Below, in pieces: positions 1 through 27,184 of a stretch of 27,184 bases of DNA. Both the position numbers and the translations under genes were made by a program. The notes beneath the pieces are model-generated. The model made no database searches. It was not told the DNA's origin and saw only the letters and a program-made list of their open reading frames with translations. Numbering within the stretch: position 1 is the stretch's first letter; every line of letters starts with the position of its first letter. Origin of the DNA: a virus; the IMG/VR virus record IMGVR_UViG_3300035670_001064, positions 1 through 27,184 of that record. The stretch is one strand, 5' to 3'.

Positions 1-168
1 CAATGGGGATGGTATAATTCAATCTATGCACTCGCTAAAGGAGATGTTACAAAGTTTGATGAAGTTACCAAATTGGGAATACGGAAGTGCCTTACCTACC
101 TTACTTACGAAAGACAAAGAACTGAAATAGAGAATAACGAATTAAAAAGAAAAATGAGACATGGGTAA
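1..168 (+). CDS. C-terminal end of a phage protein, probably virion assembly (partial)
   Basis: An open frame enters from the left edge and ends at TAA, giving 55 residues. It begins QWGWYNSIYALAKGDVTKFD and ends in a charged helix-like tail (ERQRTEIENNELKRK). I recall similar W-W-IY-LA-GD-TK segments at the ends of small Bacteroidota phage proteins next to tail-completion genes, but I cannot assign a function. The stop lies inside the start of the next gene (8-base overlap), so the two are probably translationally coupled and belong to the same morphogenesis operon. The N-terminus is outside the window. Confidence 0.7.
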   Translation, partial: QWGWYNSIYALAKGDVTKFDEVTKLGIRKCLTYLTYERQRTEIENNELKRKMRHG

Positions 169-616
169 TTATTATAATTTACTTGACACTTTAAAAGGAC
201 ACTTTGATAACGACGCGTTCATAAACACGGTTACTGAAGGCAATATATTTGCAGTTGATTTATCTAAACAAACTATTTTTCCTTTAGCTCATATAATTGT
301 AAATAATAGCACGATTGAAAATAATGTAATTCGTTTTAACGTATCTATTTTATGTATGGATATAGTTGATATTTCAAAGAACGAAAACACGAACGTATTT
401 ATCGGAGACAATAACGAACAAGATGTTTTAAATACCATGTTTGCAGTTCAAAATAGGCTTTACGAAAGTTTAAGACGTGGAGACTTATTCAGCGATAATT
501 TTATGGTTGATGGCAACGCAACAGTAGAACCATTTGCTGAAAGGTTTGAAAACTATTTAGCAGGTTGGACAATGACCTTAGATATTTTAGTTCCTAACTC
601 AATGACAATTTGCTAA
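161..616 (+). CDS. putative tail completion / tail terminator-like protein
   Basis: 151 residues. The body (GNIFAVDLSKQTIFPLAHIIVNN, then FNVSILCMDIVDISK, then a C-terminal AGWTMTLDILVPN strand) is an alpha/beta pattern seen in small neck or tail-terminator proteins of flavobacterial phages, which cap the tail tube or join it to the head. This is a family resemblance from memory, not a motif proof. It sits directly before an HK97 gp10-like gene, the usual partner in neck/tail-completion clusters. Its stop TAA shares a base with the ATG of the next gene (TAATG), indicating coupling. Confidence 0.55.
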   Translation: MGNYYNLLDTLKGHFDNDAFINTVTEGNIFAVDLSKQTIFPLAHIIVNNSTIENNVIRFNVSILCMDIVDISKNENTNVFIGDNNEQDVLNTMFAVQNRLYESLRRGDLFSDNFMVDGNATVEPFAERFENYLAGWTMTLDILVPNSMTIC

Positions 617-1131
617 TGAGTGAAGTTCTAAAGGCTTTAGAGAAATTCAGAGATGAGGTTGTTAAGGAAGCAAAAGCCGAACTTAAACGCCAAAATAAAA
701 ACTCGTCCGGTAAATTAGCCGAATCAATACAAGGTGAAGTTAAGGAATTTCCTAACTCAATAGGTATTTACTTTGACATGGAGGATTACGGAAACTTTCA
801 GGATAAAGGTGTTTCAGGTAAGTTTAAAAAATACAATACAGAATACAGCTATAAATCTAAAATGCCGCCTCCAAGTAAATTGGATAAGTGGATAGTTCGT
901 AAAGGAATCGCACCTCGAAATGTAGCAGGTAAATTTCAGTCAAGAAAAGGATTACAATTTGCAATAGCTAAAAGCATATTTAAATACGGAATCAAACCTT
1001 CTTTATTCTTTACTAAGCCATTTGAAAAAGCATTTAAGAAACTTCCTGATGTCTTAATAGATAAATACGGATTAGACGCTGAAACGCTTTTAAATTCAAT
1101 ATTAAATCAAAACTTAAAAAATATAAAATGA
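616..1131 (+). CDS. putative HK97 gp10-like neck/tail completion protein
   Basis: 171 residues from ATG. A TTG six bases upstream could extend it by two residues, but the ATG overlapping the previous stop is the better start. The N-terminal 35 residues form a charged helix (EVLKALEKFRDEVVKEAKAE), followed by SGKLAESI and a beta-rich core. SGxLxxSI after a long helix is typical of gp10-like proteins that sit between connector and tail tube. Bacteroidota versions often carry a PPPSKLDKWIVRKGIAPR insert like the one here. It ends ATGA-coupled to the following gene. Confidence 0.6.
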   Translation: MSEVLKALEKFRDEVVKEAKAELKRQNKNSSGKLAESIQGEVKEFPNSIGIYFDMEDYGNFQDKGVSGKFKKYNTEYSYKSKMPPPSKLDKWIVRKGIAPRNVAGKFQSRKGLQFAIAKSIFKYGIKPSLFFTKPFEKAFKKLPDVLIDKYGLDAETLLNSILNQNLKNIK

Positions 1132-2204
1132 GTATTTTTGCACGTTCACCTTTTATAGTAACAATAGCCGAAAGCGGTCAAGAAGGTTCAAAGGTAGAGT
1201 TAAGAATTTGGAATGGCACGGGTTCAGCTCCAACAGACCCTCAATACACACTTAGCAAATTAATTCCAGCTTCAAACAACGTAAACACGTATTATAATAT
1301 TTCACCTTACATTCGTGAATACCTAAATTTTGATGAACGTCAAACTAACTGGAATAACAATACAACTACTCCAACGGCTCAATGGTGTAACGTACAAGTA
1401 AAACGTTATAAATTAGATACAGGTGTTTACACTTTATTAGACACTACAAGCTACAAAGCATTTGATGGGTTCGGTTATTATGAACAAGGTTATAACCCAA
1501 CTTTAAGCTACGATATTTTACATGATGAAGGGACTTTCTTTTATGCTTATGACGCTAACGAAGACCCAAGCACAAACACGGATTATAGAAGTAACTTTAT
1601 AACTGTAGCTACAACGTCAACAGCAGTAAGCGCAAGGTGGACTAATTTAAGAACTGGAGCTACTCAAATTCAATCAATAAGCAATAGTTCGGTAATTGAT
1701 GTTCGTAAAGTTCATCAATCTTATTATGCAGATGGAAACAAGTTAGAAATATTTTATGTTTTATCAGGTGTTGTTTTATATACTGGTTATTTTGAGCCTT
1801 ATTTAAATTGTAAGTACACCCCGATTGTATGCGACTTTGTAAACAAGTATGGAGGTTGGCAAAGAACGTGGTTTTTTGGTGCTTCAAATGACACGTTAAG
1901 CATTGAAAAGACGGATTATAATTTAATGCAAGGAGCTTTTCCTAACTACGACACTTTAGTAGGACAAAGAAAGTCATTTAACGTAAACGGCAAAAAGACA
2001 ATCAAAGTAAATACTGATTGGGTGCGTGAGGACTTCAAAGAAATTGTAAAGCAGTTAATGTTGAGTGAAAGAATCTTACTTAATTCTTTGCCGGTAAAAC
2101 TAAACACGCAAAACACGGAGTTATTCAAAAGCATAAACACGAAAATGATTAACTACCAAATGGAGTTTGAATTTGCTTACAATGCAATTAACAATGTAAT
2201 ATGA
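1128..2204 (+). CDS. putative tail structural protein (distal tail region)
   Basis: 358 residues, mostly beta-rich with many Asn, Thr and Tyr, starting MSIFARSPFIVTIAESGQEG. There are no enzyme motifs or membrane segments. Proteins of this look, with an N-terminal phrase about small-molecule-like ELRIWNG strands and a preserved partner of 700-800 residues downstream, recur in Bacteroidota phages and are annotated as tail proteins. Position between neck genes and the large hub-like gene supports a tail-tip or distal-tail role. Start and stop overlap both neighbours by four bases, so expression is coupled. Confidence 0.55.
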   Translation: MSIFARSPFIVTIAESGQEGSKVELRIWNGTGSAPTDPQYTLSKLIPASNNVNTYYNISPYIREYLNFDERQTNWNNNTTTPTAQWCNVQVKRYKLDTGVYTLLDTTSYKAFDGFGYYEQGYNPTLSYDILHDEGTFFYAYDANEDPSTNTDYRSNFITVATTSTAVSARWTNLRTGATQIQSISNSSVIDVRKVHQSYYADGNKLEIFYVLSGVVLYTGYFEPYLNCKYTPIVCDFVNKYGGWQRTWFFGASNDTLSIEKTDYNLMQGAFPNYDTLVGQRKSFNVNGKKTIKVNTDWVREDFKEIVKQLMLSERILLNSLPVKLNTQNTELFKSINTKMINYQMEFEFAYNAINNVI

Positions 2205-4525
2205 ATCGAGTAGTAGGAATATTTATAGAGGGTGTTCAATTAGAACTATTCAACGACGAACAAATTAACGTTACTTCAAGCGTTCAAAACATTTCGGATA
2301 TATCAAAAGTATTCACTGACTTTTCGCAAAGCTTTACAGTACCTGCTACGCCTCATAACAACGAGATATTTGAACATTTTTATCAATCGGACGTAAACCC
2401 AACAATAGACCCTAACATAAGGCGTTCAGCATTTATAGAAATAGACCTTACTTTTTTTAGACGTGGTAAAATACAACTGGAAAAAACTAACCTAAAAAAC
2501 GGACAAGTAGAAAGCTACACGATTACTTTTTATGGTGATATACTTGCATTAAAAGATAAGTTCGGAGAGGATAAATTAAAAGACTTAGATTTTAGTAGTT
2601 TAGAATTTGCTTTTGACGGAACTGAAATATACGATAGAATAACTGACACGGCAACAGATTACGATGTTCGATATCCGTTAATTGCTAACACGCGGTTATG
2701 GGAATATCATCACGGGACGCAGGATATAACACAAAACGCACACGCTATTCAATACGATGAACTTTTTCCTGCAATTAAAGTAAGTAAGATATTTGAAGCT
2801 ATTGAGGATAAATACGGAATAACATTTCAAAGTTCTTTTTTTAATGACCAAAGATTTAGAAGGTTATTTTTATGGGGCAAAAACACGAATGCTTATGAAT
2901 GGGTAAGTGAACAATCAGATATTGTAATAGACCAAATTATAGCAACTGTTATTGCAGACCCTGATATTCCTGACCCTTCTTCACTTGAATATGTAAATAT
3001 TTACGAAGATTATATTAATATAAAATACGCACCGATACCAACTCAAACGCATACAGTGTATTTTGAGGTTTTAAATTTATCGGCGGCAGGGACTTTTTAT
3101 ATTGATGTTTTCCAAGATGGTAATTATAACCAAACAATAACTGGAGATACTACTGGCAATTTTGGAAACATATCTTTTCAAAATACTATTGGCTTAGATA
3201 CTAAATTAACATTTAAGTTAAGAGCAACAGCACCTATGAATGTTGATTTAAATATCATTTATCAAATAACAAGCAATCAAGGATTAAGTAACATAGCGCA
3301 AATAAGTACAGTACAAACAGCACTAACAGGAAACGTGAATTTGAATAACGTTGTTCCTGATATGAAAGTTGAGGACTTTTTACGTGGTGTTTTATTAGAT
3401 TTCAATATGACTTGCGTAGGCGTAGAAGAAAACGTTTATCAAGTTTTGCCTTTAGATTTATGGTATAGTCAAGGAGCTATTGTAGATATTACCGAATACA
3501 CGGACTTAGACTCAATAGACATTGAACGCGTTAAGCTATTTAAGAAAATAAACTTTAAATATCAAGAAAGCGAATCGTTTGTAAACAAAAACTATTTTAG
3601 GACTTATAATCAACAATACGGAAGTTTAGAATATAAATTCGATTACGATGGAAGTGAGTATGTAATAGAAAGCCCATTTGAAAATTTGTTATTTGCACGT
3701 TCAACAGATGGAACTGATTATGCTATATTAGGATATGCGCTAAATGAAAATTATCAAGCTTACACCCCGAAGCCTTGTTTGTTTTATTTTTATGGAGCAA
3801 GTGATTCTTTACCGCATGATATAAGATTCTACAACGGAACAACGCATTTAGACATTGATAGTTATGCTTTATTTGGGCAGGATTTAAGTTACCAAAACAC
3901 GAAATATAGCTTAAACTTCGGTGCTGATAATTCAATAATTCATTTAGAAACTATAAACAACGGATTATACGCTACATATTATTTTCCTTACCTAAGTAAT
4001 TTATTTGATTTAAAGCAACGTTTAATTAACGTTAAGACGATACTACCAATTAGCTTATTAACCGAGCTTAGATTGAACGATAGGGTTATTATACGAGACA
4101 AAAGGTATATTATAAACGAAATGAAAAGTAACCTAACAACGGGTGAGGTGAATTTCAGTTTATATTTAGACTTCAGACCTTTAATTGCTCAAGACCCAAT
4201 TAACCCTGACCCTAACGCCCAATGTTTAGACGTTAATATACCTTTTCCAAACGGCGTAGTTAGTGCAACGATTACTTCAAGTACTGTTGGTGTTACAATT
4301 ACTCCAAGTACAATTACAGAAAATCAGTTAGTAGAAGTTTGTATTCCTGCGAATGCTAACACTACAAGCAATATAACAGCCGAAAACACAGACCCAATAG
4401 TTACAGAAACTGGATTAAACCTAATTACTGAAGAAAGCTCGGTACAAGTAATAGAATTAGACGTTACTTATACGTATGCTAATGGCTCAATAGGATATAC
4501 AACAATAATAATAGCTCAAGAATGA
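2201..4525 (+). CDS. large tail protein, putative tail hub/baseplate component
   Basis: 774 residues. The first 150 residues (VQLELFNDEQINVTSSVQ, KVFTDFSQSFTVPATPHN, TFFRRGKIQLEKTNLKNG) match a pattern I know from many Bacteroidota phage tail proteins. The middle (residues about 380-430, VVPDMKVEDFLRGVLLDFN) resembles hub-like parts of baseplate proteins. The last 110 residues look like a separate Thr/Ser/Ile-rich Ig-like domain, perhaps surface-exposed. It may form the tail tip that contacts the host. The function is inferred from family appearance and neighbours. The stop overlaps the start of a small ORF (ATGA). Confidence 0.6.
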   Translation: MNRVVGIFIEGVQLELFNDEQINVTSSVQNISDISKVFTDFSQSFTVPATPHNNEIFEHFYQSDVNPTIDPNIRRSAFIEIDLTFFRRGKIQLEKTNLKNGQVESYTITFYGDILALKDKFGEDKLKDLDFSSLEFAFDGTEIYDRITDTATDYDVRYPLIANTRLWEYHHGTQDITQNAHAIQYDELFPAIKVSKIFEAIEDKYGITFQSSFFNDQRFRRLFLWGKNTNAYEWVSEQSDIVIDQIIATVIADPDIPDPSSLEYVNIYEDYINIKYAPIPTQTHTVYFEVLNLSAAGTFYIDVFQDGNYNQTITGDTTGNFGNISFQNTIGLDTKLTFKLRATAPMNVDLNIIYQITSNQGLSNIAQISTVQTALTGNVNLNNVVPDMKVEDFLRGVLLDFNMTCVGVEENVYQVLPLDLWYSQGAIVDITEYTDLDSIDIERVKLFKKINFKYQESESFVNKNYFRTYNQQYGSLEYKFDYDGSEYVIESPFENLLFARSTDGTDYAILGYALNENYQAYTPKPCLFYFYGASDSLPHDIRFYNGTTHLDIDSYALFGQDLSYQNTKYSLNFGADNSIIHLETINNGLYATYYFPYLSNLFDLKQRLINVKTILPISLLTELRLNDRVIIRDKRYIINEMKSNLTTGEVNFSLYLDFRPLIAQDPINPDPNAQCLDVNIPFPNGVVSATITSSTVGVTITPSTITENQLVEVCIPANANTTSNITAENTDPIVTETGLNLITEESSVQVIELDVTYTYANGSIGYTTIIIAQE

Positions 4526-4680
4526 TATTACAGATATTAGAACTTTTAAAAACCGACGATTTCTTTAATGTAAGTGAGATTGTCGACATAGCTAAAGGAA
4601 AACACGAATACACAGGAAATTTAAAAAAGATTTATAAACAGCAGAAACGAAAGTACAATGGCAGAAAAAAGAACAATTGA
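4522..4680 (+). CDS. small basic protein, 52 residues, unknown
   Basis: ATG overlaps the stop of the hub-like gene (ATGA), and the frame runs 52 codons, ending 23 bases inside the tape measure gene in another frame. The protein starts MILQILELLKTDDFFNVSEI and ends in a lysine-rich tail (KKIYKQQKRKYNGRKKNN). It lies just ahead of the tape measure, where tail assembly chaperones are usually coded, but its size and composition do not match known chaperones and I see no slippery frameshift site. Double overlap with coupled starts is the main support that it is translated. Confidence 0.5.
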   Translation: MILQILELLKTDDFFNVSEIVDIAKGKHEYTGNLKKIYKQQKRKYNGRKKNN

Positions 4681-6577
4681 GTTAGAAGTAGATTTAAAAG
4701 ACAATATAGCTGAAGCAACTGAAAAAACAAAATCTTTAAAAGCGCAACTTCGTGAAATGAAGGCTCAATTAGCCAACATGGATGAAGGCACGGAAGAGTT
4801 TAAAAAATTAACACGCGAAGCTGGTAAATTACAAGATAAAATTGGAGATATATCAACTGGCGTTAAAAATTTTGCAAGTGATACAAGAAGATTAGACGCA
4901 ACTTTACAAGGTATAAACACGGTTACAAATGCATTTGGAGCAGTAGAAGGTTCCATGGCATTAGTTGGTATTGAAAGTGAAGATTTACAAAAGACAATGG
5001 TTAAGCTTCAAGCGGCTATGCTTGTTGTAAATTCTGTAACTGAAATATCAAATGCTTTACAAGCTGAAAGTGCATTAATGCAAACACTTAATTCAGCTGC
5101 AACAAAAGCCGCTTCTATTGCTCAAGGTGCTTATGCTTTAGTAGTTGGAACAACAACAGGAGCATTAAAGGCATTTAGAATAGCATTAGCAACTACGGGT
5201 ATCGGAGCAATTGTAGTTTTATTAGGAATGGCTGCAAGTGCAATGGATTTATTTGGTAATTCAACAGAAGATGCTGAAGCTAAACAAAAAGAACTTGAAA
5301 AACAACTTGAAAAAACAAATTTAGAAATAGAACGTAGTTCAAAATTATATCAAGATTTAGCTCAAACTATTGACACTGTAAGCCAACAAGAATTAATAAA
5401 TGCTAAAAAACGAGGAGCAAGTGAAGAAGAATTAAATAAAATTAAAAAAGAGGGCGTTAAAAGGAGAATAGATTTAGCTCAAGAAGAAGTAGACGAAGCA
5501 CAAAAAAGATATTTAAAATATTCTAAATCAGGAACAACAAAACAATTTGAAGCTGCCGAAAAAACTTGGAAAGAAAAATCTGAAAAATTAACAGCATTAA
5601 AATTACAAATTGAAGATGAAGAAGCAGATAAAATATATAATAAAGTAAAAGAAAATCAACAAAAATTAAATGATTTAAGGAATGCTGATTTAGAAAAAAT
5701 TAGACAATATCAATTAGAAGCTTCCGAAGCAAATGCTGCAAGAAATAGACGAACATTTGAGCAAGAAATATATTTAATTAATCAAAAATATGATGAACAA
5801 GTAAAATTAGCTAAAAAATATAAAAAAGATACTACTCAAATAGAACAAGCGAGAGCAAATGAAATAGCAGATGTAAGAAAAAACAATGCTGATTTAAATG
5901 TTCATTTAGAAACAACGGCTTTAAATAAAATAGCAGTAGCAAGAACTAATCAAACAACTCAATTAGCAGGTGCATTAAATCAACAAGTAGAATTAGAAAG
6001 ACAAGCAGCTGAACAAAAAATTAAAATATTAGAAGCTCAAGCAGTAAGATCGCAAAAAATAGACGAAAATGCTAATTCGTTTAAAGTTAAATCAGTTCAA
6101 CAAGGTTTAGAGATAGTTTCAAATCTTACAGAATTATTTGGAAAAAAATCTCAGAAAAACGCTAAACGTGCTTTTCAAGTTCAAAAGGCTGCTCAAGTTG
6201 CAAGTGCTTTAATAAATACTTACCAAAGTGCTACAGGTGCTTATGCTTCTCAATTCTTACCTGTTCCTGACCCAACGTCCCCAGTTCGAGGTGGTATCGC
6301 TGCAGGTTTAGCAGTTGCCGCTGGTTTAGTAAACGTAGCTAAGATTTCGTCTCAGAAATTTGAAGGCGGTTCTTCAGGCGGCGGTAGTGGTTCATCTGCA
6401 GGTTCAGGTGGTGGTGGTCCACAAATGGCAGCACCTCAATTTAACACAATCGGAACAAGCGGAATCAATCAATTAGCAACGTTACAGCAACAACCTACTA
6501 AGGCGTATGTAGTTAGTGGTGAGGTTACTTCAGCTCAAAGTTTAGATAGAAATAGGTTACAAAACGCAACATTATAA
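4658..6577 (+). CDS. tail tape measure protein
   Basis: 639 residues. The N-terminus is a charged coiled coil (IELEVDLKDNIAEATEKTKS, LREMKAQLANMDEGTEEFKK), typical of tape measure proteins. Residues about 169-200 are a long hydrophobic stretch (IALATTGIGAIVVLLGMAAS), followed by about 220 residues of Lys/Glu/Gln-rich coiled coil. A second hydrophobic region near 550-570 precedes a Gly/Ser-rich linker and a Gln-rich end. Tape measures set tail length; at roughly 1.5 angstrom per residue this would imply a tail near 95 nm, an inference only. The coiled-coil part is noticeably more A-rich than its flanks. Confidence 0.85.
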   Translation: MAEKRTIELEVDLKDNIAEATEKTKSLKAQLREMKAQLANMDEGTEEFKKLTREAGKLQDKIGDISTGVKNFASDTRRLDATLQGINTVTNAFGAVEGSMALVGIESEDLQKTMVKLQAAMLVVNSVTEISNALQAESALMQTLNSAATKAASIAQGAYALVVGTTTGALKAFRIALATTGIGAIVVLLGMAASAMDLFGNSTEDAEAKQKELEKQLEKTNLEIERSSKLYQDLAQTIDTVSQQELINAKKRGASEEELNKIKKEGVKRRIDLAQEEVDEAQKRYLKYSKSGTTKQFEAAEKTWKEKSEKLTALKLQIEDEEADKIYNKVKENQQKLNDLRNADLEKIRQYQLEASEANAARNRRTFEQEIYLINQKYDEQVKLAKKYKKDTTQIEQARANEIADVRKNNADLNVHLETTALNKIAVARTNQTTQLAGALNQQVELERQAAEQKIKILEAQAVRSQKIDENANSFKVKSVQQGLEIVSNLTELFGKKSQKNAKRAFQVQKAAQVASALINTYQSATGAYASQFLPVPDPTSPVRGGIAAGLAVAAGLVNVAKISSQKFEGGSSGGGSGSSAGSGGGGPQMAAPQFNTIGTSGINQLATLQQQPTKAYVVSGEVTSAQSLDRNRLQNATL

Positions 6578-6588
6578 GTTAGATAGTT

Positions 6589-7503
6589 ATGGCAAAGATG
6601 GAAATTATAGAACTGCTTATTGATGAGAATAAAATTGAAAGCGGTATCAATGCGGTTTCAGTTGTTGAAAGCCCAGCAATAGAAGAAAACTTTGTAGCCT
6701 TAAAAAAACACGAAGTAGAACTAAAAGAAGTAGACGGAGAGAAACGTATCTTAATGGGTGCGGCTTTAATTCCTAACAAACAGATTTACCGTAAAAACGG
6801 AGACAAAGAATTTTACATTTATTTTAGTGAGGACACAGTTCGCAAAGCTTCGGAGTTATTTTTAATGAGAGCTAATCAAAACAACGCAACGTTAGAACAC
6901 GAAAAGAAAATGTTAGACGGGATGTCAGTTGTTGAAAGTTGGATTATTGAAGACGAAAAGACGGATAAAAGCCGATTATATAACTTCAATTTACCAAAAG
7001 GAACTTGGATGATTTCAATGAAAGTCAATAACGATGAGATTTGGAATAAGGTAAAAGCAGGTAAAGTAAAAGGATTTTCTATTGAAGGTTATTTTGTAGA
7101 TAAATACGAAATGAGTTTACAAGAAACCGAAGAAGATAGATTGATTAATGCTATTCGTGATTTAATACTAAAAGACGAACAATACAAGTTAGAAACTTAT
7201 AACGACTATCCTCAACAAGCAAGTGAAAATGCTAAGATTGCTTTAAGATATGCTGAAGAAAATGGTTGGGGTGATTGCGGAACTCCAGTAGGAAAAGCAA
7301 GAGCTAACCAATTAGCAAACGGAGAAAATATAAGCGAAGAAACTATTGCACGAATGGCAAGTTTTGCACGTCACAAAGAAAACAGCCAAAAAGAGTTAGG
7401 TGATGGATGCGGTCGTTTAATGTGGTTAGCTTGGGGTGGTGATGAAGGTATTGAATGGGCGCAACGTAAATTAGAACAAATCAGAAATGAAAAAGCAAAC
7501 TAA
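6589..7503 (+). CDS. head maturation serine protease, XkdF-like, with extra C-terminal domain
   Basis: 304 residues. Residues about 1-175 match the XkdF-type phage serine protease, which trims scaffold and capsid during head maturation. Candidate catalytic residues are His104 (ATLEHEK) and Ser164 (VKGFSIEGYF). Residues about 200-304 form a second domain (YPQQASENAKIALRYAEENG, GKARANQLANGE, ISEETIARMASFARHKEN, WLAWGGDEGIEWAQRKLEQI) that I recall fused to or near head proteins in Bacteroidota phages; its role is not known to me. Following genes are scaffold-like and major capsid, as expected for a prohead protease. The last 17 bases overlap a small basic ORF. Confidence 0.8.
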   Translation: MAKMEIIELLIDENKIESGINAVSVVESPAIEENFVALKKHEVELKEVDGEKRILMGAALIPNKQIYRKNGDKEFYIYFSEDTVRKASELFLMRANQNNATLEHEKKMLDGMSVVESWIIEDEKTDKSRLYNFNLPKGTWMISMKVNNDEIWNKVKAGKVKGFSIEGYFVDKYEMSLQETEEDRLINAIRDLILKDEQYKLETYNDYPQQASENAKIALRYAEENGWGDCGTPVGKARANQLANGENISEETIARMASFARHKENSQKELGDGCGRLMWLAWGGDEGIEWAQRKLEQIRNEKAN

Positions 7504-7618
7504 CGTAAACAACTTTCTTAGAAAAACACGAAAGAAAAGACCTAAGCAACATTGTAAAAGGTCATCTAAACTAAAAACGTCTAAGAACTACGTTAAGTTA
7601 AATAGAGGTCAAGGATAA
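7487..7618 (+). CDS. very basic 43-residue protein of the head gene cluster
   Basis: The ATG lies inside the protease gene in another frame. The 43-codon ORF fills what would otherwise be an empty gap. The product has a Lys/Arg-rich body (FLRKTRKKRPKQHCKRSSKL, then SKNYVKLNRGQG) and no acidic residues. Short proteins with an RP-H-K-S-SKNY-K-GQG layout recur in head clusters of Bacteroidota phages as I remember them, usually unannotated because of size. The charge suggests binding to DNA or to an acidic scaffold, but this is inference. Confidence 0.55.
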   Translation: MKKQTNVNNFLRKTRKKRPKQHCKRSSKLKTSKNYVKLNRGQG

Positions 7619-7635
7619 ACTAAAAACAAATAACA

Positions 7636-7836
7636 ATGGCAGAAAGAACATTAAGTAAAGTAAGCCCACGAGGTGGCAAAAGAGGTTGTCTATGTAAAGA
7701 CGGAAAATACCGAAAAGAATGTTGCGATGGAAGTTTAGAAGCGCAAGGAATAGGTAAAACTACAGGTACAGGCACTGACGTAGTAAATATAACCGATAAC
7801 AACGGGGTAAGAACTATCGTTCGTCAAAACGGATAA
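7636..7836 (+). CDS. small cysteine-containing phage protein, unknown
   Basis: 66 residues. The N-terminal half is basic with a compact cysteine cluster (KRGCLCKDGKYRKECCDGSL), so it may bind a metal or form disulfides. The C-terminal half is Gly/Thr-rich with a short NITDNNGVRTIVRQNG beta-like end. The phrase RGCLCKDG...CCDGSL is one I recognise as recurrent in Bacteroidota phages, with no known function. Location between protease and scaffold suggests a minor head component. It has its own A-rich leader (caaataacaATG). Confidence 0.65.
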   Translation: MAERTLSKVSPRGGKRGCLCKDGKYRKECCDGSLEAQGIGKTTGTGTDVVNITDNNGVRTIVRQNG

Positions 7837-7885
7837 AAAGGGAACAAGTATAAATTCAAAAGTTAATAAGTTAAACGTTATAAAA

Positions 7886-8287
7886 ATGAATACAAAAAAA
7901 GCAGTTTACGAAAAGTTGTTTAAAGCTGACAATGTAGAGTTAGCAAAACACGAAGTTAATTTAGCGTTGTTAGATGATTTAGCAATGGCGGTAAAAGGTT
8001 CTCGCGGAGTCGCAGCAAATTATGCAAAATCAAAAGCGTTAATAGAAAAAAATGTAGCAGCAATGAAAAAAGCTGTGGAAGATTTAAAAATAAATAAAGA
8101 CTGGGGGAAAAAAGCATTAGCAAATGCTCAAAAATTTAAGGGACAATTTGACAAATTATCTAAAGAACTCGGAGTTAATTTATCTGGTTCAGAAGCTGAT
8201 AAATTATTATCTGAATATTTTATGTTAGCTGAAGATGGTCAAGGTGCTATTGATGACGCTTTAGCAATTTTAAAAACGCTTAACTAA
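7886..8287 (+). CDS. helical head-cluster protein, unknown
   Basis: 133 residues, almost entirely predicted helix, rich in Ala, Lys, Leu and Asp/Glu (LAKHEVNLALLDDLAMAVKG, YAKSKALIEKNVAAMKKAVE). There is no membrane segment, cysteine or enzyme motif. I do not recognise the family. It lies between the small Cys protein and the scaffold-like gene, six bases before the latter, so a role in head assembly is likely by context. Confidence 0.6.
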   Translation: MNTKKAVYEKLFKADNVELAKHEVNLALLDDLAMAVKGSRGVAANYAKSKALIEKNVAAMKKAVEDLKINKDWGKKALANAQKFKGQFDKLSKELGVNLSGSEADKLLSEYFMLAEDGQGAIDDALAILKTLN

Positions 8288-8293
8288 ACAAAA

Positions 8294-8869
8294 ATGAAAA
8301 ATAGCCTAATAAACCAAATCAAAACTTTGCTCGGAATGGAAGTAAAACTTGAGCAAATTAAATTAATGGATGGAGTAACTATCTTAGAAGCTGATTCATT
8401 CGAAGCAGGTAACGAAGTATTTATCGTAACAGAAGACGAACAAAAAATTCCTTTGCCAGTAGGTGAATATGAATTCGAAGATGGACGTATGTTAATCGTA
8501 GTAGAAGAAGGAATGATCGCTGAAGTTAAAGAAAAAGAAATGGAAGAACCTGAAGCTGAAGTAGAAGTTGAAACCGAGAAAAAGGAAGAAATGGAAACTG
8601 AAAAACAAACTGCTAAGAAAACTATTGAAAGCGTAGTTAAAGAAACTTTCTTTTCTGAAATAGAAAAGCTAAAAGAAGAAAACGAAACTTTAAAAGCTGA
8701 ATTAAGCAAATTAAAAGAGGTTAAAGAAGAAGTAACTCTTTCATCTGATGAAGAAGTTAAACCAATTTCTTTCAACCCTGAAAACGAAAACAAAGTAGAG
8801 ACTGTAAGAATCGCTTCTAAAAGAGAGCGTTCAATTATGGACTCAATCTTAGAAAAATTAAACAAGTAA
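8294..8869 (+). CDS. putative capsid scaffolding protein
   Basis: 191 residues. The first 75 residues form a small beta-rich domain (LMDGVTILEADSFEAGNEVF, then IPLPVGEYEFEDGRMLIVVE). The middle is extremely acidic (EEPEAEVEVETEKKEEMETE), followed by a classic coiled coil (FFSEIEKLKEENETLKAELS). The last 30 residues are basic (VRIASKRERSIMDSILEKLN). An acidic helical rod with a basic end directly upstream of the major capsid gene is the usual form of phage scaffolds, which line the prohead interior and are cut by the protease. The assignment is by architecture and position. Confidence 0.7.
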   Translation: MKNSLINQIKTLLGMEVKLEQIKLMDGVTILEADSFEAGNEVFIVTEDEQKIPLPVGEYEFEDGRMLIVVEEGMIAEVKEKEMEEPEAEVEVETEKKEEMETEKQTAKKTIESVVKETFFSEIEKLKEENETLKAELSKLKEVKEEVTLSSDEEVKPISFNPENENKVETVRIASKRERSIMDSILEKLNK

Positions 8870-8894
8870 TTATTAATATTTAAATAAAAAACAA

Positions 8895-9830
8895 ATGCCA
8901 ACAACAACTTCAATTACAACTACTTACGCTGGTGAATTCGCAGGTAAGTACATTGCAGCGGCTTTATTGTCGTCTCCAACTTTAGAAAAAGGCGGAATTA
9001 CTATCATGCCTAATGTTAAGTACAAGCAAGTTATCAAAAGAGTAGCTACTGACGGAATCGTTAAAAACGCTACTTGTGATTTTGACCCAACTTCGACTTT
9101 GACTTTAACAGAGCGAGTTCTTCAACCTGAGTATTTCCAAGTTAACCTACAATTATGTAAGTCTGACTTCCGTTCAGATTGGGACGCTATCCAAATGGGA
9201 TATTCTGCGTTTGACGTACTTCCTAAATCTTTTGCTGACTTCTTAATCGCACACGCTGCTGAAAAAGTTGCTCAACAAATGGAATTAGTTATTTGGGATG
9301 GTAACAACGCTTCTGCTGGTGAGTTTTCAGGAATCATGCGTCAATTAGACGTAGACGCTTCTTTGCCTGCAGGTCAAAAAATCGCTGGTACTTCTATTAC
9401 AGCTGCTAACGTTATCGCTGAATTAGGTTCAATGATTGACGCTTTACCTGCTGCATTGTACGGAAAAGAAGATTTGTATCTTTATGTTTCTTCTAACGTT
9501 TATAGAGCTTATATCCGTGCTTTAGGTGGTTTTGCTGCTTCAGGTGTAGGTGCTAATGGTTATGACAACAAAGGAACTAACCAAGTATTGAATGACATCT
9601 ATTTTGATGGTGTTAAAGTATTCTTAGCTCCTGGTCTTGCTTCTAACACAGCGTTACTTGCTCAAAAATCTAACTTGTACTTTGCAACTGGATTGATGAA
9701 CGATATGAACGAGGTTAAAGTATTGGATATGGCTGACCTTGACGGTTCTCAAAACGTAAGAGTAATTATGCGTTTTTCAGCTGATGCTAAATATGGTTTT
9801 GCTTCTGACGTTGTAACTTACGGAATCTAA
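8895..9830 (+). CDS. major capsid protein
   Basis: 311 residues, beginning after an A/T-rich leader. The composition is even, with high Ala, Val and Asp, and the sequence resembles major capsid proteins of Bacteroidota siphoviruses: a helix-rich start (GEFAGKYIAAALLSSPTLEK), a mid region with VIWDGNNASAGEFSGIMRQL, and a C-terminal beta part (VRVIMRFSADAKYGFASDVV). It follows protease and scaffold genes and is followed by a strong terminator. Codon choice here differs from its neighbours (more GCT, AAC and TTC), as expected for the most expressed virion gene. Confidence 0.85.
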   Translation: MPTTTSITTTYAGEFAGKYIAAALLSSPTLEKGGITIMPNVKYKQVIKRVATDGIVKNATCDFDPTSTLTLTERVLQPEYFQVNLQLCKSDFRSDWDAIQMGYSAFDVLPKSFADFLIAHAAEKVAQQMELVIWDGNNASAGEFSGIMRQLDVDASLPAGQKIAGTSITAANVIAELGSMIDALPAALYGKEDLYLYVSSNVYRAYIRALGGFAASGVGANGYDNKGTNQVLNDIYFDGVKVFLAPGLASNTALLAQKSNLYFATGLMNDMNEVKVLDMADLDGSQNVRVIMRFSADAKYGFASDVVTYGI

Positions 9831-9848
9831 TCTAACAACAATTATAAC

Positions 9849-9879
9849 AAGGGTGGTGAAATAAACGCCACCCTTTTTT
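9849..9879 (+). terminator. intrinsic terminator after major capsid gene
   Basis: A perfect 8-bp stem (AAGGGTGG with CCACCCTT) and an 11-base loop, ending in a run of six T. It sits 18 bases past the capsid stop and before the tube-like gene. No TAnnTTTG promoter is evident between it and the next gene, so it probably lets part of transcription through and sets a capsid-rich ratio. Confidence 0.85.
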
Positions 9880-9903
9880 GTTTAACATTAAAAAAATAAT
9901 AAA

Positions 9904-10470
9904 ATGAGCTGCGACATAGCAAACGGAAGATTAGAGGCCTGTAAAGACGCGATTTCAGGACTTCTAAACATTTACTTTATTAACTACGGAGATTTGAATA
10001 CATTATCTTCAAGCGTAACGTTTGATGGTGATGACCAAATTACTGAATGGATTACTGCTACACAAATTTCACTTTACAAATATGAATTGAAAGGTGCAAA
10101 TGGTTTTGAGCAAACGATCCAAACTTCAAGAGACAACGGAACAACTTTCTTTGAGCAAGTATTGACTATCCAATTAAAGAAACAAGACGCTGTAACGCAT
10201 AAAAACGTTAAATTGTTAGCTTACGGACGTCCAAGAATCGTTGTTGAAACAAGAGACCACCAATTCTTTTTAGCTGGTTATGACCAAGGGTGTGACGTTA
10301 CTGCTGGAACTGTATCTTCAGGAACTGCAATGGGTGACTTCAACGGATATAACCTTACATTTACAGGAATGGAAAAAAGCCCTGCTTACTTCATTGACTG
10401 CGCTGATGAGGCTGGATTACAAGCTATCTTTACTGATGGTGCATTAGATGCTATTGTAGTTACTTCTTAA
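9904..10470 (+). CDS. putative major tail tube protein
   Basis: 188 residues. It starts MSCDIANGRLEACKDAISGL, which resembles the opening of many Bacteroidota phage tube-like proteins, with several conserved cysteines (Cys3, Cys13 and later CDVTAG, FIDCAD). The rest is beta-rich with QVLTIQLKKQDAVTHKNVKL and GYNLTFTGMEKSPAYFIDCA, fitting a tube-forming subunit. It is flanked by a terminator on each side, as suits a highly expressed structural gene. Codon use resembles that of the capsid gene. A different virion role is possible. Confidence 0.6.
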   Translation: MSCDIANGRLEACKDAISGLLNIYFINYGDLNTLSSSVTFDGDDQITEWITATQISLYKYELKGANGFEQTIQTSRDNGTTFFEQVLTIQLKKQDAVTHKNVKLLAYGRPRIVVETRDHQFFLAGYDQGCDVTAGTVSSGTAMGDFNGYNLTFTGMEKSPAYFIDCADEAGLQAIFTDGALDAIVVTS

Positions 10471-10493
10471 TTCTCCAAGCATACAAACAAGTT

Positions 10494-10518
10494 AACCCTA
10501 CCTAATTGGTGGGGTTTT
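10494..10518 (+). terminator. intrinsic terminator after tube-like gene
   Basis: Nine base pairs (AACCCTACC with GGTGGGGTT, one T-G wobble) around a 5-base loop, followed by T-rich sequence TTTTCTGTTTT. It lies 23 bases after the tube-like stop. The T tract is interrupted by CTG, so it may be only partly efficient. Confidence 0.75.
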
Positions 10519-10560
10519 CTGTTTTAGGTAACAATTTTAGACTTTAGTAGTTAATAAAGT

Positions 10561-10893
10561 ATGATAGTTTTAACTACATCTACAAACCCTCAAACATTTG
10601 CTTTAATTCCGCGAAGTAGTGTTTTTGATAGTGTTGAAATAACGGACGACCAAACGAATGAAACTACTGTTGTTTCTGAATGGGATTATACAGCAGGTGA
10701 TTACTATTCTACGTTAGAAGTAGAAGTAGCCTTAGTTGAAAATCATTTTTACAATTTAGTACTAAAAGACGGAACAAATATAGTTTATAGGGATAGGATA
10801 TTCTGCACTGACCAACCGATAGTTACATTCTCGGTTAATAATGGGCAATATACTTCGAATGCTACAACAAATACTTTTATAGTTTATGAGTGA
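10561..10893 (+). CDS. small beta-rich structural-type protein, unknown
   Basis: 110 residues, Thr/Val/Asp-rich and predicted mainly beta (VEITDDQTNETTVVSEWDYT, HFYNLVLKDGTNIVYRDRIF). No catalytic motif, signal or membrane segment. It overlaps the portal gene start by eight bases, suggesting coupling. Similar short proteins are common next to portal genes in Bacteroidota phages. A minor head, neck or decoration role is possible, but I cannot name it. Confidence 0.6.
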   Translation: MIVLTTSTNPQTFALIPRSSVFDSVEITDDQTNETTVVSEWDYTAGDYYSTLEVEVALVENHFYNLVLKDGTNIVYRDRIFCTDQPIVTFSVNNGQYTSNATTNTFIVYE

Positions 10894-12628
10894 TAACAAT
10901 ATACACGTAATTAATTTAAGTTCTTACCAAACGCCATTAATCCAAGAATCAAAAAGAGATAATTGGGTGGAATTTGGTTCTGAAAATGACTATTTCCAAT
11001 ATTTGATAGACAGATATACGTATAGCACAACTAATAACGCCATAATAAACAATATTAGTAGATTAGTTTATGGACGTGGTTTAAGTGCGTTAGACGCTTC
11101 TAAAAAGCCAAATGAATATGCTCAAATGATGTCTTTACTTCACCCTGATTGCGTTCGTAAATTAGTAGTGGATAGAAAGATGTTAGGGCAGTGCGCTATT
11201 CAGATACATTACTCTAAAGACCATAAAAAAATACTTAAGGCGTATCATATGCCAGTTAATCTTTTACGTGCTGAAAAGTGCAATAAAGATGGAGAGGTAG
11301 AAGGTTACTACTATTCAGACAATTGGCAAGACGTAAAAAAATACGCACCTAAGAGAATACCTGCTTTTGGATATTCAAATGAGCAAATAGAAATACTTTT
11401 TATTAAGCCTTACACGGTAGGAATGAAGTATTACGCTTATCCTGATTATCAAGGTGCTGTTCCTTACGCTAAATTAGAAGAAGAAATAGCAGATTATTTG
11501 ATTAATGAAGTTCAACACGGCTTTAGCGGTACAAAGGTTATAAACTTTAACAATGGTATTCCTACAGAAGAACAACAAAGTATCATTACAGGCAAGGTAA
11601 ACGCACAATTAACGGGTTCTAAAGGAATACGAACTATTGTAGCTTTTAATGCAAGTGAAACAAGCAAAACAACTGTAGACGATATTCCGTTAAACGATGC
11701 ACCTGAACACTATTCGTATTTAAGTGAGGAGTGTTTACGTAAGATTATGTTAGGTCATAATGTAACAAGCCCGCTTTTATTTGGTATTGCTACAACAACT
11801 GGCTTTAGTTCAAATGCTGATGAGCTTAAAAACTCAAGTATTTTGTTTGACAACATGGTTATTAAGCCTATGCAAGATGAATTACTTGAGGCTTTCGATA
11901 GAATATTAGCTTATAACGGAATTACATTAAAGTTATTCTTTAAGACTTTACAACCTTTGGAGTTTATGGACTTAGAGAACGCACAAACAGAGGAACAAGT
12001 AGCTGAAGAAACAGGAACTGAATTAAGCGCAGTAAATCCTTTAATAGAATTAGGCGAAGACGAAAGCTCTGAATGGTTATTAATTGATGAGTTTGAGGTT
12101 GATTACGATACAGACGAAAAGGAAAACGAGATTTTAAGCGGAGAAGTAAAGCAAAGTTTATTATCTAAGGTTGTTAACCTTGTTAGCACTGGTTCAGCTT
12201 TTCCTAACTCAAAAAGTGAGCAAGATGAAAATATCGAAGGTATTAAATTCATTACTCGTTATGTTTACGCAGGTGAAACTACCGAAAAGACGAGACCTTT
12301 TTGCAGTCAAATGATTAAAGCTAATAAGATATATCGTAAAGAAGATATTTTAAGAATGGGTAACAACGTTGTAAATGCAGGTTGGGGACCAAGAGGCGCA
12401 GATACTTATTCAATTTGGTTATACAAAGGCGGTGGTAATTGTCATCATAGATGGAACAAACGAGTGTATGCAAGTTTTGAAGGCGTAGGTATTGATGTTT
12501 ATTCGCCAAAAGCAAGACAGGTAGCTTCAAGAAAAGCTGAAAAATTAGGTTATGTAATTAAGAATCCAAACTTGGTAAGTCAAAGACCTATTGATATGCC
12601 AAACAGAGGGTTTTTACCAAAAGATTAA
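10886..12628 (+). CDS. portal protein with fused C-terminal Cys/His domain
   Basis: 580 residues. Residues about 1-370 look like a portal, the ring through which DNA enters the head: a short N-terminal arm, LVYGRGLSALDASKKP, a long helix near 190-210, and LRKIMLGHNVTSPLLFGIAT followed by a helical stem. Residues about 450-580 form an added domain with TRPFCSQM (Cys473), IYRKEDILRMG and GGGNCHHRWNKRVY (Cys519, His520, His521), ending in a basic tail. This recalls the C-terminal part of Mu gpF-like minor head proteins, where Cys/His residues cluster. The two are separate genes in many phages. Portal assignment is good; the domain role is inferred. Confidence 0.75.
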   Translation: MSDNNIHVINLSSYQTPLIQESKRDNWVEFGSENDYFQYLIDRYTYSTTNNAIINNISRLVYGRGLSALDASKKPNEYAQMMSLLHPDCVRKLVVDRKMLGQCAIQIHYSKDHKKILKAYHMPVNLLRAEKCNKDGEVEGYYYSDNWQDVKKYAPKRIPAFGYSNEQIEILFIKPYTVGMKYYAYPDYQGAVPYAKLEEEIADYLINEVQHGFSGTKVINFNNGIPTEEQQSIITGKVNAQLTGSKGIRTIVAFNASETSKTTVDDIPLNDAPEHYSYLSEECLRKIMLGHNVTSPLLFGIATTTGFSSNADELKNSSILFDNMVIKPMQDELLEAFDRILAYNGITLKLFFKTLQPLEFMDLENAQTEEQVAEETGTELSAVNPLIELGEDESSEWLLIDEFEVDYDTDEKENEILSGEVKQSLLSKVVNLVSTGSAFPNSKSEQDENIEGIKFITRYVYAGETTEKTRPFCSQMIKANKIYRKEDILRMGNNVVNAGWGPRGADTYSIWLYKGGGNCHHRWNKRVYASFEGVGIDVYSPKARQVASRKAEKLGYVIKNPNLVSQRPIDMPNRGFLPKD

Positions 12629-12631
12629 AAG

Positions 12632-13132
12632 ATGGCAGAAGCGTTATTGATTACGAGAGACGATGTTGTAAAGTTTACTGCTATGAATGGCAACGTAGAC
12701 ACGGATAACTTTATTCAATGGATTAAAGTAGCTCAAGATATTCATATTCAAACTTACTTAGGAACTCGTCTTTTAGACAAAATAAAAGATGATATTGTAA
12801 ACGAAACTTTAAGCGGGGATTATTTAACGCTTGTAACGACGTATATAAAGCCTATGCTGATACATTGGGCAATGGTTGAATATTTACCTTTCGCAGCTTA
12901 CACGATTGCGAATAAAGGCGTTTATAAGCATAATTCAGAAAACTCTACAAACGTAGAAAAAGACGAAATAGATTTTCTTATTGAAAAAGAGCGTTCAATA
13001 GCTCAACACTATACAGAAAGATTTATTGATTACATGGCTTTTAATCAAGCTTCGTTTCCTGAATACAATTTAAATTCAAATGGGGATATGTACCCAGATA
13101 CACAAAATAACTATTTTGGATGGTTCATTTAA
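12632..13132 (+). CDS. head-tail connector-like protein (DUF6712-like)
   Basis: 166 residues. The N-terminus MAEALLITRDDVVKFTAMNG, then FIQWIKVAQDIHIQTYLGTR and a helix carrying PMLIHWAMVEYLPFAAYTIA, matches the helical connector family I know as DUF6712 in Bacteroidota phages. Such proteins dock on the portal to extend the DNA channel and join head to tail. It starts three bases after the portal stop, consistent with this role. Tyr/Asn-rich C-terminal end (DTQNNYFGWFI). Confidence 0.65.
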   Translation: MAEALLITRDDVVKFTAMNGNVDTDNFIQWIKVAQDIHIQTYLGTRLLDKIKDDIVNETLSGDYLTLVTTYIKPMLIHWAMVEYLPFAAYTIANKGVYKHNSENSTNVEKDEIDFLIEKERSIAQHYTERFIDYMAFNQASFPEYNLNSNGDMYPDTQNNYFGWFI

Positions 13133-13192
13133 AGAAGTACAAGCCTAAGGCTGAAAACATTAAAAAATTAGAAATTTATTTAAACAAAATAA

Positions 13193-13753
13193 ATGGCGGA
13201 CGTAAAGATAAGTCAACTAACAGCGAAAGCGGCAAAGGTTGAAAGTACAGATAGAATTCCAATAGCAGATTATAACGGCTCAACTTACGATACTAAGTAT
13301 GTAACGGGTTCGGAAATTAACGAAGTTAGCTTAGATACTTCGCCTCAATTAGGTGGCAACTTAGACGTTAACGGACATACTATTACAAGTGCTTCAAATG
13401 GAGATGTAATTATACGACCTAACGGAACAGGAACAGTAGTAACTGAAGTTAAATTTAATACTCAGACTACTAATTATGTTTTAGACCCTACGGACGCAAG
13501 TAGACTTGTTGAAATGAATTTAGCAGGTGCAAATACTTTAACGATTCCTACGAACCTTGTAGTATCTTTTCCAATAGGAACTCAAATATTAATAGCTCAA
13601 TACGGAGCAGGTCAAACAACGATTACAGCAGCAGGTGGTGTAACGTTACGTTCAAGCGGTGGTAAAACCAAGATAGCTGCTCAATATGGCGTAGCTACAT
13701 TAATAAAGCGAGATACAGACGAATGGTATTTAGCTGGAGATATTACTACTTAG
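13193..13753 (+). CDS. tail appendage / decoration-like protein
   Basis: 186 residues. It opens with MADVKISQLTAKAAKVESTD and DRIPIADYNG, a module found at the start of many phage fibre or decoration proteins. It continues with LDTSPQLGGNLDVNGHTITS and a beta-rich end (FPIGTQILIAQYGAGQTTIT) shared by appendage proteins of diverse phages. Its likely role is in side fibres or capsid/tail decoration. Position before a lectin-like gene and the lysis genes fits a host-contact module. It has its own A-rich leader after a 60-base gap that holds only a weak palindrome. Confidence 0.6.
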   Translation: MADVKISQLTAKAAKVESTDRIPIADYNGSTYDTKYVTGSEINEVSLDTSPQLGGNLDVNGHTITSASNGDVIIRPNGTGTVVTEVKFNTQTTNYVLDPTDASRLVEMNLAGANTLTIPTNLVVSFPIGTQILIAQYGAGQTTITAAGGVTLRSSGGKTKIAAQYGVATLIKRDTDEWYLAGDITT

Positions 13754-13809
13754 AACAAAACACTAATCAATAAGTTATAAAAATAGAAAATAATTAAAAA
13801 CATAATAAA

Positions 13810-14082
13810 ATGTCAATTACAAGAATAGATACAATAGCAGCTCAATCAGGAACGTTCATTGTAAATAACACGGATGAAAAGACGGTAAATTCTCAAGCTA
13901 TAATAGTTTTAGAAGATACTGTTTTTAGTTCTATAAAAGTTGGTGGTTCGGATGTTAAATCGTCTTATATTGCTGCTACTGCTACTGCTGTAAAGGCGGG
14001 TGCTATCATTCGCGGTTTACAAGGTGCTGTATTTAGCGGTGTTCAATTAACTTCAGGAAGTGTAGCACTTGTATTGGTTTAG
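13810..14082 (+). CDS. small structural protein, unknown
   Basis: 90 residues, rich in Thr, Ala, Ser and Val, and beta-rich (SQAIIVLEDTVFSSIKVGGS, IIRGLQGAVFSGVQLTSGSV). No hydrophobic membrane span or catalytic motif. Short proteins of this style, about 90 residues and ending in alternating Val/Leu, occur between fibre genes in flavobacterial phages and may be decoration or fibre-tip parts. It starts after a classic A-rich leader (aataaaATG) and ends two bases before the next gene. Confidence 0.6.
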   Translation: MSITRIDTIAAQSGTFIVNNTDEKTVNSQAIIVLEDTVFSSIKVGGSDVKSSYIAATATAVKAGAIIRGLQGAVFSGVQLTSGSVALVLV

Positions 14083-14084
14083 TT

Positions 14085-14897
14085 ATGTATGGATACGGAA
14101 ATAGTATGTTCTTAGCAACACACGGAATATTAGCGCGAACTGCAAATGGTGGGGGTATTGACCCTGACGCACAAGCATTCATAACAGCAGCTTCAATTAC
14201 AGACCCTACTCAACAAAGTGCTATTAATCAATTAGTGCTTGACTTAAAAGGGTATTCTATTTGGACTAAGATGAATGCTATCTATCCAATAGTTGGTGGT
14301 TCTGCAAGTTCTCATGCAGTAAATCTTAAGACTCCTGGAACTTACAATTTGACATTTGCTACGGGGTGGACTCATAGTTCTACGGGGATGACTCCAAATG
14401 GAACAACGTATGCAAATACTGGAATAAATGTTAATAGTGTTATGTCATTAAATAGCATGGCATTTGGTATATATTCAAGAACAAATAGTATAGGTAGTGC
14501 AACTGCTCATGGTGCAGGTGCAGCTAATCAAGATTCTTGTTTTATTGTTGAGAGATGGACTGATAATGTTTCTTATGCTCAGGTTAATACAACAACTAAT
14601 ACCTCACTTGCAGTTACAGATTCAAGTGGTTTTTATCAAGTAAGTAGAACAGCATCAAATGCTGTGAGATTAGTTAGAAATACAACTCACGCAACATCAA
14701 CAGCTGCATCAACTGCTAAGCCAGATTTAAATTTTCTATTTGGTGCAAGGTCAACAGATTTAAGTAATAATACTTTCCAGAATGGTAACAGACAATTAGC
14801 ATTTGGGTATTTATCAGATGGTTTGACTCAAACTGAATGTGATAATTTTTACACAGCTGTTCAAGCATATCAAACAACTTTATCAAGACAAGTATAA
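14085..14897 (+). CDS. putative receptor-binding tail fibre protein
   Basis: 270 residues. An N-terminal stretch with GGGIDPDAQAFITAASITDP and QQSAINQLVLDLKGYSIWTK is a module I recognise from Bacteroidota phage appendage genes. The rest is Thr/Ser/Asn-rich and beta-rich, compatible with a concanavalin-like sheet domain (SAHAVN-type strands, LNFLFGARSTDLSNN). It is probably at the tip of the appendage and binds the host surface. Codon and dinucleotide use in the second half differ from upstream structural genes (fewer ACG-type words), which may mark a swapped host-range segment. Confidence 0.6.
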   Translation: MYGYGNSMFLATHGILARTANGGGIDPDAQAFITAASITDPTQQSAINQLVLDLKGYSIWTKMNAIYPIVGGSASSHAVNLKTPGTYNLTFATGWTHSSTGMTPNGTTYANTGINVNSVMSLNSMAFGIYSRTNSIGSATAHGAGAANQDSCFIVERWTDNVSYAQVNTTTNTSLAVTDSSGFYQVSRTASNAVRLVRNTTHATSTAASTAKPDLNFLFGARSTDLSNNTFQNGNRQLAFGYLSDGLTQTECDNFYTAVQAYQTTLSRQV

Positions 14898-15127
14898 TGG
14901 AAGGACGAATAGTAACCAATCAAACAGCAGAAGAACTACAAGGAGTATTCTTTGACGCAGATACATTCTTTAATTTTGTTCAAGATATTAACGATGTGTA
15001 TTTTTTATTTTTAAGTGAATCAGATGAAGCGGACATCGCAAACACGGAGTATTCATATTTATTAGATATTCCATTAAGCCCATTTGAGCCTAAGCCAACA
15101 CCACCATTTCCACCAATAGAAAACTAA
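14897..15127 (+). CDS. acidic small protein with proline-rich end, unknown
   Basis: 76 residues, starting MEGRIVTNQTAEELQGVFFD and ending in PLSPFEPKPTPPFPP, a proline-rich tail. It is net acidic and aromatic-rich (FFNFVQDINDVYFLFLSESD). It overlaps the last base of the fibre gene (TAATG), so the two are coupled. A fibre accessory or chaperone role is possible by context; nothing in the sequence proves this. Confidence 0.55.
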   Translation: MEGRIVTNQTAEELQGVFFDADTFFNFVQDINDVYFLFLSESDEADIANTEYSYLLDIPLSPFEPKPTPPFPPIEN

Positions 15128-15132
15128 TTACA

Positions 15133-15348
15133 ATGATTGATATAACCAAATTTTTAGATATAATTAAAAAGCAAGGCGCTACGGGAGTGCTTGCATTATG
15201 GTTATGGTACACACACAGCGAGGTACAGGAATTAAAACATAGACTTTACGATTGTTACGGAAAAGGTAAAAGTTCCGCAGTTCATCGAGCTATAAACGAT
15301 CCAAGTAAATACGCTGTAATACCAAAAGACGAAATAAACGAAGAATGA
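15133..15348 (+). CDS. holin-like small membrane protein
   Basis: 71 residues. After a short N-terminal helix, residues about 15-27 (GATGVLALWLWYT) form one membrane segment, followed by an amphipathic charged region (HSEVQELKHRLYDCYGKGKS) and an acidic end. One N-terminal membrane span plus a charged helix resembles BhlA/UviB-type holins. It lies directly before the endolysin and overlaps it by four bases, the standard holin-endolysin arrangement. It would make the inner-membrane hole that frees the endolysin. The predicted span is short, so confidence is moderate. Confidence 0.6.
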   Translation: MIDITKFLDIIKKQGATGVLALWLWYTHSEVQELKHRLYDCYGKGKSSAVHRAINDPSKYAVIPKDEINEE

Positions 15349-15863
15349 GTTACGACTGGTTAAAAAAAGAAACAGCACCTAAAATCTTAGTTCAAGCAGT
15401 TAAACAACTTGGAGTTAAAGAAATAGTTGGTAAAGTTCATAACCCTGTAATATTAGGATGGGCAAAAGACTTAGGGCTTTCAAAAGTTTACACGAATGAC
15501 GAGATACCTTGGTGCGGTTTGTTTATAGCCTATTGCGCTAAGATGGCAGGAGTTCAAGTAGTAGAACGTCCGTTATGGGCTTTAAACTGGAATAAGTTTG
15601 GCAATCGTGTTTCTGAACCAATGTTAGGTGATGTTCTTACATTCAAAAGAAATGGTGGCGGACACGTAGGAATTTACGTAGGTGAAGATAATACGCACTA
15701 TCACGTGTTGGGCGGTAACCAAAACAATTCAGTTAGCGTTTCGAGGATCGCTAAAAGTAGATTAAATCAAGCACGTAGAACGGCGTGGAAGATAGCGCAA
15801 CCTGCAAACGTTCGTAAAGTGCATTTAGAACCAAAAGGAGTAATAACAACAAACGAAGCATAA
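15345..15863 (+). CDS. endolysin, CHAP-like (TIGR02594-type) cysteine peptidase/amidase
   Basis: 172 residues. A catalytic cysteine sits in IPWCGLFIAYCAK (Cys57) and a histidine in GGGHVGIYVG (His107), with Asn125 in VLGGNQNN as a likely third residue. This arrangement is that of the CHAP/NlpC-like TIGR02594 family, which cuts peptidoglycan. A helical N-terminus (ILVQAVKQLGVKEIVGKVHN) precedes the core. There is no signal peptide, consistent with release by the holin just upstream. The last 25 residues are a basic, probably flexible tail. It ends on the ATG of the next gene. Confidence 0.8.
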   Translation: MSYDWLKKETAPKILVQAVKQLGVKEIVGKVHNPVILGWAKDLGLSKVYTNDEIPWCGLFIAYCAKMAGVQVVERPLWALNWNKFGNRVSEPMLGDVLTFKRNGGGHVGIYVGEDNTHYHVLGGNQNNSVSVSRIAKSRLNQARRTAWKIAQPANVRKVHLEPKGVITTNEA

Positions 15864-16084
15864 TGGCAAAGAAAAATTTTAAAGTAGAAGTAGACACCGA
15901 AAACATTGATGTTAAGGTTGAACGCAAAGACGGAGAAGTAAAAGTAGATTACGATTCTAAAAACATAGATATTAAAGTTGAGAAGACTGCTGAAGGTTCC
16001 GAGGTGAAAGTTGAGGCTAACGGCGGTTTTTTCAAGTTAGTAGGAAAAATATTAAAAAAAGTTTTGTTACGTAGAATAAAATAA
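15863..16084 (+). CDS. small protein with cationic amphipathic C-terminus, candidate third lysis factor
   Basis: 73 residues in two parts. Residues 12-50 hold two copies of an alternating beta pattern (NIDVKVE..DGEVKVD and NIDIKVE..GSEVKVE). Residues 54-73 are GGFFKLVGKILKKVLLRRIK, with seven positive charges, no acidic residue and a hydrophobic face, resembling a membrane-active peptide. The gene abuts the endolysin and is last before the late terminator. I see no spanin elsewhere in the window, so an outer-membrane disrupting role like that of phage disruptins is possible. A virion or nucleic-acid-binding role is an alternative. Confidence 0.5.
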   Translation: MAKKNFKVEVDTENIDVKVERKDGEVKVDYDSKNIDIKVEKTAEGSEVKVEANGGFFKLVGKILKKVLLRRIK

Positions 16085-16092
16085 TATCTTTG
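16064..16092 (+). promoter_or_regulatory. putative promoter of a short non-coding transcript
   Basis: TTG, an 18-base spacer and TATCTTTG match the Bacteroidota housekeeping pattern (TTG, 17-23 bases, TAnnTTTG). The upstream part lies in the end of the preceding gene. A terminator follows only about 40 bases after the -7 box, so the product would be a short RNA of some 60 bases. It could also be chance, as the region is AT-rich. Confidence 0.4.
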
Positions 16093-16132
16093 TACTGATT
16101 TTTGCATATTTCATAATTTTAATTGTTAACAG

Positions 16133-16158
16133 AACCCTTACTTCGGTAGGGGTTTTTT
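16133..16158 (+). terminator. strong intrinsic terminator at end of late region
   Basis: Nine base pairs (AACCCTTAC with GTAGGGGTT, one T-G wobble) closed by a TTCG tetraloop, followed by six T. It separates the late structural/lysis operon from the early region. Together with the promoter at 16064-16092 it may end a short RNA. Confidence 0.9.
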
Positions 16159-16220
16159 CATTTACAACGTATTGTTGGAGTCAACGAAATGATAGTTTTA
16201 AAAAAATATTTTGTTAAAAA

Positions 16221-16253
16221 TGTAACCTTATATTAAAAAGTATAGTATATTTG
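16221..16253 (+). promoter_or_regulatory. early promoter with conserved leader (copy 1)
   Basis: TTATATTAAAAAGTATAG followed by TATATTTG (16246-16253) and a 24-base leader containing ACAATTAAA up to the ATG at 16278. The -33 element is weak (ATG at 16220-16222, 23-base spacer). The TTATATTAAAAAG box and leader are shared with promoters at 20180, 20833 and 23774, marking them as one co-regulated set. It drives the block of small genes 16278-17333. Confidence 0.75.
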
Positions 16254-16277
16254 TCAAAACAATTAAATATTTAAACT

Positions 16278-16424
16278 ATGAAAAATTACTTTTACGACTT
16301 GTTAGACCAAGTTACACCAGCGAACGATGAGCATAAGGACATTTTAAGGTGCTTTTTAGGCTTTTTCCCGCTACTTCTTGTAACGATTGGCGCATTGTAT
16401 TCACTTTTAATTTTTATGCGATGA
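16278..16424 (+). CDS. small membrane protein, first gene of early block
   Basis: 48 residues from ATG right after the conserved early leader. A soluble, acidic first half (MKNYFYDLLDQVTPANDEHK) precedes one clear membrane span (CFLGFFPLLLVTIGALYSLL) and a short basic end (IFMR). Its position as first gene under a strong early promoter suggests a host-takeover or membrane-acting product, an inference. The stop overlaps the next ATG (ATGA), so the next gene is coupled to it. Confidence 0.6.
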   Translation: MKNYFYDLLDQVTPANDEHKDILRCFLGFFPLLLVTIGALYSLLIFMR

Positions 16425-16591
16425 GAACGAAGAAAAACACGAAACCAACTTTTCTTGAAATAATTAACTATTGGCACGATCAAAAGAAAAAAAACTTAGG
16501 TAGGTTTAATATGGAGCATTATTTAAGAGTTTGCCAGGCAAAAGCATACAATGTAAGATTTGATGAACACAATAATATGATAAGAATATGA
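16421..16591 (+). CDS. small basic early protein, unknown
   Basis: 56 residues from the ATG that overlaps the previous stop (ATGA). An upstream in-frame extension to 16349 exists but would run through the previous gene, so it was not chosen. The protein is basic at the start (MRTKKNTKPTFLEIINYWHD, then KKKNLGRF) and aromatic-rich. I do not recognise it. The stop overlaps the next ATG by four bases. Confidence 0.55.
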   Translation: MRTKKNTKPTFLEIINYWHDQKKKNLGRFNMEHYLRVCQAKAYNVRFDEHNNMIRI

Positions 16592-16818
16592 AACAGTCAG
16601 CAGTAGAATGGTTGGTTGAAAAATTAGATAACAACTTAGATATAAATCATAGTTGGAGAACACGTCAATATATTAAACAAGCCAAAGAAATGGAGAGAGA
16701 GCAGATAGTTATAGCAGAAATAGAAACGTTAAGAGTAATAGAAAAATATGGAATTTCAAGTATAGAGCCATTAATAAATGAATTAAAAAATCAAATAGAA
16801 ACCTTTAAATCAGAATAG
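16588..16818 (+). CDS. early protein, paralogue of the gene at 21418
   Basis: 76 residues. It begins MKQSAVEWLVEKLDNN, has a KEMEREQIV-like helix (residues about 32-45) and ends ETFKSE. This layout, a VEWL start followed by QAKEMEKEQI, is a widespread short family in Bacteroidota phages with unknown function. The gene at 21418-21663 has the same start pattern and identical last six residues. Its final 21 coding bases lie in a 28-bp sequence repeated exactly at the end of that paralogue. Confidence 0.65.
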   Translation: MKQSAVEWLVEKLDNNLDINHSWRTRQYIKQAKEMEREQIVIAEIETLRVIEKYGISSIEPLINELKNQIETFKSE

Positions 16819-16825
16819 AATGAAA
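16798..16825 (+). repeat. 28-bp exact direct repeat, copy 1
   Basis: A 28-base sequence beginning GAAACCTTTAAATC covers the end of the ETFKSE-ending gene, its stop, and the start of the next gene (TAGAATGAAA). It recurs exactly at 21643-21670. It marks a duplicated or recombined gene end. Confidence 0.9.
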
Positions 16826-17035
16826 GCAAAAGAAGTTACAGCAGTGTTCGAATGGACGAATGAATCCGTCTTATTGCAGCAAATAGAACGTTTAAAGGAA
16901 TTACTTTTACAAGGTAAGGAATATCACGAAGATGTTTACGATAAAATGAATCTCCAGTTTATGCAGAAATACGAAAGAATGCGTAGCTTTAAAGTAATTA
17001 ATCATAACGAAATAATTATAAAATCAAACGTATGA
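16820..17035 (+). CDS. small early protein with coiled-coil helix, unknown
   Basis: 71 residues, mostly helical with a heptad-like core (VLLQQIERLKELLLQGKEYH). It has no cysteines or membrane segment and is near neutral. It starts one base after the preceding stop and ends ATGA-coupled to the next gene. A protein-protein interaction role is plausible, with nothing more to say. Confidence 0.55.
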   Translation: MKAKEVTAVFEWTNESVLLQQIERLKELLLQGKEYHEDVYDKMNLQFMQKYERMRSFKVINHNEIIIKSNV

Positions 17036-17220
17036 ACCAAGACCCTAAAAAGTTCGCTGTTGAATTAGTAGATAAGTTCTATGTAGGACTGCATATTAAA
17101 GACTATAAGACGGCACGTAACTGCGCTATCTTTACCTGTCATCAGCGTATCCAGGAAACGCTTACATTAACACGAATTAAGTTTTTAAAAGAAGTGATAA
17201 CCGAAATTGAAAAACTATGA
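17032..17220 (+). CDS. small helical early protein, unknown
   Basis: 62 residues, helical, starting MNQDPKKFAVELVDKFYVGL with a repeated AELVDKF / KTARNCAIFTCHQRIQETL pattern and an end KFLKEVITEIEKL. Short proteins with a LVDKF...A..CA......I.E......YW..V..EI..L layout are frequent in Bacteroidota phages and prophages with unknown role. It is coupled to both neighbours by overlaps (ATGA at each end). Confidence 0.6.
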   Translation: MNQDPKKFAVELVDKFYVGLHIKDYKTARNCAIFTCHQRIQETLTLTRIKFLKEVITEIEKL

Positions 17221-17333
17221 AAGTTCTTGTATTATACAATGGTAAGCAAAAGATTGACTATCGTAAAATAAAGCAATGGAGGGTTCGTGTTAACATAGCA
17301 AATAATTTTTATAAGAATTTTGAGTTAGATTAA
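17217..17333 (+). CDS. very small basic protein, 38 residues, unknown
   Basis: ATG overlaps the previous stop (ATGA), and the frame gives MKVLVLYNGKQKIDYRKIKQ then WRVRVNIANNFYKNFELD. It is short, basic and aromatic, without a recognisable domain. Support rests on coupling and on filling the gap up to the next promoter. Its stop overlaps the promoter spacer region. Confidence 0.4.
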   Translation: MKVLVLYNGKQKIDYRKIKQWRVRVNIANNFYKNFELD

Positions 17334-17352
17334 ATAATTATTTTTATATTTG
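17320..17352 (+). promoter_or_regulatory. promoter for the 17355-17448 RNA / replication operon
   Basis: TTG, a 22-base spacer and TATATTTG (17345-17352) fit the Bacteroidota consensus. Unlike the four early promoters it lacks the TTATATTAAAAAG box and ACAATTAAAA leader. It stands about 115 bases before the first ATG, so the transcript would have a long structured leader or be a separate RNA. Confidence 0.65.
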
Positions 17353-17354
17353 CA

Positions 17355-17448
17355 TACGGACTCCTTCGACACTATAAGTCCTAACGGTATTATTACCCTT
17401 GTTTTTGAAGTAGAGGTCGAAGGCTACGGATAAAGCGAGGGTTTTTTT
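17355..17448 (+). ncRNA. candidate structured leader RNA with terminator-like end
   Basis: About 95 bases, no ORF, directly after a promoter and ending in seven T. Two perfect or near-perfect pairings are visible: CCTTCGAC (17363-17370) with GTCGAAGG (17416-17423), and ACCCTTG (17395-17401) with CGAGGGT (17436-17442, one wobble). Their order (1, 2, 1', 2') would make an H-type pseudoknot, or two alternative folds with the second acting as terminator stem. A TACGGA repeat flanks the first helix (17355 and 17425). It could be an attenuator of the replication operon or a small RNA. I cannot match it to a named RNA family. Confidence 0.5.
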
Positions 17449-17467
17449 ATTTATAAAATTTTTAGGT

Positions 17468-17638
17468 ATGAAACTAACACAAACATTTGAATTTGATAAT
17501 TGCGAAATATCAATTATTATTTATGAAAACGATTCAATAGTTACAATTGACATTGGAGATTCTGAAGTTGATTTATCATTAGAAGAATTTTACAAATTTA
17601 TTACTATGCTTGAAAGAATTAAACCAGTAAAAAAATGA
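17468..17638 (+). CDS. small acidic protein before replication genes, unknown
   Basis: 56 residues from the first ATG after the structured leader. It is acidic and beta-rich (MKLTQTFEFDNCEISIIIYE, then VTIDIGDSEVDLSLEEFYKF) with a basic end (KPVKK). I do not recognise the family. Its stop overlaps the ATG of the DUF6291-type gene (ATGA), so it is likely the first gene of the replication operon. Confidence 0.55.
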   Translation: MKLTQTFEFDNCEISIIIYENDSIVTIDIGDSEVDLSLEEFYKFITMLERIKPVKK

Positions 17639-18210
17639 GAGAAGGATTTAATTTTTATAGAAGTTATTGGGATGTAGCAAACGAATTAAATGATAAAGAT
17701 AGATTAGCTTTTTACGATGCTTTAATGAAACGTCAATTTACAGGAATTGAAACGGATTTAGAAGGAATGAGTAAGTTCGCTTATTTATCTCAAAAGCATT
17801 CTATTGATAGGCAGGTTAAAGGATATGAAGATAAAACTAAAAAGACTTTATTAAACCCTAACCAAGACCCTACGCAAGGGGGTAGGCAAGGGGGTTCGGT
17901 ACACCCTTCGGTACAAGTAAAAGAGAAAGAGAAAGTAAAAGAGAAAGTAATAAATATAGAAGAGCGCAAATTAAAATTTGCAGACGCGCTTAAACCTTTT
18001 TTAGATGAGTATGGTAGAGACATGTTAAACGACTTTTATTTTTACTGGACTGAACACGGAGAGAATGATAAAAAACTTAGATTTGAAAAAGAAAAAACAT
18101 TCGGTATATCTCAAAGGTTAAGAACTTGGTTTAGTAGAAACCCTAAACAATACAAAAAAGAAGAAACCGACCACTTAGTAGAATACGTTAACAAACAATT
18201 AGGATTATGA
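17635..18210 (+). CDS. DUF6291-type replication-associated protein
   Basis: 191 residues. Residues about 1-65 (REGFNFYRSYWDVANELNDK, DRLAFYDALMKRQFTG) match DUF6291, an N-terminal domain of phage and mobile-element replication proteins. A Gln/Gly/Lys-rich linker follows (about 75-105), then a C-terminal domain (FADALKPFLDEYGRDMLNDF, FYFYWTEHGE, TWFSRNPKQYKKEE) typical of helicase-loader or initiator-like proteins in Bacteroidota phages. The gene directly downstream encodes a RecA/DnaB-like ATPase, matching a loader-helicase pair. Function is inferred from architecture and context. Confidence 0.65.
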   Translation: MREGFNFYRSYWDVANELNDKDRLAFYDALMKRQFTGIETDLEGMSKFAYLSQKHSIDRQVKGYEDKTKKTLLNPNQDPTQGGRQGGSVHPSVQVKEKEKVKEKVINIEERKLKFADALKPFLDEYGRDMLNDFYFYWTEHGENDKKLRFEKEKTFGISQRLRTWFSRNPKQYKKEETDHLVEYVNKQLGL

Positions 18211-19151
18211 AAGGCGATGCGGTTCAATACTTGCTTGATTATAAACACGGCAAAATAAAAAAGGGTTACGGAATAGATTGCTTTTTAGATGAACATCTTA
18301 GATTTAAACGTAAACAGCTAAACATAATTCTTGGACACGATAACGTAGGTAAGACTTATTGGATTAATTGGTATTTTTTGACGTTGGCAGTAAAACACGA
18401 ATTAAGATTTTGTATTTGGAGTGGTGAAAACCAAAAAGGACAAATCTTACGAGATATGATTCAAATGTATTTAGGTCAAAAGTTTTCAGAAATTGACGAT
18501 AAAAAGATATTAAGCACAGCTACATTTTTGGAGCAGTATTTTGATTTCATTCCAAACGATAAACTTTATACACCTGCGGATATTTTAAAGCTGTTTAAAG
18601 AAAGCGAATGCGATGCAGGATTAATAGACCCTTTTACTGGACTTGACCGACCTATGACGTTTGAAGGTAACTATCAATTTTTGAATCAGGCAAGGCAATT
18701 TGTTAATGAATCAGGAATGACAATTTACATAAACACGCACCCAAATAGCGAAAGCGGTCGAAGTGGCAACTTATATCCTGAAAATCATCAATGGAAAGGA
18801 CATCTTAAACCACCTTTAAAAGACCACGTTGAGGGTGGCAAGGCTTTTTTAAATAGATGTGATGATATGTTTGTTATTCATAGGCTAATAAAACACGAAA
18901 CAATGAAATATTACACTATGGTAAACGTAGAAAAAATAAAAGATATGGATACGGGCGGAATGCATACGAGATTAGATGAGCCAGTATTATGTGAGTTTAA
19001 CAACGGATTAGGCTTTAAAATAAATTCAGTTGACCCATTACGAAAACACGAACCAATAAAACCTAAACAACTTCCTTTGATTCAACCAGATATAGTTAAC
19101 GGAAAAGAATTACTTTCGTTTAGTGAAAAGTTAAAGCAAAATCCTTTTTGA
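18207..19151 (+). CDS. RecA/DnaB-like ATPase, putative replicative helicase
   Basis: 314 residues. Walker A is GHDNVGKT (residues 43-50), and a Walker B-like strand is CDAGLIDPFTGLD (about 135-147). IYINTHPN (about 172-179) fits the sensor/motif H3 region, and a late HVEGGKAFLNRCDDMFVIHR segment resembles DnaB-type domains. It lacks the N-terminal domain of full DnaB, like RepA or short phage helicases. It probably unwinds DNA at the phage origin with the preceding DUF6291-type protein. The start overlaps that gene by four bases. Confidence 0.75.
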   Translation: MKGDAVQYLLDYKHGKIKKGYGIDCFLDEHLRFKRKQLNIILGHDNVGKTYWINWYFLTLAVKHELRFCIWSGENQKGQILRDMIQMYLGQKFSEIDDKKILSTATFLEQYFDFIPNDKLYTPADILKLFKESECDAGLIDPFTGLDRPMTFEGNYQFLNQARQFVNESGMTIYINTHPNSESGRSGNLYPENHQWKGHLKPPLKDHVEGGKAFLNRCDDMFVIHRLIKHETMKYYTMVNVEKIKDMDTGGMHTRLDEPVLCEFNNGLGFKINSVDPLRKHEPIKPKQLPLIQPDIVNGKELLSFSEKLKQNPF

Positions 19152-19179
19152 ATATTATAACAAGCAAAAACACGAATAA

Positions 19180-19473
19180 ATGGACGAATTGAATATTATA
19201 TCAGCCAAAGTAGGAATACAAACTACTTATTTAAAAGTTAAAATAAGCTTAGAAGAAATAAAGACGAACCACCCTAATAGAAAAGACATAATCGATTCAA
19301 TGGAAAGAACATTAGCGGACCTTCAAGAAATTAGTTTAGTTTATTCAACGATGGAAAAGGAATATAGAGCAGCTTTACAACAAAACTTTAGACTTGAAAG
19401 ATTGCTTCAGGAAGAAAAATTTAAAAACAAAGATTTGCAAAGCCAATTAAATTTTAAAGATATAACCTTATGA
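19180..19473 (+). CDS. coiled-coil early protein, unknown
   Basis: 97 residues, helical throughout, with a late coiled coil (YRAALQQNFRLERLLQEEKF). It is slightly acidic, without Cys clusters or membrane segments. It begins 28 bases after the helicase, behind a gap that contains one AAACACGA word, and ends ATGA-coupled to the HTH gene. A helper role in replication is possible by location alone. Confidence 0.55.
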   Translation: MDELNIISAKVGIQTTYLKVKISLEEIKTNHPNRKDIIDSMERTLADLQEISLVYSTMEKEYRAALQQNFRLERLLQEEKFKNKDLQSQLNFKDITL

Positions 19474-19661
19474 ACCAGTTAAAAATGTATCGTGTTTTTA
19501 AAGTTTACGATTTACTTCAAGAACGACCAAGAACAATTCCAACCATTTGTAGATATTTGAACGTAAGCGAAAGGACAGTATATCGTTATTTTGATTTATT
19601 TAAAAACTTAGGATTCGTAGTTGAAAAACACGAATTTAATAAATACCAAATAAAAAAATGA
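19470..19661 (+). CDS. small helix-turn-helix protein (HTH_11/DeoR-like)
   Basis: 63 residues, nearly all a winged-helix DNA-binding fold: YDLLQERPRTIPTICRYLNV, then SERTVYRYFDLFKNLGFVVE and a wing-like KHEFNKYQIKK. The pattern IPTICRYLNVSERTVYRYF is a standard HTH with recognition helix RTVYRYFDLF. It could regulate the replication operon or act at the origin. It is coupled by four-base overlaps on both sides. Confidence 0.75.
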   Translation: MNQLKMYRVFKVYDLLQERPRTIPTICRYLNVSERTVYRYFDLFKNLGFVVEKHEFNKYQIKK

Positions 19662-20182
19662 GGTGTAAAAACTGCAAAGAGAAGTTTGAGCCTATCCGCT
19701 TTAATATGAAATACTGCTTAAAAGATGAGTGCGTTCGTGTTTGGGTAGAATCGGAAAAGGCTAAGACTTGGAAAAAGACGAAAGCTAAAATGAAAAACGA
19801 TTTAGAGACTGTTCAGGAATTAATTAAAGCTACTCAAATAATATTTAACAAGTATATCAGATTACGAGATAGAGGTCAAGTTTGTATAAGTTGCCAAAAG
19901 AAACTCAAAGAAGGTAACGTGGATGCTGGGCATATGTGGAGCGCAGGAGGTCATTCAAATTTAAGATTTAACGAATTTAATGTAAACGCTCAATGTTCAA
20001 GACCTTGCAATAAAGATAAAGCAGGTGACATAAATAATTATCGATTAGGGTTTGTAGAAAGATATGGAATAGAAAAATTAAACGAAATTGATTCCTTAGC
20101 AAAGATTGAAAGAAAGTTTAGTAAAGAAGAACTAAAAGAATTAATACAGATTTATAAAAAAAAGATAAAAGATATAAGTTAA
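19658..20182 (+). CDS. ninG: NinG/Rap-like recombination endonuclease
   Basis: 174 residues. N-terminal Cys pairs (CKNC, then YCLKDEC) form a zinc-binding start, followed by a helical linker, a second Cys pair (CISCQKKL), DAGHMWSAGGHSNLRFNEFN and NVNAQCSRPCNKDKAG. This Cys/His layout is that of NinG (Rap), a structure-specific nuclease of lambda-like phages that resolves recombination branches. Its length is close to that of lambda NinG (about 200). It sits ahead of the ERF/exonuclease operon, consistent with a recombination role. Confidence 0.8.
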   Translation: MRCKNCKEKFEPIRFNMKYCLKDECVRVWVESEKAKTWKKTKAKMKNDLETVQELIKATQIIFNKYIRLRDRGQVCISCQKKLKEGNVDAGHMWSAGGHSNLRFNEFNVNAQCSRPCNKDKAGDINNYRLGFVERYGIEKLNEIDSLAKIERKFSKEELKELIQIYKKKIKDIS

Positions 20183-20206
20183 TATTAAAAAATATAATTA
20201 CTTTTG
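20180..20206 (+). promoter_or_regulatory. early promoter with conserved leader (copy 2)
   Basis: TTAATATTAAAAA box followed by TACTTTTG (20199-20206) and a 23-base leader containing CAACAATTAAAACTTAAATT directly before the ATG at 20230. No clear TTG -33 element. It belongs to the set at 16221, 20833 and 23774, and probably drives the HTH-like gene at 20230. Confidence 0.7.
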
Positions 20207-20229
20207 AACCAACAATTAAAACTTAAATT

Positions 20230-20589
20230 ATGATAACAAATTTTGAAACCATTACTCACGAACTAACAGATGAGGAATTAAACTTAGTTCCTGTTATAGT
20301 TCACAGCTTCCGATTCTATAAAAAGGATAACCCTATAAAAGCTGAATTGATAGTTAAACGGATGAACGAATACTTGGAAAAAAACGGATCAAAAGTTAAA
20401 ATGACTGCTCCGCGTTTACGTAAGATAGTTAACTACATTCGAACAAACGGCATAATACCGCTTATTGCCACGTCTAACGGATATTTTACAAGCGATTGTA
20501 AGCAAACTATCCAAGAGCAAATACAAAGCCTTCAGGAACGAGCAAACAGCATTGAACGTTGTGCAACAGGATTAAAGAAATTTTTGTAA
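20230..20589 (+). CDS. winged-helix-like phage regulator, unknown
   Basis: 119 residues. LTDEELNLVPVIVHSFRFYK, an IKAELIVKRMNEYL helix, and APRLRKIVNYIRTNGIIPLI resemble a winged-helix DNA-binding core; the last third is SNGYFTSDCKQTIQEQIQSL, ERANSIERCATGLKKFL. I recall this layout, including the ending helix with S-IE-CA-GL--F, as common in Bacteroidota phages near replication and recombination genes. A regulatory or replication-accessory role is likely. It has its own conserved early promoter. Confidence 0.6.
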   Translation: MITNFETITHELTDEELNLVPVIVHSFRFYKKDNPIKAELIVKRMNEYLEKNGSKVKMTAPRLRKIVNYIRTNGIIPLIATSNGYFTSDCKQTIQEQIQSLQERANSIERCATGLKKFL

Positions 20590-20591
20590 AA

Positions 20592-20816
20592 ATGAGAATA
20601 TATATAATTAAACATAAAGGTGCTAATATTTGGCAAAATACAGTTACCGAACAAAGAATTAAAATTAATAATGAAATTGAAATTTTAGCAGGTTATAGTT
20701 TTTTTAGAAAAAAAGATGCTTTAAAATATTTAAAAACATTTAAATACAGCGAATTTTTTGAAGTTGTTGGGTGTACTGTTGATAAAACAAATGCGGATAA
20801 CAGAAAAAAAGTATAA
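20592..20816 (+). CDS. small basic early protein, unknown
   Basis: 74 residues from the ATG two bases after the preceding stop. An in-frame upstream start at 20559 lies inside the previous gene and is less likely. The protein is Lys/Ile-rich (MRIYIIKHKGANIWQNTVTE, then SFFRKKDALKYLKTFKYSEF) with no recognised domain. It is very A/T-rich, more so than its neighbours. Confidence 0.5.
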   Translation: MRIYIIKHKGANIWQNTVTEQRIKINNEIEILAGYSFFRKKDALKYLKTFKYSEFFEVVGCTVDKTNADNRKKV

Positions 20817-20832
20817 TTTTTTTTTGATTCCA

Positions 20833-20862
20833 TTGTTATATTAAAAAGAATAGTTATATTTG
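20833..20862 (+). promoter_or_regulatory. early promoter with conserved leader (copy 3)
   Basis: TTG (20833-20835), a 19-base spacer containing TTATATTAAAAAG, then TATATTTG (20855-20862), and a 22-base leader with CAAACAATTAAAATTCAAATT before the ATG at 20885. It is the clearest match to the Bacteroidota consensus in the set and drives the ERF/exonuclease operon up to 23675. Confidence 0.85.
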
Positions 20863-20884
20863 TCAAACAATTAAAATTCAAATT

Positions 20885-21421
20885 ATGAAAAAGTTATTAG
20901 AAATTCAGGCAGAATTAAAATGTCCAAAAGGAAGTTTAAACAAGTTCGGTAATTACAAGTATCGTAGTGCTGAGCAAATTTTAGAATCAGCAAAACCTAT
21001 CTTAGTAAAACACGAATCTACTTTGGTTCTTTCAGATACTATTGTAGAGGTAGGTAGTAAGCTATTTTTAAAAGCAACAGCAACATTAAAATGCGGAACT
21101 GACATCGTAGAGGTTTATGGTTGGGCAGAACTTGGTGAACACAAGGGAATGTCAAGTGAACAATGTACCGGAACAGCATCCAGTTACGCACGTAAATACG
21201 CATTGAATGGTTTATTCTTAATCGACGAAACTGAAAGCGATCCCGATTCAAAAGATAACAAGAAAGAAGAACCCGTAAAGACGGAAAAAAAGCCTACAAT
21301 ACAAGGTGAACGATTCTTAAAAGCAATAGAAGCAATTAGAGCAGGTGAATTTACAGCCGAAGAACTACAAGCAAAGTTCGAATTAAATGAAGTTCAACAA
21401 AAAGCATTGTTACTGATATGA
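20885..21421 (+). CDS. erf: ERF family single-strand annealing protein
   Basis: 178 residues. FGNYKYRSAEQILESAKPIL, then a beta region and SSEQCTGTASSYARKYALNG with LFLIDETESDPD are the hallmarks of the ERF family, which anneals single-stranded DNA and helps recombination or genome circularisation. A lysine/glutamate-rich linker and a small helical C-terminal domain (AIEAIRAGEFTAEELQAKF) follow. A lambda-type exonuclease gene lies one gene downstream, giving the usual annealing-protein/exonuclease pair. It is first in an operon with a strong early promoter. Confidence 0.9.
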   Translation: MKKLLEIQAELKCPKGSLNKFGNYKYRSAEQILESAKPILVKHESTLVLSDTIVEVGSKLFLKATATLKCGTDIVEVYGWAELGEHKGMSSEQCTGTASSYARKYALNGLFLIDETESDPDSKDNKKEEPVKTEKKPTIQGERFLKAIEAIRAGEFTAEELQAKFELNEVQQKALLLI

Positions 21422-21663
21422 AAAAGACAGCTGTAGAGTACTTGATAAATGAATTATTTACAGTACACGATGAAAACTTTGATTTTAACCCAATATTTGA
21501 ACAAGCTAAAATAATGGAAGAAAAACAATTAGTTATGGCGGCAAACACTTCTTTAAAAGAAGCATATGAAGCAGGTCAAAAATCAATGTATTGTGGTTGT
21601 TATTCAATAAGCGATTGTTCTTCGTTTAATGATTGGTTTTATGAAACCTTTAAATCAGAATAG
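21418..21663 (+). CDS. small protein, paralogue of the gene at 16588
   Basis: 81 residues. It starts MKKTAVEYLINELFTV, continues with an FEQAKIMEEKQLVMAANTSL helix, and ends in a Cys-containing segment (KSMYCGCYSISDCSSFNDWF) plus ETFKSE. The start and last six residues match the protein at 16588-16818; the middle differs. The start overlaps the ERF stop by four bases. Function is unknown, though the family is very common in Bacteroidota phages. Confidence 0.65.
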   Translation: MKKTAVEYLINELFTVHDENFDFNPIFEQAKIMEEKQLVMAANTSLKEAYEAGQKSMYCGCYSISDCSSFNDWFYETFKSE

Positions 21664-21670
21664 AATGAAA
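21643..21670 (+). repeat. 28-bp exact direct repeat, copy 2
   Basis: Identical to 16798-16825. It covers the end of the ETFKSE gene, its stop, and the start codon region (TAGAATGAAA) of the exonuclease gene. The next gene after each copy is unrelated. Confidence 0.9.
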
Positions 21671-22336
21671 ATACGTTGTTCACAAATAGGTAAATTAATG
21701 ACTTCCCCTAAAACAAAAGGGGAGGTCTTATCTAAAACTACAAAGACCTACATTCAAGAACTTGCAATCGAACATAAATACGGAATTCGTAAAGAGTTTT
21801 GGAGTAGATACACGGATAAAGGCAACGAAGTAGAAGACGAAGGTATCGAATTGGTTAACGATGTTCTTGATTTGGGATTCATCTATAAAAACGATGAGAA
21901 TCTAACCAACGATTATTTAACTGGTACACCTGACGTAAACACGAATGAAGTTCTTTTAGATGTAAAATGTTCTTGGGATGCAACTACGTTTCCGTTTTTT
22001 GAAACCGAATGCCCTAATAAAGATTATTACTACCAGCTTCAGGGTTATATGTGGCTAACAGGAAAAGATGAAGCGTTACTTTGTTACTGCTTAGTAAATA
22101 CACCGTTTCAAATAGTTGAGGACGAGGTAAGGCGCGAACATTGGAAGCAAGGTTTAATAGATGAAAGTTTAGATGTAAGAGATTTTGTGCAGTCGAAACA
22201 TAACTTTGACCACATACCAAAAGAAAAGCGCTTAAAAGTCTTTAAAATAGCAAAAGACGAAAGCGTAATAGAACAAATTAAAGAACGAATAGAGTTAGCA
22301 AGAGAATATTATAACCAATTAATAACTGAATTATGA
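21665..22336 (+). CDS. YqaJ/lambda-type recombination exonuclease
   Basis: 223 residues from the ATG just after the preceding stop. A longer frame to 21629 overlaps the upstream gene and was not chosen. It has the PD-(D/E)XK layout of phage 5'-3' exonucleases: KGNEVEDEGIEL (residues about 52-63), LTGTPDVNTNEVLLDVKCSW (85-104) with Asp90, Asp99 and Lys101, and a Q-motif YYYQLQGYMWL (121-131). It makes single-stranded ends on which ERF acts. Gene order ERF, small protein, exonuclease supports the pairing. Confidence 0.8.
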   Translation: MKIRCSQIGKLMTSPKTKGEVLSKTTKTYIQELAIEHKYGIRKEFWSRYTDKGNEVEDEGIELVNDVLDLGFIYKNDENLTNDYLTGTPDVNTNEVLLDVKCSWDATTFPFFETECPNKDYYYQLQGYMWLTGKDEALLCYCLVNTPFQIVEDEVRREHWKQGLIDESLDVRDFVQSKHNFDHIPKEKRLKVFKIAKDESVIEQIKERIELAREYYNQLITEL

Positions 22337-22593
22337 AAAAAGCAATAATAATATTTACAAGTGCTTTCATAATAGAGATATCCTCAACGTTCTACATTAA
22401 ATATGTAAGCGACCAAAACTTTATAGGAATGATTTTCTTTGCTGGTATTGGTCCATTTTTAGGTTTGCCGTTTTTAAATTATGTTATAGAAAGTGAAGAT
22501 TTTAAGGAACGACTACAAATGGCTTTTTATTTGTCATTGGGTTACGTAGTTGGTTCTATGTTTGTGTTTTATGTTTTAAATAAATTATTATGA
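22333..22593 (+). CDS. small membrane protein of recombination operon, unknown
   Basis: 86 residues with three hydrophobic segments: residues about 3-22 (AIIIFTSAFIIEISSTFYI), 30-50 (IGMIFFAGIGPFLGLPFLNY) and 64-84 (MAFYLSLGYVVGSMFVFYVL). I recall similar proteins with IFxSAFxIEIxSTFYI and FxGPFLGLPF phrases in many Bacteroidota phages, with unknown function. It lies mid-operon between exonuclease and small ORFs, so it is unlikely to be the holin. The start overlaps the exonuclease stop. Confidence 0.65.
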   Translation: MKKAIIIFTSAFIIEISSTFYIKYVSDQNFIGMIFFAGIGPFLGLPFLNYVIESEDFKERLQMAFYLSLGYVVGSMFVFYVLNKLL

Positions 22594-22775
22594 AAGAAGA
22601 ATTAAAAATTATGGGTTACTATAAAAACGTAACAAGAGACCAAGTAGTACAAATCAAAGATTTTAAAAAAGACAAACTTTGGTACGAAGTAATTAGACAA
22701 TACGAAGCGAACCCTATAACAGAGTTTTGCTGTTCAGTTGAAAGATTTAAACGATTATATATTAAAACAAAGTAA
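22590..22775 (+). CDS. small basic protein, unknown
   Basis: 61 residues, starting [20 protein letters not shown]; the internal Met8 is an alternative start. It has a short [20 protein letters not shown] motif with two Cys and a basic C-terminal end. No domain recognised. It is ATGA-coupled to the membrane protein gene and ends two bases before the next start. Confidence 0.5.
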
Positions 22776-22777
22776 AA

Positions 22778-23215
22778 ATGGAATATATAGATATAAAAGA
22801 ATTAAAAGGTAAAACTTTATTATATATTCGTGTAGATGACGAATTAGATGAAATTTTATTTACTTGTAATGACGGAAGTCAATATAAAATGTATCACGAA
22901 CAAGATTGTTGCGAAGCTGTTACAATTGATGATATTAATGGAGATTTGAATGATTTAATAGGCAGTCCAATTTTAATAGCTGAAGAACTAAGTAATGATG
23001 ATTTTGTAAAAAACTTTGAAGAATCTTTTAAATTAGAAGAAGGTGCGAACCCAAAGTTTGAATCTAATTATAAAAATGAGTTTGGAGAAAGTAAACCTGA
23101 ATCTTATACGTGGACTTTTTATAAATTAGCAACTATAAAAGGATATGTAGATATTCGTTGGTTTGGGGATAGTAATGGTTATTATTCGGAATCAGTAGAA
23201 TTTGTAAAACTTTAA
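22778..23215 (+). CDS. DUF7448-like phage protein
   Basis: 145 residues. The central segment [20 protein letters not shown], then [15 protein letters not shown], is a highly characteristic motif of DUF7448, a phage protein family with unknown role. The Cys-Cys-Glu, Asp and His residues could form a metal site. The rest is acidic and beta-rich, ending with [18 protein letters not shown]. It belongs to the recombination operon; its function cannot be told from sequence. Confidence 0.65.
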
Positions 23216-23226
23216 ATTAAATAAAA

Positions 23227-23475
23227 ATGGAAAATAGAGTCAATTCAGGAGCGTTATTTACTAACGACAAAAGAGAAAAGGAAACGCACCCACACTATCA
23301 AGGTAAGGCAACTATCGGTGGCGTAGAATATTATGTTAGCAGTTGGGTAAAAGACGGACAAAAAGGAAAGTTTCAAAGTTTAAGTTTTAAACCAGTTCAA
23401 GAACAAGCGAAACCAACAGGCGGAAAACCAAGTTATGGTAATAAAGATTTTGACGATTTTTTAGGTAGTCTATGA
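23227..23475 (+). CDS. SSB-like small DNA-binding protein (inferred)
   Basis: 82 residues. The core VNSGALFTNDKREKETHPHY, then GGVEYYVSSWVKDGQKGKFQ and SLSFKP, forms short beta strands like DUF736-type or OB-fold proteins. The C-terminal 11 residues (NKDFDDFLGSL) are acidic with a hydrophobic tip, like the SSB tail that recruits repair proteins. Position in the ERF/exonuclease operon fits single-strand binding. The assignment is inference, as no full SSB domain is seen. It overlaps the next gene by four bases. Confidence 0.5.
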   Translation: MENRVNSGALFTNDKREKETHPHYQGKATIGGVEYYVSSWVKDGQKGKFQSLSFKPVQEQAKPTGGKPSYGNKDFDDFLGSL

Positions 23476-23675
23476 AACAACAAGCAAAGGTTTTAAGCGA
23501 AGCAAATGAACTTACAAGGTTAATGATTAGACACTATTTACAAAAACACGAATTAAGCCTAAATGCTTTTTCTAAGTTAGTAGATATTAAACAACCTAAC
23601 CTTCATAAGTTTCTAAATGGAAGTAATCTATCAAGTAAGTCAATCGAAAAGTTAGGTGAATTTTTTAGCAAATAA
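23472..23675 (+). CDS. small XRE-like helix-turn-helix regulator
   Basis: 67 residues: IRHYLQKHELSLNAFSKLVD, IKQPNLHKFLNG and SNLSSKSIEKLGEFF give a Cro/CI-type five-helix HTH with QPNLHKFLNG as recognition helix. It is too short for an added dimer domain. It is last in the recombination operon, just before a structured trailer and terminator, and probably controls early or middle promoters. It could be a Cro-like switch protein. Confidence 0.75.
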   Translation: MKQQAKVLSEANELTRLMIRHYLQKHELSLNAFSKLVDIKQPNLHKFLNGSNLSSKSIEKLGEFFSK

Positions 23676-23733
23676 ACTTGCTCTGGTTAATGGATTGTGA
23701 AACACGGTCGCCCACACTGTAGCAGGTCTTTTC
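23676..23733 (+). other. structured 3' trailer before terminator
   Basis: About 58 bases with no ORF. ACTTGCT (23676-23682) can pair with AGCAGGT (23721-23727, one wobble), enclosing a TGTG/CACA helix. It may be a stabilising 3' end or the body of a small RNA ending at the adjacent terminator. No promoter is seen directly before it. Confidence 0.3.
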
Positions 23734-23765
23734 AAGCGGAACGTAAAAAATTCCGCTTTTTTTTT
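23734..23765 (+). terminator. intrinsic terminator of recombination operon
   Basis: Perfect 8-bp stem AAGCGGAA / TTCCGCTT with a 9-base A-rich loop and a run of eight T. It ends the operon begun at 20885 and separates it from the last early promoter. Confidence 0.9.
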
Positions 23766-23773
23766 AAATTATT

Positions 23774-23803
23774 TTGTAGTTATATTAAAAAGTATTATAT
23801 TTG
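23774..23803 (+). promoter_or_regulatory. early promoter with conserved leader (copy 4)
   Basis: TTG (23774-23776), a 19-base spacer containing TTATATTAAAAAGTAT, then TATATTTG (23796-23803), and a 23-base leader with CAACAATTAAAACTAAAAATT before the ATG at 23827. It drives the operon with the sigma-like factor, methyltransferase and, possibly, the terminase genes. Confidence 0.85.
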
Positions 23804-23826
23804 TTCAACAATTAAAACTAAAAATT

Positions 23827-24183
23827 ATGAAAGATTTATTTAAAAAATGCCCTGAGTGCGATGCAAGTGGTTATGTAACAGTAGATATTAACGATACTGA
23901 TATACCTTACGAGCAAAACGAAATTGATTACACTTGTATGGTTTGCGATGGAACTGGCGGGGTAGTAGATAAAGACGAACTACTTGAGAAAATAGACCAA
24001 GTAAATGATTTAATACAAGGTATGCAGGTAAGAATGCGTTGCCATTCGGATACTATTAAGCATTGTAAAAAAGGAATGTTGGACCAATTAGCTGAAAAAT
24101 ACGTCTATAAGTTAGAAATTTGTAGTTTAGCTTTAGGGCGTTTGATGAACTATAAAAGAAAATTGTATAACTTAGTTGCGTGA
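23827..24183 (+). CDS. zinc-finger protein with DnaJ-like Cys repeats
   Basis: 118 residues. Two Cys pairs in the first 45 residues, CPECDASGYV and CMVCDGTGGVV, follow the CxxCxxxG pattern of DnaJ-type zinc fingers and would bind one zinc. A helical region (LLEKIDQVNDLIQGMQVRMR) and a basic end (LMNYKRKLYNLVA) follow. It may bind DNA or protein as an early regulator. It is first in its operon and ends overlapping a GTG start. Confidence 0.65.
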   Translation: MKDLFKKCPECDASGYVTVDINDTDIPYEQNEIDYTCMVCDGTGGVVDKDELLEKIDQVNDLIQGMQVRMRCHSDTIKHCKKGMLDQLAEKYVYKLEICSLALGRLMNYKRKLYNLVA

Positions 24184-24380
24184 GAATATTGTTAATACTT
24201 TTATTTCCTTTTATAATAGCCTTATTCGTTTTGGATAGGGCTGTTTTGCTTTTTGCGTGGAACATACCAAGTATTACGATTCATAAATGGTTGTTTAACG
24301 AATACGAAATGGGTAAAAGCTTAGTTCGTGTTATTATAGGAATGATTGTTGTTTTAATGCTTATTTTAATTGGACTCTAA
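24180..24380 (+). CDS. small membrane protein with GTG start, unknown
   Basis: 66 residues from GTG, which overlaps the preceding TGA (GTGA). Two hydrophobic spans are clear: residues about 2-28 (ILLILLFPFIIALFVLDRAV) and 49-66 (VRVIIGMIVVLMLILIGL). No family recognised. Its end overlaps the sigma-like gene by 11 bases. GTG was kept because no ATG occurs before the first span and coupling favours it. Confidence 0.55.
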   Translation: MRILLILLFPFIIALFVLDRAVLLFAWNIPSITIHKWLFNEYEMGKSLVRVIIGMIVVLMLILIGL

Positions 24381-24912
24381 TCAATTTCTGAATGACTTGT
24401 ATGTTGAACATAAACACTGGATTAAGGTAGTTAAATCGTTTGGCGAATATAGTTTAGCTGAAGATATAGTTCAAGAAATGTATTTAAAGTTAGCAAAACA
24501 CGAAAACAAAGAAAGATTTTATCGAAATGGAGTTGTTTATAAGGGGTTTATTTGGATTGTTTTGAGAAATATGTATTACGACTTCGAAAAAAGTAAGCAC
24601 AAGCTACAAAAAGTCGATATAACGGAGGCAATACAATTAATAGATGAAAGTGATCCAAACGAAAAGACGGAAGCACAAATAGAATTAGAAAACAAAATAA
24701 ATAAGACTGTAGATAGTTGGCACTGGTATGACAAAATGCTTTATGAACTTTACCGCGATTCAGGAATGAGTACACGCCAAATAGAAAAACATACTGGAAT
24801 CAGTTTTAAATCGGTATGGCAGACGTTAAAGTATTGTAAGGATAGTTTAAAAATAGAAGTCGGAGAGCATTACGAGGACTACAAAAACGAGGATTACGAA
24901 TTAATAAAATAA
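24370..24912 (+). CDS. sigma-70-like transcription factor (short)
   Basis: 180 residues from TTG, the only plausible start: it overlaps the preceding gene, and the first in-frame ATG lies inside region 2. FGEYSLAEDIVQEMYLKLAK (residues about 24-43) is a region 2 core, followed by KGFIWIVLRNMYYDFEKSKH (about 58-77). YDKMLYELYRDSGMSTRQIE, then KHTGISFKSVWQTLKYCKDS (about 120-160), is a region 4-like HTH. It has the two-domain size of ECF sigma factors. It may direct RNA polymerase to late promoters, an inference; none were recognised in the late region. Confidence 0.75.
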   Translation: MDSNQFLNDLYVEHKHWIKVVKSFGEYSLAEDIVQEMYLKLAKHENKERFYRNGVVYKGFIWIVLRNMYYDFEKSKHKLQKVDITEAIQLIDESDPNEKTEAQIELENKINKTVDSWHWYDKMLYELYRDSGMSTRQIEKHTGISFKSVWQTLKYCKDSLKIEVGEHYEDYKNEDYELIK

Positions 24913-24915
24913 AAC

Positions 24916-25314
24916 ATGGCAAGAAAAAGACGAACAAAGGCTGAGATATTAGCAGCACAAAGCGAAGGATTAGGAGACACAGTAGAGAAAGTTCTCGAAG
25001 TAACTGGAGTAGCAAAAGTAGCTAAATGGATTCTCGGAGAAGACTGCGGATGCGATGAACGAAAAGCAAAGTTAAACGAGTTGTTTCCGTACAGAAAGGC
25101 GAAGTGTTTAGAACAAGCTGAGTACGATTGGTTAAAAGAATGGTTTGACAAAAAGGCGGAAGTAATAAAGCCAAGTGAACAAAAAATGATACTAAACATT
25201 CATTCAAGAGTGTTTGGAGTACGCAACGAACCAACTTCATGCGGAAGCTGTATTTTAGAAAGAGTAAACCAATTAAAACAAGTTTATAACACTTACGAAA
25301 ACACGGGCGAATAA
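24916..25314 (+). CDS. Cys-containing phage protein next to sigma-like gene, unknown
   Basis: 132 residues. A basic N-terminus (MARKRRTKAEILAAQSEGLG) is followed by a helix and EDCGCDERKAKLNELFPYRK with Cys residues, and by SCGSCILERVNQLKQVYNTY near the end. The two Cys clusters may share a metal. I recognise GLGDTVEKV...DCGCD.RK..LN..FPY as frequent just after sigma-like genes in Bacteroidota phages, so the two could work together in late transcription. No function is proven. Confidence 0.6.
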   Translation: MARKRRTKAEILAAQSEGLGDTVEKVLEVTGVAKVAKWILGEDCGCDERKAKLNELFPYRKAKCLEQAEYDWLKEWFDKKAEVIKPSEQKMILNIHSRVFGVRNEPTSCGSCILERVNQLKQVYNTYENTGE

Positions 25315-25315
25315 A

Positions 25316-25516
25316 GTGTGTACTTTCTTAAAAAGCGATTATTACATAGTATTTATGAACCCAAGTAAACATAAATCAGACTGGAACGCTTTAAGGTTAA
25401 TAATGAAAGTAACAGAAATAAATTACTGTGTGTTCATAGATTACTCAATAGACTTTATGGAAATACACGGAGTAGAAAAAGACGAATTCAAATTATATAC
25501 TTACAACCCTAATTAA
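25316..25516 (+). CDS. small protein, unknown
   Basis: 66 residues from GTG, one base after the preceding stop; an ATG at 25355 gives a 53-residue alternative (MNPSKHKSDWNALRLIMKVT). The protein is Tyr/Ile/Asp-rich, with LRLIMKVTEINYCVFIDYSI and DFMEIHGVEKDEFKLYTYNP. There is no domain I know. It lies between the sigma-linked gene and the methyltransferase, ending directly at the latter's ATG. Confidence 0.5.
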   Translation: MCTFLKSDYYIVFMNPSKHKSDWNALRLIMKVTEINYCVFIDYSIDFMEIHGVEKDEFKLYTYNPN

Positions 25517-26704
25517 ATGCAAATAGTAAAAATAAGCGAGGTTAAACTAAACCCAAAGAACCCAAGAATAATAAAAGACGGAAAATTTCAAAAATTAGTT
25601 AAGTCTATCCAAGAGTTTCCTGATATGCTAAATAAACGCCCGTTAGTGGTTTTTACTGACGTTGATAATAAATACGTTGTCTTAGGTGGTAATATGCGCT
25701 TAAAAGCCTGTAAAGAGATAGGATTAAAAGAAATACCTATTATAGTAGCTGACGAATGGACTGAGGAACAAAAAAACGAATTCTTAATAAAAGATAATGT
25801 AGGTTTTGGAGAATGGGATTGGGATAGTTTAGCAAATGAATGGGACGCTGAAAAGTTAGACGATTGGGGCTTGGATTTACCAGTTGATTTAAGCGTTCAA
25901 GAAGAACTTGAAGCTGAAGAAGATGACTTTGATGTTCCTGAAGGTGGTATTGAAACGGATATTGTTTTAGGCGATTTATTCGAAATAGGTGAACATCGTT
26001 TACTTTGTGGAGATAGTACTCAAACCGATACATTTGAAAAGTTAATGCAAGGAGAGTTAGCTGATATGGTTGTAACCGATCCACCTTATAATGTTGCTTA
26101 TGAAGGTGGAACAAAAGAAAAGTTAACTATTGAAAATGACTCAATGAGTAATGATGACTTTTATAAATTCCTTTACGATTTTTACACAGCACTTTCGACA
26201 GCAGTAAAAAAAGGGGGAGCAATTTATGTTTGGCATGCTTCTTCAGAAATAATAAACTTTGCTAAAGCATTTGTTGATTCAGGATGGTTATTAAAACAGC
26301 AGTTGATTTGGGTTAAAAGTTCAATGGTAATGGGTAGACAAGATTACCAATGGAAACACGAACCTTGCTTATATGGTTGGTTAAAAGGAGATAGCCATAA
26401 ATGGTATTCAGATAGAAAACAAACAACAGTTATTGAATGGGATAAACCACAAAGAAATGGAGAACATCCTACAATGAAGCCAATAGGTTTATTTTCTTAT
26501 CAAATAGAAAACTCTTCTAAAATAGGAGATATTATAATAGATGCTTTTGGAGGTAGTGGAACAACTATGGTGGCTTGTGAACAAATAAAACGCAAAGCAA
26601 GAGTTATTGAATACGACCCTAAGTATTGCCAAGTTATAATTGATAGGATGAAAAAACTTGACCCGAGTTTAGTTATTAAGAAGAATGGAGTTGAAATTAA
26701 ATAA
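25517..26704 (+). CDS. ParB-domain/DNA methyltransferase fusion (N4/N6 type)
   Basis: 395 residues. Residues 1-90 form a ParB/Srx-like nuclease-fold domain (ISEVKLNPKNPRIIKDGKFQ, VVLGGNMRLKACKEIGLKEI), with GGNMR in place of the usual GGHRR. Residues about 145-380 form a DNA methyltransferase: TDPPY catalytic motif (187-191), HPTMKPIGL (317-325) and SAM-binding FGGSGTT (344-350). DPPY before FxGxG places it in the beta class. No restriction enzyme is next to it, so it is probably an orphan that protects phage DNA or marks packaging sites. A Glu/Asp-rich linker joins the domains. Confidence 0.85.
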   Translation: MQIVKISEVKLNPKNPRIIKDGKFQKLVKSIQEFPDMLNKRPLVVFTDVDNKYVVLGGNMRLKACKEIGLKEIPIIVADEWTEEQKNEFLIKDNVGFGEWDWDSLANEWDAEKLDDWGLDLPVDLSVQEELEAEEDDFDVPEGGIETDIVLGDLFEIGEHRLLCGDSTQTDTFEKLMQGELADMVVTDPPYNVAYEGGTKEKLTIENDSMSNDDFYKFLYDFYTALSTAVKKGGAIYVWHASSEIINFAKAFVDSGWLLKQQLIWVKSSMVMGRQDYQWKHEPCLYGWLKGDSHKWYSDRKQTTVIEWDKPQRNGEHPTMKPIGLFSYQIENSSKIGDIIIDAFGGSGTTMVACEQIKRKARVIEYDPKYCQVIIDRMKKLDPSLVIKKNGVEIK

Positions 26705-26724
26705 CAGCACAATTACAGCACAAT
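26704..26724 (+). repeat. 11-base-period tandem repeat at small terminase start
   Basis: Two copies of ACAGCACAAT (26704-26713 and 26715-26724) at an 11-base period, starting on the methyltransferase stop and ending in the terminase ATG. A third AGCACAAT occurs at 26810-26817 inside the terminase gene. Spacing of one helical turn fits a protein-binding site, for example for packaging initiation, but this is inference. Confidence 0.5.
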
Positions 26725-27055
26725 GGGAGCAAAAGATATTGAACAACATAAATTCCAGAAAGGCGAAAGCGGAAACCCTAATGGAAGACCTAAAGGTGCC
26801 AAGAACAGAAGCACAATAGCAAAGTATTGGTTAGAAGTTAATCAAAAGTTAAAGAACCCTTTAACTAACCAAGAAGAAACAATGAGTCAAGAAGATTTAA
26901 TGACTTTGGCGTTAATTAAAAAAGCACGTGAAGGAGATGTTGCTGCTTACAAAGCATTAATGGATAGCGGTTATGGTGCGCCATTACAACAAATAGAACA
27001 AACAATATTAGAACAACCATTATTTCCTGATGTTCAAGAGAACGACCGCGACTAA
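26723..27055 (+). CDS. terS: terminase small subunit-like protein (DUF5681 N-terminus)
   Basis: 110 residues. The N-terminus FQKGESGNPNGRPKGAKNRS is the DUF5681 signature often found at the start of small terminase-like proteins in Bacteroidota phages. A helical middle (EDLMTLALIKKAREGDVAAY, KALMDSGYGAPLQQIEQTIL) and an acidic end follow. It recognises phage DNA and loads the large subunit during packaging. The large terminase begins 26 bases before its stop in another frame, confirming the pair. Confidence 0.75.
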   Translation: MGAKDIEQHKFQKGESGNPNGRPKGAKNRSTIAKYWLEVNQKLKNPLTNQEETMSQEDLMTLALIKKAREGDVAAYKALMDSGYGAPLQQIEQTILEQPLFPDVQENDRD

Positions 27056-27184
27056 CAAGGTTCTTGCTTTAAAAAGACGAACTAAAATAATACAAGGAGG
27101 CACGGCAGCTTCAAAAACGTATTCTATTTTAGCAGTCTTAATAAACAAAGCAATACAACAACCTAACTTAGAAATAAGCGTAGT
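27030..27184 (+). CDS. terL: terminase large subunit, N-terminal part (cut by window edge)
   Basis: 51 residues visible from the ATG overlapping the small terminase gene. A basic N-terminus (MFKRTTATNKVLALKRRTKI) precedes GGTAASKT (residues 23-30), a Walker A variant typical of phage terminase ATPases, and SILAVLINKAIQ. The rest of the ATPase and nuclease lies beyond the window. It packages DNA into the prohead. The 26-base overlap with the small subunit gene suggests coupled translation. Confidence 0.8.
   Translation, partial: MFKRTTATNKVLALKRRTKIIQGGTAASKTYSILAVLINKAIQQPNLEISV

Follow-up and report, generated by a model that had tools for sequence, protein, structure and literature searches.

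Phages are known to place several early promoters under Cro-like control. Mycobacteriophage L5 has numerous short operator/stoperator sites of similar sequence scattered over its genome; they are asymmetric and connected with lysogeny, and a single phage protein, Gp71, acts at them. At T4 middle promoters, the phage-specific MotA box lies 5′ of a retained host −10-type element, and MotA at these promoters and MerR-type proteins in long spacers are precedents for activators. The Bacteroidota sigma-A promoter has the form TTG-N19-TAnnTTTG.

We analyzed an IMG/VR virus record of 27,184 bases (the window), in which all plausible genes lie on the + strand. Its nearest cultured relatives (including Flavobacterium phages 11b and filifjonk and Nonlabens phage P12024L) are all distant, and the source is an uncultured Flavobacterium-type phage. 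We consider it likely that the protein encoded at position 23472 (hereafter 23472) is a Cro-like repressor, predicted to bind operators in the spacers of four promoters (M1–M4) and to shut them off together. Like lambda Cro, 23472 is a small helix-turn-helix (HTH) protein from an early operon, and the likely operators overlap early promoters, including its own, and are imperfect dyads with related half-sites. Unlike in lambda, there is one operator per promoter, the four operons are separate and on a single strand, the promoter is of the Bacteroidota sigma-A type, and binding by 23472 is predicted. No divergent CI-like gene or immunity region and no second repressor were seen in the window, which is possibly incomplete as a genome; thus, the arrangement would be Cro-like in action and not a lambdoid switch. 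The likeness to L5 is one phage protein with similar short sites, but here there are four, all at promoters. As in T4, a phage-specific box lies upstream of a retained host-type element, but the position and orientation of the box vary, and 23472 was not MotA-like in the searches made. The sigma-A consensus is matched by the −7 element at all four promoters and by the −33 TTG with a 19-bp spacer at two; the conserved 18-bp dyad in the spacer is the difference. In the literature, we did not find transcription control of this kind described for Flavobacterium or other Bacteroidota phages, nor a spacer operator set in Bacteroidota phages in which protein and site change together.

Four promoter modules and their distribution

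The modules and the genes around them are as follows.

16131–16156, + strand: intrinsic terminator at the end of the structural-gene region, shortly 5′ of M1
16228–16245, + strand: M1 operator dyad TTATATTAAAAAGTATAG, 24.0 bits, immediately adjacent to the −7 box
16246–16253, + strand: M1 −7 element TATATTTG, without TTG at −33
16254–16277, + strand: M1 leader, predicted +1 at about 16258 (inferred from a box at −12 to −5, PMC9723704)
16278–16424, + strand: ORF of 48 aa that opens the M1 operon
20180–20197, + strand: M2 operator dyad TAATATTAAAAAATATAA, 18.4 bits, 1 bp 5′ of the −7 box
20199–20206, + strand: M2 −7 element TACTTTTG, without TTG at −33
20207–20229, + strand: M2 leader AACCAACAATTAAAACTTAAATT
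20230–20589, + strand: first ORF of the M2 operon, phrog_2113
20833–20835, + strand: M3 −33 element TTG, spacer 19
20836–20853, + strand: M3 operator dyad TTATATTAAAAAGAATAG, 23.6 bits, 1 bp 5′ of the −7 box
20855–20862, + strand: M3 −7 element TATATTTG
20863–20884, + strand: M3 leader TCAAACAATTAAAATTCAAATT
20885–21421, + strand: Erf-like ssDNA annealing protein, encoded by the gene that opens the M3 operon
23472–23675, + strand: Cro/C1-type HTH protein, 67 aa, final gene of the M3 operon, proposed repressor
23735–23765, + strand: terminator AGCGGAA-N9-TTCCGCT-T8 separating the M3 operon from M4, read directly from the sequence (its loop of 9 is larger than the limit of the terminator scan)
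23774–23776, + strand: M4 −33 element TTG, spacer 19
23780–23797, + strand: M4 operator dyad TTATATTAAAAAGTATTA, 18.4 bits, sharing 2 bp with the −7 box
23796–23803, + strand: M4 −7 element TATATTTG
23804–23826, + strand: M4 leader TTCAACAATTAAAACTAAAAATT
24370–24912, + strand: M4-operon gene for a sigma-factor-like protein (phrog_1740, E 2.8e-6)

The first-pass annotation had described four near-identical promoter-plus-leader modules, and most of its description held. The TAnnTTTG elements start exactly where it had placed them (16246, 20199, 20855, and 23796), the −7 box is separated from the ATG by 24, 23, 22, and 23 bases (M1–M4; 22–24 claimed), and a clear −33 TTG with a 19-base spacer is found, as claimed, at two sites only, 20833 and 23774. 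Two elements are not uniform across the four sites: exact copies of the upstream box TTATATTAAAAAG start at 16228, 20836, and 23780, the record has no others, and the 20199 site has the variant TTAATATTAAAAAA, and the leaders share ACAATTAAA at all four sites, with the proposed -AAATT ending fitting M2–M4 only and M1 ending in TTTAAACT.

TAnnTTTG occurs 17 times on the + strand of the record and 14 times on the − strand, and box and leader are both present at only four of these sites, M1–M4. When the 27 kb were scanned with an 18-bp operator matrix trained on relatives, M1–M4 scored 18 to 24 bits and no other site reached 9 bits; no site in 20 Markov-shuffled windows reached 15 bits, and matrix and exact-box searches of the structural-gene region found no operator sites. 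We conclude that the four modules are real and well above chance. A scan for E. coli-type promoters was uninformative (46 sites, 45.7 expected).

M4 heads a run of genes for the sigma-like protein (Pfam sigma-70 r2/r4 matches under the cut-off), a fusion of ParB and methyltransferase parts, and, as a possible small terminase, a DUF5681 protein. The structural region showed no TAnnTTTG leading into an intergenic leader, so late-gene expression probably relies either on transcripts reading through from M4 or on some further factor. A structured, strongly covarying RNA lies nearby at 17345–17450; Rfam gave no match at the gathering threshold on the 27,184-base record.

Relatives were picked without reference to the motif, from contigs fetched by the Erf protein and, separately, by the sigma-like protein. 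The whole module 5′ of erf is kept in the great majority of the 79 relatives examined. Among deduplicated TAnnTTTG sites from both sets, 159 have box, leader, and ATG, 21 have box and ATG without the leader, and 49 have leader and ATG without the box (several of the latter being box variants). Long contigs carry up to four such promoters each, and a different first gene often follows the M2 module. Related phages thus keep box and leader, contrary to the outcome, named in the first-pass annotation as telling against its claim, that only the −7 box would be retained. Across 84,980 genomes of bacteria and archaea, the full module (box, −7 box, and CAATTAA) turned up a single time, in a Bacilli MAG, whereas a far smaller viral collection yielded at least 119 stretches with it. 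Judged by these searches, the combined module is a feature of the phage family and not of the host.

A probable inverted-repeat operator in the promoter spacer

The upstream box is one arm of an imperfect 18-bp dyad, TTATWY-N6-RWATAR, which sits in the −33/−7 spacer and abuts or runs into the −7 element. Conservation across relatives amounts to 1.12 bits per column in the 19-bp spacer, compared to 0.21 further upstream. Among distinct 18-mers, the left halves are TTATAT or CTATAT, and the right halves are the complements of TTATTC, CTATTC, TTATAT, CTATAT, and TTATAC. Half-sites of one set (TTATAT, CTATAT, and TTATTC) are seen on both sides of the dyad. At M4 of relatives, the operator occurs forward, as a near-perfect palindrome (TTATATTAATTAATATAT), or reverse-complemented; the reverse-complemented site scores 15.5 bits when read on the reverse strand and −1.8 when read forward, with p near 0.0005 versus shuffles. 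Between operator and −7 box, the gap is +1 for M2 and for almost every M3 promoter, 0 to 2 for M1, and −5, −2, or +1 for M4.

Pairing across the dyad center was the highest of five centers tested (0.70; next 0.63) but close to that expected from column composition (0.67). Columnwise covariation is weak in this imperfect, AT-rich dyad and adds little, because most dyad columns hardly vary; the case for a dyad therefore rests on inversion, half-site exchange, and the variants of HTH subtype B1 described below. A box that occurs forward, palindromic, or reverse-complemented at shifting offsets points to an operator and not to core promoter sequence, and the retention of site identity while orientation and helical face vary is what would be expected of a symmetric protein-binding site. 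The suggestion that the repeated sequence might be an operator is thereby supported for the spacer.

The Cro-like protein 23472 as candidate controller

Homologues of 23472 are present in nearly all operator-bearing contigs that cover that gene's place. Conversely, where XRE-selected contigs extend 3 kb or more upstream, every one (55 of 55) has the operator, and it lies 150 to 600 bp downstream of the gene, as M4 does, in 66 of 70 XRE-selected contigs (slightly further on in three of the other four). In sigma-selected contigs, the type A operator accompanies the type A HTH protein (17/17) and is absent with type C (0/21) and where no homologue was detected (0/14). Phages with a diverged 23472 homologue have altered dyads: with HTH subtype B1, six of seven M1–M3 sites have a TTATTC left half (for example TTATTCAATAAAGAATAG), versus 0 of 113 with type A, and type C phages have other spacer motifs, such as ATATTAA-N3-TTAATAT. 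Similarly diverged phages without a detectable 23472 homologue lack the operator and have other spacer sequences at their promoters. In these phages, another small, distantly HTH-like ORF occupies the same slot, directly after a 'DDLPF'-type gene; profile comparison of such slot ORFs with the 23472 family gave probabilities of 91% and 76%, and a query with the slot protein of one such lineage found only four loci, leaving a poorly defined operator for that lineage. Because types A, B, and C are clades and the association is phylogenetically clustered, these counts are not independent samples, and we read them as a strong association, not as proof.

The expectation that one protein controls the modules thus gains a clear candidate through this two-way association. 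The 20230 protein, also put forward for binding, was rejected as controller because its distribution does not follow the operator: it is absent from several operator-bearing phages and is 70 to 80% identical in operator-less ones.

Against Pfam HTH_26, 23472 scores 20.5 bits (cut-off 22), and a homologue from the sister group scores 26.1. An AlphaFold2 model built with 18 aligned homologues gives an HTH-type helical bundle (pLDDT 92.6) like those of solved XRE proteins. The best PDB matches in Foldseek are the lambda-repressor-like regulators HipB, DdrO, SinR, CylR2, and C.Esp1396I, with probability up to 0.98 and TMq up to about 0.64; all have E > 0.1, as is usual with so short a chain.

Proposed repression and its alternatives

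In the mechanism that we propose, each module is a host-type Bacteroidota promoter with an 18-bp operator inserted in its spacer, the downstream half of which touches or overlaps the −7 element, and a 23472 dimer on each of the four sites would block RNA polymerase. As 23472 accumulates, the M1, M2, M3 (its own), and M4 operons, the last including the gene for the sigma-like protein, would be turned off together in the manner of lambda Cro. Dimer binding, repression, and its timing we infer from the sequences. As in Cro-type control, the operator overlaps or abuts the promoter (gap +2 to −5 relative to the −7 box), and the 23472 gene lies inside the M3 operon, which the M3 operator heads. Since 23472 ends that operon, before the terminator, repression would be self-limiting. 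The absence of a fixed gap or helical face suits steric occlusion and, with a site that touches or overlaps the −7 element, favors steric repression over activation.

We regard an activator site as unlikely; on this view 23472, or some other protein of the phage, would sit on the spacer and stand in for a weak −33 contact. TTG at a spacing of 19 is found in only 3 of 17 M1 and 3 of 23 M2 promoters, and the dyad gap in these classes is nearly fixed; because M1 and M2, in relatives as in the window, are mostly without the TTG, activation could operate at those two. Against it, M3 and M4 carry TTG and operator together, the gap varies by 6 bp, orientation flips at M4, where the operator also overlaps the −7 box, and 23472 is not MerR-like. 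The fixed box spacing and orientation of MotA-type promoters are not seen: M4 gaps are −5, −2, or +1, and inverted forms occur.

The modules might instead be recently duplicated promoter cassettes, homogenized by recombination, with a merely inherited spacer and no DNA-binding partner. Leaders and boxes are indeed very alike and AT-rich, and the phage group is mosaic; however, the conservation of the spacer relative to sequence further upstream, the survival of the dyad through inversion and half-site exchange, and the two-way association with 23472 make this account very improbable.

It is similarly hard to credit that the conserved 5′ leader, and not the spacer, is the regulated element, serving as a translation-level or initial-transcript signal of the four operons. 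The F. psychrophilum −7 box spans −12 to −5 (PMC9723704), which places +1 at (A)ACAATT, so that the leader probably begins with (A)ACAAUU at the mRNA 5′ end, and ACAATTAA remains 5′ of erf in three relatives that lost the promoter; both observations would suit a leader signal. However, F. johnsoniae translation prefers adenine at −3 and at −14 to −11 (PMC6847099), and in the leaders of 178 distinct promoters A occupies −3 in 163, −11 in 175, and −12 in 170. Similar leaders also occur in the distant Flavobacterium phage 11b, where ACAATTAA precedes three ORFs, and the spacer dyad is left unexplained. On balance, the leader looks like an ordinary start region, although a strong one, whose 5′ end is short. 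The phage-specific translation enhancer suggested in the first-pass annotation is accordingly not needed to account for A at −3 and −11/−12, which is the F. johnsoniae preference, although the exact ACAATTAA exceeds that preference.

Finally, it is highly improbable that the promoters are sigma-switched, with the box serving the sigma-like protein as a −35 element of its own: the sigma-like gene does sit in the M4 operon, but relatives with the same sigma gene (57 to 69% identity) lack the box, on which ground 24370 was rejected as its reader, the −7 box remains host consensus, the box can be inverted, and the sigma protein would need to precede its own promoter.

If 23472 does repress these promoters, a repressor known by name, its 18-bp operator, and the four promoters would all be directly testable in F. 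johnsoniae, and these phages would offer a natural protein–operator series for studying how DNA recognition changes; small orthogonal repressors may also result for a phylum poor in genetic tools. More tentatively, one group of lytic Bacteroidota phages may reserve a fixed genomic slot for a fast-evolving Cro-like protein matched by three to four spacer operators; with protein and operators changing jointly from lineage to lineage, each lineage would have its own early-gene timer, independent of the others and working without a lysogeny repressor.

A structured RNA candidate

17345-17450, + strand: structured RNA candidate, about 95 nt

We found that this candidate has its own TATATTTG promoter and its own terminator, and that it lacks the operator (the 18-bp imperfect dyad in the promoter spacer), unlike the four promoter-plus-leader modules, M1-M4. 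Among the fetched loci, it has 59 distinct homologue sequences. In the proposed fold, CCTTCGAC pairs with GTCGAAGG to form a kissing (loop-loop) helix of 8 bp; paired cells amount to 91.7%, both sides have changed in 19 of the 24 proposed pairs, and the covariation score is 0.631, compared with at most 0.170 when slid. A comparison with Rfam returned nothing above threshold (top match L10_leader, E 0.84).

Other genes

20592-20816: small ORF
24370-24912: protein resembling a sigma factor, encoded close to the DUF5681 gene, with sigma-70 r2/r4 matches
25517-26704: ParB N-terminal domain and N6/N4 DNA methyltransferase in one fused protein

The small ORF is absent from most relatives, and its protein is 98-100% identical in a few (L235, L260, and L346) that are themselves otherwise divergent; by this patchy presence and high identity, it looks like a recently transferred gene. 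The sigma-70 matches of the sigma-like protein are weak yet consistent, and we regard it as a possible late-gene switch.

Promoter modules in related phages

In M4 promoters of relatives, the gap between the operator and the -7 box takes values of only -5, -2, or +1, three-base steps that match TTG/TAT repeats.

L217, a locus from a distant relative, carries its own repeated promoter-plus-leader module (positions 601, 2755, and 5883), which differs from the window modules in both spacer and leader (TATATTTGCATATAACTAACTTAAAAA). These phages may therefore carry repeated modules as a rule.
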